Shown: positions 1-64,000 of the stretch, one piece after another | Position numbering within the stretch: the first letter of the stretch is position 1 | How the letters are laid out: each line of letters begins with the position of its first letter | Assembly: GCF_001592435.1 (NCBI RefSeq) | Contig: NZ_CP014750.1 | Location: forward strand, 1,178,001 to 1,242,000 | DNA from: Thermococcus peptonophilus | GTDB taxonomy: Archaea; Methanobacteriota_B; Thermococci; Thermococcales; Thermococcaceae | Reading direction: 5' to 3' | DNA length: 64,000 nucleotides | Notes under the pieces: generated by a model | What the model was told of the DNA's origin: nothing | Database searches by the model: none | What the model saw: only the letters and a program-made list of their open reading frames with translations | Translations under genes and position numbers: made by a program

Positions 1-1296
1 CCTGAGTGGAGCGAAGTAGTGTTCTCACCAAGAGATGATGACCCACCAGAGCTGAGGAAATATCATAAGAGTAAGGAAAAGATTGAAGAAATTGTTGAGA
101 AGTTCAGGCATGGAGATACTCCCAAGCTCCTCATTGTGACAAACATGCTATTAACGGGATTTGATGCTCCAGTAAATCAAGTCATGTATTTAGATAAACC
201 TTTGAGAGACCATAATTTGTTACAAGCTATTGCCAGAGTAAACAGGCCTGCACCTAGAAAAGAGTTCGGACTGATAGTTGATTACAGTGGGGTGTTCGAG
301 AATCTGGAGAAGGTTCTTAATTTCTATCAGGAGGATATCAAGGGAGTAGCATATAATTATGACTCTCTAAAAGAAGGCTTCAAGAACTTGTATAATGAAC
401 TTGTTGAATTTTTGGGTGGTATTGACCAGATTAATAAAAACACCCTCGATTATTATGTCATTGGCTACCTAAGAGATCCAGCTAAGGGCAAATTCTTTGA
501 GGAGAAATATCAGCAACTTGCAAAATTGTTTGAGTTTATTTCCCCAGATCCCTTCTTGGCACCGTACATTGATACTTACAAGAAAATAACTGCCATTTAT
601 AAAGCATATGTGAGAAAATACAAAGGAAAGAAAGACAGAAAATTCAGGGAGTATTATAAGAAAACTGAAAAGATAATTGAGAGAAGCGTAGAAGCCAAAG
701 AGATTGAGGATAAATTCCCCTTAATCAAATTTGATGTTGAGTACTTAGAAAAGCTATCATCAAAAATTGAGAATGGGGAAGCAGATGATTCAAAACTTAT
801 TGATCTTGCGGTGGTATTAAAGAGCTGGTCTGAGAGAAACAAAAACAAAGGGCCTGCATACCAAAAGTTATCTGAGAGAATTGAAAAACTAATAAAAAGA
901 ATCTATGAAAACGCCGAGAAGATAAAGGAATTCACTAAGCAACTTCATGAATTATCTCAGGAAGTTATTGAAATTGAGAAGGAGCCCGTGAAATATGGTC
1001 TTAGTTCTGAAGAGTTCCTTCTAATGTCATTCCTTCATGAAAAGTTGGGTGTTGATAAGCAGACAGCGAAGAAGTATGTACTCGAACTGAAAGAAGAACT
1101 AAAAGACAAGATGTTTGATGGATGGACTACTAGAGAGAGCGCTAAGGCTGAGGTCGAGCAGAGCGTCAGGCTGTTCTTATTGGTTAAACTGGCCGAAATG
1201 AATTTAGAGCCCAGCGAACTTGAGAAAAAACTAGATTCGATTCACAAGGAGTTCTTTGAACTGCTGGTAGAGAACTTTGATGAGGGCTGGAAGTGA
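1..1296 (+). CDS. hsdR: Type I restriction enzyme R subunit, C-terminal part (5' end outside window)
   Basis: The frame is open from base 1, so only the last 431 residues are visible. They hold the end of a superfamily 2 helicase/translocase: a motif V-like TNMLLTGFDAP and a motif VI-like QAIARVNRP, spaced as in HsdR. The rest is a charged helical region of the kind that follows the motor domains in type I R subunits. The nuclease domain and Walker motifs lie upstream of the window. HsdR provides ATP-driven translocation and DNA cleavage in a complex with HsdM and HsdS, neither of which is in view. The stop overlaps the next gene's GTG start. Codon use is AT-rich compared with the block after 3400, which fits an acquired defence locus. 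A GTG at 19 is an internal codon, not the likely start. Confidence 0.85.
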   Translation, partial: PEWSEVVFSPRDDDPPELRKYHKSKEKIEEIVEKFRHGDTPKLLIVTNMLLTGFDAPVNQVMYLDKPLRDHNLLQAIARVNRPAPRKEFGLIVDYSGVFENLEKVLNFYQEDIKGVAYNYDSLKEGFKNLYNELVEFLGGIDQINKNTLDYYVIGYLRDPAKGKFFEEKYQQLAKLFEFISPDPFLAPYIDTYKKITAIYKAYVRKYKGKKDRKFREYYKKTEKIIERSVEAKEIEDKFPLIKFDVEYLEKLSSKIENGEADDSKLIDLAVVLKSWSERNKNKGPAYQKLSERIEKLIKRIYENAEKIKEFTKQLHELSQEVIEIEKEPVKYGLSSEEFLLMSFLHEKLGVDKQTAKKYVLELKEELKDKMFDGWTTRESAKAEVEQSVRLFLLVKLAEMNLEPSELEKKLDSIHKEFFELLVENFDEGWK

Positions 1297-2024
1297 GTGC
1301 AGAGACTTTATCATCTCTTCCAATTTCAATTGAAGTTAAAGACGTCAAGTTAGCTAGGATAATAATCAGGCCAGATGGTATTGTGTGGGTTGTAGTTCCT
1401 CAGGGATATGATAGATATGATGTGGAACAACTATTGTCCAAAAAGAGAGAATGGATTATTCAACAGCTCTCACAAATAGAGTGGTATAAGAAAATCGCCT
1501 TGAGTGAGAACTTTTATCTCTTTGGGACCCCCGTTAGGTTGAATATCAAGTATCACAATGCACACAGTAGCAAGTTGACTATTTTAAATAACAAAGTCAT
1601 TTTATCTATCCCCAAATCTAGGAGAGGACAGGAGATCAGCATTCTTGAGAAGGAGCTTAGAAAAATACTCAGAAATAAGCTGAATGCGATTTTGACCCAA
1701 TATTCAAAACTTCTAGGAGTCAAATACAATAGAGTCTCAATAAAGAAGCACAAGAGTAAGTGGGGTAGTTGTTCCAACAAAAATAACCTTAACTTTAATC
1801 TGGCCCTTTTATCCCTTCCTGAGGACACCCTAAGGTATGCTGTCATACATGAGCTTGTTCATTTGATTGAGAAAAGGCACACTAAAAAATTCTGGCTCAT
1901 TGTTAGTTCATTGGTTCCGGACTACAAAAGACATGAAAAAATTCTAGAAGAACATTGGCTAATTGTTTGGAATAATGAGATCTGGAGAAAGATACTGGCT
2001 ATTCCAGAGATTGAGATTTATTAG
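1293..2024 (+). CDS. YgjP/DUF45-family zinc metalloprotease-like protein
   Basis: The 243-residue product carries a C-terminal metallopeptidase signature: HELVH (HExxH) followed by RHTKKFW, giving the third His ligand and the FW typical of the YgjP/DUF45 family. It is preceded by KWGSCS, another conserved element of that family. The N-terminal half is a mixed alpha/beta region without a signal peptide, so the protein is probably cytoplasmic. The GTG start overlaps the hsdR stop (GTGA), implying translational coupling. DUF45 genes are often neighbours of type I restriction genes, but their role there is not established. Family assignment is good; substrate unknown. Confidence 0.8.
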   Translation: MSAETLSSLPISIEVKDVKLARIIIRPDGIVWVVVPQGYDRYDVEQLLSKKREWIIQQLSQIEWYKKIALSENFYLFGTPVRLNIKYHNAHSSKLTILNNKVILSIPKSRRGQEISILEKELRKILRNKLNAILTQYSKLLGVKYNRVSIKKHKSKWGSCSNKNNLNFNLALLSLPEDTLRYAVIHELVHLIEKRHTKKFWLIVSSLVPDYKRHEKILEEHWLIVWNNEIWRKILAIPEIEIY

Positions 2025-2057
2025 GCAATGTTTTTATATTTTTGAGGTGATCTCTGT

Positions 2058-2357
2058 TTGGTGATGAATATGGCAAGGTCGGCAAAGAAGAAAACTGAGA
2101 GGCGAGCAAAGCATACAATTTTTGTTGATGACAAGGCATTTAACAAATATAAAACCCTTAAGGAAGCAGTCACAAAAGTAACGGGTAGAAGGGCTGACAA
2201 TTCTGCTGTTATTGATGCCATCATTACGTTAATCGCAGAGAAAGAGCTGTTTGAGGATCTTATTAAAGTCTATCAGAAAAAGCTTGCGGAAAGGAAAGAT
2301 ATCACGGAAGAGACTAAAGTTGATATATCTAAATACCTTGAACTTCTCAAGTCCTGA
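2058..2357 (+). CDS. Small basic protein of unknown function, possibly DNA-binding
   Basis: This encodes about 99 residues with a Lys/Arg-rich N-terminus (ARSAKKKTERRAKH) followed by a short strand (TIFVDD) and helices. That order resembles ribbon-helix-helix regulators, but I cannot confirm the fold. A GAGGTGAT ribosome-binding site at 2044-2051 favours the TTG at 2058 or GTG at 2061; the ATG codons at 2064 and 2070 are alternatives. It lies 33 bases after the metalloprotease gene and may be the last gene of the restriction operon. Function not recognised. Confidence 0.55.
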   Translation: MVMNMARSAKKKTERRAKHTIFVDDKAFNKYKTLKEAVTKVTGRRADNSAVIDAIITLIAEKELFEDLIKVYQKKLAERKDITEETKVDISKYLELLKS

Positions 2358-2448
2358 TCTTTTCTTCTTCTCAACATAATGTCAAAGATAGTCCTTTCCT
2401 TACTGGCGACAACTCAAACTATTCACAGATCACATACCTATTAACTAT

Positions 2449-2483
2449 CGGCAGGGATTGAGTTAATCCCTAAATGTCTGCCG
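2449..2483. repeat. Nested inverted repeat in the gap after the restriction operon
   Basis: An outer pair CGGC/GCCG (2449-2452 with 2480-2483) encloses an inner perfect 7-base pair of arms, AGGGATT/AATCCCT (2453-2459 with 2465-2471), with loop GAGTT and an unpaired 3' side. It could be an RNA hairpin downstream of the 2058-2357 gene or a protein-binding site. No U-tract follows directly, so a simple terminator is not well supported. The rest of the 304-base gap from 2358 to 2661 holds only the repeat and promoter listed next. Confidence 0.4.
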
Positions 2484-2590
2484 GCAATTACTCAAAAGAT
2501 TACTATCTCCCTAATATTTCTTTCCAATCTATATGATTGAAGTCACTAAAATACATGACAAAATGGCGCTATAACCCTAATATTTAATTG

Positions 2591-2608
2591 AGCACATAAA
2601 GCACATAA
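2591..2608. repeat. Tandem 9-bp direct repeat upstream of a TATA box
   Basis: AGCACATAA occurs twice back to back, ending 12 bases before the TATA element of the next gene. In archaea activator sites commonly sit just upstream of BRE/TATA, so this is a candidate regulator site. Chance recurrence in AT-rich DNA is possible. Confidence 0.35.
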
Positions 2609-2614
2609 ATGCTG

Positions 2615-2630
2615 AAAAAGCTTATATAAG
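2615..2630 (+). promoter_or_regulatory. BRE/TATA promoter for the 2662-3057 gene
   Basis: An A-rich BRE (AAAAAG) is followed by CTTATATAAG. Transcription about 25 bases downstream would begin near 2650, leaving a short leader with the GGTGAT ribosome-binding site at 2652-2657. This rules against the ATG at 2644 as start. Confidence 0.6.
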
Positions 2631-2661
2631 TAGTGTTAATTATATGATACTGGTGATAACT

Positions 2662-3057
2662 ATGGAGACATACTATGTGATTTATGGGGTTGATGTGTAT
2701 GATGACTATATGAAACTGTTGTCGGAGGAAGAGTTCAACACAGTCAGCAATGCAATTATTAAGTTCATTGATAAGGATTGTGAGATTTGCGACATTGTTG
2801 CAAAATACAACGTCCGCAATGTTGTAAACAACATTCTATACTACTTACCAGTCCTACTCCAGAGAAGGGAAGTTAAAACTGATGAAGTGTACATTGATGA
2901 AGATACAACCCTGAAGCCCGCTGAAGACAGTGAAAAAATCATTAATACCATACTCAAGAACGCAGAATTGATTAGCAAGGCCGACCTTAAGGCTATCGCA
3001 ACATTCAAAGTCAATGACTCAACCATATACATCTACAGACTTAGAATTGCCGACTGA
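2662..3057 (+). CDS. Conserved-looking hypothetical protein, acidic
   Basis: I chose the ATG at 2662 (METYYVIYGVDVYDD) because GGTGAT lies four bases upstream and the TATA box at 2621-2630 would place the transcript start near 2650; an earlier ATG at 2644 would have no leader. The product of about 131 residues is soluble and acidic, has a CEIC pair near residue 40 and ends in a beta-rich segment. No family recognised. It sits alone with its own promoter at the edge of the AT-rich accessory block. Confidence 0.6.
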   Translation: METYYVIYGVDVYDDYMKLLSEEEFNTVSNAIIKFIDKDCEICDIVAKYNVRNVVNNILYYLPVLLQRREVKTDEVYIDEDTTLKPAEDSEKIINTILKNAELISKADLKAIATFKVNDSTIYIYRLRIAD

Positions 3058-3115
3058 TTTAATTATTTATAAATTTTTAAGGTTGAGATTTCAAATGGTT
3101 CGGAATTCGGATAGT

Positions 3116-3251
3116 AGTGGAGCTGGTGAATAATCCGTTTTTCTTTTCTGTGCGAATGTTATTAAAAGTTTATAAGTATTCTTTTATGAAAATGAGGTGA
3201 TAGCGTAAGGTTTTTAAGGTTTACAAATGTAGGCATGAGTGGAGCTGGTGA
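3116..3251 (+). repeat. Two copies of a 14-bp direct repeat (AGTGGAGCTGGTGA)
   Basis: Identical copies lie at 3116-3129 and 3238-3251. Each is preceded by TTTTTAAGGTT (at 3074-3084 and 3211-3221), so a promoter-like element plus the downstream sequence appears to have been duplicated. The second copy could begin a 14-residue reading frame (ATG 3235). Nature unknown: decayed gene starts, a duplicated RNA leader or recombination ends are all possible. Confidence 0.4.
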
Positions 3252-3260
3252 GGTGCGCTC

Positions 3261-3314
3261 GCACAACTTGAGTGTGTAAGCCCGTAGAGGGCTTATTTGC
3301 AAAAAAAGTTGTGC
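3261..3314 (+). other. Candidate structured RNA or DNA hairpin
   Basis: Nine-base arms GCACAACTT (3261-3269) and AAGTTGTGC (3306-3314) are perfectly complementary. They enclose a second perfect hairpin, AAGCCC/GGGCTT (3278-3283 with 3289-3294), with a GTAGA loop. A competing palindrome GTGCAT-TG-ATGCAC follows at 3311-3324. Together with the guide RNA just downstream, this may be part of one non-coding transcript starting near 3240. No known RNA family recognised. Confidence 0.35.
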
Positions 3315-3339
3315 ATTGATGCACGGAAATTTAGGTGAA

Positions 3340-3401
3340 CGGTGATGAGAAAGCACCTCCTCTGAGACCGGCGTGAGTGCTGAGACGCCCACGGTCTGAG
3401 T
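3340..3401 (+). ncRNA. Candidate C/D box guide sRNA
   Basis: All four boxes are present in order: C box GTGATGA (3342-3348), 13-nt guide, D' box CTGA (3362-3365), 11-nt spacer, C' box GTGCTGA (3377-3383, one mismatch to consensus), 12-nt guide and D box CTGA (3396-3399). Guide lengths of 12-13 nt are those of archaeal sRNAs that direct 2'-O-methylation with L7Ae, Nop5 and fibrillarin. The spacer is at the long end of normal. I could not assign rRNA or tRNA targets; by the N+5 rule they would pair with the fifth guide base upstream of each D box. It ends at the stop codon of the convergent methyltransferase gene. Confidence 0.65.
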
Positions 3402-3403
3402 CC

Positions 3404-4147
3404 CTACAGTGATAAAATCAGGCTGTGCCTCCATCTTGTTCCGGCCTTGAACTTAACGTCCCTAACGGAGTAGCCGAGCTCTTTTCCCTTTTCCGCGATA
3501 GCCTCTATCAGCGGCTCCTTGTCTGGAAGGAAGATGGCAACTTTGCCCTTTGGATTGAGATATTCGACTGCCTCCTCAATAAGCCTTACGGAAAATGCCT
3601 CCCCGTACCTTCCGCCTCCAACACCCTCTTTCTCCGTTAAGACTCCCTTCGTTGGAGTCTCATAGTAGGGCGGTGCTGAAAAGATTACATTGAACATCTC
3701 GCCTTCAGGAACGACGCCTCTGATGATTCCCCCATTGCTCTTGATTAGTCTAACCTTTGCCCCGTTTCTTTCAACGTTCCTTCTCGCGTACTCAAAAAAT
3801 TCTTCGTCAATCTCCGTGGCGGTAACATCGCAGTTGAAGAGCTTCTCAGCCATGAGGGCCATCATAGCCGTGTGTCCTGTTCCTATTTCAAGGACTTTCT
3901 CGCCTCCTCTTAAAAACGTCTTCAGGAAGAGGTAGCGCGAGATCGGAGTTGTCACGAGCCCCTTTGGATGGTACTCTATATCCAGCCCGAAGATTGCCTT
4001 CGCTATGGCCCTGTTGTAGAGTATCCTTGCGTCCCTGTTCGAGAAGTCCAGCCTTCCTCGTTCATCAAGATACTTCTCCAGCTCTGGGAACAGCTTTACC
4101 GCTTCCTTTACCGGCAGCCCTAGTTTTCCATCCTTCCAAGTGGGCAT
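3404..4147 (-). CDS. SAM-dependent methyltransferase, RlmF/METTL16-like
   Basis: The 247-residue protein is a class I methyltransferase. Motif I is EIGTGH (residues 87-92) and the catalytic motif is SAPPYYE (157-163), the NPPY/F-type element of adenine-N6 methyltransferases. An N-terminal segment with NRDARILYNRA and a TTPISRYLF stretch before motif I resembles RlmF and METTL16, which methylate adenine in structured RNA. RNA N6-adenine methylation is therefore the best guess; the substrate is inferred only. The start has no strong ribosome-binding site. Confidence 0.7.
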   Translation of the reverse strand: MPTWKDGKLGLPVKEAVKLFPELEKYLDERGRLDFSNRDARILYNRAIAKAIFGLDIEYHPKGLVTTPISRYLFLKTFLRGGEKVLEIGTGHTAMMALMAEKLFNCDVTATEIDEEFFEYARRNVERNGAKVRLIKSNGGIIRGVVPEGEMFNVIFSAPPYYETPTKGVLTEKEGVGGGRYGEAFSVRLIEEAVEYLNPKGKVAIFLPDKEPLIEAIAEKGKELGYSVRDVKFKAGTRWRHSLILSL

Positions 4148-4184
4148 AGAGGAAGTAAAATAGCAGAAAAGAAAAGTCTTTCCA

Positions 4185-5450
4185 TTAGAGAAGAGCCAGA
4201 GCGGCCATGACTTTCGCGTCTTCCACCATGTTGTCTATCTTGGCGTACTCGTTGGGCTGATGAGCCATTTCATCCAGAGTGGCCCACACAACAGCTGGAA
4301 TGCCGAGCTTCCTAAAGAAGGCCGCGAAGGTTCCGCCACCGATTCCGCCAACCTTGGCCTCCTTTCCGCGGAGCTTTTTGATGGCTTCCTTCAGGAGAAT
4401 CACTATCTCGCTGTTCGGATCCGTTGGAGCGGGAGCGTCGAGCCTCTGGAGAATTTCGACCTCTATCTCAGGCAGAACTTTGCCTTCTATCTCCTTTTTG
4501 TGTCTTTCCTTAACCTCTTCAGCGAGAACCTTAACGTCGTTGAGAATATCATCGAGGCCGTAATCTGGCAGAACCCTGCAGTCAAAGACGACCTCGTGTT
4601 CTCCAGGTGCTATGTTAGGACTGTCAGCGGGGTTCTTGACCATCGTTGGCTCGAAGGTACTCTCTGGGGGTTCAAACAGCTCGTCCCGCCTGTCGTACTT
4701 CTCGTGGAGGAGTTTGTCGAGGTGGTAAGCTAAGTCAATGGCGATGCGGTGGGCGTTCAGCCCCTTGTCCGGCATGCTGGCGTGGACCTGCTTACCCTTC
4801 ACCTTCAGCTTGAACCAGAGGATGCTCTTTTCGGCGACTTCAATGAACGTCCCGTCCTCGTTTCCACCGTCCGGAACAAGGACGAGGTCGTCCTTCCTGA
4901 AAAGCTCGGGGTGGTTCTTTATCAGCCACTCAACGCCGTAGTGGCTTCCTGTCTCCTCATCGCTGACGAAGGCGAGGATTACAGTCCTCTTCGGTCTGAT
5001 TCCAAGGTTCATCATGGCCCTGACGGCATAGAGAGAGGCGACGAGGCTCTGTCCGTTGTCCTCTGCTCCTCTTCCGTAAACCTTACCATCCTTGACAACG
5101 GGTTTGAACGGCTCTGTCACCGTCCATTTGCTCAGGTCTCCAGGCGGGACAACGTCGAGGTGAGTCAGAATCCAGAGGCGTGGGCTTTCTTCGCCCTTCT
5201 CTCCATAGTAGTACGCCAGGATGCTCGGCCTAACACCGTTCTTGGCCCTCTCGTCAGGCGCTTCATAAACCTCAATCTTGTCGAAGGGCCAGCCCTTTAT
5301 TATTTCGAGCAGCCTCTGGGCCTTGTCGTACTCTCCTTCGCCGCCGTAGTCCGGGCTTATGGCAGGGATTTTGATGAGTTCGACGAGTGCCTCCACCATC
5401 TCGTCTCGGAGCTTGTCAATCTCCTTAACAACTGTTTCAAGCCTTTCCAT
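4185..5450 (-). CDS. M20-family zinc metallopeptidase (dipeptidase/deacylase type)
   Basis: The start at 5450 (MERLETVV) is set by GGTGATTTCA just before the ATG; an in-frame codon 17 residues upstream lacks a site. The 421-residue product has the full M20 metal set: LTHLDVVPPGD (H97, D99), RGAEDNGQ (D131 bridging), DEETG (E165/E166), VPDGG (D194) and MAHQPNEY (H397). An insertion after the catalytic Glu-Glu pair corresponds to the dimerisation lid. The family covers dipeptidases, aminoacylases and succinyl-diaminopimelate desuccinylases. In a peptide-fermenting Thermococcus a cytoplasmic peptidase is likely; the exact substrate is open. Confidence 0.85.
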   Translation of the reverse strand: MERLETVVKEIDKLRDEMVEALVELIKIPAISPDYGGEGEYDKAQRLLEIIKGWPFDKIEVYEAPDERAKNGVRPSILAYYYGEKGEESPRLWILTHLDVVPPGDLSKWTVTEPFKPVVKDGKVYGRGAEDNGQSLVASLYAVRAMMNLGIRPKRTVILAFVSDEETGSHYGVEWLIKNHPELFRKDDLVLVPDGGNEDGTFIEVAEKSILWFKLKVKGKQVHASMPDKGLNAHRIAIDLAYHLDKLLHEKYDRRDELFEPPESTFEPTMVKNPADSPNIAPGEHEVVFDCRVLPDYGLDDILNDVKVLAEEVKERHKKEIEGKVLPEIEVEILQRLDAPAPTDPNSEIVILLKEAIKKLRGKEAKVGGIGGGTFAAFFRKLGIPAVVWATLDEMAHQPNEYAKIDNMVEDAKVMAALALL

Positions 5451-5562
5451 TGAAATCACCAGGAAAGAGTCACCTCCGAACCTTAAACAGTTTGCGGGCA
5501 ATCTTTTATATACTCTCCTTTACATACTCTATCCCGTCCGCAGAAGGAAAGGAGGTGTCCCT

Positions 5563-6378
5563 TTGATAGAGATAACGTTCCTCGGGAGCGGAGGCGGGAG
5601 GTTCATTACCATAACCCAGTTCCGCTCCACGGGAGGATTCCACATATCTGCCAGCAGGAACATCTACGTTGACCCCGGGCCAGGGGCACTAGTCAGGAGC
5701 TGGCGCTACAAGCTCGACCCCAGAAAGCTCGACGCCATCTTCGTTTCCCACAGGCACGTCGACCACTGCAACGACCTTGAGGTCATGGTCGAGGCCATGA
5801 CGGGCGGAGCGCTGAAGAAGCGCGGCGTTTTGATAGCCTCAAAGAGCGTTGTCTACGGTGACGAGGAGCATACTCCCGCGATAAGCCAGTACCACATAAA
5901 CGTCCTTGAGAGCGTGCACATCCCAGAACCGGGAAGCAAAATTTCGATCGGAGACGAGGAGTTGCTGATAACACCGAGCAAGCACTCCGACCCGACAACA
6001 ATAGGCTTCAGGATGAGAACGAGCTTTGGTGATATCTCTTATATTCCCGATACAGCGTACTTCGATGACCTCATACGCTGGCACGATGGAGCGAGGGTTC
6101 TGATAGCGGCTATAACGAGACCCAGGGACATGGGAATTCCCTACCACATGAGCACAGACGACGCCGTTGAGATGCTCAAGAGCATGGAGAAGAAGCCGGA
6201 AGTCCTGGTAATGAGCCACATCGGGATGAAAATGCACTTCGCCAACCCCTACAAGGAGGCAAAGTACATCGAGAACGTCACTGGGGTCAAGACGTACGTT
6301 GCCAAGGAGGGCTTTAGAGTAACAGTCGATAAAAAAGAAATAGCGGTGAGAACTTTAAGGCCAGCTAGGTTCGTCTGA
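5563..6378 (+). CDS. Metallo-beta-lactamase-fold hydrolase
   Basis: GGAGGTG at 5551-5557 points to the TTG at 5563, giving 271 residues; the frame is open further upstream, but that part overlaps the divergent peptidase gene. Residues 62-68 read SHRHVDH, the HxHxDH zinc motif of the family, after the usual N-terminal IEITFLGSG strand. Later metal ligands are visible as PSKHSDP, IPDTAYF and MSHIGMKMHF. The order suggests an RNase Z/lactonase-type domain without CPSF additions. Substrate unknown. It is transcribed divergently from the M20 gene and overlaps the phosphohexomutase gene tail to tail by 14 bases. Confidence 0.8.
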   Translation: MIEITFLGSGGGRFITITQFRSTGGFHISASRNIYVDPGPGALVRSWRYKLDPRKLDAIFVSHRHVDHCNDLEVMVEAMTGGALKKRGVLIASKSVVYGDEEHTPAISQYHINVLESVHIPEPGSKISIGDEELLITPSKHSDPTTIGFRMRTSFGDISYIPDTAYFDDLIRWHDGARVLIAAITRPRDMGIPYHMSTDDAVEMLKSMEKKPEVLVMSHIGMKMHFANPYKEAKYIENVTGVKTYVAKEGFRVTVDKKEIAVRTLRPARFV

Positions 6379-7735
6379 GCCTCTCTTTCTTTTCGGCTTC
6401 CTTTACAATTCTGGAGACCGTTGAGTAAGCCATCTCAAACAGCTCGTCCCTACGCTTCTCGCTTGGAGCCTCGACCACGACCCTTATCTTCGGCTCAGTT
6501 CCGCTAGGCCTTATCAATATCCACGAGCCGTCGTCCAGGGCAATCCTGAAACCCGAAATCGTCAGCACTTCCTTTATCTCGCCGGAGAGCTTCTTCTCGA
6601 CCCCTTCAGAGGCCTTCTTAACCACTTCACTCTTGTATTCGTCAGGACAGAGGACATTGGCCTTCCTGAGGTAGTATGTTGGAATCTCCTTGACGAGCTC
6701 GCTCAGCGGGCCGTTCTCATCTATGAGCTTTATGAGCAGTCCCATCGTTACGAAGGGGTCAATCCACGGGCCGAACTTTGGATGGACGAGCTTCCATGGT
6801 TCAGCGGCAAAGATGGCGCCGTACTTCTTTATGCCGTCGTGTGGCTGCCCGAGTGGGATTCTCACGACCCTTCCCCCGGCCCTCTCCACCACATCGTCTA
6901 TCCTCGAGCCCGTGTCTATGGAGACGACTACAGTTCCGCCGCTGTGCTCCTCCACATAGAGCTTGGCAAAGAGCGCTATAACCGTGTCTTCATCAACGTA
7001 GTTCCCCTTCTCGTCGAAGACCGCTATTCTATCAGCGTCCCCGTCTTGGGCTATCGCCAGGTCAGTCCCGAGCTCCTTCACAAGCTTTCCGAGGTAGGCT
7101 ATGTTCTCATAGCGTGGTTCGGGCTTCCTGCCCGGGAAGTGTCCATCTACGTGGGCGTTGACGCTGAAGACCTTTGCCCCCATCTCGCGCAGAAGATAAG
7201 GTGCCACGAGACTTCCAGCGCCGTTTGCCCCGTCGTAGAGGACTTTAATGTTTGTCTCGTGGTTCACGAAGTCCAGAACAGCGTTTATGTAGTCCGGGAT
7301 AACCTCTACTCTCCTGACGGTCTTTATCTCGTTCCATCTTGCTTTTTTGAATTCTCCGGAGAAGATTACTTCCTCAAGCTCCCTCTCCTGCTCGACGTAG
7401 AACTCGGTTCCATCGCCGTTGAAGACCTTTATACCGTTGTCAGTGGGCGGGTTGTGGCTGGCCGTTATCATAACCCCGGCATCTGCCAGCTTCCTCGTCC
7501 CCCAAGCAAGCACTGGAGTGGGAATCAGGTCCGCGTCGAGGACCTCCATCCCTGTGCTCAGAAGTCCGGATATCATGGCTTTCTTGAGCATGACGCTTGA
7601 AGTTCTCCCATCCCTTCCAACGAGGGCTTTCCCGCTCTTGTAAGTCCCGACCGCCATTCCGATTCTCATGGCGAGCTCTGGTGTAACCTTCTCCCAGAGG
7701 GTCCCCCTGATTCCGGCCGTCCCAAAGAGCCTCAT
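6365..7735 (-). CDS. Phosphohexomutase (phosphoglucosamine/phosphomannomutase family)
   Basis: The 456-residue protein has the four alpha-D-phosphohexomutase signatures: TASHNPP with phosphoserine S93, magnesium loop DGDADR (231-236), a sugar-specificity loop (EPWKLVHP) and the phosphate-binding RPSGTEPK near the C-terminus. It interconverts hexose 1- and 6-phosphates for sugar nucleotides or glycogen. The family cannot be split into glucosamine-, manno- or glucomutase by eye. A GGTGGTGGT site precedes the ATG. It lies downstream of the UPF0146 gene, near the maltodextrin operon, so a role in sugar phosphate supply is plausible. Confidence 0.9.
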   Translation of the reverse strand: MRLFGTAGIRGTLWEKVTPELAMRIGMAVGTYKSGKALVGRDGRTSSVMLKKAMISGLLSTGMEVLDADLIPTPVLAWGTRKLADAGVMITASHNPPTDNGIKVFNGDGTEFYVEQERELEEVIFSGEFKKARWNEIKTVRRVEVIPDYINAVLDFVNHETNIKVLYDGANGAGSLVAPYLLREMGAKVFSVNAHVDGHFPGRKPEPRYENIAYLGKLVKELGTDLAIAQDGDADRIAVFDEKGNYVDEDTVIALFAKLYVEEHSGGTVVVSIDTGSRIDDVVERAGGRVVRIPLGQPHDGIKKYGAIFAAEPWKLVHPKFGPWIDPFVTMGLLIKLIDENGPLSELVKEIPTYYLRKANVLCPDEYKSEVVKKASEGVEKKLSGEIKEVLTISGFRIALDDGSWILIRPSGTEPKIRVVVEAPSEKRRDELFEMAYSTVSRIVKEAEKKERLRRT

Positions 7736-7764
7736 ACCACCACCGTAGGGAGTTGAAATGAACC

Positions 7765-8166
7765 TTAAATATCTTTCACGTATATCGCCAGGCCCCGGTA
7801 GTTGACGAGCCTCATAGTTCTAGGCATCGTGTCCCCAGCGAGGGGGAGAATGAAGACTGGAAAACCGAGCTTCTTGCCCAGGTCAAGTATCGGCTCGACT
7901 ATCTCTGGAGTGGGTCTGACGGAATAGAGGGCAACCGCATCCTCATAAAGCTCAAGCCTCGGGTTGAAAAGATCGTCTCTTATGGCCTCTATACCTGCCT
8001 CTTTTGCCGCCTCGACGGCCTTTTCATTCCAATCAACGGCGAGAACTCTAAAGCCAAGCTCTTTCAGCCTGAGGGCTACCTTGAACTGAAAGCCTATCCC
8101 CAGCTCGGCTACTTTTCCCTTCGGAACCCGTGATGCTATAAAATCTGCGAAGTCCTCAATCGGCAT
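7765..8166 (-). CDS. UPF0146 family protein (Rossmann-like, methyltransferase fold)
   Basis: The 133-residue protein starts with a helix, then KVAELGIGFQ, VLAVDWNE and DDLFNP, matching the glycine loop, acidic ribose-binding strand and following motif of a degenerate SAM-binding fold. This pattern is that of the UPF0146 family, which has no assigned function. There is no ribosome-binding site; a TATA box 27 bases upstream of the ATG indicates a leaderless transcript starting just after malK. Confidence 0.75.
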   Translation of the reverse strand: MPIEDFADFIASRVPKGKVAELGIGFQFKVALRLKELGFRVLAVDWNEKAVEAAKEAGIEAIRDDLFNPRLELYEDAVALYSVRPTPEIVEPILDLGKKLGFPVFILPLAGDTMPRTMRLVNYRGLAIYVKDI

Positions 8167-8187
8167 GAGGGAAAAATTGAGAAGAGG

Positions 8188-8198
8188 CCTTAAAAACC
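8188..8198 (-). promoter_or_regulatory. TATA box of a leaderless transcript for the UPF0146 gene
   Basis: On the minus strand the element reads GGTTTTTAAGG and is centred 27 bases before the ATG at 8166. It lies immediately after the malK stop, so the UPF0146 and possibly the mutase gene can be transcribed independently of the sugar operon. Confidence 0.5.
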
Positions 8199-8199
8199 T

Positions 8200-9318
8200 T
8201 CAGAAGACGGCCTTCCCGCTTCCCTTCTCAAAGACGTGAGCCTTCCTCATATCAAAGACAACGTCAACTTCCTGTCCTTCCTTAACCCTCGACTCCGCCG
8301 GGAACTTGCCGAGGAAGGTAACGTCTCCAACGCTCAAATGCACTATCTTCTCTCCACCGAGGTTCTCGATGATCTCCACGAGCGCTCTGGCCATGTTCTC
8401 CCCCGGAATCTTGACTTGGGCGAAGAGAGCGTCGTAGATGTCCTCCGGCCGTATGCCGAAGATGACCTCCTTTCCGACGAGGTTCTTCTCCTGGAGTACT
8501 TCAAACTGGTCGGGCAGGAACTTCAGCCTGAACTCTCCAAAGTCCGCGAAACCATCCTCAGTGACAGTAGCATCCATGAAGTTCATGGGTGGCGAGCCTA
8601 TGAAGCCTGCAACGAAAGTGTTCGCGGGCCTGTCGTAGACCTCCTCAGGCGTTCCGACCTGCTGGAGCTGACCTGCGTTGATGACGGCGACCCTGTCCCC
8701 CATCGTCATTGCCTCGACCTGGTCGTGGGTGACGTAGATGGTGGTGACGCCAAGCTGTCTCTGGAGCTTTTTCAGCTCGGCGCGCATTTTCACCCTCAGC
8801 TTGGCGTCGAGGTTCGAGAGCGGCTCGTCCATGAGGAATACCTGCGGCTTTCTCACGATTGCCCTTCCGAGGGCGACACGCTGTCTTTGTCCACCTGAAA
8901 GTTCCCTAGGCTTCCTGTTGAGGAGTTCCGTAAGGCCGAGCATCTCAGCGACTTCCCTGACGCGCCTGTCGATCTCGTCCTTCGGAACCTTTCTCAGCTT
9001 GAGCGGGAAGGCTATGTTGTCATAGACAGTCATATGTGGATAGAGGGCGTAGCTCTGGAAGACCATGGCGATGTCCCTGTCCTTGGGCGGGACGAAAATT
9101 CCCTCCTCCGGGTCGGCGACAAGCCTGTCCCCGATGTATATCTGGCCCTTCGTTGGCTCTTCCAATCCTGCTATCATTCTCAGGGTAGTGGTTTTTCCGC
9201 AGCCGCTCGGACCGAGGAGTATCATGAACTCGCCGTCCTTTACGTGCAGGTTCATCTCCCTGACGGCAGTGAAGTCTCCAAACTGCTTCCAGACGTTGAT
9301 GAGCCTTACTTCCGCCAT
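8200..9318 (-). CDS. malK: Maltodextrin ABC transporter ATP-binding protein MalK
   Basis: The 372-residue ATPase has Walker A GPSGCGKTT (36-44), Q-loop FQSYALYPH, signature LSGGQ (140-144), Walker B FLMDEP (161-166) and the H-loop THDQVEAM. A C-terminal OB-like regulatory domain with FGIRPEDIY identifies the MalK/UgpC (CUT1) subfamily rather than a generic ABC ATPase. It would energise the MalF/MalG permease encoded in the same operon. GGGGGTGATAA precedes the ATG, and the gene is the last of the malE-malF-malG-amylopullulanase-malK series. Confidence 0.93.
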   Translation of the reverse strand: MAEVRLINVWKQFGDFTAVREMNLHVKDGEFMILLGPSGCGKTTTLRMIAGLEEPTKGQIYIGDRLVADPEEGIFVPPKDRDIAMVFQSYALYPHMTVYDNIAFPLKLRKVPKDEIDRRVREVAEMLGLTELLNRKPRELSGGQRQRVALGRAIVRKPQVFLMDEPLSNLDAKLRVKMRAELKKLQRQLGVTTIYVTHDQVEAMTMGDRVAVINAGQLQQVGTPEEVYDRPANTFVAGFIGSPPMNFMDATVTEDGFADFGEFRLKFLPDQFEVLQEKNLVGKEVIFGIRPEDIYDALFAQVKIPGENMARALVEIIENLGGEKIVHLSVGDVTFLGKFPAESRVKEGQEVDVVFDMRKAHVFEKGSGKAVF

Positions 9319-9350
9319 TTTATCACCCCCAGAATAAAAATTGGAAAGGG

Positions 9351-12300
9351 TCAGCGCCTCCTCCTGAGGAGGAGTGGAACTACTGCGAGACCAACGAGGA
9401 ACGCTGGGCCACAGGTCTTACCCTCGCCGCTGGTACTCGTTGAAGTAGTCGTAGTGGTGCTTGAAGTGGTGGTTGGTCCACTGCCACTTCCGCCTCCTCC
9501 ATGGGGTGTGGTTGTAGTGGAAGTTGTTGAAGTCGTTGTGCTGCTCGTTGAGGTCGTCGATGTCGTGCTCGTTGCGGTCTCCTTTGGTGTCTCCCCACCG
9601 GTGCCCCCGACGAGTGGTATCATAACTACCGTGGCCAGTTTTCCGTTCTGGGCGTCGTAGCTCTTGAGCTGTTCCTCCTGGGTTGGTTTGAAGCTCTCTG
9701 GAACGAGCATGTCGTAAACCCTCGGCGCGACACCGGCAATGACTGCCTGTGGATCGGCTCCACCGCCCTTCCACTGCTCGGCATCAACTGCAACAGGTCT
9801 CCACTTGTCCGGCCCGTAGCCGTCCTGCGAGCCGACAAGGACGCTGGCGTAGAGGCCGTAGTCAGAGACCCCTGGGAAGTACTTCTTCGGGAGCTTGACG
9901 ATTATGGCATTCTTCGTTGGATCGGCTGAGATCTGCATTTCTCCCTGGATCACTGTACCGTTCGGGAGGACTATCAGGTTACCGTAGTCCCAACCGGCTA
10001 TCCTGAGGGCCAGATCCCACGGGTGGAACGGGTCGAGGTTGACGTTGGCCCCCGGCCCGTCCGGGAACATCTTTATGGCACTCGTGTTTCCTCCCTTCTT
10101 GAAGTCAAAGTAGACCTCTATGATCTGCAGGCTGAAGCCGTTTGGACCGTTCCACGGGTTGTCTCCAAGGTCCTTGAAGTAGAACTCCAGCACCCAGTCG
10201 TCGCTCTCCTCCGTCATCTTGAACTTGAGAATGTCGAAGACGCCCGACTTGAAGACTGAGTCGGTCGGGTAGGTGTAGGTTCCGGGCCCGTGATCGTCTC
10301 CCTCCGGGTCTTTAACGACTATTCCCTTCTTGATGAGCGGTATCGCCTTGACCGTGGCGAGCTTTCCGTTCTGGGCGTCGTAGCTCTTGAGCTGCTCCTC
10401 TTGGGTTGGTTTGAAGCCTTCCGGAACGAGCATGTCCATGACGCGCGGGGCAACGTTGTTTATGACTGCCTGCGGGTCAGCGCCGCCAACCTTCCACTGC
10501 TCGGCCTTAACTGCAACAGGCCTCCACTTATCCGGTCCGTAGCCATCCTGGGAACCGCTCAGCACTGCACCCCAAAGACCGTAGTCCTCGTTTATCTGGA
10601 TGTACTTCTTGGGCACCTTGACGATTATTGCGTTCTTGGTAGGATCGGCCGAAATTTGCATTTCTCCCTGTATCGCGGTGCCGTTCGGGAGGACGATCAA
10701 GTTGCCGTAGTCCCATCCGGCTATTCTGAAGGCCACATCCCACGGATGGTCTGGATCGAGGTTCACGTTGGCTCCCGGTCCATCCGGGAACATCTTGATT
10801 GTGCTGGTGTTTCCTCCTTCCTTGAAGTCGAGGTAGACCTCGATAATCTGCAGGCTGAAGCCGTTGGGTCCGTTCCACGGGTTGTCACCGAGGTTCCTAA
10901 AGTAGAACTCCATGACGTAGCTGTCGGTCTGTTCGAGCAGTCTGAAGCGGAGGAGGTCAAAGACTCCGGGCTTGAAGACTGAGTCGGTCGGGTAGGTGTA
11001 GGTTCCGGGCCCGTGATCGTCTCCCTCGGGATCGGTAATGTCAACTATGACTGCACCCTTGACCTGAACCGGGAGCTTAAGTTCGACCGGTGAGCTTATT
11101 ACCTCCAGCTCGCCGTTCTCGTTTACCGTTGAGACTGCAAAGTAGAAGTCGCTCGGGTTGGAGAGGTAGTCGAACGGGACAACAACCTCGACTCCGCCCT
11201 CAGTCTTCTTGGCCGTAACGTCTCCAACCTTCTCGTTAGTATCGTAGCCATCGGCCTTGTAAACTTCAGCTTTTCCGTCCTTATAGACCACGTGAACCGT
11301 GATCGGCATGCCGACGCTATCCTTTGAGAACGGGAACAGTGAGTACCTGAGTTCTGTTGGTTTTTTCTGAAGGAGTGTGAACGTGTTGCCGATCCTCTCG
11401 TCCGGGCTTCTGAGGCTGATTTCAAACTCCTTCAGGTCACCCTTGACGAGGAAGTGGAGGCCGTCGCTCTCGAAGTAGACTTCAACCCCCTTAGCCAGGG
11501 CAGACTCGCTTGAGTACTCCTTCTTTTCGCCCTCTCCGAGACCGTCCAGTGCCCTCGTGATGTAGGGCTGGCCGTCCGGGAAGTAGTTTCCGTAGAGGTA
11601 GCTCGGCGGCTCAACACCCGCCAGCTTGTAGATCTCGTAGAGGTAGGTCTTCATGTAGCGGTCGAAGGTGTAGTCCTGGCCGCTGTCCTGATCGTTGCCG
11701 TACCACCAGAACCAGTCGCTCGCCTCTGCCCTGAGGAGGTACTCGTAGGCCTTGTCCCAGTCGTTCTGGCTCATCTTTGCCTTGTTCTCCATCAGGGCCT
11801 TTCTAGCCAGGTAGAGCCAGTACCAGCCGTAGTTCTCCTGGGGCTCGCCTATCCAGGTGGAGAGAGTACCGTCAATCCAGCTCGACTCGGGCCACTGCAT
11901 CTCTTCTTTGATCCCGGCCATGTCGTAGAGCTCTCCAAGGCTCTTGGCCTTGAGAAGTGCATTCACATTGTCCTCAGTAGTGAAGTCGAGGCGCTCCATC
12001 ATCTTCGGGGTGAGCTTGTTTGCTTTGTCGCCGTAGAGCTTGATGTACTCACTGGGTGTGACTGTCCTTATCAGGCCCGCGTTCTGGAGCTCGGTGAGCT
12101 TCTTGTAGAGCTCCTCGAGGAAGAGTTTACCGTCGTACGGGTAGTTCTCCCACGGGTTCTCACCGTCGAGTGTGACAACGTAGACGAGGGAGCCATCGTA
12201 GTTCTGCTTCTGGAGCTTCAGCAGTTCGTTCACGAAGTCCTGGACGGCCTGGTACTGGTTCATTCCTCCATAAGTAAAGCCAACGCGGTCGCTGAGGGCG

Positions 12301-13427
12301 TGGTCGCGCGGGAACAGGTAGATCTTCTTTCCGTTGAACTCGGCAACCCATGGCCTGTAATAGTTCTCAACGGTCTTTTCGACACCGAGCCTGTCGAGGA
12401 CGAGCTGGTCGGTCATGACCCACTGCCAGCCGTTCTCGGCGAGTATCTCAAGGGTCTTGTCGTTGAGTGCTGACTCAGCTGCCCAACCGCCGACTGGGGT
12501 TGCCGTTCCGTTGCCTAGATACTTCTTGTAGAGCTCATGGGACTTCTTAACGTGGGCGTCGAAGTCTCTCTCCCAGCCGAAGTCGTTGAGTATCGGCCCT
12601 ATCGGGTGGGCGTAGGGAACAACGGTGACCTCAACGTTCCCGTTGCCGAGGAGGTAGTTGATCTTCTCGTGCTCCTCGAATGTGTGGTTGAGTAGCCACA
12701 TCTGGGCGTTGAGAACGGTCTTAACGTCCTCCCTCGTGTAGCCGCCCTCATCAACCTTCTCGTAGAGGGCCTTGAGCTCGGGGTTGCTCATTATGTAGCC
12801 GTAGTCAATCCAGGCGAGATTGAAGAGAACCGCGAGGTCTATGTAATCCTGCTCTGTGAACTCGTTTGTTACCGCGACCTTCTGCTCCTCCAGCGGAAGG
12901 TTGGCGTACTTGGCCTTCGCGTTCAGCATCTTATTCTTGAGTTCGGTATAGCGCTTCCATATCTTTCTGATCGGGTTTCCGTTCTGGTCAGTTACAGGCT
13001 CACCGTTCCAGGGTATCGTGTGGTCAAAGAACCCTCCCGGAACCTGGAGCATCGTCCACTTCTCTTCGACTGTCAGGGGCTCTCCGTTGGCTATCTTTTC
13101 GGTGATTACCTGAAGGGTGTCCTTCTTTCCGTTCATGTAGTCGGCTATCTGGGCTATGAGGGAACCCGAGAGGTCTATGGTTACGTGGACGTCGGGATAC
13201 TCGCTAAGATAGTGGGCCATCTTCCAGTAGTCGTTGGCCGCGTGGAGTCTGACCCACGGCCTCGTGTAGATGTCCTGTATCGGGTCGTAGTAGTAGGGCT
13301 GGTGCTGGTGCCAGACTATTATGACGTTCAGCGGCTTTGGTTCTTCTGCCAGCGCGAACTTGGCGTTCGCTCCTATTATACTTCCAACCACCAAAAGGGT
13401 AAGGAAAAGGGAAACCAGCCTCTTCAT
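9351..13427 (-). CDS. apu: Secreted, surface-anchored GH57 amylopullulanase
   Basis: The 1358-residue protein has a signal peptide ending near residue 27, then a GH57 catalytic domain with HQHQP (40-44), WAAES containing nucleophile E318 and TLDGENPWE containing acid/base D421. After removal of 27 residues these become E291 and D394, the catalytic pair of characterised Thermococcus amylopullulanase. Two near-identical glucodextranase-like modules of 241 residues follow (about 796-1035 and 1036-1276). A Ser/Thr-rich stalk, a CGPAF hydrophobic segment and RRRR at the end indicate cell-surface retention. It cuts alpha-1,4 and alpha-1,6 bonds in starch and pullulan, supplying maltodextrins to the transporter encoded around it. 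GGTGATAAG precedes the start. Confidence 0.95.
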   Translation of the reverse strand: MKRLVSLFLTLLVVGSIIGANAKFALAEEPKPLNVIIVWHQHQPYYYDPIQDIYTRPWVRLHAANDYWKMAHYLSEYPDVHVTIDLSGSLIAQIADYMNGKKDTLQVITEKIANGEPLTVEEKWTMLQVPGGFFDHTIPWNGEPVTDQNGNPIRKIWKRYTELKNKMLNAKAKYANLPLEEQKVAVTNEFTEQDYIDLAVLFNLAWIDYGYIMSNPELKALYEKVDEGGYTREDVKTVLNAQMWLLNHTFEEHEKINYLLGNGNVEVTVVPYAHPIGPILNDFGWERDFDAHVKKSHELYKKYLGNGTATPVGGWAAESALNDKTLEILAENGWQWVMTDQLVLDRLGVEKTVENYYRPWVAEFNGKKIYLFPRDHALSDRVGFTYGGMNQYQAVQDFVNELLKLQKQNYDGSLVYVVTLDGENPWENYPYDGKLFLEELYKKLTELQNAGLIRTVTPSEYIKLYGDKANKLTPKMMERLDFTTEDNVNALLKAKSLGELYDMAGIKEEMQWPESSWIDGTLSTWIGEPQENYGWYWLYLARKALMENKAKMSQNDWDKAYEYLLRAEASDWFWWYGNDQDSGQDYTFDRYMKTYLYEIYKLAGVEPPSYLYGNYFPDGQPYITRALDGLGEGEKKEYSSESALAKGVEVYFESDGLHFLVKGDLKEFEISLRSPDERIGNTFTLLQKKPTELRYSLFPFSKDSVGMPITVHVVYKDGKAEVYKADGYDTNEKVGDVTAKKTEGGVEVVVPFDYLSNPSDFYFAVSTVNENGELEVISSPVELKLPVQVKGAVIVDITDPEGDDHGPGTYTYPTDSVFKPGVFDLLRFRLLEQTDSYVMEFYFRNLGDNPWNGPNGFSLQIIEVYLDFKEGGNTSTIKMFPDGPGANVNLDPDHPWDVAFRIAGWDYGNLIVLPNGTAIQGEMQISADPTKNAIIVKVPKKYIQINEDYGLWGAVLSGSQDGYGPDKWRPVAVKAEQWKVGGADPQAVINNVAPRVMDMLVPEGFKPTQEEQLKSYDAQNGKLATVKAIPLIKKGIVVKDPEGDDHGPGTYTYPTDSVFKSGVFDILKFKMTEESDDWVLEFYFKDLGDNPWNGPNGFSLQIIEVYFDFKKGGNTSAIKMFPDGPGANVNLDPFHPWDLALRIAGWDYGNLIVLPNGTVIQGEMQISADPTKNAIIVKLPKKYFPGVSDYGLYASVLVGSQDGYGPDKWRPVAVDAEQWKGGGADPQAVIAGVAPRVYDMLVPESFKPTQEEQLKSYDAQNGKLATVVMIPLVGGTGGETPKETATSTTSTTSTSSTTTSTTSTTTTPHGGGGSGSGPTTTSSTTTTTSTSTSGEGKTCGPAFLVGLAVVPLLLRRRR
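9612..11057 (-). repeat. Intragenic tandem duplication (2 x 723 bp) in the amylopullulanase gene
   Basis: The segment beginning at the DPEGDDHGPGTYTYPTDSV coding sequence recurs exactly 723 bases (241 codons) apart. Long stretches are identical or nearly so in both copies, for example the region read on the plus strand at 10261-10300 and again at 10984-11023. The repeats encode the two accessory beta-sandwich modules. Confidence 0.85.
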
Positions 13428-13436
13428 CTTATCACC

Positions 13437-14684
13437 TCACTCTTTAAGGCCTCCTACGGTGAGGCCGCTTCTTATGTAGTTCTGGGCGAGAATAAACATC
13501 ACGAACACCGGCAGGGCGAACAGCAGCGCGGCGGCTGCGAAGTAGCTCCAGTCAATTCCCCTGCCGATTCCTCCTAGGAGGGAGTATATCCACACCGCCA
13601 ATGGCTGACTGTCCTGGTTCAGGAGGAGGCTTGCGAGAATGAACTCCGTCCATCCGCCGATGAAGGCGAACACCGCCACCGTCGCTATCCCTGGGAGCGC
13701 CATTGGGAGGAGAACGTGCCTGATTATCTGGAAGTAGTTTGCACCGTCAACAAGCGCCGCCTCATCGAAGTCGGGACTTATTGAGTCTATGTACCCCTTG
13801 AGGAGCCATGTGTTGAAGGGCACGCTCCCTGCGGCGTAGATGAAGGCCAGCACCGGAAGCTTGCCGTAGAGGCCGAGCTTGACGAGCATTCCGTAGAGGG
13901 CTATAAGCCCGGCTATTCCCAGACCACCTGAGACCTGTGTGAACATCAGGTAGAAGTACAGTACGTGCTCCCTGCCGAAGAACTGGAGTCTTGAAAAGGC
14001 GTAGGCCGCCGGGACGACGAAGATCAGTGCCAGTACTACTGTAAGGGTCGCCAGGATCAGGCTGTTCTTCAGATACTTGAAGAAGTTGGAGTTCACGAAC
14101 TTGCCCAGGGCCGTGAATTCTGCTTTTCCGGTGTTCCTTGCCCTGATGTATCCATCCATCTGTCCGCTGACCTTTACTCCGTTAACCGTGCCCTCTGTGA
14201 GTGTGACGTTTCTGACTATTCCAAAGCCTATCGTTCCGTCATCGTTGATCCTCGTCAGGATTATCGTCCCTCTAACCTTCCCGCTCAAGTCCCCGCTGCC
14301 GGAGCCGCCGTTGACGGTGAAAGTTATCCTAGAAACAGGAATTTCAAACTTCAGGCCCGTGAAAGGCCCGTATTTCACCGTTCCGATGAGAGTGCCGTCT
14401 GTTATGTAGAGCTTGCCGTTCTGGAGTGTTCCCTTTCCGGTTATCCTGCCCTCAAAGTCCTCCATCAGCCTGTCGCCTGAGAACCCAAAGAGGACTTCCC
14501 TGTACGAATTCAGGGTGACCTCCTTTGGTATGAGCTCCAGCTCAGTCGTTGCGAGAGTTGATTTCGGGCTTATCGAGACTGTGAAGATGTAGTACACTGG
14601 GAAAAGGATTATGAACATTATGAAGACTGCCACTAGCGTCAGGACGAAGCTTTTGAGCATCTCGGATCTCTTACGGCCCATCAT
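13437..14684 (-). CDS. malG: Maltodextrin ABC transporter permease MalG with a large extracytoplasmic insertion
   Basis: The 415-residue permease ends with the inner-membrane component of a CUT1 transporter, including the EAA loop EAALVDGANYFQIIRHVLLP that docks on MalK. Between the first membrane helix and the permease core, about residues 65-195, there is a beta-rich, Gly/Thr-rich insertion absent from bacterial MalG (about 296 residues in E. coli). By membrane topology it should lie outside the cytoplasm. The start overlaps the malF stop (ATGA). A long MalG is, to my knowledge, usual in the Thermococcales maltodextrin system, so the insertion is unlikely to be an artefact. Confidence 0.9.
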   Translation of the reverse strand: MMGRKRSEMLKSFVLTLVAVFIMFIILFPVYYIFTVSISPKSTLATTELELIPKEVTLNSYREVLFGFSGDRLMEDFEGRITGKGTLQNGKLYITDGTLIGTVKYGPFTGLKFEIPVSRITFTVNGGSGSGDLSGKVRGTIILTRINDDGTIGFGIVRNVTLTEGTVNGVKVSGQMDGYIRARNTGKAEFTALGKFVNSNFFKYLKNSLILATLTVVLALIFVVPAAYAFSRLQFFGREHVLYFYLMFTQVSGGLGIAGLIALYGMLVKLGLYGKLPVLAFIYAAGSVPFNTWLLKGYIDSISPDFDEAALVDGANYFQIIRHVLLPMALPGIATVAVFAFIGGWTEFILASLLLNQDSQPLAVWIYSLLGGIGRGIDWSYFAAAALLFALPVFVMFILAQNYIRSGLTVGGLKE

Positions 14685-15583
14685 CCCTTAGCACCCTCCT
14701 GGAGCCTGGTTATCCTAACGTTCACGTACATGTAGACGGCCAGAATGAGCGTGGCTATCACCATTATCGCCGCGGCCCTGCCGTAGTGCGGTGTTGCACC
14801 GAATGCCTTCCTGAATCCGTAGAGCAGAAGGAACCTGTCCTCGAAGAGGCCCGCGTTGTAGATGTAAGGCACCATAAAGTACTGGAAGCTTGCGGCGCTT
14901 GTGAGTATGGTCGCGAAGGCTATCGGCTTTCCAACTATTGGGACGACGACGTGCCAGATTCTCTGCCAGTAGTTGGCTCCGTCTATGATGGCCGCCTCGA
15001 TTAGCGTGTCCGGGACCGACTGGAGTGCGGCGGTTATTACGGTCATCATAAACGGATAGGCCAGCCAGACCTCGATTATGTTGAGGGCCACAAACCCCCA
15101 TGTAGGGTTGTTCACCCAGTCGGGTCCAGTAATGCCGATTGATTTGAGCATCATGTTAATCGGGCCAAAAACGGGGTCAAACATGAACTTCCACACGGTT
15201 ACCGAGAAGAGGAGCGGCAGCGCCCAGGGGATTATGAGGAGTGACCTGTAGATTGCCTTTCCCTTTACGTACTTGCTGTTGTAGAGCAGGCTGAGAAAGA
15301 GGCCCGCGAAAACCTTTAGAGTGACGCTCGTGAAGACGAATATCCACGTCCACTTGAAGGCGTTGATGAACTTGTCGTCCGAGAGCGCCCACCTGAAGTT
15401 TTCAAGGCCGACGAAGTGCAGCGGTTCAACTGCGCTCTGTGGATTGTAGATTGGGAAGTTTCCGAGCTGGGCGTTTGTGAACGCCAGGTATATCGAGTAG
15501 ACTATCGGCCAGAGGTTGAAGAACAGGAACGCGGCCATTCCGGGCAGTATGAGCATCAGTGCAGCAGCGGTCGTCTTCTTCAT
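14681..15583 (-). CDS. malF: Maltodextrin ABC transporter permease MalF
   Basis: This 300-residue protein has six predicted membrane helices and the EAA-loop motif EAAIIDGANYWQRIWHVVVP, followed by the last helix. It lacks the long periplasmic P2 loop of E. coli MalF, as expected for archaeal CUT1 permeases. GGAGGTGCTGAA precedes the ATG. It forms the translocation channel with MalG. The gene lies 38 bases after malE and is coupled by overlap to malG. Confidence 0.92.
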   Translation of the reverse strand: MKKTTAAALMLILPGMAAFLFFNLWPIVYSIYLAFTNAQLGNFPIYNPQSAVEPLHFVGLENFRWALSDDKFINAFKWTWIFVFTSVTLKVFAGLFLSLLYNSKYVKGKAIYRSLLIIPWALPLLFSVTVWKFMFDPVFGPINMMLKSIGITGPDWVNNPTWGFVALNIIEVWLAYPFMMTVITAALQSVPDTLIEAAIIDGANYWQRIWHVVVPIVGKPIAFATILTSAASFQYFMVPYIYNAGLFEDRFLLLYGFRKAFGATPHYGRAAAIMVIATLILAVYMYVNVRITRLQEGAKG

Positions 15584-15621
15584 TTCAGCACCTCCGCAAG
15601 GTAATAAAAAGAGAAAGCGGC

Positions 15622-16962
<1,341 letters not shown>

Positions 16963-16986
16963 CTAGTTTGGCTATCTGCACTCAAG

Positions 16987-17011
16987 TATCATCGTGAGTG
17001 ATATATATACC
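16987..17011 (-). promoter_or_regulatory. malE operon promoter with TGM operator
   Basis: On the minus strand a TATA box (GGTATATATAT, 17011-17001) runs directly into TATCACTCACGATGATA (17003-16987), which matches the Thermococcales glycolytic motif TATCAC-N5-GTGATA at all but one defined position. The site lies between TATA box and predicted transcript start, the position at which Tgr/TrmBL1 represses sugar-uptake genes until maltose or similar sugars bind the regulator. Confidence 0.75.
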
Positions 17012-17110
17012 TTGCGCTTCCTGGCTCATTCCTGATGGCATGAACTCACTCATACCTTGATGACGGATATGTACACCTAGACCCCTAAAGTGGGGGATGT
17101 CGCTTGAACC

Positions 17111-17156
17111 CGAAAACCTTATACACTCATACCACCTTGTATCACTGGTGATGATT
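17111..17156 (+). promoter_or_regulatory. Promoter of the TrmB-like regulator with a degenerate TGM site
   Basis: BRE CGAAAA and TATA CCTTATAC (17111-17124) are followed by TATCACTGGTGATGATT (17140-17156). It keeps a perfect left half-site, but the right half fits only with a shortened spacer (ATCAC-TG-GTGAT). It lies over the predicted transcript start, so autoregulation by the encoded protein is plausible but weaker than for the malE site. Confidence 0.5.
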
Positions 17157-17192
17157 AAACTGATGCCAGTGAATTAACCTGGGGGTTAAGCT

Positions 17193-18218
17193 ATGAGGGA
17201 AGACGAGATAATTGAAAAGCTCCAGAGGCTCGGCCTCACCAAGTACGAGAGCCTTGCTTACATAACTCTCCTGAAGCTTGGGCCCAGTAAGGCAACCGAC
17301 ATAACGAAGGAGAGCGGGATTCCACACACGAGGGTCTATGACGTCCTCAGCTCCCTCCACAGGAAAGGCTTCGTTGATGTTATGCAGGGCACGCCAAGAC
17401 TCTATAAGCCCGTGAACCCTGAAGTCGTGCTCGAGAGAATCAAAGAGGAGATAATTGAAGACATTGAGGCACTCAAGAAGGCCTTTCTCGACCTCTACCG
17501 CGAGGCCCACGGCGAAGAGCTACCGGAGATATGGACGATACAGGGCTTTGACAACACGCTTGAGAGAGCAGAGCACGTCATAAGGACGGCAAAGCACGAG
17601 GTTCTGATAAACACTCCCTTCGAGTTCCTGAAGCTCCTCCAGGGCGAGATAAAGAACCGCAGGGACATAATCTTCGTCATAATCAGCAACTTCGGAGAGG
17701 AGATACCGGACTGGCTCAAGGGCGACAATATAATCCTCGCCAGGAGCGGCGGAGCGCCCTGGCTCATGGCGAGCTGGATAATCGGCGACATCGACTACGC
17801 CCTCTTTTTCGGCGCTCTGCCCAAGGACAGGAGAAGGGAGAAGTTCTACTCCTTCTGGGCAAAAAGCCCGAGGATAATTCAGAACTACATGCACTGGTTC
17901 TACACAATCTACTTCGACAACAGCGAGGTCATAAAACCGCTCGCCTACGAGAGGCTCCAGAAGCCGGTCTCTCTGGTCAACATCAGAACCCTGATCACCG
18001 TTCTCAAGTTTGCAGGCCTCCCGAGAAAAGCCGAGATAGTCGGCAAGCTCATAGACACCAAGGAGCCCGTGACCCTCGATGGAGAGATAGTGGACTATGA
18101 GTACACGCCTCTTACGGCGAACGTTACCTTCAAGTACAACGGTAAGCAGCTGAAGGTCGGTGGCATCGGCAGCTACTTCGAGGACGTTGAGGGGGAGAAG
18201 TTCATCCTCCTCGAGTGA
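17193..18218 (+). CDS. TrmB-like sugar-responsive transcription regulator (Tgr/TrmBL1 type)
   Basis: The 341-residue protein has an N-terminal winged helix (GLTKYESLAYITLLKLGPS through HTRVYDVLSSLHRKGF, about residues 10-60), a short coiled helix and a C-terminal TrmB sugar-binding domain. This is the architecture of TrmB and of Tgr/TrmBL1, the global regulator of glycolytic and gluconeogenic genes that reads the TGM motif. It is divergent from the malE operon, whose promoter carries such a motif, which supports the assignment. Orthology to TrmBL1 rather than TrmB is inferred from the operator type. Confidence 0.88.
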   Translation: MREDEIIEKLQRLGLTKYESLAYITLLKLGPSKATDITKESGIPHTRVYDVLSSLHRKGFVDVMQGTPRLYKPVNPEVVLERIKEEIIEDIEALKKAFLDLYREAHGEELPEIWTIQGFDNTLERAEHVIRTAKHEVLINTPFEFLKLLQGEIKNRRDIIFVIISNFGEEIPDWLKGDNIILARSGGAPWLMASWIIGDIDYALFFGALPKDRRREKFYSFWAKSPRIIQNYMHWFYTIYFDNSEVIKPLAYERLQKPVSLVNIRTLITVLKFAGLPRKAEIVGKLIDTKEPVTLDGEIVDYEYTPLTANVTFKYNGKQLKVGGIGSYFEDVEGEKFILLE

Positions 18219-18267
18219 CCCTTTTGTTTTTAAAATTTCTATCCCAACTTTTTAACTGGTGAAGAAA

Positions 18268-19614
18268 ATGAGAATCCTAATGCTCGGTTTCGAGTATCTC
18301 CCAGTAAAGGTCGGTGGTCTTGCTGAGGCTCTAACGAGCATTGCGGAGGGCCTAGTTAAACTTGGAAACGAGGTCGTGGTCTTCACGCCTGACCACGGAA
18401 GGAAGCTCGGTGAGGAGTTTGCCTCTTTCAGGGTTCTCCTTGAGGGTCGGGAAGTTGAAGTAAAAGTCCGAAAGCGGGAGCAGAACGGCGTAATCGTTTA
18501 TTCCCTCGGTGGAAGCTACCTGGACACGGGTGTTTATCCTGACTGGGAAAAGCTGCTCAAAAAGGCCGTCCTCTTCGGAAAGGCCAGCGTAGGGCTTATG
18601 AACCTTCTCATCGGCGAGTTCAAGCCTGACGTAGTCCACGCCCACGACTGGCACACTGTCTTTTCCCTAGGCCTTCTGAAGAAGTACTTTGGGATGAGAA
18701 GCGTTTTCACTGTTCACAGGCTCAACAGGGCAAAGGTCCCCGCAAGCTACTTCCACGAGGCCAACCTCGGTGAGCTGGCGCCGTTCCCCGACCTCGACCC
18801 GGAGCACACCGCAGGATACGTAGCGGATGCAGTAACGACGGTCAGCAGGAGCTACCTGTGGGAGGAGTGGGACTTCTTCAGGAACTTCGACGGCAAAGTA
18901 ACCTACGTCTTCAACGGGATTGACTGTTCGTTCTGGAACGAGGAGTTTCTTGAGGGCAGGGATTTGCCGAGGGGGGAGAGAAGAAGGAGAATCCTCCAGC
19001 GCTTCGGACTGTCAGATGGAAAGGCTTTCATGTTCATCGGGAGATTTGACAGGGGCCAGAAGGGGGTTGACACTCTCCTCAGGGCTATCGAGCTGGTCTC
19101 GAATGACCCCTCTTTTAAATACCTACGTTTCCTGATAGTGGGCAAAGGCGACCCGGAGCTTGAAAGCTGGGCCAGAGAAACCGAACGGCGCTTCCCGAAG
19201 AACGTGGGAGTAATAACTGAGCTCCTGCCCAGAGAGACGGTTAGAGAGCTCTACGGTTCGGTGGACTTCGTGGTTGTACCTTCTTACTTCGAGCCCTTCG
19301 GTCTCGTCCAGCTCGAGGCGATGTGCCTGGGTGCAATTCCAATAGCCAGTGCAGTTGGGGGCATCAAAGACACCATCATCGATCTCGACGCTGATCCTGA
19401 AAGGGCGACCGGGCTTCTTGTCCCGCCGGGAGACGCCTTTTCCCTTGCGAGGATGATAATCCGGGCATCTGAACTCGATGAGGAAACCCTGAAAAGGCTC
19501 AGGGAAAACGGGGAGAGGAGGGCCAGGGAGGACTTCACGTGGGAGAAGGCCTGCAGAAGGTACCTACGGGTTTATCGAGACGCTGTTGATAAAGCTATAC
19601 CTTTTCTACGCTAG
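18268..19614 (+). CDS. glgA: Glycogen synthase, GT5 family
   Basis: The ATG at 18268 ([12 protein letters not shown]) is favoured because GGTGA lies five bases upstream; a GTG three codons earlier overlaps that site. The 448-residue protein has KVGGLAEA for the nucleotide-sugar phosphate loop, [30 protein letters not shown] and the C-terminal [12 protein letters not shown] with the catalytic Glu pair. This pattern matches the single-subunit archaeal GlgA that elongates glycogen from ADP- or UDP-glucose. It follows the regulator gene at the maltodextrin locus, linking starch uptake to glycogen storage. Its last four bases overlap the convergent rnp2 gene. Confidence 0.9.
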
Positions 19615-19973
19615 CGCCAGCCGTACTCAGCTAAGAACTTTCTCTTCAACCTTTTTATCGTCCCCGAAACGCCGAGTGTTCGGAAGATGGCCTTTGAGCC
19701 GTTTATCTCGGTGAGCATTGCCAATGCAAAGCGGAGCTCTTCAATGTGCTTCCTGTCAACCCTAACTATCCCTGTCTGGGTCTTCTCATCGAATTTGATG
19801 AACCAAGGCTTTGCCCTTGCCGAGCCGAGAAACCCCAGAGCCGAGAGGCTGGCCTCCCAGATGGCTTTCTTGACCTCGTCCTTCTTGAAGGGCCTCTCTC
19901 CGATAACCTGAAAGGCAATGTACCTGTTTTTGTCCCTTAGCGTCGGCGGCAGGTACTTCGGCTTCTCCCTCAT
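19611..19973 (-). CDS. rnp2: RNase P protein component 2 (Pop5 type)
   Basis: The 120-residue basic protein has the Pop5/Rpp14 pattern: [52 protein letters not shown] and a final [14 protein letters not shown]. It is a subunit of archaeal RNase P, which removes tRNA 5' leaders together with the RNA and other protein subunits. GGTGTTGGG precedes the ATG. It is divergent from a radical SAM gene and convergent with glgA. Confidence 0.9.
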
Positions 19974-20046
19974 CCCAACACCTTCCCAGTTTTGGCCACC
20001 AACCTTTTTAAGCCCTCTCCCTACCTGAGCTGGCGAGGTGAGATAG

Positions 20047-21132
20047 TTGGTCTGGGAGACTCCTTACTTTTCATACGCCGTGAGAGAGCTTCCGAAGGGC
20101 TGTCAGCTCTGCGTTAGGGGTGAGAAGCTCGTTCTTTTCACTACCGGAAAGTGTCCGAGGGACTGCTTCTACTGCCCCCTCAGCCCCTGGAGGAGAGAAG
20201 ACGTCGTTTACGCCAACGAGAGACCCGTTAAGAGCGTTGATGATGTCATCAGGGAAGCTTTGATACAGGAAGCTAAGGGGGCTGGGGTTACTGGTGGAGA
20301 TCCGCTTGCGAGACTTGAGAGGACCGTTGAGTACATCAGAGTCCTGAAGGAAAACTTTGGGAAGGACTTCCACATCCACCTCTACACCACCGGAGCTCTC
20401 GCAACCGAAAAGGCCCTCTCAAAGCTTTACGATGCTGGGCTGGACGAGATACGCTTCCACCCGGATCTCTTCAATCCAAGCTCCAAGCTCTTCAAGGTTG
20501 AGATAGAGAACATAAAGAGGGCCTTCGACTTCGATTGGGACGTCGGTGGAGAGATCCCCTCTATTCCAGGACAGCTTGACAGAATGAAGTGGTACGCGGA
20601 GTTTTTAGATAAGCACGGTGCTAAGTTCCTCAACGTGAACGAGCTTGAGTTCAGCGAGATGACGCTTAAAACGCTCCTCGACATGGGCTTCCAGCCAGTC
20701 AGTGACGAGAGCTCTGCTATAAAGGGCTCCCTTGAGCTGGGTCTTGAGTTCCTGGAGTGGGGGGAGGATAACACCTCCCTGAGCTACCATCTCTGCACGG
20801 CGAAGCTGAAAGATGCAGTCCAGCTCAGGAACAGGCTGAGGAGGATGGCGAGGAACGTGGCTAAACCTTACATGGAGATAACGGAAGAGGGGACGCTGCG
20901 CTTTGGCATAGCCGAGTACGATGACCTTGACGAGCTCTACGAGTTCCTGATTGAAGAGGTGGAAGTCCCAAGGGAGTGGCTCTACGTCAACCGCGAGAAG
21001 GGCAGGATAGAGATGCCTGAGGAGGTTGCGGTCGAGCTTGCCGACGCGATAGAGGGGGACGTGAAGTTCTTCATCGTGGAGGAATACCCGACGTGGGACA
21101 GGCTTGAGGTGGAAAGGATTCCACTTCCTTAA
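20047..21132 (+). CDS. Radical SAM protein (COG2108-like)
   Basis: The 361-residue protein contains the radical SAM motif CPRDCFYC (C36, C40, C43) followed by TGGDP in place of GGEP, and HIHLYTTG. An additional CQLC pair (C19, C22) precedes the cluster motif and may bind a metal. The family is related to pyruvate formate-lyase activases but uncharacterised. Start is a TTG behind GAGGTGA, and a TATA box (CTTTTTAAG) lies at 20004-20012. Substrate unknown. Confidence 0.8.
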
Positions 21133-21896
21133 GCTTTTTGCTTATTCACCATTTCTGGTCTTAATTCGCTGAACTCCCTCCTCAGTACCGCCATCTGGGA
21201 TGGCTCCAGTGCCCTTGGGTCTACAATCACAACGAGGGTTGCTCCTTTCACCAGGAGGTTGTCCTTCAGGGTTGTCAGAAACTTCATCACACTGTTGAAC
21301 CCGTTCTCCAGAACCAGGTATTCGAGCCCCTCCACTATGACAACAGTGTCCTTATCGGCGTTCTCAATAAGCTTATGAAGTATAGCCGGAAGGCGGAGGG
21401 GATCTATGGCGTTCTCGCTAGGCACTTTGCTGAGCCAGAGGTATGGAACACCTATTTCCTTGAAGGACTCTGGATTTCTTGTAAGTGCGATGGCTTTCTT
21501 ACCTCTTATAAGTTTGAGAACGTTCGAAACGTCGGTGTCGGTGACAATGTGTGTTCCTCTTGCCAAGGTTGGATCCCCATTAAAAACTCTTGAAGGGACA
21601 ATACGAACCCTAACCTTCCGCATGTAGTCAACCAGGTAGTACGTTCCAAGGATTAAAGCAAAGGAAATTATTATGTCGTCGAGGATTTTAGTAAACTCTG
21701 TCGGATATACATCGTTTACAACATCAGCAAGAAAACTGAGCCAGAGTACCAGGGTGACAACGGCACCCTTTCTCAAGAGGCTTGGAGGCAGCGTAATCTC
21801 AAAAATTCGATGATATTTGTACAGGATAAAGAGGGCTAACGTAACGACAGCGAACTTGAGTATCTCGATGTCGAGCTTCAGCATAAACTCCGCCAT
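21129..21896 (-). CDS. Membrane protein with DUF835 domain
   Basis: About 255 residues: three hydrophobic segments in the first 90 residues, then a soluble domain with THIVTDTD, AIALTRNPES, DTVVIVEGLEYLVLENGF and a closing VVIVDPRAL. This is the DUF835 pattern found widely in Thermococcales membrane proteins. The fold looks like a degenerate RecA-type domain (Walker B-like VIVEGLEYL) without a P-loop. It overlaps the radical SAM gene by four bases at the 3' end. Function unknown; a sensory or signalling role is speculative. Confidence 0.75.
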   Translation of the reverse strand: MAEFMLKLDIEILKFAVVTLALFILYKYHRIFEITLPPSLLRKGAVVTLVLWLSFLADVVNDVYPTEFTKILDDIIISFALILGTYYLVDYMRKVRVRIVPSRVFNGDPTLARGTHIVTDTDVSNVLKLIRGKKAIALTRNPESFKEIGVPYLWLSKVPSENAIDPLRLPAILHKLIENADKDTVVIVEGLEYLVLENGFNSVMKFLTTLKDNLLVKGATLVVIVDPRALEPSQMAVLRREFSELRPEMVNKQKA

Positions 21897-21957
21897 GATC
21901 TCACATTTTTAACTGGAACATGTCAACCTAAAAGACTTTCGCTTTGTTATTGTAGGC

Positions 21958-21973
21958 ATTCCAACGATGGAAT
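21958..21973. repeat. Short inverted repeat between DUF835 and ileS genes
   Basis: ATTCCA-ACGA-TGGAAT forms a perfect six-base-arm hairpin in the 172-base gap that holds the DUF835 promoter region and the ileS 3' flank. It could be an operator for the DUF835 gene or part of the ileS transcript end. Confidence 0.3.
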
Positions 21974-22068
21974 ATCGTACTGTGTGTTTGAATCATTTTG
22001 TGATATTGTCTCTAAGAAAAATGCTGCCTAAAATGTGTATAAATAAGAGAAGACAAAAAGAGAAGGCC

Positions 22069-25000
22069 TCAGCCTTCGACCTTCTCAATCCCTATCTTCG
22101 CCTGGACTTCTGGCCACTCGACGACGTAGCCCTTTGCCTCCTCGAAGCGAACTTCCACCGCTCTCGTCTCGCGCATTATGTAGTCGAGGTTCTCCTGGAG
22201 GAGCTCGCGGTTCTCGTCCGTGGTCTCTATGGTGACCTTAATGCGGTCGTTGACGTCGAGGTCGAGCCTCTTGCGCATCTCCTGTATCCTCCTGACGAAC
22301 TCCCTCGCCAGTCCCTCAGCCAGGAGCTCCCTCGTTAGGGTCTTGTCCACGAAGACCCTTCCGCCTTCAAACTCCTCAGCAACAAGGAAGTCTGGTAGCT
22401 TCTCCTCGACGTTCAGGTGTTCTCTCGTGAGGTGGAAGGTCTTGCCTTCTATCTCAACGTCCATCTCGCCCTTCTCGTAGAGCTCTTTGCCGTGCTCACT
22501 TATCCACTGGGAGACCAGCTTTGCATCGCCCTTGAACTCGGGTCCAACTTTCGCGAAGTTCGGCTTTATGATGAGCTCGCGCTCCACTTTTCCAACGGTA
22601 ACTTCCTTGGCATTGAGCTGATCCTTGAGTATTCTGTTGAGCCTCTCGACGGCCTTCACAACGGTCTCGTCTTCAGTCTCGATGATTATCCTCCTGACTG
22701 GATAGCGGAGCTTTATTCTGGCCTTCTGCCTGGCGCTTGAGCCCGCCTCGACTATCTTCCTGACGTACTCCATTTCCCTCTCAAGCTCCTCGTCTATTGC
22801 CTTCTCGTCCGCCTCCGGCCAGTCAAGCATGTGGACGCTCTCGACACCGACGAAGGGCCTTACAAGGTTCTGGTATATCTCCTCGGCTATGTATGGCGTG
22901 AACGGCGCCATCAAGCGGAGCAGGACGTCAAAGACCTTCCAGACGGTGTAGTAGGCCGCTAATTTGTCCGGGTCATCTCCTTCAACCCACATGCGCTTCC
23001 TGATGAGCCTTATGTACCACCTGCTCAGATCCTCGACGACGAAGTTGTAGATGGCCCTAGTAGCCTTAGTGAGCCTGAAGGTCTCTATTCCGTCGGTGAC
23101 TTCACCAATGAGGCTGTTTACCCTGCTGAGTATCCACCTGTCCTCCTCGCGGAAGGGAAGCCCTTCTGGCTTGAGCTTGGTCGGGTCGAAGTTATCGAGG
23201 CCCATGTAGGTGGCGCTCAATACGTAGACGTTCCAGAGTATGTTGAGCATCCTCTTGACCTGTGCCAGACCCTTCCAGCTGAAGCGCAGGTTCTCCCAGG
23301 GGTTCGTCGCCCAGAGCATGTAGAACCTGAACGGGTCTCTACCCTCCTTCTGGACGACCTCCTCGGGCCTTATGATGTTGCCGAGGCTCTTGCTCATCTT
23401 GTCACCCTTCTCATCGAGGACGTATCCGTGCATCGCGACGGCCCTGTACGGAACGGTGTCGAAGGCGATGACGCTCGCGGCCTGCTGGGAGTAGAACCAC
23501 TTTGTAACCTGGTCTTCGCCCTCAACTATGAAGTCAGCCGGCCAGAGCTTCTCAAACAGCTCCTTGTTCCTTGGGTAGTCGAGGGAAGCCCAGCTCGCTA
23601 TTCCGCTGTCGAACCAGACATCCACTACGTCCTTAACCCTTCTCATTTCCTTGCCGTTGACCTTTATGATAAAGGCATCGACGTAGGGCCTGTGGAGGTC
23701 TTCTGGGCCGAGCTTCTCCTCTATTACCTTCAGCTTCTCCTCGTAGTCCTCCGGTAGGTCAACCCTCTCGCCGTTTATCTCGAGGGCAACGCTCTTCTCG
23801 ACAAGCTCTTTGAACGATCCAATGACGTAGTATTCCCCGTCCTCGCTCTCCCATATCGGGAGCGGGATTCCCCAGTATCTCTGCCTGCTTATGACCCAGT
23901 CACCGCTATTCATGACGCCGTTGTCGTATCTCACCTTCACCCAGTCGGGGTACCACGTTACCTTCTCGTCGTTCTCTTTGATTATCTGATCCTTGACCTT
24001 GCTGACCTTGAGGAACCACTGATCGGTGGCGCGGAATATGAGCGGGGTCTTACAGCGCCAGCAGTGCGGATACTTGTGCTCTATCTCTCCAGCTTTGACG
24101 AGGTAGCCCTTCTCCCTGAGGTACTCGATTATCTCCGGGTCGGCGTCCTTAACATAGACGCCCTTCCACTTACCTTCTGTGTACCTTCCGGCGTCGTCAA
24201 CCGGGCTGTAAACCGGCAGACCATAGCGCTGGCCGACCTCGAAGTCCTCCTCACCGTGGCCGGGAGCCGTGTGAACCAGTCCGGTACCTTCCTCAAGCGT
24301 AACGTGCTCGCCGAGGATTACGCGGTGCGCCCATTCGTACTTCTCGCGGAACTCCTTCTGAGCGGGGTACTCCTCAAGGAGGACGTGGGTATAGCGTATT
24401 CCCTCAAGCTCCTCGCCTTTGAACGTCTCAACGATCTCACCCTTAACTCCTACCTCGCTGAGAACCCTCTCCACGAGGACCTTTGCCATTATCCAGTACT
24501 CCTCGCCGTTCTCGGTCTCGACCCTAACCTTAGCGTACTCGTACTCCGGGTGGGCGGTAACGGCGAGGTTTGCTGGCAGTGTCCACGGTGTGGTAGTCCA
24601 GATTATTAGGTACTCTTTCTCCTTCCCCTCAACCGGGAACTTGACGTAGATGCTCGGGTCCTTCCTCATCTTGTACTCGCCGCGGACCTCGTGCTCAGCA
24701 AGAGCCGTCTGACACCTCGGACACCAGTGGAGGACGCGCTTGTCCTTCTCGAGGAGGCCCTTCTCCCACGCTTTCTTGAGCGTGAACCAGCCGGATTCGA
24801 TGTACTCGTTCTTTATCGTCATGTATGGGTTGTCCCAGTCCATCCAGATGCCGAGCTGTTTGAACTGCTCGGTCATGATCTTGAGGTTGTTGAGGGCGAA
24901 CTCCTTGCACTTCTTTATGAAGTTGTCAACACCTATCTTGGTTTCTATCTCGCGCTTGTTCTTCAGCTTCAGCGCCTGCTCGACCTTGACCTCTATGGGA

Positions 25001-25272
25001 AGGCCGTGCATGTCGAAGCCAGGCTGTCTCCTGACGTTGTAGCCCTGCATTGTCCTGAAGCGGATTATCATATCCTTGATTATCTTATTCCACGCTGTTC
25101 CGAGGTGTATGGCACCGCTGACATAAGGAGGCCCGTCGAGGAAGTAGTACTTCGGGCCGTTCTCCCTGAGCTTTTTCACCTTCTCGTAGGTGTTGTTCTC
25201 TTCCCAAAAGCGCTCTATCTTCTCCTCGAGCTGACCTGGGCTGTACTCCCTAAACTCTGGCTCCCTGATCAT
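22069..25272 (-). CDS. ileS: Isoleucyl-tRNA synthetase
   Basis: The 1067-residue class Ia synthetase has the HIGH-type HLGT (56-59) after PPYVSGAI, the editing domain in the region 190-400 (TTPWTLPANLAVTAHPEY, HTAPGHGEEDF), KMSKS at 625-629 and an anticodon-binding C-terminal domain. Length and motif order fit archaeal IleRS. It charges tRNA-Ile and hydrolyses mischarged Val-tRNA. The start is preceded by GGAGGGG. It is transcribed alone, divergently from the frameshifted triphosphatase gene; the 212 bases between them hold TATA-like AT stretches and no other gene. Confidence 0.97.
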   Translation of the reverse strand: MIREPEFREYSPGQLEEKIERFWEENNTYEKVKKLRENGPKYYFLDGPPYVSGAIHLGTAWNKIIKDMIIRFRTMQGYNVRRQPGFDMHGLPIEVKVEQALKLKNKREIETKIGVDNFIKKCKEFALNNLKIMTEQFKQLGIWMDWDNPYMTIKNEYIESGWFTLKKAWEKGLLEKDKRVLHWCPRCQTALAEHEVRGEYKMRKDPSIYVKFPVEGKEKEYLIIWTTTPWTLPANLAVTAHPEYEYAKVRVETENGEEYWIMAKVLVERVLSEVGVKGEIVETFKGEELEGIRYTHVLLEEYPAQKEFREKYEWAHRVILGEHVTLEEGTGLVHTAPGHGEEDFEVGQRYGLPVYSPVDDAGRYTEGKWKGVYVKDADPEIIEYLREKGYLVKAGEIEHKYPHCWRCKTPLIFRATDQWFLKVSKVKDQIIKENDEKVTWYPDWVKVRYDNGVMNSGDWVISRQRYWGIPLPIWESEDGEYYVIGSFKELVEKSVALEINGERVDLPEDYEEKLKVIEEKLGPEDLHRPYVDAFIIKVNGKEMRRVKDVVDVWFDSGIASWASLDYPRNKELFEKLWPADFIVEGEDQVTKWFYSQQAASVIAFDTVPYRAVAMHGYVLDEKGDKMSKSLGNIIRPEEVVQKEGRDPFRFYMLWATNPWENLRFSWKGLAQVKRMLNILWNVYVLSATYMGLDNFDPTKLKPEGLPFREEDRWILSRVNSLIGEVTDGIETFRLTKATRAIYNFVVEDLSRWYIRLIRKRMWVEGDDPDKLAAYYTVWKVFDVLLRLMAPFTPYIAEEIYQNLVRPFVGVESVHMLDWPEADEKAIDEELEREMEYVRKIVEAGSSARQKARIKLRYPVRRIIIETEDETVVKAVERLNRILKDQLNAKEVTVGKVERELIIKPNFAKVGPEFKGDAKLVSQWISEHGKELYEKGEMDVEIEGKTFHLTREHLNVEEKLPDFLVAEEFEGGRVFVDKTLTRELLAEGLAREFVRRIQEMRKRLDLDVNDRIKVTIETTDENRELLQENLDYIMRETRAVEVRFEEAKGYVVEWPEVQAKIGIEKVEG

Positions 25273-25484
25273 GGAAAACCCCTCCAGAAATGATAGTCAA
25301 TGCTAACCCAGAAGAGGGCTTCAGGCCTCGAAACGGGCGAAGCGGAGGATAAAACACTCCCCCCTCATGGGTATCGGGCAAAGTTGGGAAGTCTGCTTAT
25401 AAGGTTTTTGGATGGTTCTCCAGCGATCGACGGTGATTGGACAATCCCTTTAAGCCCTCTTTCTTTCCTGAAGTTGGTGGTAGA

Positions 25485-25968
25485 ATGAAAGTTGCCGTAG
25501 GCTCAACCAAACCCTGCCAAAGTTGAGGCCGTCAGGGAGGTCTTTCGAGAGATATACGGTGAAGTTGAGGTAATCCCCCTTGAAGTTGACAGTGGAGTTC
25601 CAGACCAGCCGGTTGGACTTGAGGAGACGGTTAAGGGGGCTATCAACAGGGCTATGCGGGCCATTGAGAAAGCTGGTGCGGACTTTGGCGTTGGAATAGA
25701 GGCCGGCCTCTACCCAATTGACAGGGAAGGCAGGATAACCCTCGGCCACGGGCCGGGCTTTGAGTACCCTCTAGGAGTAATCAGGCGGGTGTTTGGGGAA
25801 GGTGTTGAGGTTGGAATAGCGATGGGAGAACTCGTAAACGACCCCGAACTGAAGAGGAAGATCGGTGCGATAGGAGTCTTAACCCACGAAAGGCTCGTGA
25901 GAAAAGAGCTGAACAAGCTGGCCATGCTGATGGCCTTGGTCCCGAGGCTGAACCCCGAGTGGTATTGA
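25485..25968 (+). pseudogene. Inosine/xanthosine triphosphatase (YjjX family), frameshifted near codon 9
   Basis: GGTGGTAGA precedes the ATG at 25485. The frame begins MKVAVGST, then hits a TGA at 25524-25526. Removing one A from the AAA at 25509-25511 restores [15 protein letters not shown], the substrate-binding start of the YjjX/ITPase family, and keeps the frame open to 25968 (160 residues), including [12 protein letters not shown] and the GHGPGFEYP active-site region. The family hydrolyses non-canonical ITP and XTP. The rest is intact and well conserved, so a sequencing error or a very recent mutation is more likely than old decay. A start further downstream would delete the nucleotide-binding loop. 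Confidence 0.8.
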
Positions 25969-25979
25969 CCTGTGAGAAT

Positions 25980-26037
25980 GTGCCCTCCCCGACCGCCCCC
26001 CGGTCACCGCTCCCGGGAGTGTGAGGGGGGAGGGCAC
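25980..26037. other. GC-rich three-way-junction structure between convergent genes
   Basis: A perfect 11-base stem (GTGCCCTCCCC, 25980-25990, with GGGGAGGGCAC, 26027-26037) encloses two hairpins: GACCG-CCCCC-CGGTC (25991-26005) and CGCTC-CCGG-GAGTG (26008-26021, one G-T pair). It lies between two convergent genes and is nearly symmetrical, so the strand cannot be told. It may be a non-coding RNA, a transcript-end structure or a dispersed repeat. No tRNA or known RNA features are present. Confidence 0.45.
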
Positions 26038-26059
26038 TGGGAGTTTGGCGTTAGGGAAT

Positions 26060-26437
26060 TTAAGCGTTCTCCTCTACCTTCCTCTCCTCCTCGGGTTCGC
26101 CCTTCCTCCTGCTCTCGTTCTTGATGACCTGTATGACGTAGTCGATGAACTTCCTGACCTCCTCGAGGTCCTCCTCCGGGATGTCTGCTATCTTCTTGTT
26201 CTTTGTCTTGTATGTCAGAAGCTTGAGAAGTGCGAGCCTCCCAAGGGCCGTCTTCGTGCTTATCTCTCCCTCCTTCCAGTCCCTCCAGATGGCGTTGGCT
26301 ATGCCGTAGAACTCAGGAATGCTGTCGAGGCCCGGGTCTCCAACGTCGATGACTTCCTTGCCGAGGTACTTATAGCGCTTCTCCTTCTCCTCCTTCGTGA
26401 ACTCCTTAATCTTCCCCCTAACGTACTCGTGGACCAT
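26060..26437 (-). CDS. Hypothetical protein, charged and helical
   Basis: A GGAGGTGAGG site precedes the ATG. The 125-residue product is rich in Lys and Glu, begins MVHEYVRGKIKEFTKEEK, has a central IPEFYGIANAIWRDWKEG segment and ends in a Glu-rich tail. It has no signal peptide or membrane segment. The balanced charge and good start suggest a real cytoplasmic protein of Thermococcales. No family recognised. Confidence 0.65.
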   Translation of the reverse strand: MVHEYVRGKIKEFTKEEKEKRYKYLGKEVIDVGDPGLDSIPEFYGIANAIWRDWKEGEISTKTALGRLALLKLLTYKTKNKKIADIPEEDLEEVRKFIDYVIQVIKNESRRKGEPEEERKVEENA

Positions 26438-26486
26438 ACGGCCTCACCTCCAGAGAAGGTTGGATTCAAAATTTATTAACCTTTCG

Positions 26487-27314
26487 TTAATTTTTCCTGA
26501 CCTCGTTCAGAATTCCGCTCATGATTAGCGTTGCACCCAGGTAGCCCCTAAGGGAGAGCGTCTCACCCAAAGTTATGTAAGCTGCAAGCGAGCCGAACAC
26601 TGGCTCGGAGGAGTAGATCAGAGCCGCCCTCTGGGCCGTCGTGTACCTCTGGTACTTGAGCTGGACTGTGAAGGCTATCACCGTGGCGAAGACCGCCGTG
26701 TATATGACGCCCATCCACGGGAGGATTTCCTGTGGAAAAACAGGCTCTTCAAATGCCAGTGCGAAGACTGCCGAAAAGACGAAGTTCCAGAACAGCTGCC
26801 AGAAGGTCAGGCTCAAATAATCTTTCTCACCGAACTTGTGGACAAGGACTATCTGGAAGGCAAAACTCACCGCGCAGAGCAGTGTGAGGAAATCACCGTA
26901 GTTTATTGACGTCCCCGCACCGGATATCAGGTAGAGGCCGATAACCGCCAGAATGAGCGAGGTCAGATCCATCTTGGTTATCCTCTCACCGAGCATGAAG
27001 TATGCAATAAAGGGTGTAAAGACAACGTAGAGAGAGGTTATGAAGGCTGAGTTCGAGGCCGTCGTGTATTTGAGGCCGACTATCTGGAAGCCGTGTCCAA
27101 AGAAGAGGGTCAGGCCAAGGATGAAGCCTTCCTTAAACGTCTCGCGCTTTAGGGCCTTTCTCTCAAAGATAAGGAGCATGAGGAGTGAAGCCAGACCGAA
27201 GCGGTAGGCAAGAAAGAGTATCGGCGGAAAATAGTCGAGGCTAACCTTCATGGCCGGAAAAGTGAAGCCCCAGAAGACCGTGACACCCAGGAGTGCAAGT
27301 TCGGCTTTTTTCAT
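26487..27314 (-). CDS. DMT-superfamily transporter with EamA domains
   Basis: The 275-residue protein has about ten hydrophobic segments in two halves, each starting with the EamA pattern (GFTFPAMKVSLDYFPP; AFQIVLVHKFGEKDYLSLTFWQ) and ending with VYTVVFTPFIAYFMLGER or SSEPVFGSLAAYITLGE-like motifs. Such proteins export metabolites or amino acids; the substrate cannot be inferred. No ribosome-binding site is present; a TATA box (cttaaaaatc on the plus strand, 27336-27345) lies 27 bases before the ATG, consistent with a leaderless transcript. Confidence 0.85.
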   Translation of the reverse strand: MKKAELALLGVTVFWGFTFPAMKVSLDYFPPILFLAYRFGLASLLMLLIFERKALKRETFKEGFILGLTLFFGHGFQIVGLKYTTASNSAFITSLYVVFTPFIAYFMLGERITKMDLTSLILAVIGLYLISGAGTSINYGDFLTLLCAVSFAFQIVLVHKFGEKDYLSLTFWQLFWNFVFSAVFALAFEEPVFPQEILPWMGVIYTAVFATVIAFTVQLKYQRYTTAQRAALIYSSEPVFGSLAAYITLGETLSLRGYLGATLIMSGILNEVRKN

Positions 27315-27344
27315 CGGAAGTCGTCTGATATGGAGCTTAAAAAT

Positions 27345-27653
27345 CTACTCCCCGGGCCCGTTGATGCAGCTCATATTCATAGCCAGGAGCATCTCGACGA
27401 AGCCGCTTTCAAGGTTCTCCTTTATCTTCGGGAGCAGCCTGCGGAAGTCCTCTATTGTGAGAGGACTCTTGTCCTTGAGCCACTTTACCTCCCCGTCGTT
27501 TTTATCGAGGACAACAACTTCTCCCTCAGTGATTAGAGGGAGGTAGTTCATCTTGACACCGTACATCTCTTCGGCGAAGGCGAGCTTTGCCCTCAACAGT
27601 TCAAGGTAGTTAGCGAGTTCTTCTCCGAGAAGCTCCCTTATCTCCCTTCTCAT
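27345..27653 (-). CDS. Hypothetical protein
   Basis: A 102-residue soluble protein with GGTGGAAGA before the ATG. It has an N-terminal helix (REIRELLGEELANYLELLRAK), a beta pair around LPLITEGEVVVLDKNDGEV and a C-terminal helix, ending MNMSCINGPGE. It is followed by the EamA gene, whose TATA box overlaps its stop codon. I do not recognise the family. Confidence 0.6.
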   Translation of the reverse strand: MRREIRELLGEELANYLELLRAKLAFAEEMYGVKMNYLPLITEGEVVVLDKNDGEVKWLKDKSPLTIEDFRRLLPKIKENLESGFVEMLLAMNMSCINGPGE

Positions 27654-27782
27654 TCTTCCACCGAAAGAGATTGGATGTACACCTTTATTAGGTTATCGGG
27701 CAATTTTGGGTAACAGTGTCTTGTTCAGATAGTCGAAAGCTCCATAAAGGGCCGTTGAATACTCCCCTGTAAGGTGGTGCCC

Positions 27783-29576
27783 ATGATGATGAAGCGCTCC
27801 TATCACTTCCACGCTTATCAGCCGGGGGACATAGTCTATGTTCACGACGGATCGGGATGGGATCCGATAAAGTACTCCGAGCGGCTCAGTCCGGTTTCGC
27901 TGAAAATCCGGGACATCGAGGTCAAGGGGAGGAACTGGACGAGGGCCGTCATAAAGGCCTATGAGTATGCTGGAGAAGTCCTTGGGAGTTTGCCCGAGAA
28001 GAGTGTCAGCGTTGATTTTGAGCCGTTTACCCTTTACATGATACTCAGGTACAAGCCCAGGATATACAGCGAAATAGTGGAGCTTCTTGGGAGTCACGTT
28101 GAAGCGGTTCCTACGACTCCTTTCCATCCCATAATGCCCCACCTTGGCAGGTTTGATCAGGAGGTTCTCGCGAGGGTCTCCTTTGACTTTTATACCCCTT
28201 TTATCGGGAGCTCGGACGTCGTTGGCTACTGGCTTCCTGAGGCCGTCATAACGAGGGAGACGGCGGAGATCATCGCAAAGGCCGCCGGGAGAGAGGTGGT
28301 CTTCCTTCTCGATGAGAGACAGTTCGTCGGCCTCAACATTCCCCAGGCAAAGTACTCCTGCAACACCTACCGGGCCGGAGAAAAAACCGCGTACGCCTTT
28401 GGGAGGGATCACCAGCTCAGCGACGCGTTTGCCTTCAACACCCTTGACGTAGAGGGGCTTATTCGGGCGGTGGCTGAGGGGAGAGTCGACGTCTTTAAGG
28501 AAAAGGAGGGAATCCCCTACCTAGTTCATCTCGCGAGCGACCTTGAGGCCCTCCTGGCCAATCCGCAGCAGCTAGACCGCTTCCTTGGGTGGATGCGGGG
28601 GCTTGACGAGAGGGGTGTTGAAGGCGTGAACGCAGTCGAGTTCGTCCGCAGGAAGAAAAAAGGAGAGTACAAAAAGCTCGAAGGGGAGTGCAGTGAGCAC
28701 TTCAGGATAAACATAAAGGACTACTCCAGCTGGAGCGACTACTACGACCTCAGCGTTGACGGCAGAACCGGCGATATGAGATGGCTCGGAATGAGGCGGG
28801 AGGACGGCAAGGGCATAAACCGCCTCTACAAGGGCAAAAAAGTTTCACAGCTCTGGAAGTACGCCTTCACCAAGCTCTTCCGTGAGCTTAACAGGGCCGT
28901 CCGCTTTGGGGTTATTGACCTGATCAAAAAGGAAAATCCCGATGCTACTAGGGAGGAGGTCCAGGAGTTCCTTGTTAGATATTCAAGGGTCTTCTTCCGC
29001 GAACACTACGAGTACTTCGAGATGGAGACGGGGATCGACTACATCATGGAGCCGATAGACGGCGTTGATCCAACGCTGGCCATGAAGCTTGGCAGAATAT
29101 ACTACCTGATGCTCCTGGCCAACCACTCCTGCCCCCGCTTCTGGGAGAACATAGACACGAGGGTCACCTTCGGCAACGTCGCAGTCATTAGCAAGGCCCT
29201 CATAGAGCTGATGGAAGTCTATATGAAGGAGGAACTTGGAGAAAGGGCCAACTTCCTCCTCCTTGAGTACATGAAGCTCCTGGCTTTTCCACAGCTCTAC
29301 TACGACTACGACCTCTACAAGCTCCCCGGATTGGAGGGCTGGGAAACCACTGAAGAGGCCTGGTTCGAATCACTAAAGAGCGAGGTCCCCAACAGCTCCT
29401 ACAACGTTGTCACGAGGGCGGCGCTTTACACTGGAAAGGAGGCCCTCCCCGATGAGGTCAAGGACGCCCTGGGGATACTCTACGATTTCGAGGGGGCAGT
29501 TGCGGATACAGGGCACATACCCGGTGAGGCGCATGGGCACTGGGAGAACCGGGAGTGGTGCGAGCACAGGGGATAA
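27783..29576 (+). CDS. Uncharacterised glycoside hydrolase family 57 protein
   Basis: The start is taken at the first of three consecutive ATGs, just after GGTGGTG. The 597-residue protein opens with the GH57-like motif YHFHAYQPGD, has TTPFHPIMPHL, a GYWLPEA segment that supplies the expected nucleophile Glu, and a later DERQF region. No signal peptide is seen, so it acts in the cytoplasm. Known GH57 activities include alpha-amylase, 4-alpha-glucanotransferase, branching enzyme and alpha-galactosidase. The motifs here differ from amylopullulanase and I cannot assign one. It stands apart from the maltodextrin operon and I saw no TGM site upstream. Confidence 0.75.
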   Translation: MMMKRSYHFHAYQPGDIVYVHDGSGWDPIKYSERLSPVSLKIRDIEVKGRNWTRAVIKAYEYAGEVLGSLPEKSVSVDFEPFTLYMILRYKPRIYSEIVELLGSHVEAVPTTPFHPIMPHLGRFDQEVLARVSFDFYTPFIGSSDVVGYWLPEAVITRETAEIIAKAAGREVVFLLDERQFVGLNIPQAKYSCNTYRAGEKTAYAFGRDHQLSDAFAFNTLDVEGLIRAVAEGRVDVFKEKEGIPYLVHLASDLEALLANPQQLDRFLGWMRGLDERGVEGVNAVEFVRRKKKGEYKKLEGECSEHFRINIKDYSSWSDYYDLSVDGRTGDMRWLGMRREDGKGINRLYKGKKVSQLWKYAFTKLFRELNRAVRFGVIDLIKKENPDATREEVQEFLVRYSRVFFREHYEYFEMETGIDYIMEPIDGVDPTLAMKLGRIYYLMLLANHSCPRFWENIDTRVTFGNVAVISKALIELMEVYMKEELGERANFLLLEYMKLLAFPQLYYDYDLYKLPGLEGWETTEEAWFESLKSEVPNSSYNVVTRAALYTGKEALPDEVKDALGILYDFEGAVADTGHIPGEAHGHWENREWCEHRG

Positions 29577-29618
29577 CTTTTTAAGTTTTGCTCCCCTAAT
29601 TTTATGACGGTGGGTTAT

Positions 29619-29831
29619 GTGGAAGAGCAGGAGTCGAATAAGAAAGTTGAAGATGGGCTGATAGATTGCCTTCAGAGGGGCTTCAGCTGGGAGTTCTGCT
29701 CAAAATTGGAGGATGCTCTCAACCGTCTTCAGAATCTGAGGAGTGATAAGAAAAGAAAGACCTTTCTGCTAATCTTACTGTTTAAGGCCGTCCTTCTCTC
29801 TGCTCAGGAAGAGGTAAGCCTCGTTCTCTAA
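29619..29831 (+). CDS. Small hypothetical protein overlapping the cca 3' end
   Basis: GGTGGGTT precedes a GTG at 29619, giving about 70 residues; an in-frame ATG at 29604 is the alternative. A TATA-like TTTTTAAG lies upstream near 29579-29586. The product has a charged first half with two Cys residues (GLIDCLQRGFSWEFCSKLED) and a hydrophobic end ([14 protein letters not shown]). The last 57 bases overlap cca on the opposite strand, which lowers confidence. No family recognised. Confidence 0.4.
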   Translation: MEEQESNKKVEDGLIDCLQRGFSWEFCSKLEDALNRLQNLRSDKKRKTFLLILLFKAVLLSAQEEVSLVL

Positions 29832-31145
29832 AGACCTCGGTACGTAGTCCACGAGCATCTCTGCTGCCCTTATTGTCTCCCTCAGGTTCTTCCCGAGGGC
29901 TACCTGGTTCTTCTCAAGCAGTTCCCTAATGACGTCAATGATATTTTCTTTTACCCTCTTCTCCGCGTAGAGCCTCTTGCCAACGAGCCAAACCCTCTCG
30001 TTCTTCCTGTAGAAGTCCCGTCCTCGTTCTGTGAAGAACTCCGGCCCGGGATGGATTTTTACCCTTGGCCTATCAATCCTATCGATTTCGAGCATTATGA
30101 ATGCCTTTTCAGCGCCATACCGTCCAGCGTTCCACCCGAATACTCCAAAGCCCTCCCTCGACAGGGCTTTCTCAAACCCCCTCGCGCTTCTCTCAAGCTG
30201 TGGGAAGAGCAGGTCGTCCACCATTTCCGGAACGTCAAAGAGAAGCGTTATTAGGTGAGTCCCCTTTCTCCTCAGCTCCGCCAGATAGTCCCCTCCAGTT
30301 TTCCCCGTAGGGAAGAAGAACTCAAGCGATGGCCTCCGCAGAAACTCGTCCGCCTTGAAATAGAACCTTCCGTACTTCTCCCAGCTCAGGTTAGCGGCCA
30401 CGTTCCTTCTGGGGTCAACGGGGTCTATGACAACGAGAGGCTTGTCCTCTTCAACTTCCCTCTTTACTGTTTTCATCGCTATTTCGGGTTCCCTTTTCAG
30501 CCAGCCTGCAGGGTCGATAACCTTCTGCCTCAGTATGAAGTCGGCCTTTTCGAGGACTTCAGCAAAAGAGCCGTACTTTATCACGAGTATCTCCGAGAGG
30601 TATCCCGAAAAACCTCGGACGTATATCTCGCTCCCGTAGGCGGCTATTCCTTTAAGGAAGCGTTTGAGCAGTCTAACCTCGTTGTTCTTTCCGTTGATGT
30701 TCTCGTTCACCCACTTTGTGTGGAGAATTGAGCGGTCAACGGCGGTTCTCACATCTTTCCAGTCCCTCACGTCGTAGCAGGGAACTAAATCGACTTTAAC
30801 GCCCCTGTATTTAGCCCTCACGTATGGATGCTCCGCGTAGGCTATTTCGTATTCTCCAAGTGTTTTCCCTATTTCCTTCCCAAGCTCCAGTCCCTTTTCC
30901 CTCACTTCTTCAAGAGGTGTGTCGAGCGGGAAGGCGAGAAAGAGATCAACGTCGTGGTCTCCGGCTAGGTAGGTATCCTTGGCGAGGGAGCCGACGAAGT
31001 AGGGCTTAACATCAATGCCCAGCTCTTCTGCCTTTTCTCTCGCTATCTCCTCAAGTTCACCCATCAGCTCCCTAACGAAGGCCCTTTCATCTTCGGTTGG
31101 CACGATTTTCTGGAGAACTTCGGAAATGACCGCTTCAAGCTTCAT
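29775..31145 (-). CDS. cca: CCA-adding tRNA nucleotidyltransferase (class I, archaeal)
   Basis: The 456-residue protein has the nucleotidyltransferase signature [21 protein letters not shown] (GS...DxD), a third acidic residue in VDLVPCYDV and the archaeal middle and tail domains ([21 protein letters not shown]). It adds or repairs the 3' CCA of tRNAs. Its ATG overlaps the stop of thpR, so the two are translationally coupled; both act on RNA ends. Confidence 0.93.
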
Positions 31146-31711
31146 CCCCTTTCCTCCGGCTCTTTGAGCTCAAACCTCGCGACTGTCTCGTATATTGGGC
31201 CCTTCGGCGTTAGCGTGCTCTTCTTCAGCTCTATTGCCTCGACCTCGAATTCTCCAAAGTCCTCGTTGGCGAGGTCTTTCAGGGCCATGGCAAGCTCGAG
31301 CTTGTCCCTGACGAACTTGACCCTGCCAATGGTGATATGAGCGACGAAGTCCTTCTCCTTCTTGAAGCCGAGCCTTCTCATGGCCTTCTCTACATCTTCA
31401 GCTATCGCCCTTATCCCCTCGTCGTTCTCTATCCCCGCCCAGATGACCCTAACGTAGTTCGGGTTCGGGAAGACTCCTATACCTTTCACCCTAACGCGGT
31501 GCTTCTTGTGCCTCTTTGCTATCTCCGCCAGTGCCCTCTTAACTTCCTCGGCGGTAGTCTCATCTATCTCTCCAAGGAACTTGAGCGTCACATGGAAGTT
31601 CTCCCTCTCGACGAACTTTATCTTTGCCGCTTTGTTCCCTATCCTCCCCCGGGCCTTGAGCAGGTTGTCCCTAACCTCGTCGCTGACTTCTATCGCTATG
31701 AACGCCCTCAT
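31142..31711 (-). CDS. thpR: RNA 2',3'-cyclic phosphodiesterase (LigT/ThpR)
   Basis: The 189-residue protein has the two HxTx motifs of the 2H superfamily: HVTLKFLG in the first third and HITIGRVKF in the last third. GGTGATACC precedes the ATG. It opens 2',3'-cyclic phosphate ends left by RNA processing. The stop overlaps the cca start, as is common in Thermococcales. Confidence 0.9.
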
Positions 31712-31750
31712 GGTATCACCAAGAAGAGTGGGGGCGGGAGAATAAAAACC

Positions 31751-32215
31751 TCACTCCCTCACAACAACGGGAAACTCCTCCCAGGGGAAGACGATCCACT
31801 TGTCCGTCCTGAAGACGTAGAAGTCCGGAACTACCTTCGTCCAGGGCTTCATGCTGAGGCAGGCGACCTTAACCTCGCTTGCCCCAGCTTTCTTCACTTC
31901 CTCGATGACAACTTCGAGGGTCTTTCCGGTGTCGCTGACGTCGTCCACAATAACGACCTTCTTTCCTTCAAGCGAGCCGTGGAGTGGGATGTTTATGACC
32001 GGCTTCTCCATTCTCTCATCTATGTCCTTGTAGAACTTGACGTCTATGACCTTCACTTCGAGGTCGCCGAGGATATGGCTGAGCCTCACAGCCGGGATAA
32101 GCCCGCCCCTCGCGACTCCAACGATCACATCCGGCATGAAGTTCTTCCTCAGCTCGTCCGCCAGAGCGAATATTGCCCTGTCAACCTGCCACCAGGTGAG
32201 GTAAACCTTGTCCAT
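31751..32215 (-). CDS. Purine phosphoribosyltransferase (xanthine-guanine/hypoxanthine type)
   Basis: The 154-residue protein has the PRPP-binding motif VVIVDDVSDTGKTLEVV and an N-terminal VGVARGGLIPAVRLS loop, both typical of the small xanthine-guanine class of type I phosphoribosyltransferases. It would salvage purine bases to nucleoside monophosphates. GGAGGTGTTGAC precedes the ATG. Base specificity cannot be read from the motifs. It marks the boundary between GC-rich housekeeping DNA and the AT-rich peptide cluster. Confidence 0.85.
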   Translation of the reverse strand: MDKVYLTWWQVDRAIFALADELRKNFMPDVIVGVARGGLIPAVRLSHILGDLEVKVIDVKFYKDIDERMEKPVINIPLHGSLEGKKVVIVDDVSDTGKTLEVVIEEVKKAGASEVKVACLSMKPWTKVVPDFYVFRTDKWIVFPWEEFPVVVRE

Positions 32216-32320
32216 GTCAACACCTCCGAATAGCGCGGGCTTTAACCCTTTGGCCTTAAGGCTTTTGGCTGATGGATAGAAGTAAAAGTCTCGGGCTTAA
32301 AAAGTCTCCGTTGGCAGAAA

Positions 32321-32333
32321 GATGTTAAACATC
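32321..32333. promoter_or_regulatory. Inverted repeat upstream of the RiPP promoter
   Basis: GATGTT-A-AACATC is a perfect 6-bp palindrome with a one-base centre, about 36 bases upstream of the BRE of the peptide operon. Candidate operator; no cognate regulator gene is visible in the cluster. Confidence 0.35.
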
Positions 32334-32368
32334 ATATTACAAACAACATTTTGCAAACTATGAGTTTA

Positions 32369-32382
32369 GGAAAAATTTATAT
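32369..32382 (+). promoter_or_regulatory. Promoter of the RiPP operon
   Basis: GGAAAAA (BRE) is followed by TTTATAT (TATA). Transcription about 25 bases downstream, near 32405, leaves a leader of roughly 25 nt that carries the precursor's ribosome-binding site GGAGGTGAT (32418-32426). Confidence 0.55.
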
Positions 32383-32429
32383 TCGTATTATATAACTTTC
32401 CAACGCAAACATAACATGGAGGTGATATC

Positions 32430-32561
32430 TTGGAGTTGGGACTTCTTGCTACTAAGATTAGTCAGGTAGGGTTGGAGCCAGGCCACGGACCTGATGGGAT
32501 TCCAATTCCAATATGCATGGCCTGTTGCTTGTTGGGTGGTGGTGGGGTTAATCCCTATTGA
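32430..32561 (+). CDS. Putative RiPP precursor peptide, 43 residues, Cys- and Gly-rich end
   Basis: TTG at 32430 follows GGAGGTGAT by three bases, a nine-base match to the anti-Shine-Dalgarno end of 16S rRNA and the strongest such site I noticed in the window. The frame is closed by a TAA at 32412-32414, so no ATG or GTG start exists upstream. The leader-like first 28 residues contain LLATKISQVGLEPGHGPDG and an IPIPI stretch; the last 15 are CMACCLLGGGGVNPY, with C29, C32, C33 and four Gly. A short peptide directly before a radical SAM gene with a PqqD-like domain is the classic layout of a modified-peptide (RiPP) cluster. The reading frame is supported by sequence; modification is inferred. 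The same bases are open in a second frame belonging to the enzyme gene's upstream extension. Confidence 0.75.
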   Translation: MELGLLATKISQVGLEPGHGPDGIPIPICMACCLLGGGGVNPY

Positions 32562-32563
32562 CG

Positions 32564-32577
32564 TTTGTTTATTTTTT
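32564..32577 (+). terminator. T-rich tract between precursor and enzyme genes, possible attenuator
   Basis: TTTGTTTATTTTTT lies two bases after the precursor stop and before the enzyme's ribosome-binding site. Archaeal RNA polymerase terminates at such U-tracts, so partial termination could yield more precursor mRNA than enzyme mRNA. Confidence 0.4.
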
Positions 32578-32598
32578 AACTTAAGAGGGGGTATTGTG

Positions 32599-34047
32599 AT
32601 GAGTATAGAAACTTTGGAAAAAGTCTACCCGGTTCCTCGTGAGAGACTCATTATGAGAAGGGATAGCTATGGCGTCGTAGCCATGGTGTATCCATTTGGG
32701 GGCACCCTTAGAATATTGCACCCCTCTGAAGCTGTGATAATCGCGCTGTGCGATGGCACAAGAACGATTGGGGACATCATTGATATCGTTTCGAGGATAT
32801 TTAATATTGACCGCACACGCTCAAGGAACTACGTGGAGCATATATTTAACACGTATAACGAGTATTTCCAATTCTCGAACTTGCCTCTGGAAAGTACTGT
32901 CAGTTATGACCCAATGGACTTTGTATATTCGCCGAAAAGCTTTAAAAACTTCAGGCATTACTTGGAAAGTCCTCTTGGAATTACCTATGTATGTACTAAA
33001 GTGTGCCATCTGAGGTGTAAATACTGCTACGCAAATTCTGTACACATCTCAGACAGTATGAATAGTTCAATTGATAGTCCTCTATCTTTAGAAATCCTTG
33101 AGAAAATAGTTAGGGATTTCAAGGAGAATGGGATTAAATTTGCCCTGTTCTCTGGCGGTGAGCCTTTGTTGTTAAAGGATATTCATAAGAGAGTAGAACT
33201 GTTTACGAGAAATGATATTCGCGTTTTTATCTCAACTAAATACCCTGTAAGCAGGAAAAAGAGTGAACAGCTCAAGAAAGCGGGGATAAAGGAGATACAA
33301 GTTAGCTTGGACTCGTTTATTCCGGATATTGAAGATGAATTAGTCGGTGTGCCTGGGATGTTTTATAAACTAATTAGATCCATAGAGAACCTAATTGAAG
33401 CGGGAATAGAGGTATGGGTCAACACGGTGTTGACATCAAAGAATATTTACGAGTTCCCAAAATTTGTCAGGTTTCTGAATAAACTGGGAGTCAAACGGGT
33501 TACTCCCTCATTATACACGGTTCCTATAGGGTGGGCTTCCAGATATGCTTCGGAGTTGTTGCCCTCCTCAGAGCAGCTGTCCTGGCTATCCCGTGAGCTT
33601 AAACAAATTAATCCCACTCGAGAGGAGTCCATAAACGTAGATTATTTTACTCAGTCTAATGGTATCTCTCTTGATAAGCAGGTTCAGACTATGAGTTCAT
33701 TCCAGAGGCAGCTCTGTGGTGGGGGACGGGTGGGGCTGGTAATGTTGCCCGACGGTAGAGTGACTGTGTGTGAGAGGTTAGCCAATTTGGACTGGCTGAT
33801 TGTGGGAGATTTAAAAAAAGAAAGTGTGCGTGATGTCTGGGAGTCAGAGAGAGTAAGGTGGTTTAGGAACCTGCCTCGGGAACTATATCGGGGCACTCCC
33901 TGCTATTCATGCCAGTATTTTGAAACAATATGCCAGCCTCGGGGGATATGCCTGTTGTCAAGTTATGCCTTAAATGGCAGATTTTTTGGTCCGGATTCAA
34001 TGTGTCCATTTGTCCGGAGGGGGAGGAAGAATGAAAGTAAAGGTTGA
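32599..34047 (+). CDS. Peptide-modifying radical SAM/SPASM enzyme with N-terminal PqqD-like domain
   Basis: GAGGGGGT at 32585-32592 sets the ATG at 32599; the frame is open to 32494, but that stretch overlaps the precursor gene in another frame. The 482-residue protein has a PqqD-like (RiPP recognition) N-terminus, about residues 15-90, with LHPSEAVIIALCDGTRTIGDII. The radical SAM domain has C136, C140 and C143 (CHLRCKYC) and SGGEP (185-189). The C-terminal SPASM domain has seven Cys: C373, C391 (in GRVTVC), C435, C438, C445, C451 and C469, as expected for two auxiliary 4Fe-4S clusters. Enzymes of this build make thioether or C-C links in peptides. The substrate is very likely the peptide encoded just upstream. 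Base composition is AT-rich, unlike both flanks. Confidence 0.88.
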   Translation: MSIETLEKVYPVPRERLIMRRDSYGVVAMVYPFGGTLRILHPSEAVIIALCDGTRTIGDIIDIVSRIFNIDRTRSRNYVEHIFNTYNEYFQFSNLPLESTVSYDPMDFVYSPKSFKNFRHYLESPLGITYVCTKVCHLRCKYCYANSVHISDSMNSSIDSPLSLEILEKIVRDFKENGIKFALFSGGEPLLLKDIHKRVELFTRNDIRVFISTKYPVSRKKSEQLKKAGIKEIQVSLDSFIPDIEDELVGVPGMFYKLIRSIENLIEAGIEVWVNTVLTSKNIYEFPKFVRFLNKLGVKRVTPSLYTVPIGWASRYASELLPSSEQLSWLSRELKQINPTREESINVDYFTQSNGISLDKQVQTMSSFQRQLCGGGRVGLVMLPDGRVTVCERLANLDWLIVGDLKKESVRDVWESERVRWFRNLPRELYRGTPCYSCQYFETICQPRGICLLSSYALNGRFFGPDSMCPFVRRGRKNESKG

Positions 34048-34873
34048 TAACTTAGTCAAGGTTTATGGTGATGTTATCGCTCTAAAGAACGTTACTTTAA
34101 GCTTTAAAGCTGGAAATATTTATGTGTTGCTTGGTCCAAACGGAGCAGGTAAGACTACACTCGTTAAAATAATTTCCGGTCTTATACCTCCAACCTCTGG
34201 TGATGTTTATGTCAATGGTTTAAGTGTTACTGAAAACCCCAGTTCGGCCAGGAACATGCTTCGCTTTGTACCCCAGGAGCCTGCCCTTGACTGGTTGCTC
34301 TCTGTGTACGACAATCTATATTACTATGCATGGCTTCTAGGTTTGCCTAAAGCGGAAAGGAAAAGGGCTGTTGAGAGGGTACTAAAAAAATTTAATTTAA
34401 GTGATTATTCAAACTTTGCTATCAACCAGCTCTCCGGGGGCCTTCAAAGGCGGGTTCAGATTGCTAGAGCGTTCCTAGATGAAACTAGGCCTCTTCTTAT
34501 ACTTGATGAGCCTACTATTGGAGTTGACCCTGTGGGCAAACTTCAGATTTGGGAACTCATAAAAGATGAGACCTCTTCTGGGGATATCCTCACTATAGTA
34601 TGTACAAATGACTTGAGTGAGGCTGAGTTTTTGGGGGATATAATTGTTTTGTTGAACAAGAAAGTTATTAGAGTTCTTAAAAAAGAGGATATTGCCCTTG
34701 AAGACTCTGTTGAGATTGTTACCTCCTCAGAGTCCATAATCGTTAACAGGAGGGAACTCAACAAAACCCTTCTTTCCCTCATTTATGATGGGATTGAGAT
34801 AAGGTCAGTATCACCAAAGAGACCCTCTCTGATGGATGTGTTTAGAGAGTATTTTGGAGGTGGTTCCGAATGA
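34031..34873 (+). CDS. ABC transporter ATPase of the RiPP cluster
   Basis: The ATG at 34031 (MKVKVDNLVKVYGD) follows GGGAGGAAGA and overlaps the enzyme gene by 17 bases. The 280-residue ATPase has Walker A GPNGAGKTT (35-43), Q-loop Q82, signature LSGGLQ (134-139) and Walker B LLILDEP (155-161). At the H-loop position there is N193 (CTNDLSEAE) where His is usual. No peptidase domain is fused, so leader removal must be done by another protein. It pairs with the downstream ABC-2 permease to export the peptide or confer self-protection. Confidence 0.88.
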   Translation: MKVKVDNLVKVYGDVIALKNVTLSFKAGNIYVLLGPNGAGKTTLVKIISGLIPPTSGDVYVNGLSVTENPSSARNMLRFVPQEPALDWLLSVYDNLYYYAWLLGLPKAERKRAVERVLKKFNLSDYSNFAINQLSGGLQRRVQIARAFLDETRPLLILDEPTIGVDPVGKLQIWELIKDETSSGDILTIVCTNDLSEAEFLGDIIVLLNKKVIRVLKKEDIALEDSVEIVTSSESIIVNRRELNKTLLSLIYDGIEIRSVSPKRPSLMDVFREYFGGGSE

Positions 34874-35622
34874 TGAACTTGAGGATCCTACCTCTTGTGT
34901 GGAGAGAGCTTAAGGTTAACACCACGACTCATTTTGTTGTAGGCAAGATTATAGTTCCCACTGCATATCTGTTACTTTTTTCTCTTGGGTTTAGTTATGC
35001 ATTTAATGGATTCTATTTAAATGGTGAACATGTGCCGTATACATCCTTTTTCTTGCCAGGACTGATTGCGCTCCAAGTTTTCCTGAACTACAGCTATGCC
35101 TTGAGCATGGTGAGATGGGATAGAATAACCAACTTAATCACAATAATAAAGATTGCGGGAGTTGGGATGGGAGAATACCTGCTGTCCAAGGTGTTTTCAA
35201 CGGTTTTATATTCGATGTTGCAGGGAGTGTACCTGATTCTACTCGGGGCAGTGTTTTTTGGACGTTTTCCCACTTTCCAGGGTTTTGTGTACATGCTTGT
35301 GGGAATATTTGTAGGTTGTGTTTTCTGGGTTGCTCTTGGAGTGGTGCTTGGGATAGTCATAACAAATGATGTTAAAAGGGACATCATTACGACCTTGGTG
35401 GGTTTGCCAGCGTCTTTTGCCAGTTCTGTATTCTATCCCTTGAATATGATACACTCGAGTATTTTCAAAGCTATTGTTTTGCTGAATCCCTTGACGTATT
35501 TGGCTCAGTTCCTAAGGAACGCATATCTGTTTGGAACATTTGATACCACATCCTTTTTAATATTGCTTGTTGCCTCCGGGTTGTTATCTCTCCTAAGTTA
35601 TTACACAGCCAGAAATGTGTAG
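34870..35622 (+). CDS. ABC-2 type permease of the RiPP cluster
   Basis: The 250-residue membrane protein has six hydrophobic segments and the ABC-2 pattern near its end (GLPASFASSVFYPLN then NPLTYLAQFLRNAYL), as in NodJ/DrrB-type exporters. Its ATG overlaps the ATPase stop (ATGA), so the two are made together. In peptide clusters such transporters export the product or protect the producer. It is the last gene of the operon; the reductase gene converges 58 bases further on. Confidence 0.85.
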   Translation: MMNLRILPLVWRELKVNTTTHFVVGKIIVPTAYLLLFSLGFSYAFNGFYLNGEHVPYTSFFLPGLIALQVFLNYSYALSMVRWDRITNLITIIKIAGVGMGEYLLSKVFSTVLYSMLQGVYLILLGAVFFGRFPTFQGFVYMLVGIFVGCVFWVALGVVLGIVITNDVKRDIITTLVGLPASFASSVFYPLNMIHSSIFKAIVLLNPLTYLAQFLRNAYLFGTFDTTSFLILLVASGLLSLLSYYTARNV

Positions 35623-35680
35623 TTTAACCTGGAGTGTCACTCCTTGTAAATTTTATCATGAAGAATAAAATGGGAATTCC

Positions 35681-41020
<5,340 letters not shown>

Positions 41021-41110
41021 TTAAATCTTGACAGGATGACAAAAAATGTCTGGGTACTTGCATGATGGAGCAATCACATTAAAAACGGGGGCATCACAAC
41101 GTTGGACGAA

Positions 41111-41548
41111 TTATCCATCGATTTTTTCGTATATAATCCTCAGCCTGTAGGCGTGTTTCAGCTCTTCTCCTGCCATCATCCGGAATATCTGGGATAGACT
41201 TCCTTCTAGGAGGTTAGAAAGCTTTGTGTAGAGCTCGTATGCGTGTTTTTCCCTTATCAGTGCCTCTACTACCAGTTCCTCTAGGCTCTCGGGGTTTGCC
41301 CTATCGTCGTGAACCATCGGCTCCAGTTCGAGCTCCTCCATGTAGTCAAGGAGCAGTCCCTTGATTGTGCCCTCCGAAAGAAGGCTCTCAAGGGTCTTTC
41401 TGTGCCTCAGCTCCTCTTCAGCGAGCTGAAAGAAGTCATCCCTGAGCTCGGGCCTCTCAAAGAGTGCAAAGGTTTCACCGAGCTTGTATAGGTTGTAGAG
41501 CTCGTTTTCCTGCCAGATAACCTTTTCTATGAGCTTTCCTGCGTCCAT
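41111..41548 (-). CDS. Ferritin-like (rubrerythrin-type) diiron protein
   Basis: The 145-residue, all-helical protein has repeated metal-ligand patterns: ENELY early, EEELRHRK (residues 44-51), EALIREKHAYELY and AGEELKHAYR near the end, i.e. two Glu plus ExxH pairs as in the ferritin-like family. It lacks a rubredoxin domain. Likely roles are peroxide or iron handling; none is proven. Its ATG directly follows the HAD gene's stop. Confidence 0.75.
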   Translation of the reverse strand: MDAGKLIEKVIWQENELYNLYKLGETFALFERPELRDDFFQLAEEELRHRKTLESLLSEGTIKGLLLDYMEELELEPMVHDDRANPESLEELVVEALIREKHAYELYTKLSNLLEGSLSQIFRMMAGEELKHAYRLRIIYEKIDG

Positions 41549-42355
41549 CTAAAGGACAGCCTCCAGGTACCTTTTCAGCTCCCCCACATCCGGGAGAACG
41601 AGGTCCGGCTTTATCTCGCTTTCGGCAACGTCCCTGAGCGTGCTGACGCCCGTGAGCACCATTATGGCCTTCATGCCGAAGCGCTTTGCGAACGCTATAT
41701 CAGTATCGAGCCTGTCGCCGACCATCCAGAGCCCTTCAACGTCCCCAATCTTGTCCTTGACAACTTCATAGGCAGGTTCGTTGGGCTTGCCGATGATCAG
41801 TGGCTCTCTGTCCGTTGATGCTTTGAGTGCTGCTATTATTGCCCCAGCACCGGGGTAGAGACCCTCCTCCGCTGGATAGGTCGTGTCCGGGTTGGTTCCG
41901 ATGAAGCTCGCCCCGTTCCTTATGGCGAGCGTTCCGTACTTGAGCTTCTCGTAGGTTAGCCCAGGGTCGAGGCCCACAACGACGTGCTTGATTCTCTTCC
42001 AGGCGCCTTTCCTAGCATCTTCAAGGCCAACGACCCCCCAGCCGAGGCGCTCCATCTCCCTGAGAAGCCCCTTTCCACCGATGACAAAGATATCTCCGGG
42101 TTCGAAGTGCCTCTCCATGTAGAGCCTTGTGGCAAGGCCCGACGTGATTATAACCTCTTCCGGCACGTCTATGCTCATCGAGAGGAGCTTTTCCCGGTAC
42201 ATTGCGGGGTCTCTCGTTGAGTTGTTCGTGAGGAACAGGAAGGGTATTTTCTTCGCTTTCAGGAACTCGATAAGCTCTCTCGCGCCCTTTATTGGCTCGC
42301 TGCCTCTGTAGATGACGCCGTCCATGTCGAAGATAATGCCGATTTTTCTCGTCAT
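41549..42355 (-). CDS. HAD-superfamily phosphatase, NagD-like
   Basis: The start ATG at 42355 (MTRKIGIIFDMDGVIYRG) lies 26 bases after a TATA element and has no ribosome-binding site, so the transcript is probably leaderless; a GTG at 42397 overlapping the upstream stop is an alternative. Residues 10 and 12 are the catalytic Asp pair, LTNNSTRD is motif II, IGKPNEPAYE contains the motif III Lys, and MVGDRLDTDIAFAKR gives motif IV. A class IIA cap fits NagD/4-nitrophenylphosphatase. Substrate unknown. The ferritin-like gene follows without a gap. Confidence 0.88.
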   Translation of the reverse strand: MTRKIGIIFDMDGVIYRGSEPIKGARELIEFLKAKKIPFLFLTNNSTRDPAMYREKLLSMSIDVPEEVIITSGLATRLYMERHFEPGDIFVIGGKGLLREMERLGWGVVGLEDARKGAWKRIKHVVVGLDPGLTYEKLKYGTLAIRNGASFIGTNPDTTYPAEEGLYPGAGAIIAALKASTDREPLIIGKPNEPAYEVVKDKIGDVEGLWMVGDRLDTDIAFAKRFGMKAIMVLTGVSTLRDVAESEIKPDLVLPDVGELKRYLEAVL

Positions 42356-42376
42356 GGTGGAGAAGAGGGGGGAGGA

Positions 42377-42385
42377 GTTTAAAAG
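42377..42385 (-). promoter_or_regulatory. TATA box of a leaderless HAD-phosphatase transcript
   Basis: The minus-strand element CTTTTAAAC is centred 26 bases before the ATG at 42355, just downstream of the DUF1616 gene's stop. It separates HAD/ferritin-like transcription from the membrane cluster. Confidence 0.5.
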
Positions 42386-42393
42386 TTCATCCC

Positions 42394-43383
42394 TCACGGC
42401 CTCACTTCGACGTTGAGTTTGAGGCTCTGTATCGTCCCGTTGATGGCCTTGAGTATCAGGTTTCTAGCCTCGGTCTCCGCGTAGTTTCCGTTTGGCGGTG
42501 CTGGGGGCAGTTCCGGCGGTTTATCCTTGAAGAGGAGGAACCAGACCTGCCACTTTCCAGGCTTATCTATGCTGAACGTGTAGTTGGTCTCAAACTGGGG
42601 CGTCCAGTTGCCCTCGATGTTAACCGGGACGGAAGGGAGCGTCACGTTGAACCAGCCGGGCATCGGGTACATTTCATAAACGATCGTCGTGTTGGTGGTG
42701 TTGTCCCACGTGAGGTTCACCAGCCAGATCTGGACGTAGTAGGTCACGTTCCTGCCCTCGTGGTTGACGATGCCGATTATCACCGTCCCGTTCTGGCCGA
42801 CCTTTAGCTCGGTGGGGTAGTCTGCCGCTTTTCCCTCAGGGCCGAGGATGTAGAACTCCGTGAAGGCCTCGCCCGGCTTGGGGTGCGTGACCACATAAGC
42901 GAGGACTCCTACTGAGGTTATTATGGCCGCTATCAGGACAACGGTCAGGGCCTTGTCAACCCTGCTCGCCTGATCCCACTCAAGCTCCCTCTTGATGTCC
43001 TCAAGCGTTATCCACGGAACCCAGGGGTCGAAGGCTTTAGCACGTCTATACATTGCCGCCAACGCAAAAATTACGTTGAAGATCGTTAAGCTGACGAGGA
43101 CGGGCGTGAGCCTTATCCCCCAGGGCGTGTAGTTCAGGCCGAGGCCGATGAGGGGGACTACCGCTATGCTGAGGCCGAAGCTGAGCGCCAACCTCTCCAG
43201 GTTGTCGAGCTCCTTCCTGTTCGGGAAGAGGGCCGTTATGAAGACGTAGCCCGGGAAGAAGAGGACGAAAGCTAAACCGAGGACTTTTCTCATTAGGCTA
43301 TCGGGGAAGTAAAATATCAGGAGGTCAAGGAGCAGGGAGAGGGCGATGATAGTAAGCAGGTCCCAGTACTTCTTCCACTCCAT
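42394..43383 (-). CDS. DUF1616 membrane protein
   Basis: GGTGAG four bases before the ATG at 43383 (MEWKKYWDLL), with a TATA box GCTTTAAAC at 43428-43420, sets the start; the frame is open further upstream. The 329-residue protein begins with four membrane segments including VLGLAFVLFFPGYVFITALFP, the hallmark of DUF1616, then a fifth segment and an extracytoplasmic beta-rich domain with many N-glycosylation sequons. It is the last gene of the MoxR/DUF58 group by order but has its own promoter. Function unknown; an envelope role is likely. Confidence 0.8.
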   Translation of the reverse strand: MEWKKYWDLLTIIALSLLLDLLIFYFPDSLMRKVLGLAFVLFFPGYVFITALFPNRKELDNLERLALSFGLSIAVVPLIGLGLNYTPWGIRLTPVLVSLTIFNVIFALAAMYRRAKAFDPWVPWITLEDIKRELEWDQASRVDKALTVVLIAAIITSVGVLAYVVTHPKPGEAFTEFYILGPEGKAADYPTELKVGQNGTVIIGIVNHEGRNVTYYVQIWLVNLTWDNTTNTTIVYEMYPMPGWFNVTLPSVPVNIEGNWTPQFETNYTFSIDKPGKWQVWFLLFKDKPPELPPAPPNGNYAETEARNLILKAINGTIQSLKLNVEVRP

Positions 43384-43459
43384 TCGTCTCACCACACTGT
43401 TCATGCCTGATTGGGCGGGGTTTAAAGCTTTGCCATCGTTCTCTGGTTCTTTCCGGGGT

Positions 43460-44017
43460 TCACTTCTCCTCAAGCACTCCCACCTCGTTTAGCCCCACTT
43501 CCTTTCTCTCCGCGATGAAGAGGAACGCGAGCGAGACCGCCGCGATTATAGATGCTTCTGCCCCGGGTCCCGGCAGCCGGCTCTTCAGGGCGTAAACCAG
43601 GGTCAGGGAGGCACCGAACCACGCCCCGAAGTAGAGGGCACCCCTTCCGAAGCCCCTGTATGCCCGGTAGATGAAGACCGCCGGCAGGGCAATAACGAGG
43701 GTGTAGTCGGTGAGTGCCGAGACGGCCAGGACTGCCGACAGGATGAGTTCTTCCCTCTCTGGTTTGAGGCTTCCCCTCAGGATGTCGTCGAGGACAAGGA
43801 GGAGTGAGAAGCCCAGGAGCAGGCTTTCCTTGGCCCCCTCCCAGTGGTAGAACGAGCCGCTTTCTGGAAGGGTCAGCAGGGCGAGGGCATACACCGAGAA
43901 CCCTAGGATTCCCAGAGATTTTCCTTTGAAGCGCAGGAGGTAAGGAACAACCGCCAGGACGGGAAGGGATTCTTTGAGCGCTACAGCTGCCAGCAGGGAG
44001 GCTATAAAGCCTATCAT
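43460..44017 (-). CDS. Small integral membrane protein of the MoxR cluster
   Basis: The 185-residue protein is hydrophobic, with about five to six membrane segments (for example LILSAVLAVSALTDYTLVIAL and ASIIAAVSLAFLFIAE). GGAGAGACT precedes the ATG, which overlaps the DUF58 stop, so it is co-translated with that gene. I recognise no domain. A longer frame on the same strand (43470-44057) lacks hydrophobic character and is a shadow. Confidence 0.7.
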   Translation of the reverse strand: MIGFIASLLAAVALKESLPVLAVVPYLLRFKGKSLGILGFSVYALALLTLPESGSFYHWEGAKESLLLGFSLLLVLDDILRGSLKPEREELILSAVLAVSALTDYTLVIALPAVFIYRAYRGFGRGALYFGAWFGASLTLVYALKSRLPGPGAEASIIAAVSLAFLFIAERKEVGLNEVGVLEEK

Positions 44018-45297
44018 AGTCTCTCCACCACCTTTCTGAAGACGTCCTTTGGTCCAAGCTCTACAACGGGGACTTCTGTGCGCATCTTCCTCAACAGTTC
44101 CTTTCTCGCCCTGTAGGCACTGTACAGACCTTCCAGTTCATCGGGAGAGACTTCGTCCTTTCTCAGGAAGCGTATGGGATTTGGGTAGAGCACCGCTACG
44201 TTTGAGCCCTTTCTTTTTAGGATTTTCACGGCCGCTATTATCTCTCCCGGGTGCAGGCCGACGTCGTCTATTATCAGGACGTATGAGTTTGAGGGCACCC
44301 TCAGGGCGGCCTTCTCGATTCCCGAAGTTGAAGTTCCGGATTTTATCTTCAGAATTTTCCTCGCTGCCTCCGAGCGTACTCCCACAGGGGAGGGGGTTAT
44401 CTGGGGTCTTCCTGGTTGCGGTGATATCTCCAGGTGGGCAAGTGCCCTTGCAGGGTCTCCGACGTCGTTCAGGACTTTTCTTACCGAGTGGCTGTCGTAG
44501 GTTATCGCCCCAACTATGTGCCCGAACTTCTGGAAGTAGGCTACTGTCTGGGCGATTATCAGGGTCAGGTAGTCGGTTTTCCTGTTCCTCATCTCCCTCC
44601 TGAAGCTGGGGTCAACGTTTATGAGGAGGTAGACCTCCGATAACGCCTCCCTCTTGAAGACCTTGACAATGAGTTTGTTCAGCCTTGAGCTCGCCTTCCA
44701 GTCGATCTTCCTTACGTCGTCCCCGGGGAGGAACTCCCTCAGCTCGTCGAAGTCCAGAACTTCAAGGCCCAGCCCCAGGGCACTCCTCGCTTCTGCGAAG
44801 GCGTTGGGTTCTTTTCTGGTCGTCAGGGCTTCCCTTATTCTCCTCTGAGAGGGGAACACCGTTATCTCCCTCTCCTCTGAGACCGGGACTTCCGCCCTGA
44901 AGAGTCCTGTCATGTCAATGAACTCCGCCTTTGCCTCCGGCTTTAGGACGCCCTTCTTCTGGGGGATGAGTGTGTGCATCAGTTTCTTATGTTCTCTAGG
45001 CCTTATCTTGGCCTTCAGGGGTCGTGCGAATATGTCCGGTGAGGTCTCGCGGAGGACAAGGTATCCGCTAGCTTCCGAGAGGTTTTTGGCCTCAACCTCG
45101 GTCAGCAGGGGTTCAAGCTCGGTTCCCCTCTGCGGGATTCTCCTCAGGACCTCCAGCCTGGGGCTGAAGCTCAGCCTGGCCATTGAATAGTACGCGATTA
45201 TCGCGGCTCCGGCCACCCCGGCGGCGGGGTTCACCAGTATTATCGATCCAGCCAGGAGGACTCCCGCTACGGAAAGCAGCACTTCTGCGGGCTTCAT
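44014..45297 (-). CDS. DUF58 domain protein
   Basis: The 427-residue protein has two N-terminal membrane segments, a beta-rich region and the DUF58 signature LREFLPGDDVRKIDWKASSR, followed by a von Willebrand A-like fold (VYLLINVDPSFR). DUF58 proteins pair with MoxR ATPases, here encoded just upstream with an ATGA overlap. The pair is thought to act as a chaperone for surface or metal-dependent proteins; the client is unknown. Confidence 0.9.
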   Translation of the reverse strand: MKPAEVLLSVAGVLLAGSIILVNPAAGVAGAAIIAYYSMARLSFSPRLEVLRRIPQRGTELEPLLTEVEAKNLSEASGYLVLRETSPDIFARPLKAKIRPREHKKLMHTLIPQKKGVLKPEAKAEFIDMTGLFRAEVPVSEEREITVFPSQRRIREALTTRKEPNAFAEARSALGLGLEVLDFDELREFLPGDDVRKIDWKASSRLNKLIVKVFKREALSEVYLLINVDPSFRREMRNRKTDYLTLIIAQTVAYFQKFGHIVGAITYDSHSVRKVLNDVGDPARALAHLEISPQPGRPQITPSPVGVRSEAARKILKIKSGTSTSGIEKAALRVPSNSYVLIIDDVGLHPGEIIAAVKILKRKGSNVAVLYPNPIRFLRKDEVSPDELEGLYSAYRARKELLRKMRTEVPVVELGPKDVFRKVVERL

Positions 45298-46214
45298 TCC
45301 GTTGGCACCTCTATCCTCTCGAGGATGTCCATTATGACGGTCTTACCGCTGATGCCCTCGACCTCGTATTCGGGCTTGACCACTATCCTGTGGGCCAGCA
45401 CCGGGAGTGCGAGCTCCTTCACGTCGTCCGGAATGACGTAGTTCCTCCCTTCCAGGTATGCCCTCACCTTTGCGGCGTAGAGTAGGTGTTCGCCTGCCCT
45501 CGGCGACGCACCGAGGAGAGTGCGCTCGTCGGTTCTGGTCTCCTTAAGTATCTCGTAGATGTAGTCTATGATTTCGTCGCTGACGTAGGTCTTCAGGGCG
45601 TCTCTCTTTGCCTTTGCCAGCTCAGTTGCGCTGACCACCTGCCTGGCGGTCTTGAACTCACCGAGATTCTTCTTCTTGAGCATCTGCTTCTCCAGTTCTT
45701 CGGGAAGGTACCCGACGTCTATCTTCATCATGAACCTGTCGTTCTGGGCCGTCGGGAGCTCGTAGACGCCTTCGATTTCGACCGGGTTTCTGGTGGCGAG
45801 GACTATGAACGGGTTGGGCAGCTTGAGGGTGATGCCCTCTATGGTGACCTGCTTCTCCTCCATGGCCTCGAGGAGCGCCGACTGGGTCTTGGGAGAGGCC
45901 CTGTTTATCTCATCCACGAGGACAACGTTGGCGAAGAGCGGCCCCTTCTTCAGCTTGAATTCTCCAGTTCTCATGTCATAGAACGTGTGTCCCATTATGT
46001 CTGCGGGCAGAATATCGGGCGTCATCTGTATCCTCGTGAACTTCAGACCGAGCGTGTTGGCGAAGTTCTTGCTCAGGGTCGTCTTAGCTGTTCCGGGGAC
46101 GCCCTCGAGGAGGATGTGCCCCTCCGCTATGAGGGCTATCGTCATGAGCTCTACGATGTCCTCCATTCCGACTATGGCTTTCCCAACCTCTTTCTTTATC
46201 TTCTCCATGATCAT
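45294..46214 (-). CDS. MoxR-family AAA+ ATPase
   Basis: The 306-residue ATPase has Walker A GVPGTAKTTLSKNFA, Walker B VVLVDEINRASPKTQ, and the MoxR sequence ALLEAMEEKQVTIEG, sensor 1 ATRNP and sensor 2 GASPRAGEHLL. GGGTGATTTGA precedes the ATG. With DUF58 it forms the core of the envelope cluster. Confidence 0.95.
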   Translation of the reverse strand: MIMEKIKKEVGKAIVGMEDIVELMTIALIAEGHILLEGVPGTAKTTLSKNFANTLGLKFTRIQMTPDILPADIMGHTFYDMRTGEFKLKKGPLFANVVLVDEINRASPKTQSALLEAMEEKQVTIEGITLKLPNPFIVLATRNPVEIEGVYELPTAQNDRFMMKIDVGYLPEELEKQMLKKKNLGEFKTARQVVSATELAKAKRDALKTYVSDEIIDYIYEILKETRTDERTLLGASPRAGEHLLYAAKVRAYLEGRNYVIPDDVKELALPVLAHRIVVKPEYEVEGISGKTVIMDILERIEVPTE

Positions 46215-46219
46215 TCAAA

Positions 46220-47209
46220 TCACCCTTCCATTCTGCCTATCATCTCAAGCACTTCTCCCTCATCCCAGCCTTTCTCCCTTGCCAGGAGGAGGGCGGCCTC
46301 CTCAAGGCTGGCGTTCCTCACCATAAACCTTCTGAGTGGGCGGAGGGCAATATCCAGGAGCCACTTAAACGCTCCCAGCTCGTTGAGTATTGCAATTAGA
46401 CCCGTTATGATCGTTATCCAGATGGCCCTTTCTCTGGGCAGGACCCTTTTTATTGTGACCGTCCCCGCTGTGTAGAGGTTAAAGTCCGGGTGATGGGTTT
46501 CGTCTATGTACACTGGGCCGGGCAGGTAGTCAGCAAGGTTCCTCAAAAAGGGTTCGTTCTCATCGAAGAGGTTGTTCGTCAGTATGTCCGGGTCGGAGAG
46601 GACTATTATCCTGCCCTTCCCGTAGGTTATCTCCGTCATGATGGGGTACTGCCTCCGGTGGAAGTTTATCATGGCCATTCTGCTTGCGTAGATTTCTCCC
46701 TTCCCTGTGACGATTACTGCAGAGGGGTCGCTTGTGACGATTTTGCTCACGTTTCTGGCCAGGAGCGGGTTTTTTATTGTGACTGTGACTATGAACCTGT
46801 CATCCGTCTCGTAAAAGAAGTCGCGCAGTGGGTAGTCAGATATGCCAACCGGGACGTCCAGAGCCCTCAGCAGATCGTTTCCAGTCCCGAAATCGTCCGC
46901 GAGGAAGAGGGTGTTACCTTCTTCGACGAACTCCTTTATCTTCTTGACCTCTTCGGTCGTGAATGTGGCGTTTGGGCCGATTATCAAAAGGGTCCCCCCG
47001 CTCAGGTCGTAGGTGTCGAGGGGATTGATGAGGGGCAGAACGGTCTTCCCCTCGCTGTGGAGGAGAAGCGCGAACTTTGATACACCGTTCCAGCCTGTGT
47101 TAAAGGCGCTGTACTCGCTCGAACTTTTGAAGTAGGGCACCGTTATGGGCATGGTGAAGAGGAAGAATGCGAGTAACAGCAGGATTGAGTATTTGAGCGT
47201 CCTGTTCAT
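46220..47209 (-). CDS. DUF4350 membrane-anchored protein
   Basis: The 329-residue protein has one N-terminal membrane anchor, an extracytoplasmic GATase-like domain (GGTLLIIGPNATFTTEE, EEGNTLFLADDFGTGN, GRIIVLSDPDILTNN) and a second membrane segment near residue 265. That is the DUF4350 pattern often found next to MoxR and DUF58. Its ATG overlaps the stop of the upstream DUF4129 gene. Role unknown. Confidence 0.8.
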   Translation of the reverse strand: MNRTLKYSILLLLAFFLFTMPITVPYFKSSSEYSAFNTGWNGVSKFALLLHSEGKTVLPLINPLDTYDLSGGTLLIIGPNATFTTEEVKKIKEFVEEGNTLFLADDFGTGNDLLRALDVPVGISDYPLRDFFYETDDRFIVTVTIKNPLLARNVSKIVTSDPSAVIVTGKGEIYASRMAMINFHRRQYPIMTEITYGKGRIIVLSDPDILTNNLFDENEPFLRNLADYLPGPVYIDETHHPDFNLYTAGTVTIKRVLPRERAIWITIITGLIAILNELGAFKWLLDIALRPLRRFMVRNASLEEAALLLAREKGWDEGEVLEMIGRMEG

Positions 47210-48951
47210 GCGAGCACCCCCATAAGGCGCTTTACTGCCTCCATGAACTCAACGAGCTCTTCAGCGCTAACTTTCATCCCGCCGTAGACCCACCTCTCGT
47301 GTATCTCCGTGACCTTCCTCAGGTCTTCGTAGTGGCCCCAGTCCTTCAGGACCCTCAAAGCCTCGCGGGGTGTGAGGCTCTTCGGGATGCCCAGCCTCTC
47401 CTTCAGCAGATCCCTTATCATGGTGTAGGCCTCGCCAACATCCTCTGGAATTTCTCTGGGCTCAAGTTCAAATTTGATAATCGGGAGCGGCGTTTGTATG
47501 GGTTTCTCAGATCTCTTCAGTCTGAACGGAGAGGGCTTTTCACTTCTCTCGCCCACAACGAGGAGGGCGCCGATGGAGGCTATGATCAGCAGGACGAGAA
47601 GGTACCTCCACAGGCTGCTCTGGACGGGTTCAATGGTGACTATCAAGGTGTTTGAGGCGGCTTTCTCGTGGAGAGGGTCCCCGGCGAAGAGTGCGTAGAC
47701 TTTCATGATTCCGGGTTTTTTGGGCTTCAGGATGAACGAGAAGCTCCCGTTGGTGACCGTAACGTTCATTGCAGGAGTGTCGTTTACGTAGATGAGGACC
47801 GTCGTGTTGAGCCCTGGTGTCATGGTCCCGTGGAACTTCCCGGTTTTTCCAGCAGTTATGCTGTCCGGGCCGGCCAGGCTTATCGAGACCGCTATCTTCC
47901 TGAATACCAGTGTAACGTTGGTGGCAGTTCCGTCATGAGTTTTGTCCCCCTCGAACTCAAGGGGAACTGTGATAACAGCGGGGATCGGAGAGAAGTAGTC
48001 CCTGGAAAGTGTTCCGTTCTCGTCAGTCATGATTGGCACACCATCAACGAGAACGGTTCTGTTAGCGAGGGCGTTGCCGTAGTAGTCAACGAGCTTCGCC
48101 TTCAGAGTCAGTGTGGTGTTTATAACCGCTGAGGTTTCTCCCGTGACTATGAAGGAAGTGGGTATTTTGCGAACCTGAATGTGTACCTTGTTTGAGGTCA
48201 TGTTGCCCTGGACCGCGTAGGCGGTGTAGTTCCCGAGCTCGGTGAACGTGTGCTTAACCGAGAAGTAGCCGTTTGAGGCATCCGCGAGGTACGCTATGGT
48301 GACGTTCTCCCCCGCTATTATGAGCGTCAGGGTGCCGTTCTCCGGCGTTGCCCCAAAGAAAGTGACCGTTTCGTTGAGGATCGGCCGGTTATCCGTTACG
48401 CTCAGGGTTAAGTTCGTTATTCTGGGTTTTCTGGAGCTTACCGTTTCGATTACCCTCCTCAGGTAGGAGTCAACCTTTCTGGTGTCAAACCTCAAAACCT
48501 CGTCGCCGTTGAGGAGCGTTATGTTCTCGATCTCCCGCAGGATGCTCTCCATGTCCCTGGCCGTGTTCCTTATGCCGACCACCAGCGCCGGGTCGCTCGT
48601 GTTGTAGTACTCAAGCATAAGCTCGTCCAGGATCACTAAGTTCCGAGAGAAGCTGTAGAAAGGGGGCAGAACCTCTGAGGCCTTTCCGTTAACGCCCCTG
48701 CTCTGGTAGTATATGATCTCCTCCCTCAGCAGGTCGAGCTCATACAGCGTCGTGTTGGCTAGCGTCAGGCCGTAAGGATCGCCGTTCAGGGTGTATTTAA
48801 GCGAGTCTCCAAACCTCTCCAGAACTTGCGAGAAGTAGGTGTAGAGAAACTCGTCGCGGGGAACCGGTTTTTGGACTCCCCTGGCGGCTATGAACGGGCT
48901 TGAGCCAATTATTAGAACAATCAGCAGTGCTGCAACAGTCGTTCCTTTCAT
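47206..48951 (-). CDS. Ig-like surface protein with C-terminal DUF4129 domain
   Basis: The 581-residue protein has a signal anchor, a helical region, two to three bacterial Ig-like beta domains (residues 180-440) rich in N-x-S/T sequons, a membrane segment (YLLVLLIIASIGALLVV) and a cytoplasmic tail with GEAYTMIRDLLKERLG and LTPREALRVLKD. The tail matches DUF4129, the part that in other proteins follows transglutaminase domains; no transglutaminase is present here. It is the first gene of the cluster and appears leaderless. Confidence 0.75.
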   Translation of the reverse strand: MKGTTVAALLIVLIIGSSPFIAARGVQKPVPRDEFLYTYFSQVLERFGDSLKYTLNGDPYGLTLANTTLYELDLLREEIIYYQSRGVNGKASEVLPPFYSFSRNLVILDELMLEYYNTSDPALVVGIRNTARDMESILREIENITLLNGDEVLRFDTRKVDSYLRRVIETVSSRKPRITNLTLSVTDNRPILNETVTFFGATPENGTLTLIIAGENVTIAYLADASNGYFSVKHTFTELGNYTAYAVQGNMTSNKVHIQVRKIPTSFIVTGETSAVINTTLTLKAKLVDYYGNALANRTVLVDGVPIMTDENGTLSRDYFSPIPAVITVPLEFEGDKTHDGTATNVTLVFRKIAVSISLAGPDSITAGKTGKFHGTMTPGLNTTVLIYVNDTPAMNVTVTNGSFSFILKPKKPGIMKVYALFAGDPLHEKAASNTLIVTIEPVQSSLWRYLLVLLIIASIGALLVVGERSEKPSPFRLKRSEKPIQTPLPIIKFELEPREIPEDVGEAYTMIRDLLKERLGIPKSLTPREALRVLKDWGHYEDLRKVTEIHERWVYGGMKVSAEELVEFMEAVKRLMGVLA

Positions 48952-48970
48952 CGGTGCTCGCTTCCATAAA

Positions 48971-48989
48971 CTATAAAAATTCTTTTAAG
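48971..48989. promoter_or_regulatory. Abutting divergent TATA boxes
   Basis: On the minus strand GAATTTTTATAG (48982-48971) lies about 25 bases before the ATG at 48951; on the plus strand CTTTTAAG (48982-48989) lies 25 bases before the ATG at 49011. The two elements abut, so only one pre-initiation complex may fit at a time. Both transcripts would be leaderless. Confidence 0.55.
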
Positions 48990-49010
48990 TCTATCCCCCT
49001 CGGTGTTGCG

Positions 49011-49715
49011 ATGGGCAGAATAAGCGGGAGCGTCCTAATAGGACTGGGGATTCTTCTCTGGTACACCGGTGGGCAGTCAGGGGAAACCGCCCTTGTAAAC
49101 CTCGGTATCGGCTCAATACTCCTCGGTCTCGTCGTTTTCCCCATGCCCGGCTGGGGGCACGTGAGCAGGGACGCGCTTGAGTTAGCCGTTGAACCCGGCT
49201 GCACCTTCCTGTCGAACCTGGTAAGGGATCTTGAGCTCAAGGGTAAGGCCGTCGTTATCCCGCCGTATGAGAACCTGCCGGAGGGTGGAATATTCATTCC
49301 AGCGTCGGAGGAGTTTCACGTCCCCCTGGGGAAGCTCGGTGAGGGTACCGTCCTAGTGACCGGGACGCGGCAGGAGACCGGGCTTTTGATAAGCCCCGTT
49401 CCTGGTAGGGGGGTCTTTGAGTACATTGACGAAGACTTAAGCGGGACGGGGATTGGCTATGCTGCCTCCGCTGTTTCGTCCGCCCTGAGCGCCCTCGGTC
49501 TCGGCAGTGCGGAGGTCTTCGAGGAGGGAGAGAAGATCGAGGTCTATGTAAAGCCGATCTGCGAGAACCCGTACGCCGACCCGGCAGTTTCCGCGGTTCT
49601 CCTTGGAATTGCTGTGGGTTCAGGGGAGCTGATACTCGTGGAGGATGTGGAGAGGGTGAAGGACTACTTCAAGCTGACCCTCAAGAGGCTCGGCGGTGTT
49701 GGGAGATGGCTATGA
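49011..49715 (+). CDS. Membrane-anchored hypothetical protein of the MoxR region
   Basis: The ATG at 49011 lies 25 bases after a TATA box and no site precedes it. The 234-residue protein has two N-terminal membrane segments (VLIGLGILLWYTG; LGIGSILLGLVVFPMPG) and a soluble domain with EGGIFIPASEEFHVPLGKLGEG and KPICENPYADPAVSAVLLGIAV. A CENPY-type motif with an earlier Cys suggests possible disulfide or metal use. No named family recognised. It is divergent from the DUF4129 operon. Confidence 0.7.
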   Translation: MGRISGSVLIGLGILLWYTGGQSGETALVNLGIGSILLGLVVFPMPGWGHVSRDALELAVEPGCTFLSNLVRDLELKGKAVVIPPYENLPEGGIFIPASEEFHVPLGKLGEGTVLVTGTRQETGLLISPVPGRGVFEYIDEDLSGTGIGYAASAVSSALSALGLGSAEVFEEGEKIEVYVKPICENPYADPAVSAVLLGIAVGSGELILVEDVERVKDYFKLTLKRLGGVGRWL

Positions 49716-49948
49716 GGGAGAACCTAATAACTTTCTTTGCCGTCTGGATCGTTGTCTCCGCCATTTTCAGCCCTTCCGTTGAGATTTTTCTGACCGTCGC
49801 GCTGATAGGGATCCTGATAACCCTTGAACTGGGAGAGTTCTACCTCTCAAGGGACGTAAAGGACTCGTTAAAGCTGTCCGCGTACTTCCTCCTGGTGATC
49901 TTTGCCGGAATAGTGGCGAGGAAGGTTTATGAGGTATTGAAGACGTAG
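49706..49948 (+). CDS. Small membrane protein
   Basis: An 80-residue protein with three hydrophobic segments (NLITFFAVWIVVSAIF, IFLTVALIGILITLEL, LSAYFLLVIFAGIVARK). It overlaps the previous gene by ten bases, so the two are probably one transcript. Start may be the ATG two codons later (MRENL). Function unknown. Confidence 0.6.
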   Translation: MAMRENLITFFAVWIVVSAIFSPSVEIFLTVALIGILITLELGEFYLSRDVKDSLKLSAYFLLVIFAGIVARKVYEVLKT

Positions 49949-50108
49949 CATGTTTGCAGGTATTGGTGTGATGGAATGTTATTTAGCAGGTTATAAACTT
50001 GGGAAGAGGTTTCATCTCAGCACGAAAAACTTAAAAGAGTGTTGCGGGCAAAACTACGCTTGGAAGAATAACGGGAGTTACGTGGTAAAAAATACGAGGG
50101 GCGTACGT

Positions 50109-50993
50109 ATGAGGACGCTTATAATAATTCCTGCCTACAATGAGGAACTAACGATTGGGTCAGTTGTTGCTCTTGCTAAAAAGTATGGTGATGTTCTGGT
50201 AGTGGACGATGGCTCTAAAGATAGGACTTCTCAGGTTGCTCAGAATGCCGGTGCCATTGTTATTAGGCATGAAGTTAACAAGGGAAAGGGTGCGGCGTTA
50301 AAAACGGGGTTTGACTACGCCCTCTCAGATGGCTACGATGCCGTTGTAACCATTGACGCCGATGGTCAGCACAATCCCGACGAGATTCCCCTGCTGCTGA
50401 AGCCGATTTTGGATGATAAAGCGGATCTGGTCATAGGGTCGAGGTATCTTAATGGTGCTAAGGGGAACATTCCCCTTTACCGGAGGCTTGGGCTGTGGGT
50501 GCTGAACACCACCACGAACGTGAGCCTGAACGGGACGCTGAAGATTACAGACTCCCAGTCGGGCTTCAGGGCGATAAACAGGAAGGCCCTCGGCGAGCTG
50601 ATGAAGATAAGCAGTGACGGCTACAGCATGGAGAGCTACATGCTGGTGCACCTGGCCGAGAAGGGCGTGAGGATTAAAGAGGTGCCGATAACTGTCCGCT
50701 ACGATGTGCCAAATAAGCATAAGAAGAACCCTCTGAGCCACGGGTTTGGAGTGCTGGCCGCCATTGTTGGGCTGATAGGGTACAGGAGACCCCTGCTGCT
50801 GTTCAGCGTTTTGAGCCTTATATCCTTTGCAGTTGCGGGAGTCCTGGCCTACTGGGCGCTGAAACCGTACTATGCTGGTGGAAACGTCTACCTCACCCAG
50901 GCCATAGGCGCGGGAATCTTCGTGATAATTGGGATCCAGCTCTTTGTTGCTGGGCTGACGCTGAACGTGCTGGCGAGGATGGTAAGGGAGTGA
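50109..50993 (+). CDS. GT2 glycosyltransferase, dolichyl-phosphate sugar synthase type
   Basis: The ATG at 50109 (MRTLIIIPAYNEE) fits the family start; an upstream open stretch is non-conserved-looking. The 294-residue protein has PAYNEE, the nucleotide-binding VVDDGSKDRT, metal-binding TIDADGQHNP, and a C-terminal pair of membrane helices. This is the DPM1/DPG-like pattern that loads mannose or glucose onto a dolichyl phosphate carrier on the cytoplasmic face. It opens the surface glycan locus. The upstream 150 bases include a TATA-like CTTAAAAG near 50030. Confidence 0.85.
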   Translation: MRTLIIIPAYNEELTIGSVVALAKKYGDVLVVDDGSKDRTSQVAQNAGAIVIRHEVNKGKGAALKTGFDYALSDGYDAVVTIDADGQHNPDEIPLLLKPILDDKADLVIGSRYLNGAKGNIPLYRRLGLWVLNTTTNVSLNGTLKITDSQSGFRAINRKALGELMKISSDGYSMESYMLVHLAEKGVRIKEVPITVRYDVPNKHKKNPLSHGFGVLAAIVGLIGYRRPLLLFSVLSLISFAVAGVLAYWALKPYYAGGNVYLTQAIGAGIFVIIGIQLFVAGLTLNVLARMVRE

Positions 50994-52186
50994 GCAAGGA
51001 GGGTCGAATCAGCGTGAGAATTGCGTTAATTGGCTCCAGGGGGATACCCGGCAAGTACGGTGGGACTGAAACATTTGTTGAGGAACTTTCTAGGCGCCTA
51101 GTGAGAGAGGGGTTTCAAGTATATGTTACCTGCGAATCTGATGGGTTTCTGGAAGACGAATACAACGGTATAGTGAGGGTCCATGTCCCATCACTCCAGG
51201 GCAAAAGTGTCACAATACCATCAATAAACGACGTTATTGCAACACTGTATCTTCTCTCAAAGCACTCAAACGACGTTGATGTGCTTTATTATGTCTCCCC
51301 CGACGGTGCTCTGGCGGCGATATTTGGAAGATTATCAAAAAAGCGAATTCTCATAAACCCCGATGGGATTGAATGGAAACGGTTAGTCAGGAGAATCCAG
51401 TTTGTACCGTTCCATCTATTCCCAGTTTATCTGGCCACAATGATCTATATGTATCTCATGGAATACCTTTCATGCAAGTTGCCCGATGTGGTTGTTGCAG
51501 ATTCTCTCGGGATTAAAGAGAATTTAGAAAGGAGACATAAACCTAGAAGGGTTGTCTACATTGCCTACGGCGCAAGAGAGCTCCTGCCTTCAAGGCTCTC
51601 GAAGTGGGAAGAGGTAAGGATACTCCGCAGGTTCGGTCTTGAACCTTTTGGGTATTACCTCACGGTGGCGAGGATAGTCGCCGAGAACAACATCCACATG
51701 GAGATTGAGGGGTTTAAAAAAGCAAACTCAACAAAGAAGCTTGTCATCGTCGGGAACTTTAACAAGAATGATCCATATAGTAAATATCTCTTCAAGCTGG
51801 CCAAGAACAACGAGAACATACTTTTGCTTGACCCAATTTATGACCGGGAGGCTCTTGGAGTCTTGAGAAAGAATGCCTTTGCCTACATCCACGCCTACGA
51901 GGTCGGGGGGACAAATCCCTCCCTGCTTGAGCAGATGCTCTTCAAGAGACCTATATTAGCTTATGACGTGCCGTTCAACAAGGAAGTTCTGCAGGAAGGA
52001 GGGATATACTTTAAAGATGCCGGGGATTTAGCCAATAAAATGGAGATGCTTGAGAGGGGTGAGTTTGATTTAAAGCTTATAAAGAAGACGCAGATTAAGA
52101 GAATACGGAGGCAGTATAACTGGGAGAGGGTTGCGATGGAGTATGAAAGGGTGTTTAGGGCTTTGATCAGGAGGGCGCAGGGATGA
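50990..52186 (+). CDS. GT4 glycosyltransferase (rhamnosyltransferase-like)
   Basis: The 398-residue protein opens with RIALIGSRGIPGKYGGTETFVEEL, the DUF1972/GT4 N-terminus seen in bacterial rhamnosyl- and galactosyltransferases, and ends with the GT4 EVGGTNPSLLEQM motif in place of EGFGL. The GTG at 50990 overlaps the previous stop; a GTG at 51014 after GGAGGG is an alternative start. It adds a sugar to the growing lipid-linked glycan; donor unknown. Confidence 0.8.
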   Translation: MSKEGRISVRIALIGSRGIPGKYGGTETFVEELSRRLVREGFQVYVTCESDGFLEDEYNGIVRVHVPSLQGKSVTIPSINDVIATLYLLSKHSNDVDVLYYVSPDGALAAIFGRLSKKRILINPDGIEWKRLVRRIQFVPFHLFPVYLATMIYMYLMEYLSCKLPDVVVADSLGIKENLERRHKPRRVVYIAYGARELLPSRLSKWEEVRILRRFGLEPFGYYLTVARIVAENNIHMEIEGFKKANSTKKLVIVGNFNKNDPYSKYLFKLAKNNENILLLDPIYDREALGVLRKNAFAYIHAYEVGGTNPSLLEQMLFKRPILAYDVPFNKEVLQEGGIYFKDAGDLANKMEMLERGEFDLKLIKKTQIKRIRRQYNWERVAMEYERVFRALIRRAQG

Positions 52187-53322
52187 AGCTCCTTTTAATT
52201 AATTATATGGAAACTACTGCACCGGGAGGGATAAATAAGGTAGTGTTTGAAATTGCTAGATGGCTTTCTAAATGGAGTCATGAGGTTGTTGTTTTTAATC
52301 CAGCTTGGGATAATCGCCTGCAAATGAGTGAAGAAAAGATAGAGAATTTTACATTGATTAGGGGATACAAATACAGAGAATCCCTTTATGGATTTAGCAT
52401 CAAAAATATCGGAGTTGTCAGAGAATTAATAAAAAAGTTTGATCCAGATGTTGTTCACGTTCATGGATACCATACCTTGTTCTCACCTGAAATAGTTTAT
52501 GTTGTCAAGAAATACTTTTCCAAAATTCCAGTGATATTTTCTCCGCATTATATGCCCTTCGGACATGCCACGCTCCTAGGAGAGTATCTGTGGTCAGTAT
52601 ACAACAAGATAAGCAATTTACTAATTTTTCCTAAAATAGATCATCTAATAGTTGCGTCTAATTTTGAAAAGGATAGTTTGCTCTATGATATCCCCAATAC
52701 AGGGGACATTGAAATTAGTGTGATCCCCCATGGGGTGGATGTGATTGATGTTCAAAAGAAACCTCAGAGGGAAGAAATTACATTATTGTTTTCTGGATAT
52801 CTTCAGGAGCGAAAAGGTGTTCAATACATACTCCGAGCCCTCTATGAACTTGTTTATGAATATAAAATGGCGAACGTCAGACTTACGATTATTGGGGAAG
52901 GTCCATATAAACAAAGTTTATTAAAATTAGCGAAGCAATTAAATATAATGCAATATATTGTATGGAAACCATTTGTAGTTGATAGAACAGAACTTTTTAA
53001 GGAAATTCAGAATGCAGATATATTTTTGTTGTTGTCCAAGAATGAAAACTATGGAATCACTGTTGCCGAAGCACTTGCACTTGGAACTCCAGTAATAGTT
53101 ACAAAACATAGTGCCTTGAAGGAGTTTTTAACAGAACCTGGATGTTTTGGTGTTGATTATCCTCCTAATCCTAAGAAAGTCGCGGAATTAATATTAAAAA
53201 TCTTAAACAGCGATGTTAGAGTGGGACCGTTTAGTAAAAGGATAAGAACTTGGGATGAAGTTGTGAAAGATTACGAAAAGGTATACAATCTAGTACTGAG
53301 AAGAGTGAAGAATATGAGGTGA
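52183..53322 (+). CDS. GT4 glycosyltransferase
   Basis: The 379-residue protein has GGINKVVFEIARWLSKWSHEV, HVHGYH and SPHYMPF in the acceptor domain, then PHGVDV, FSGYLQERKGVQYIL and the C-terminal NYGITVAEALALGTPVI with the conserved Glu pair of family 4. Its ATG overlaps the previous stop. From here the DNA becomes notably AT-rich, consistent with a horizontally shuffled glycan block. Donor sugar unknown. Confidence 0.85.
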   Translation: MKLLLINYMETTAPGGINKVVFEIARWLSKWSHEVVVFNPAWDNRLQMSEEKIENFTLIRGYKYRESLYGFSIKNIGVVRELIKKFDPDVVHVHGYHTLFSPEIVYVVKKYFSKIPVIFSPHYMPFGHATLLGEYLWSVYNKISNLLIFPKIDHLIVASNFEKDSLLYDIPNTGDIEISVIPHGVDVIDVQKKPQREEITLLFSGYLQERKGVQYILRALYELVYEYKMANVRLTIIGEGPYKQSLLKLAKQLNIMQYIVWKPFVVDRTELFKEIQNADIFLLLSKNENYGITVAEALALGTPVIVTKHSALKEFLTEPGCFGVDYPPNPKKVAELILKILNSDVRVGPFSKRIRTWDEVVKDYEKVYNLVLRRVKNMR

Positions 53323-53327
53323 GAACA

Positions 53328-54698
53328 ATGGATTACCCCAATGTGATACTTATTGTAGTAGACACTCTGAGAGATGATTACTCATATCCTCTGAAAGAAA
53401 ATCTAAAAAAGTTTGGATTTATTTCGTACAATAATGCTATAGCTCCTACCTCATGGACAATTCCTAGTCATGCATCATTATTTACTGGTTTATACCCCCT
53501 ACTTCACAAAATACATGAGACAAAACACAAAAAAAATCCCGATATACGATTTGATGATCTACCACCTGAAATCACACTGCAACACTTTTTAGGAGAACTG
53601 GGATATGAATCCTACTTGTTAAGCGCGAATCCATATATATCCCCATTTTTTGGGTTATCTGGATTTGATTATTTCCATGATACATATTCGGGGAAATATA
53701 GCATTTTTCTTTCTGACAACGAACAAGAATATATTGATAAATTAAAAATAAGGACAAGGACAACCAAAGAGTTATTATCTAAATTATGGAATGATAAACA
53801 ATTTAAATTATTATTAAAAGTTACAGGCGGTTTTATTATCTGGAAGCTTGGGCTAGTAAAAGGATGGCCATTTGATATGGGCGCCCGAAAAACAATAGAA
53901 GTTTTAAGGAGAATTCTCAAGAAAGAAAATTGGCGGGATTCTAATCCATTTTTTATATTCGTAAACTTGATGGAAGTCCACGAACCCTACTCTAGACTTG
54001 AAAATCCTCAAACCCTCATAAAATCATTCAAACGTAACCTTCTAACTGGTGAACTAAATTTTGAGCAAGTACTATTATGGAAACAAGTTTATCCTAAAGA
54101 AGTAGATTACATAACAGAAAGAATCCTTGAGATTATTAAAATACTAAAATACGAAGATATGTTTGACAATTCCATTATTATCATCACTAGTGATCATGGA
54201 CAGCTCCTTGGAGAGCATGGAAGAATAGGTCATGGGACCTTCCTTTATGATGAACTTCTAAAAGTGCCTCTTCTTGTAAAGTTCCCAAAGGAATATGAAT
54301 CTCATTACCCGGGGGACTCGGAATCTTGGATCAGTCTCACAAAAATTAAACAGTTAATTTTGAGTGTGGTTGAAAATAAACTGGAGGTACATCAATTGTA
54401 CTCCTCTGTTGTATTTGCCGAGTCGTATGGCATACAAGATTATATAAACCCCCCCACAGATAGAGATCAATACAACAACTTTTATGCCCTTGAAAAATAC
54501 CGGATTGCTATCTATTACAAAAACTTTAAAGGAATTTTCAATGTCACAGACTGGAAGTTTGAAGAAATCATTTCGTATGATCCCAAAACAGAAGTCACTG
54601 AAGACATTGTAAAACACATGAAAAAAGAGATCATAAAATTCCTAAAAACTGTTGAATTCAGAAGCATTTCAAAGATAGGTGAGTTAACTATTTATTGA
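53328..54698 (+). CDS. Sulfatase-fold protein (alkaline phosphatase superfamily), copy 1
   Basis: GAGGTGA five bases upstream selects the ATG at 53328 (MDYPNVILIVVDTLRDD). The 456-residue protein has the metal-binding VVDTLRDDY, the active-site segment SWTIPSHASLFTG with Thr or Ser where sulfatases have the formylglycine Cys/Ser, and a second metal site ITSDHGQLLGEHG. The family includes sulfatases and phosphoglycerol or phosphoethanolamine transferases. With no signal peptide it may act on glycan intermediates in the cytoplasm. A paralogue lies at 60564-61895. AT-rich. Confidence 0.8.
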   Translation: MDYPNVILIVVDTLRDDYSYPLKENLKKFGFISYNNAIAPTSWTIPSHASLFTGLYPLLHKIHETKHKKNPDIRFDDLPPEITLQHFLGELGYESYLLSANPYISPFFGLSGFDYFHDTYSGKYSIFLSDNEQEYIDKLKIRTRTTKELLSKLWNDKQFKLLLKVTGGFIIWKLGLVKGWPFDMGARKTIEVLRRILKKENWRDSNPFFIFVNLMEVHEPYSRLENPQTLIKSFKRNLLTGELNFEQVLLWKQVYPKEVDYITERILEIIKILKYEDMFDNSIIIITSDHGQLLGEHGRIGHGTFLYDELLKVPLLVKFPKEYESHYPGDSESWISLTKIKQLILSVVENKLEVHQLYSSVVFAESYGIQDYINPPTDRDQYNNFYALEKYRIAIYYKNFKGIFNVTDWKFEEIISYDPKTEVTEDIVKHMKKEIIKFLKTVEFRSISKIGELTIY

Positions 54699-55779
54699 AT
54701 GTTTTATAAAACAGTATAGGCGACTTTCTTTCATTTTCCATCGCTGCTAATACCCCCAATGCAAAATATATACTGCTTTTTTTATTTCCATAAAAAAGAA
54801 TGTAATTTAAAAGTAATAATGGAATTCTTAAAATTAGCAATATACTCATGCCAAGCAGTTTGTAGAATTCAGTGTAGTTTTTCAATATGATTAGTATCAT
54901 ATTTCGTCCAAACAAATATGCTGATATAGGTCTAATTGTTTTCTTTAAAATGTTTCTATTGCCAACTTTGTGCCAAATCGTCGAGAGAGAGGCTACTGCC
55001 AACGAAATTCCGCCTTTACGTAACCTAAGCGAAAAGTCGGTTTCTTCCCAATATGCAAAATAATCTTCATCTAAAAATCCAAAACTCAAGAGAGTATCTT
55101 TTTTGACTAACATACATGCGCCATGGATTTCATCTGTGTTTATTAATGAAGAGGAGATGCCTTTATCCATTTTATTAGGTTTGCATGATTTATGCATAGT
55201 AGTCCATATTGGGCCTAATTTGTGAGTTTTACCGCAGTATTGAATTTTTCCGTTCCAGTAATAATGTATTTTAGGGCTTATGGCTCCAATGTTCTTGTTA
55301 CTGGAGGCAACTTTTACAAGCTCCGTTAAAAAGCCTGGATGAACAACAGTATCGTTATTCAAAAGCAAAATATAGTCAGAGGTCAAAACGCTCAAAGCAA
55401 ATTTTATTCCAACGTTGTTCCCACCAGCAAAGCCGTAGTTGTCCTTATTTTTGATTAAAATCATTCGCCTATTCGGATCAAATTTCTCGTAGGCGGGTTT
55501 ATTGAACTTCCCTTTCCTTGTGTCACCTTCATTGATATCAAAAACCTTAATCGGTTTATTGCTCGGATTGTACTCAAAAAACTTTGAATTGACCTCAATC
55601 TTTCCCTCTGCATACTCCTTAATCTTCCTCACCGAGTCATCCTTGGAGCCGTTATCCACCACGATAACATCATAGTTAGGATAGGTGATTCTATAGAGCG
55701 ATTCCAAACATTCTATTGTATCCTCCCAGCCGTTCCAGTTGAGAATGATTATAGATACCCTCGGGGCATTCATCTGCAT
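54688..55779 (-). CDS. GT2 glycosyltransferase with C-terminal membrane segments
   Basis: The 363-residue protein has VSIIILNWNGWEDTIECLESL, VDNGSKDDS, NYGFAGGNNVGI and the metal-binding LLLNNDTVV, as in GT2 rhamnosyl-type enzymes, and two C-terminal hydrophobic segments. It includes an insertion after VDNGSKDD (about residues 50-105). The part for the first 100 residues is clearly richer in GC than the rest. It converges on the sulfatase gene with an 11-base overlap and is divergent from the DUF2206-like gene. Confidence 0.82.
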   Translation of the reverse strand: MQMNAPRVSIIILNWNGWEDTIECLESLYRITYPNYDVIVVDNGSKDDSVRKIKEYAEGKIEVNSKFFEYNPSNKPIKVFDINEGDTRKGKFNKPAYEKFDPNRRMILIKNKDNYGFAGGNNVGIKFALSVLTSDYILLLNNDTVVHPGFLTELVKVASSNKNIGAISPKIHYYWNGKIQYCGKTHKLGPIWTTMHKSCKPNKMDKGISSSLINTDEIHGACMLVKKDTLLSFGFLDEDYFAYWEETDFSLRLRKGGISLAVASLSTIWHKVGNRNILKKTIRPISAYLFGRNMILIILKNYTEFYKLLGMSILLILRIPLLLLNYILFYGNKKSSIYFALGVLAAMENERKSPILFYKTFNK

Positions 55780-55846
55780 CCCATACCCTTTCTATCAAAA
55801 AATATTAAAAGGTTTTTTGGTGGCATTACATTTGGGGAGAGATTAA

Positions 55847-57943
55847 ATGGACAGAAAATCACTGATAATCACCATCTCGATTTTGTTGGGGTTGAACTCA
55901 GGAATACTAGCGGATTACTTAGGCATCCGCATACCACTGGTCAGGCAGATTTTTGGGTTCGTTGCCCTGATGTTCCTACCGGGGTATCTTCTCTTAAGGA
56001 TATTTAACACAAAAACGGAAAGCATCTCTGAAGAGATATTCCTCGAAGTTGCCCTCAGCATCTCGGTCGTCATGATTATGGGGATTTTTGCAAATTTTGT
56101 ATATCCACTCCTTGGGGTTGAAAAACCTATAACCATTCTTCCGATTCTCTTGACATTTAACGTGGTTACCCTGGGGCTACTCGCGGTGGAGCAGATCAGG
56201 TCAGTGCCGGTGCCTCAGCACACCAGAAGGCAGATCAGGATAGCAAAGTGGGACTTATTCTTTGCCCTTCTGCCCGCCGGGTCTCTGCTTGGTGCCTACT
56301 TTTTCAGCCACTACGGGGATAACAAGGGATTGCTTCTCCTTTATTTCGTGATAGCGCTTACCCCACTAGTTTTTATTAAATCCAAGAACTTTAACAGAGC
56401 CTTTGGGATATGGTCAATTGCGATTTCCCTTATGTGGTCAACTGTTTTTGGGGTATCCTGGAACTATATCTGGGGATACGACATAAATGGGGAGTACTAC
56501 TATTCAAATTTAGTTTTATCAAAAGGAGTCTGGGAAATTTCAACTTTTAAAGCATATAATACTGTTGCAAGTATAAATATACTTGCACCATTATCTTCTT
56601 TGGTAACAAGTATGAATCTGGTCTCAATATTCAAAGTTATGTATCCATTTATATTTTCATTAGTTCCAGTGGTACTTTTAAAGGCCTATGAAATGCTTTT
56701 GCAAGATAAACTTCGGGCTGAACTCTCAGTATTATTCTTTATGTTTCTCTTTACATTTTTCACAGAAATGATGGCTCTTGCGAGACAAATGATCGCAGAA
56801 GTATACTTGGCCCTGCTTGTTTATGCAACAATAAGAAAGATAAATTCTATATTTTTGAGTGTGTTCCTGGTGTCTCTAGTAATCTCGCACTATGGGACTG
56901 CATATTTAGCAATATTTGCACTTGTCTCCCTTCTCCTGTTGGGGAATATCAAAACAAAAAGAAACATAAATAATAGAATTATAATATTTACATGGGTGAT
57001 AACTCTGTTCTGGTACCAGCATGTCGGGGGAGGGTTTCAATTTCAAAAGTTAGTGGATGTTGGATATCAAACACTCTTAATGCTCAAAGATTTGGGAGAT
57101 ATACAGCGATCACAAGGACTCGCAATTATAGTAAGTAAAACCACTCTTGCGAGGGAAGTAGGAAAATGGATAAATATCATTGCTCAAGGTTTTATTTCAG
57201 TGGGGATTCTAGCCGCGGCTTATACTATTGCCAAGGATCCCAGGAAAAAATATATAGAATTTTATGTATTGTCCTTTGTGTTCTTCGCTTATGACGTTGC
57301 CGGAGTAATTGTTCCATATTTTGCGAATAGATTAAATACTCCAAGGCTTTATCAGATAACATTATTTTTCCTATCCCCATACTTAATTATTGGGGCAAAT
57401 GCACTAAGTAGAATTTTTTATAACCTTTATAAAAACATGGTATCTAGTAATACTATATCTAATAATTATGAGGTCAAGATTCTCTCGGTTCTATTGGTAA
57501 TTTATTTTCTGTTTAACTCTGGGGTTGTACTAACAATTTTCCATGATCCATATCCGCCTATGTGGCTCAATAGGTATCAATCTCCCTCTTGGAGTACAAA
57601 AGAAATCATTGGGGCGAAATGGATAAAGCATTATGAGATTCAAAATAGCATTACCTATTTAGGCAACTTCAAGTTTCCATTGTTTTCAGGATTAGGAATA
57701 AAAACCAAATGGTTTGGGTTTAAGAAATCCATAGTAGTACAGGATTTCCCTGAGACTCAAGAATATGTATATCTTGGGAAAGAAACTACATTACACAAAG
57801 AGATAGAAAGTTTTTATTTTGGAGCAGGAGGCATTCCAATCCATGAATTCATCTCTTTATATCAGACAGATTTATGGAAACAGTTGTATAATTTTAACAA
57901 AATTTACGCTAATCCGCATGTGAGTATATATTGCCAACGTTAA
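55847..57943 (+). CDS. Polytopic membrane protein, DUF2206-like
   Basis: GGGGAGAG precedes the ATG. The 698-residue protein has about 14-16 hydrophobic segments. The first part (VRQIFGFVALMFLPGYLLLRIF) resembles DUF1616, and the whole resembles the DUF2206 group of glycan-locus membrane proteins, possibly a lipid-linked glycosyltransferase of the GT-C type. The first 620 bases are GC-rich and the remainder AT-rich, suggesting a fused or recombined origin. Function unknown. The 98 bases after it contain no gene. Confidence 0.65.
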   Translation: MDRKSLIITISILLGLNSGILADYLGIRIPLVRQIFGFVALMFLPGYLLLRIFNTKTESISEEIFLEVALSISVVMIMGIFANFVYPLLGVEKPITILPILLTFNVVTLGLLAVEQIRSVPVPQHTRRQIRIAKWDLFFALLPAGSLLGAYFFSHYGDNKGLLLLYFVIALTPLVFIKSKNFNRAFGIWSIAISLMWSTVFGVSWNYIWGYDINGEYYYSNLVLSKGVWEISTFKAYNTVASINILAPLSSLVTSMNLVSIFKVMYPFIFSLVPVVLLKAYEMLLQDKLRAELSVLFFMFLFTFFTEMMALARQMIAEVYLALLVYATIRKINSIFLSVFLVSLVISHYGTAYLAIFALVSLLLLGNIKTKRNINNRIIIFTWVITLFWYQHVGGGFQFQKLVDVGYQTLLMLKDLGDIQRSQGLAIIVSKTTLAREVGKWINIIAQGFISVGILAAAYTIAKDPRKKYIEFYVLSFVFFAYDVAGVIVPYFANRLNTPRLYQITLFFLSPYLIIGANALSRIFYNLYKNMVSSNTISNNYEVKILSVLLVIYFLFNSGVVLTIFHDPYPPMWLNRYQSPSWSTKEIIGAKWIKHYEIQNSITYLGNFKFPLFSGLGIKTKWFGFKKSIVVQDFPETQEYVYLGKETTLHKEIESFYFGAGGIPIHEFISLYQTDLWKQLYNFNKIYANPHVSIYCQR

Positions 57944-58041
57944 GGAAACCTCAGAAGACATCGCTCTATATTCTGAGTATTCCAATATCTATTCTCAACA
58001 TTTCCAAGTAAGCAAAATAGCAAAAAGATCACCCTAAATTT

Positions 58042-59100
58042 TTATTGTGACTCTCTTCCGTAAAGAATCCTCTTTGGTTTTTTGTTGTCAAAAATCTCCA
58101 TCAGTCCATCAAGGTAAGCAGAAGAGATAAAATATATCCTTGTAATTTTATGATCATCAAAAAGTATAATACTTACTAATGAAAGAAGATACTTTTTTAA
58201 TAATCTTATTATGAACTTAAATTTACTATTTGAATATATCTTTCCCAAATATGTGAGATTCCGGATTCCATAATAAGTCCTCCAAAGCTCTCTGTAAGGG
58301 ATTCTGTAGAACATTTTTCCAAAAAACTTTCTTGTTGGTAATTCCTGTTTTTTTAGAGCCCCCTTGTGTTTTATCACACTGCCGGGGACTAAATAAATCT
58401 TGCCAACTTGCTTTAGGCGGATACAATACTCAACGTCATCATGATATATAAAGAACTCTTTTTTAGGAAAACCTATTTTTGAAATAGCATCCCTATGAAT
58501 TAAGATGCCAACAAAAGAAGCAAAATCTATTTCTGAAACCTTATGTTTATACACCTCATAGGGTGCTGGTTTCTGAATCAATGGAAATGGATTATCAAAA
58601 TCGAGATATCCCCTAGTATACAGATTAATCTTGTTATACTCAACCACAGAGCTAGCTATGGCACTGATCTCTTCCAAGTTTAGAGAATCCAGTGCCTCTA
58701 GTAATTTTTCTAAAGCATTAGGAGCAGGTTCTGCATCATCATCCATTAACCACAACCAAGTATACCCCATACTATATGCTCGCTTTACCCCTTCATAGAA
58801 GCCTCCAGCTCCTCCCACGTTTTTGGGCATCCTAACATAATGGAATTTTATGCGTTTCTCCGACATTGCATCATGGATTATAAAAATTTTTTCCCATGGT
58901 TTAAGTAATTTGGGGGGTGGTAATTCTTTGATATACCCTTTTTCCAGAAGGAATTCTGGTGTCCCATCTGTTGAAGAATTATCTATGAGATAAATAGCAT
59001 CTATTGGTCTCGTCTGTCTCCTTAGCGCTTCTAAGCATTCTAGGAGCAATTCTTTTCTATTATATGTAACTACAACAGCACATACTGTATCTTCTTTCAT
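58042..59100 (-). CDS. GT2 glycosyltransferase, galactofuranosyltransferase-like
   Basis: The 352-residue protein has CAVVVTYNRKELLLECLEAL, LIDNSSTDGT, MPKNVGGAGGFYEGVKRA and LWLMDDDAEP, the pattern of GlfT-type and related GT2 enzymes that carry a DDD metal site. Its ATG overlaps the stop of the UDP-galactopyranose mutase gene just upstream, which supplies UDP-galactofuranose. That coupling is the main reason for the galactofuranosyl call; other donors remain possible. Confidence 0.75.
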   Translation of the reverse strand: MKEDTVCAVVVTYNRKELLLECLEALRRQTRPIDAIYLIDNSSTDGTPEFLLEKGYIKELPPPKLLKPWEKIFIIHDAMSEKRIKFHYVRMPKNVGGAGGFYEGVKRAYSMGYTWLWLMDDDAEPAPNALEKLLEALDSLNLEEISAIASSVVEYNKINLYTRGYLDFDNPFPLIQKPAPYEVYKHKVSEIDFASFVGILIHRDAISKIGFPKKEFFIYHDDVEYCIRLKQVGKIYLVPGSVIKHKGALKKQELPTRKFFGKMFYRIPYRELWRTYYGIRNLTYLGKIYSNSKFKFIIRLLKKYLLSLVSIILFDDHKITRIYFISSAYLDGLMEIFDNKKPKRILYGRESQ

Positions 59101-60281
59101 ATTTTATTTGCCCCCATTAGTTTCTTGAACTCATCAAGTGCTCTTTGAATAACATCACTCATAGTGTAGTATTTGTACTCAGCTAGTCTACCAATGAATA
59201 TGAATCTTGTCTTGCTTTTATTATTTAACAACCTTGCACGTTCATTATATAACTGGTATCTTCTGAGATTTTCTTTCCTTGGGATTGGATAATATGGCTC
59301 GTTTTTTGAAGGAATGTACTTCCTAGGATACTCATAAGCGACAGTTGTTTTTGGGTGTTTTTGGAATGTTAGTCTCTTAAATTCTGTAATCCTTGTAAAA
59401 TCGTACTCATTGGGATAATTTTCAACGGCTGCATCTAAAAAATATTCAACATTATAAGTTTCAAATTTGAACTCTAAGGATCTATAGGGTAATTCTCCGA
59501 ATTCATAATCAAAGAAATAATCTATTGGGCCGGTATATATTAGTATTCCCTTCCAAGGTTTTCCAAAAAGAGAAACTTCACCAGTATCGATATCAACTTC
59601 AAGAACCTCCTTATAATCTGTATTCAGTAATATCTTGATATTGGGATTTAATAACATTTTGTAGAACAATGTAGTATACCCATACTTTGGCATCGCTTGA
59701 TATTTATCATTAAAATATCTGTTATCTCTAGAGAGTACCACTGGGACTCTATCTAGTACCCCAATCAGCTCCTCGGGAGATTCTTCCCATTGTTTAAGAG
59801 TATAGTTTAAATAAACTTTCTCATAAACGAAGTTTGCTAGGGACTTCAAATCTTTGTCTCCAAGTTCATCAGCAACTTTTTTTAGTTTAAGTATTGGTAT
59901 TCGAGTACCATAACCGAAGTGTTTTACTAGTTTTAATTCTAATGATCTAGCTGTTTCTGCAGGGAATAGCTTATATAGTGAGTTCAAATTAAACGGTACT
60001 GGAACTTTTGTTCCATTTATATTTGCCAAAACTTTGTGTTGATATGGGATCCACTCAGTGAATTTTGAAAGATATTCAAAGACTTCTTTTGAATTCGTTC
60101 TAAATACATGAGGCCCATATTTATGGACAAGAAGTCCCTCCTCGTTATAATAATCATAGCTATTTCCTCCTATATGGGGTCGCTTTTCAATAATTAATAC
60201 TCTCTTCCGCAATACATTAGAAAGTCTCTCGGCCAATACACTTCCAGCAAACCCACTTCCAACAACAACGACGTCGAACAT
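59097..60281 (-). CDS. glf: UDP-galactopyranose mutase
   Basis: The start at 60281 (MFDVVVVGSGFAGSVLAERL) is supported by GGTGTTG ten bases upstream and a TATA box (ATATTTTAAGG, 60324-60314); an upstream in-frame GTG would add 28 poorly conserved residues. The 394-residue protein has the FAD GSGFAG loop (8-13), KRPHIGGNSYDYYNEEG, YGPHVFRT and the substrate-site KYGYTTLF and FIGRLAEYKYYTMSDVI segments. It interconverts UDP-galactopyranose and UDP-galactofuranose using reduced FAD. It lies in one operon with a GT2 enzyme, pointing to galactofuranose in the cell-surface glycan. Confidence 0.93.
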   Translation of the reverse strand: MFDVVVVGSGFAGSVLAERLSNVLRKRVLIIEKRPHIGGNSYDYYNEEGLLVHKYGPHVFRTNSKEVFEYLSKFTEWIPYQHKVLANINGTKVPVPFNLNSLYKLFPAETARSLELKLVKHFGYGTRIPILKLKKVADELGDKDLKSLANFVYEKVYLNYTLKQWEESPEELIGVLDRVPVVLSRDNRYFNDKYQAMPKYGYTTLFYKMLLNPNIKILLNTDYKEVLEVDIDTGEVSLFGKPWKGILIYTGPIDYFFDYEFGELPYRSLEFKFETYNVEYFLDAAVENYPNEYDFTRITEFKRLTFQKHPKTTVAYEYPRKYIPSKNEPYYPIPRKENLRRYQLYNERARLLNNKSKTRFIFIGRLAEYKYYTMSDVIQRALDEFKKLMGANKI

Positions 60282-60563
60282 GTATTCAACACCGTCAATG
60301 TCTGTGGAATCAGCCTTAAAATATTTTCTGTGTTGATGTCTTCTATCTACCTTTTCTATACTCACAACTACTGTCTACAAAACCACGAAAGACATACAGT
60401 GTAAGTAGGACTTCCTTAAAAGATTACTAGAGGCTGTATATTGCCCGTAGCATTATAGAATTCATAATGCACACAAAAAATTATTAAGAATAAAGATTGT
60501 GGGATATAGCGTATGGGGATCGTTAGTGATTAATTGCAGAGGAGGTAAGAGGAGGTAATAACT

Positions 60564-61895
60564 ATGGACGATATTATTCTGATAATCCTCGACACGCTTC
60601 GCAAAGACTATGGGGAAAAGTACCTTAACCCCATATTACGAAGATATGGGTTTGTCTACTATTCAAATGCGATTGCGCCATCGCCTTGGACATTCCCAAG
60701 TCATGTCTCAATATTTACTGGGAAGTACCCAGCAATCCATGGAGTACATGAAACCCGTGATATGAAGATACCAAAGATCAGAATCAGAGAACATTCACGG
60801 TTCCTTACTACACAACTTTCTGGGATGGGATATAATACAGTACTAATAAGTGCGAACTCTTTAATTCAACCTAACTTTGGATTTCGTGGGTTCAATGAGG
60901 TATATGACATTTTCTGGTATCCTGAAAAACTTTCGCATAAGGATGTAGAAATTATCAAAAAATACAAATCAAAAAATTCCGGGTACCTATCAACTGCCAT
61001 TAACTTAATCTATCATAGAAAATTTGAAGTTCTCTGGAGGGCGGTTGAGGATGTTATATTATACAAAAAGATTCTATCACGTATCAGGAGATATCCCCTT
61101 GATAAGGGGATTAATAAAGCCATTTCAATTCTAAAGAATCTTGACTTAAAAGATAAGAACTTTATCGTTATAAACCTAATGGAAGTTCATGAACCATATA
61201 GTATGAAATATCCAGCATTAGGGGGGATTGTCACTACCCTTACTGGAAAGGTTACTAAAGAGCTTATAGAAGATTGGAGAAAAGGGTATCAAAAAGAGGC
61301 AGAATATCTAAGAAATAAATTAGAAATACTTTTAGGAATCTTAAAACAGAAAGGCCTTTTTGAGAACTCCCTGGTTATAATAACTAGTGATCATGGGCAA
61401 CTTTTGGGGGAGAATAATCGTTTAGGACATGGTGTATTTTTGGATGATGAACTAATTAGAGTTCCTTTATGGATAAAATATCCAGACGCTCTTTCTGAAG
61501 TATCGATTGACAATACAAGTGAAGAATCTGCCCAGTATATTTCTCTGATCAGGTTATACAACACTATAATAGAAGCTGCAATTGGAGACGGAGCATCTTC
61601 CTTATCGGATAAGATTGTGTTTTCTGAAACATATGGTAATCCCAGCCCCATTCCATCGGATAAGTTATCCCCCGAACTAAAATCCAGGATAGAAGATATA
61701 GAGAAGCATCGCATAGCCATCTACTACAAGAACTTCAAGGGCATCTTCAACGTTACCGACTGGAAGTTCGAGGAGATAAAATCCTATGACCCCAACATTA
61801 AGGTTACAGAAGACGTTGTGAAACACATGAAAAAAGAAGTCGTAAAGTTCCTCAAAACGGCCACCGTGGCAAAAGTCCCGAAGATAAAGCTCTAA
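60564..61895 (+). CDS. Sulfatase-fold protein, copy 2
   Basis: GGAGGTAATAACT precedes the ATG. The 443-residue protein parallels copy 1: ILDTLRKDYG, SPWTFPSHVSIFTGKYP, NLMEVHEPYS and ITSDHGQLLGENNRLGHG. The last about 60 residues are almost the same as in copy 1 (IAIYYKNFKGIFNVTDWKFEE). From about 61690 the DNA turns GC-rich while the protein stays homologous, so the 3' end looks like a different allele joined to an AT-rich body. Role in glycan modification (sulfate or phosphoester) is inferred. Confidence 0.8.
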   Translation: MDDIILIILDTLRKDYGEKYLNPILRRYGFVYYSNAIAPSPWTFPSHVSIFTGKYPAIHGVHETRDMKIPKIRIREHSRFLTTQLSGMGYNTVLISANSLIQPNFGFRGFNEVYDIFWYPEKLSHKDVEIIKKYKSKNSGYLSTAINLIYHRKFEVLWRAVEDVILYKKILSRIRRYPLDKGINKAISILKNLDLKDKNFIVINLMEVHEPYSMKYPALGGIVTTLTGKVTKELIEDWRKGYQKEAEYLRNKLEILLGILKQKGLFENSLVIITSDHGQLLGENNRLGHGVFLDDELIRVPLWIKYPDALSEVSIDNTSEESAQYISLIRLYNTIIEAAIGDGASSLSDKIVFSETYGNPSPIPSDKLSPELKSRIEDIEKHRIAIYYKNFKGIFNVTDWKFEEIKSYDPNIKVTEDVVKHMKKEVVKFLKTATVAKVPKIKL

Positions 61896-63421
61896 ACAAA
61901 CTTCCTTAAAATCTTCTTTATTCTCCCCAGGTTTATTCCTAGCCTCTTCTCCACCGTCAACAAAAGTTCAACATCCTCCCTGTCAATGCTCCTGCTTAAA
62001 AGCACCAGCAGAGCATAGACCGCCAGGAAAACGACGAGCACCGGGATCGCGTGCCATATGTCTTCCACGTCCAGATTCAGCCATTTAAGAACTCCAAGCA
62101 AAAGGAAGCTGATTCCCAGCGGCTTCACGTAGTTCCAGCTGAATGGATGTATCCCAGTCATCTTATAAAGCCAGTATGACCTGAAGACGTTGGCCACGAA
62201 GTAGGAAACCGCCGTGGCGACGGCGGCACCGACCATTCCATACCGGGGTATCAAAGCTAGATTCAGGGAGATGTTGGATACCACGGCAAAGGTGTCCCCT
62301 ACCATGTTGAGCTTTGGCTTTCCAATAACGATAAGCGTCATGCCGTTTAGTCCCAGAAACGTGTGGAACATGAACCCCAGAGACAGTATCTGGAGTGCCG
62401 GTGCGGCGGAGACGTATTTCTCGCCGAAGAGGAAGGATATGGTGGCCTTTGGAAAGAGGAACATGACGGCAAATATGGGGAGCGTCAGGAGGAACACCCA
62501 CTTCGTCAGGATCTGATAGACCCTCCCCATCTCCCCGATCTTCCCCTGGGCGTACAGTGACGTGACTATGGGGGAATAGATTACAGACGCAGAACCCAGA
62601 AAGATGGGGATCAACCTTGCCAGGGGAGTGGCCGCATTGTACAATCCTACGACCTCCGAGCCCTTGTAATAGCCGAGCATCAGCGTGTCGGTCCATGTCA
62701 TCAAAAAATTCAGAATTCCAACGAACATCAGGGGGAGGGAAAAGAGAACCAGCTTTTTCCCGAGGGCAGGATCAAAAGAGGGCTTTACGTTAAAAAGCCG
62801 GATCCTGTGCACCTCAAAGACCAGGGCCAGAAATACCGCCGATTGAGTCAGGATGTACATCCAGAATATTGAAGTAAACGGGAGGCCGAGAACAGCCATG
62901 AGCACAACGAGTACAAGCCAGACTATCGGATAGACTATGTTCCTGAAGTACACCTGCTCCCTGACCCTTCCGAAGCCCCTGGAAACCGCAACCACCACAC
63001 TTGTCAGGGCCCAGAACGGCAGGGCAAGGGCGGCTATCTTTAATGCGTAGACCAGCCTCTCCTCGCTGAACACCCGGGCAGCAAAGCCCGAGCCGAGCAC
63101 CAGGAGCACCGTGATTACAAAACTGCTCGCCGCGACAATAACCAGAGCCGTTGAGACCAGATCCCCAATCTTAGAAGGCTCCCTCTCCCTGTAGAACGCC
63201 ACCTCCCTCGGCAGGGCGTTCTGAAAGCCCAGCGTCGCCACAACGAGAGCGATGTTCAGCACCGTCAGGGCTAGATTAAACACTCCATACTCTCCAGTGG
63301 AAAAGTACCTCGCTATCACCGCCCGGCTTAAAAACCCGAAGAGCATCGAAATAATCGTCCCGGCAAAGACGATCCCCGTTCCCCTTGCAATCTTCTGCAG
63401 TGCCTGGCTCGCCTCGCTCAT
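61892..63421 (-). CDS. Oligosaccharide flippase, Wzx/MATE-type (polysaccharide biosynthesis)
   Basis: GGTGAAATCC before the ATG at 63421 (MSEASQALQKIARGTG) sets the start. The 509-residue protein has about 14 membrane segments and the Wzx pattern: GIVFAGTIISMLFGFLSRAVIARYF at the start, FQNALPREVAFYRE, MTWTDTLMLGYYKG and PIVTSLYAQGKIGEM. It would move lipid-linked glycan repeat units across the membrane. Gene is GC-rich like the chromosome core and overlaps copy 2 sulfatase by four bases. Confidence 0.88.
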   Translation of the reverse strand: MSEASQALQKIARGTGIVFAGTIISMLFGFLSRAVIARYFSTGEYGVFNLALTVLNIALVVATLGFQNALPREVAFYREREPSKIGDLVSTALVIVAASSFVITVLLVLGSGFAARVFSEERLVYALKIAALALPFWALTSVVVAVSRGFGRVREQVYFRNIVYPIVWLVLVVLMAVLGLPFTSIFWMYILTQSAVFLALVFEVHRIRLFNVKPSFDPALGKKLVLFSLPLMFVGILNFLMTWTDTLMLGYYKGSEVVGLYNAATPLARLIPIFLGSASVIYSPIVTSLYAQGKIGEMGRVYQILTKWVFLLTLPIFAVMFLFPKATISFLFGEKYVSAAPALQILSLGFMFHTFLGLNGMTLIVIGKPKLNMVGDTFAVVSNISLNLALIPRYGMVGAAVATAVSYFVANVFRSYWLYKMTGIHPFSWNYVKPLGISFLLLGVLKWLNLDVEDIWHAIPVLVVFLAVYALLVLLSRSIDREDVELLLTVEKRLGINLGRIKKILRKFV

Positions 63422-63437
63422 GGATTTCACCTTTAGT

Positions 63438-64000
63438 CTATTGGTTGTTCTTAATAATCTCCTCAAGCTCTCTGAGTCTCCTCTCAAAGAGCTTCTCTTC
63501 GAAGACCCTGAATCCGACGTAATCCGCCAGCATTACCTTAATGTCTTCCTTGTACTGACTTTCGTTTAAAACTTCATAAATTGAAGCTGGCTTGTAGCTC
63601 TTAGCCTTATAAAGCTCTCTTAGAATGTCCCTCCTGAGATGGAAGTCCTTCTCACGCCACACATCTCTTTTCTTATAGAAGCCCATTATAAGAGAGTAAA
63701 CATCAATTACGTCCTTCCAGTGCTTGTCCCTCTTGTCGTCTGGATAATCCTCCGCATTGGTGTAGATGTCGAACTTTAAAGCCAAGACTGCCTCAGGAAA
63801 AGCAACGTCAACATCCCCTTCAGCAATTAGATCCCTGCCGAAGTCACGAACTTCAAAGTGAACCTTTGAATAATATCTATTCCCGAAAATTGACGAAGCG
63901 AATGGGGTGTCAAAGCTGAGCTGAGAAGGCTTTTTATCAAAGAGGAAATCCACCTTCACATCTTCCCTGACGATTAAGGTTTTGATGGGCTTTGCAAATC
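63438..64000 (-). CDS. Partial nucleotidyltransferase-like protein (AbiEii/AbiGii type?), 5' end beyond window
   Basis: The frame is open to the window edge, so at least 187 C-terminal residues are seen. The stretch VREDVKVDFLFD and later FPEAVLALKFDIYTNAEDYPDDKRDKHWKDVIDVYSLI resemble AbiEii-type nucleotidyltransferase toxins, in which a KxDxL strand carries a metal Asp and Arg/Lys-Asp-xxDxY helices follow. The GTG at 63959 is an internal codon. If the call is right it may have a partner antitoxin upstream of the window. Identity is tentative. Confidence 0.45.
   Translation of the reverse strand, partial: FAKPIKTLIVREDVKVDFLFDKKPSQLSFDTPFASSIFGNRYYSKVHFEVRDFGRDLIAEGDVDVAFPEAVLALKFDIYTNAEDYPDDKRDKHWKDVIDVYSLIMGFYKKRDVWREKDFHLRRDILRELYKAKSYKPASIYEVLNESQYKEDIKVMLADYVGFRVFEEKLFERRLRELEEIIKNNQ

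Follow-up and report, generated by a model that had tools for sequence, protein, structure and literature searches.

The sporulation killing factor operon of Bacillus subtilis brings together a short Cys-containing precursor (SkfA), a radical SAM maturase with an RRE (SkfB) and an ABC exporter (SkfE/F), and it carries further genes besides. The cassette that we examine here, which lies within a 64,000-nucleotide stretch of the Thermococcus peptonophilus chromosome (the window), is like the skf operon in its Cys-containing candidate precursor, its RRE-like radical SAM maturase and its ABC exporter, but lacks the further genes. SkfB is both a sequence match and a fold match to the window enzyme. 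However, SkfB, whose structure has been described (PMC6231123), carries a single auxiliary cluster in a Twitch domain, whereas the window enzyme has seven SPASM Cys residues. The maturases SuiB, which is of the streptide type, and CteB have the layout of RRE, radical SAM and SPASM domains that is predicted for the window enzyme and are among the top fold matches, although they are 16-17% identical to it, and the Lys-Trp core of streptide precursors is absent from the candidate precursor, which contains no Trp. Within the archaea, most RiPPs whose products have been verified are lanthipeptides of haloarchaea (PMC12144867). Only two lanthipeptides from archaea had been validated before that work (PMC12144867), and the haloarchaeal ones are made by LanM rather than radical SAM chemistry (PMC12144867, PMC10105419). 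Ranthipeptides and sactipeptides, the radical SAM classes, are listed as predictions in archaeal genome mining (PMC12144867), and the literature that we searched describes no radical-SAM RiPP product or cassette from Thermococcales.

The block of genes in T. peptonophilus is very probably a horizontally acquired radical-SAM RiPP operon, in which a 43-residue peptide is made, modified by the adjoining enzyme and exported. A RiPP-type locus had been proposed in the earlier note, and this reading is well supported, though indirectly, by the radical SAM, SPASM and ABC domains, by the fold matches and by a sister cassette elsewhere in the order whose small CxxC ORF is constrained as a coding sequence. 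Radical-SAM RiPP cassettes are known as a kind, and the Cys-containing core found here (CMACCLLGGGGVNPY) is undescribed. The features of the locus are collected in Table 1.

Table 1. Features of the cassette, in positions of the window.
Feature	Position	Strand	Basis
Inserted cassette	32331..35665 (approximate ends)	+	Homology breaks relative to relatives
AT-rich TATA/BRE-like box around GAAAAATTTATATT	32370..32385	+	Sequence; promoter activity inferred
Shine-Dalgarno GGAGGTGAT, TTG start 3 nt downstream	32418..32426	+	Sequence, spacing
Candidate RiPP precursor, 43 aa, MELGLLATKISQVGLEPGHGPDGIPIPICMACCLLGGGGVNPY	32430..32561	+	ORF, Shine-Dalgarno, promoter box, operon position
Radical SAM/SPASM peptide maturase, 482 aa from ATG, PqqD-like (RRE) N-terminus	32599..34047	+	Pfam/NCBIfam, alignments, PDB sequence and fold matches
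DrrA-like ABC transporter ATPase, 280 aa	34031..34873	+	Pfam, NCBIfam, identity to sister cassette
DrrB-like ABC-2 permease, 250 aa	34870..35622	+	Pfam, NCBIfam, matches within the order

All four ORFs, which the earlier note described as tightly spaced or overlapping, are present, with overlaps of 17 nt between the radical SAM and ATPase ORFs and of 4 nt between the ATPase and permease ORFs. Its description of an AT-rich block between GC-rich genes also agrees with measurement, since GC content ranges from 0.38 to 0.48 inside the cassette (about 42% overall), while the genes on either side have 0.50-0.59, and its remark that no leader peptidase is visible stands as well, as the cassette contains no peptidase gene. 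Rfam gave no match across positions 31500-36500. On the left the cassette adjoins a phosphoribosyltransferase-like gene and on the right a ribonucleotide reductase (RNR) gene. These two genes are separated by roughly 20-150 bp in 22 of the 29 same-genus loci compared and by 0.4-0.8 kb in another five, while other genes occupy the site in the remaining two (G070 and G071). Homology to the relatives breaks off around 32329-32337 and picks up again around 35679-35685. The block is thus a discrete insertion into a site that most of the congeners compared leave empty, and we infer a horizontal origin for the operon. A search of the block and its ends found no tRNA or terminal repeat at the ends and no recombinase gene inside, and for this reason the idea of a mobile element was set aside.

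The radical SAM enzyme has no orthologue in the 94 genomes of the order, where a threshold of E <= 1e-30 returned only two matches, both 28% identical. Scanning contigs from 84,980 species with the single enzyme sequence found nothing at the sensitivity used, and the same scan with a three-sequence alignment gave, among the matches listed, nothing but generic SPASM enzymes, most of them 20-30% identical. Viral contigs and phages held nothing close to the enzyme, and a phylum-wide search added nothing. The enzyme and the 43-residue peptide are jointly absent from the other 93 genomes of the order, so the pattern that the earlier note had named as contrary to its reading, an enzyme conserved in related genomes without the small frame, does not occur. 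Full-length bacterial relatives with the best match are found on Rhizobium and Paenibacillus plasmids, also near short Cys-rich ORFs. For example, a radical SAM gene on the Paenibacillus peoriae plasmid NZ_CP011513 is 28% identical over 90% of the window enzyme and is likewise directly preceded by short Cys-rich, precursor-like ORFs, of which there are two. It differs in being split into two frames and in having no adjacent ABC pair, and its putative precursors, at 65-68 aa, are longer and have cores of the CxxxC type; one of the two weakly resembles TIGR04118 (E 0.077).

Pfam matches the 482-residue enzyme to the radical SAM (3.8e-23) and SPASM (3.2e-9) families, and alignments reveal the radical SAM cluster motif C136-x3-C140-x2-C143 and seven SPASM Cys residues at positions 373, 391, 435, 438, 445, 451 and 469. 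From the third to the sixth of these the spacing is CX2CX6CX5C, a slight departure from the published SPASM motif CX2CX5CX3C (PMC6231123). The radical SAM and SPASM portions of the enzyme proposed in the earlier note are confirmed by Pfam, but the PqqD-like N-terminus is marginal, with a Pfam match (E 0.017) that falls below the cut-off. This N-terminus nevertheless aligns with those of relatives that do pass the PqqD cut-off. An AlphaFold model of the enzyme has a mean pLDDT of 69, with values above 90 in the core and of about 40-75 in the N-terminus, where residues 19-90 are modeled, at low confidence, as three strands followed by three helices, the order expected of an RRE. Searches of the PDB by sequence matched PqqE, BlsE, MoaA, SkfB, SuiB and CteB, and the top Foldseek matches were SuiB, PqqE, CteB and SkfB, with the alignments to SuiB and CteB covering about 475-485 columns, N-terminus included.

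None of the best NCBIfam matches of the enzyme reaches a protein-family cut-off, with scores of 71 bits against 625 for StsB, 88 against 265 for MftC and 87 against 381 for PqqE. The curated families of sactipeptide and ranthipeptide maturases do not include it, and PapB, SCIFF and RumMC are absent from the best 25 NCBIfam matches. Nor does it belong with mycofactocin enzymes, since MftC scores below its cut-off and the 3.3 kb insert contains no partner genes. The enzyme is an unclassified SPASM protein whose subfamily, like the core of its putative substrate, is missing from the curated libraries. The ABC ATPase and ABC-2 permease named in the earlier note are confirmed by Pfam (ABC_tran, 9.8e-33; ABC2_membrane, 1.7e-13). 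In NCBIfam, the ATPase matches drrA (TIGR01188) with 206 bits against a cut-off of 312, and the permease matches drrB (TIGR01247) with 63 bits (2.4e-17) against a cut-off of 223. The two proteins are thus similar to DrrAB, the daunorubicin-type exporter, without being members of those families.

The candidate precursor is encoded by a 43-codon ORF with a TTG start, a near-perfect Shine-Dalgarno sequence and a stop side 37 nt upstream of the radical SAM gene. Counted on both strands, the 64 kb window contains GGAGGTGA only three times, including a copy 4 nt before the TTG, and the AT-rich box containing GAAAAATTTATATT, which makes a good archaeal TATA/BRE-like element, is located some 50 nt ahead of the start codon. 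Because the promoter-like box and the Shine-Dalgarno sequence stand ahead of it, the small ORF opens an apparent four-gene operon. Its codon usage, at the 39th percentile of in-frame windows, is that of the real genes of the cassette, but 16% of the open windows taken in a wrong frame score equally, so this test is weak alone and is best taken as supportive. Neither Pfam and NCBIfam nor a search across the 94 genomes of the order found a homologue of the peptide outside its own genome, and its translation and role are consequently argued from position and from the Shine-Dalgarno sequence. The locus does have the short ORF adjoining a maturase that is expected of a RiPP precursor, with translation predicted. 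Cys residues, the thioether donors expected in the core of a sactipeptide or ranthipeptide, are also there, as the translation contains C29, C32 and C33 in a predicted core that runs from C29-M-A-C32-C33 through Y43. The peptide ends in ...VNPY.

A scan of the order with the PqqD model identified a handful of PqqD-radical SAM genes, whose loci were then retrieved. Two of these (L195/G078 and L196/G046) contain a sister cassette in which a small CxxC ORF, a PqqD-radical SAM-SPASM gene, a DrrA-like ATPase gene and a DrrB-like permease gene occur in the same order as in the window, likewise with no peptidase between them. Elsewhere the sister cassette is broken (L197/L198/G076), partial (L199/G063) or reduced to the ABC pair (L200/G093). 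Its precursor is a 37-residue CxxC peptide (MEQTKPVYDMSLKVGGGIVEPYDKWCAQCLINIPLPF), and in L195 a box (AAAAATTTATATT) nearly identical to the TATA/BRE-like one of the window lies upstream of it. Between G078 and G046, 14 codons of the 37-mer differ, 11 synonymously and 3 nonsynonymously, and third positions account for 11 of the 14 nucleotide changes, whereas the DNA further upstream is unalignable. This is direct evidence, specific to the sister cassette, that the small frame is under selection where genes have this arrangement.

The two cassettes are nonetheless distinct. The sister core (WCAQCLINIPLPF) differs from that of the window, and the sister cassette adjoins an MTA-phosphorylase-like gene in G078 and G076, whereas the window cassette adjoins RNR. 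Identity between them is 24% for the radical SAM enzyme, 39.5% over 210 aa for the ATPase and 27% for the permease, although the best matches of the window permease within the order are the sister permeases (about 26%). The radical SAM tree joins the window enzyme weakly to the sister cassette (82/73) and the permease tree does not join them, and since the one is weak and the other contrary or uninformative, we do not claim common descent for the two cassettes. Three additional Thermococcales PqqD-radical SAM loci (in G016, G037 and G063) have a conserved WxxWxxWGK small ORF in front and an MFS transporter. Two families of small ORFs that precede PqqD-radical SAM genes in Thermococcales are conserved between genomes.

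The small ORF might be spurious or a regulatory leader peptide, with the enzyme acting instead on a small molecule, a lipid or a protein whose product is moved by the ABC pump. This would be in keeping with the lack of homologues in all searches and the modest codon-usage result, and the best NCBIfam scores include haem-pathway enzymes such as NirJ2 and AhbD, all far below cut-off. Yet a near-perfect Shine-Dalgarno sequence and a promoter-like box lie directly upstream of the ORF, other cassettes of the Thermococcales have equivalent small ORFs in front of their PqqD-radical SAM genes, the RRE-like module at the N-terminus is of a peptide-binding type, and the best fold matches are peptide maturases, and we therefore regard this explanation as improbable. 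Even with a genuine precursor, the product could be a PQQ- or mycofactocin-type redox cofactor that is cut from the ...VNPY end, instead of a peptide exported whole. The C-terminal residue is indeed Tyr, and MftC and PqqE are among the scoring families, with PqqE also a structure match. But both scores are far below their cut-offs, the insert has no gene resembling MftB/D/E, PqqB/C or a partner dehydrogenase, the cassette includes a dedicated ABC exporter, and the sister precursor ends in ...IPLPF rather than in Tyr, which leaves a cofactor with a very slim chance.

A variant of the RiPP reading retains peptide modification but makes the ABC pair merely an immunity pump or a passenger, the product being intracellular or exported otherwise. 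Self-protection against small molecules is the role for which DrrAB-type pumps are chiefly known, and the sub-threshold DrrA and DrrB scores can be counted in favor of this variant as well. We consider it unlikely, given that the ORF overlaps imply co-translation of the ABC pair with the maturase and that the sister cassette repeats this order of four genes.

If the locus is a RiPP operon in which the peptide is both modified and exported, then the 43-residue precursor would first be translated on the ribosome, and its leader, comprising about residues 1-27, would be bound by the PqqD-like RRE domain with which the enzyme begins. With SAM and its [4Fe-4S] clusters, the enzyme could abstract a hydrogen from CMACCLLGGGGVNPY, the core at the C-terminus, and so create at least one bond within the peptide, most likely a thioether from Cys29, Cys32 or Cys33. 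The DrrAB-type ABC exporter would presumably expel the product and would probably also shield the producing cell, and the leader would be removed by a host peptidase. Such a product might serve in competition or signaling. Together with its sister, the cassette might even represent an unrecognized class of hyperthermophile RiPPs, defined by short CxxC cores, a single RRE-radical SAM-SPASM enzyme, a DrrAB-type pump and no dedicated protease, serving archaeal conflict or signaling and possibly carrying an undescribed crosslink, a suggestion that we advance as possible but somewhat doubtful. A peptide whose crosslinks keep it stable where a hyperthermophile grows would put radical SAM chemistry to a useful test, and it could be one of the antagonistic or signaling peptides that are missing for these archaea. 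Because the locus is small and self-contained, and genetically tractable model species exist in Thermococcales, the prediction is testable.

Other arrangements around PqqD-radical SAM genes are also present in the order. The WxxWxxWGK locus of G037 includes a zincin-like (HExxH) ORF, and a further locus in G046 has two consecutive radical SAM genes accompanied by an MFS transporter.

The insertion site of the window cassette, between a phosphoribosyltransferase-like gene and a ribonucleotide reductase gene, is a variable spot. In two other genomes, G070 and G071, it is occupied by genes for two proteins, one of 336 aa whose start resembles a signal peptide, the other a membrane protein of 130 aa. 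Intein insertions in the reductase at the same locus also differ, with apparently two in the window versus one in L153 and none in L154.

One genome carries two copies of the sister cassette (small CxxC ORF, PqqD-rSAM-SPASM enzyme, DrrA-like ATPase and DrrB-like permease), and in both (L197 and L198) the rSAM gene is interrupted by ~850 bp of what looks like an insertion element, each edge of which repeats ~30 nt of the gene.

A second RiPP-like cassette type in Thermococcales was observed at three loci, L155, L156 and L201, all of which encode a small ORF, a PqqD-rSAM-SPASM enzyme and an MFS transporter. The small ORF is conserved, with the core WxxWxxWGK (for example, MEEKPQFEEPQVVPLESEETQWALWSVWGKEFPGVS), and the enzyme scores up to 180 bits against the WgkB model, below the model cut-off. 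At L156, a zincin-like (HExxH) ORF lies amid the cassette genes.

An MTA-phosphorylase-like gene is the shared insertion neighbor of these two different rSAM-peptide cassettes (L195 and L197; L155, L156 and L201). It is often accompanied at these loci by an amidohydrolase resembling MTA/5′-deoxyadenosine deaminases, for which a role in recycling the by-product of radical SAM reactions is possible.

Coordinates of features in the window and in loci of other genomes
Feature	Position
WxxWxxWGK cassette	L156:3665-7213; L155:6930-9750; L201:2494-5600
Small ORF MNDPKEIPQIVEEETEEWTFSDTQKGNEKWGSIL, then two consecutive rSAM genes and MFS transporter	L203:3400-7690
rSAM gene of same-genus genome	L202:3648-5120
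Stand-alone PqqD-like protein	L175:1360-1725
Ribonucleotide reductase with two apparent intein insertions	window 35681-40951
336-aa protein and 130-aa membrane protein at the insertion site	L153:1223-2622; L154:5434-6833
Interrupted sister-cassette rSAM	L197:3659-6007; L198:1241-3599

Among other rSAM enzymes of the order, the first at L203 aligns over its full length to the KxxxW (streptide-type) maturase model with a score under the cut-off, and that at L202 strongly resembles PapB/QhpD/nif11/SCIFF maturases (PapB model, 236 bits versus a cut-off of 340). Stand-alone PqqD-like proteins of ~115-130 aa are common in the order, occurring in about 45 genomes and at L175. In G024, no rSAM gene accompanies such a gene, whose neighbors on either side encode a membrane protein resembling oligopeptide transporters and a peptidase-like protein.

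Follow-up and report, generated by a model that had tools for sequence, protein, structure and literature searches.

A stretch of 64,000 nucleotides from Thermococcus peptonophilus (the window) contains a short, easily overlooked gene that almost certainly encodes a translated precursor peptide for the radical SAM/SPASM enzyme next to it. We take the hidden gene to be real and to represent a new peptide family because the set of four genes to which it belongs, together with the C..CCL..GGG tail of the peptide, recurs in a second archaeal phylum. The product is very probably a radical-SAM RiPP that is exported from the cell. Judged by its sequence, the peptide belongs to a new family of precursors that has its own archaeal cassette, inside the known kind of radical-SAM RiPPs.

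A hidden gene upstream of the maturase

The first-pass annotation had proposed a gene of 43 codons at this position, and its coordinates, frame, TTG start, length and stop are all as claimed (Table 1). The peptide reads MELGLLATKISQVGLEPGHGPDGIPIPICMACCLLGGGGVNPY up to its stop codon, and TTG 32430 is the earliest start codon within an open frame of 48 codons. The strong ribosome-binding site reported upstream is likewise present; GGAGGTGAT presumably pairs with the 3' end of archaeal 16S rRNA over nine bases. This sequence occurs once in the 64 kb, where 0.69 copies are expected by chance, and alone it therefore proves little. Similarly, a weak Shine-Dalgarno sequence followed by a start codon and an ORF of at least 30 codons was found in 1.5% of 20,000 Markov-shuffled 268-nt leaders, so the 43-codon ORF by itself is suggestive and undecisive. 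Codon bias gives a slight edge to the peptide frame (0.19 bits per codon, against −0.07 and 0.14 in the other frames), but 43 codons are too few for this to be informative. The upstream element AAAAATTTATATTC is a predicted promoter, from which transcription would be expected to start at about 32405. The peptide has no family match in Pfam or NCBIfam; with no family model and a TTG start, the gene is likely to be missed by annotation.

Table 1. Features of the cassette and its flanks, with positions in the window.
Feature	Position	Strand	Basis or remark
Phosphoribosyltransferase gene	31751-32215	-	Cassette flank
Low-GC cassette, about 3.35 kb	32331..35680		Between phosphoribosyltransferase and ribonucleotide reductase genes; GC drop, breaks in homology to relatives
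BRE/TATA-like archaeal promoter element AAAAATTTATATTC (predicted)	32371..32384	+	Sequence inspection
Shine-Dalgarno sequence GGAGGTGAT of peptide gene	32418..32426	+	Ends three bases before TTG 32430
Precursor peptide gene	32430..32561	+	TTG start, 43 aa; homologous peptides ahead of the maturase orthologues of two MAGs
Putative leader (residues 1 to about 28) and core (about 29-43)	32430..32561		Parts of the 43-aa peptide
Conserved core CxxCCLxxGGGxxxx-stop	32514..32561	+	C-terminus of window peptide, CMACCLLGGGGVNPY, then stop
Shine-Dalgarno sequence GAGGGGGT of maturase gene	32585..32592	+	Inspection; places start at ATG 32599, not ATG 32494
Radical SAM/SPASM peptide maturase	32599..34047	+	482 aa; Pfam Radical_SAM 3.8e-23, SPASM 3.2e-9; orthologue alignment
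ABC transporter ATP-binding protein, DrrA-like	34031..34873	+	280 aa; profile matches; 42% identical to that of related cassette
ABC-2 type permease	34870..35622	+	250 aa; PF01061 1.7e-13; overlaps ATPase gene
Ribonucleotide reductase gene	35681-40951	-	Cassette flank, 1756 aa

Related cassettes in a second archaeal phylum

A search of 396 archaeal genomes with the maturase returned G246 as the top match (E 1.3e-68, residues 11-474) and G280 next. Both are MAGs named 'Thermoproteota archaeon' (isolates Aegir_M25_B147 and INS_M12_B43), from a small phylum that is distinct from that of the window and has 29 genomes in the genome set. The window and the loci in G246 (L075) and G280 (L076) share one gene order, in which small ORFs are followed by the maturase, the ABC ATPase and the permease, with identities between the window and the related cassette of about 31% for the maturase, 42% for the ABC ATPase and 32% for the permease. 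Two tandem small ORFs, MAVLSAFFGLGAEDLRASVAVASCSACCLAGGGGTLIA and MASVLGEWRDVSAADIGDGVTAWPCAFCCLLAGGGTLIT, precede the maturase in each MAG. They terminate in CSACCLAGGGGTLIA and CAFCCLLAGGGTLIT, compared with CMACCLLGGGGVNPY in the window, each followed directly by a stop codon. These orthologous cassettes, with upstream peptides that keep three Cys and three Gly, bear out the proposal that the window ORF is a precursor; a short precursor next to a maturase, in a pair kept across divergent genomes, is the general arrangement of radical SAM RiPPs. None of the peptides tested matched an NCBIfam family.

Comparison of synonymous with nonsynonymous change, which had been suggested as a check on the peptide frame, gave 3:0 for peptide 2 and 1:1 for peptide 1, counts from the G246/G280 pair only that are too small to carry much weight. 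An N-terminal extension of peptide 2, which is unlikely, gave 0:2 in the same pair. A third orthologue of the maturase, in G409, is 34% identical to that of G246; it lies at a contig edge and has no ABC genes downstream. Scans of genome contigs and viral contigs with the maturase revealed no close relative, and a viral alignment scan gave one weak relative. A frameshift near residue 375 breaks the G280 maturase gene (L076:4303-5711) in two, reflecting either an assembly error or a pseudogene; that of G246 is intact.

Conservation of the core motif

The motif CxxCCLxxGGGxxxx-stop aligns without gaps in both archaeal phyla. The window has one copy and the related locus two, where shuffled sequences lead us to expect none. 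Because the MAG ORFs were found around the maturase and not by the motif, we regard the shared motif as independent evidence, and it is this conservation, rather than the ORF or the Shine-Dalgarno sequence alone, that gives the ORF its significance. None of 20,000 shuffles outscored any of the three alignments of related peptides to that of the window, although for two of them the margin was small.

A DNA-pattern scan for the motif across the genomes of 84,980 species yielded 58 stretches. Besides the two cassette MAGs, one of the 58 was convincing: a Bipolaricaulota MAG (L108) encodes MGELVEKLRELANVVGISATEIVTNRGGNWDPPVEQCQQCCLYSGGGFVEM, with an ATG start behind GGAGGTG, on a contig that ends 30 bp past the peptide, before any maturase. 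That genome yielded no maturase orthologue at 1e-20, and a search of 100 genomes of its phylum gave one match (2.7e-37), outside the cassette enzyme group. Since the motif led us to this peptide, the presence of the motif there does not count as independent evidence, unlike the peptide's strong ribosome-binding site and its leader. Most of the 58 genome matches, and all four further matches in viral sequences, look like chance, in that they have no maturase nearby, contain internal stops, lack a proper start or lie within other genes; a Syntrophomonadaceae match was dropped because it overlaps another gene. A peptide HMM run over the 396 archaea scored strongly only for the window, G246 and G280, and matches with E-values of 7e-4 to 0.02 in other archaea were rejected, those inspected having no maturase.

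In all four peptide types, C29, C32, C33, L34 and G37-G39 are invariant, as is the distance from the first Cys to the stop codon. The first-pass annotation had asked whether the Cys positions are fixed, and they are; the three invariant Cys would provide the donors expected in a sactipeptide core. Three positions past C33 the four types have G, G, A or S, and their terminal residue is not conserved (Y, A, T, M).

Acquisition of the cassette

GC content falls from approximately 53% to approximately 42% between about 32250 and 35650, and homology to relatives ends at approximately 32216-32334 and resumes at about 35681. In the loci of relatives the flanking genes occur without the cassette; in most of those examined they are separated by 15-20 bp, and in two, including the closest (G011), by 142 bp. 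No other carrier of the maturase or the cassette DNA was found among 61 genomes of the genus and 94 of the family Thermococcaceae, where the best enzymes are 28% identical and belong to other subfamilies. Because the relatives' flanks lack the 3.35-kb segment and its GC content drops, we conclude from composition and comparison that the cassette is horizontally acquired, at a site that takes other inserts too. Three relatives have other, unrelated inserts between the flanking genes.

The gap between the phosphoribosyltransferase and ribonucleotide reductase genes is insertion-prone among Thermococcus-type genomes. The inserts observed there (L067:950-2700, L070:6880-8600, L060:2750-3220) encode a small membrane protein, either by itself or together with a secreted-looking protein. 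Within the ribonucleotide reductase gene itself, stretches 37034-38178 and 38648-40031 are missing in several relatives, consistent with two inteins.

The maturase and its relatives

The radical SAM motif CX3CX2C corresponds to C136, C140 and C143. Alignment of three orthologues identifies seven SPASM-type Cys (CX12GX4C, CX2C and two more, the last being C469), giving the two auxiliary cluster sites of a sactipeptide-type SPASM domain. A PqqD/RRE-like N-terminus is tentatively suggested by weak Pfam PqqD matches in the window enzyme (0.017, residues 34-82) and in an orthologue (1.1e-4), which at 15.9 and 22.8 bits are both below the gathering score of 23.4. An AlphaFold model built from a two-sequence alignment had a pLDDT of 44, too low to support a fold search or a decision on the PqqD domain. 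Among the NCBIfam families listed, there is none whose cut-off the maturase reached; its PDB matches include SkfB (1.5e-7).

In a phylogenetic tree the window maturase groups with those of G246 and G409 (92/47; 91% of 200 bootstrap trees). The neighbouring enzymes, on long branches, are from a Paenibacillus peoriae plasmid and an archaeal MAG (G731). Each of the two is immediately preceded by short peptides rich in Cys, so this whole part of the tree seems to consist of maturases for Cys-containing precursors.

Some details of these and similar loci are worth recording. On the P. peoriae plasmid, two tandem Cys-rich precursor-like ORFs (L041:5448-5654 and 5691-5888) are missing from the record's gene table, and the radical SAM gene downstream of them is annotated as two pieces. 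In an archaeal MAG a radical SAM enzyme is preceded by a Cys-rich peptide resembling SCIFF (L167:3502-3744). In another archaeon the 39-aa peptide MNANRREWVAPKIMSGTPEPSKKCELCFSCYSKFGPVPT (L168:3663-3782) precedes a radical SAM/SPASM enzyme, and an ABC ATPase lies farther downstream.

Proposed product and alternative readings

We envisage that the leader would be bound by the putative PqqD-like domain of the maturase, and that a 5'-deoxyadenosyl radical generated at the CX3CX2C cluster would take hydrogen from acceptor residues, while Cys29, Cys32 and Cys33, handled via the SPASM auxiliary clusters, would be joined to them as thioethers. That the crosslinks are thioethers is probable; they possibly connect to the conserved glycines, whose alpha-carbons would be the most economical acceptors. 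Glycine has only alpha hydrogens, and a thioether to it would therefore be a sactionine. Rings could be nested, for example as C33-G37, C32-G38 and C29-G39, or there could be a streptosactin-like four-residue ring, C33-x-x-G36; the residues seen three positions past C33 (G, G, A or S), together with the invariant G37-G39, would be compatible with a small i+3 ring as well as with three nested ones. The ABC ATPase is a probable exporter or immunity component and, with the permease, would export the peptide or protect the producer. The cassette contains no dedicated peptidase, and leader removal would therefore fall to a host protease. The most likely role, as far as gene content can suggest one, is that of a narrow-spectrum archaeocin or a signal carried on an acquired cassette. 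A more elaborate picture is that of a new RiPP class of hyperthermophilic archaea in which CxxCC is nested onto the conserved Gly-Gly-Gly by three thioethers, one for each Cys/Gly pair, to give a compact heat-stable knot that acts as a signal or an archaeocin and has spread from one phylum to another; we consider it doubtful.

The enzyme might instead install a change other than a thioether, such as epimerisation, C-terminal decarboxylation or the C-C crosslinks of mycofactocin and PQQ, leaving the Cys to bind metal or form disulfides. The window maturase scores as well against MftC (5.4e-25) and PqqE (1.1e-24) as against sactipeptide enzymes, the best NCBIfam match of its orthologue is MftC (1.6e-29), and Tyr is the final residue of the window peptide, as it is in mycofactocin precursors. 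That last residue is unconserved, however, whereas the three Cys and three Gly are kept, and the related maturases serve Cys-rich peptides; we therefore regard a non-thioether modification as rather unlikely. The same Cys-rich precursors beside related enzymes weigh against the idea that the peptide works unmodified, as an antimicrobial or signal, while the radical SAM enzyme acts on something else. ABC exporters do serve unmodified peptides too, but the putative PqqD-like domain fused to the maturase, and a gene adjacency kept across phyla, make this improbable.

Least credible to us is that the operon has here only a leader, untranslated or regulatory, and that the enzyme is a 517-residue form starting at ATG 32494. 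The frame from 32494 is indeed open through into the enzyme, and the first-pass annotation was right that this 517-codon ORF overlaps the peptide gene in a different frame. Its 517-residue form is nevertheless not the likely enzyme, as the orthologues align from about ATG 32599, which has a ribosome-binding site of its own, and an amino-acid motif kept across phyla contradicts a purely regulatory leader.

Comparison with known systems

Streptosactin, a streptococcal sactipeptide of the GGG subfamily (GggB/StsB), is likewise made by a radical SAM/SPASM enzyme from a short Cys/Gly precursor. Its alpha-thioether rings, Cys31-Gly34 and Cys25-Ser28, have i+3 spacing (PMC8172795), to which C33-L-L-G36 of the window and C-L-Y-S of the Bipolaricaulota peptide are comparable. 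The earlier statement that the core is unlike known sactipeptide spacing is thus only partly upheld: the core does not follow the classical nested arrangement, but i+3 Cys-Gly and Cys-Ser crosslinks are known. Unlike streptosactin, the window has CxxCC rather than separated single Cys, is archaeal, carries a DrrA-like ABC pair and has no quorum-sensing neighbour that we could see; against the StsB model (NF045574, cut-off 625 bits) the window maturase scores 71 and its orthologue 94.

The closest maturases outside the cassette clade (L041, L167) have Cys-rich precursors directly upstream, as in the SCIFF-like ranthipeptides. Ranthipeptide precursors have many spaced Cys, however (SCIFF, six in about 45 residues), whereas the window peptide has only three, in CxxCC ahead of a Gly run. 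SkfB and AlbA, the enzymes of sporulation killing factor and subtilosin, have the domain order PqqD-like, radical SAM, SPASM that the window enzyme may share, but identity is low and the precursors are unrelated in sequence. MftC and PqqE are among the top-scoring RiPP maturase profiles for the window enzyme and its orthologue; both enzymes nevertheless fall far under the cut-offs (265 and 381 bits; MftC, 88 and 103 bits), and the cassette has neither an MftA- or PqqA-like precursor nor a separate MftB or PqqD partner gene.

Most known radical-SAM RiPPs are bacterial, and a literature search found no paper on a radical-SAM peptide of Thermococcales. The window provides a compact, defined cassette of four genes in a group for which genetic methods are available, and CxxCCLxxGGGxxxx-stop can be used as a search key for further cassettes.

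Three other Thermococcus-type genomes have a different short ORF, with a conserved VPLxSxxTxWxxWxxWGK core (L013:1204-1308; L014 and L015, reverse complement, about 1180-1343). The enzyme encoded directly downstream is a radical SAM/SPASM protein whose second-best NCBIfam match is WgkB (4.2e-50), and the ORF is a putative separate archaeal RiPP that resembles the streptococcal WGK motif.
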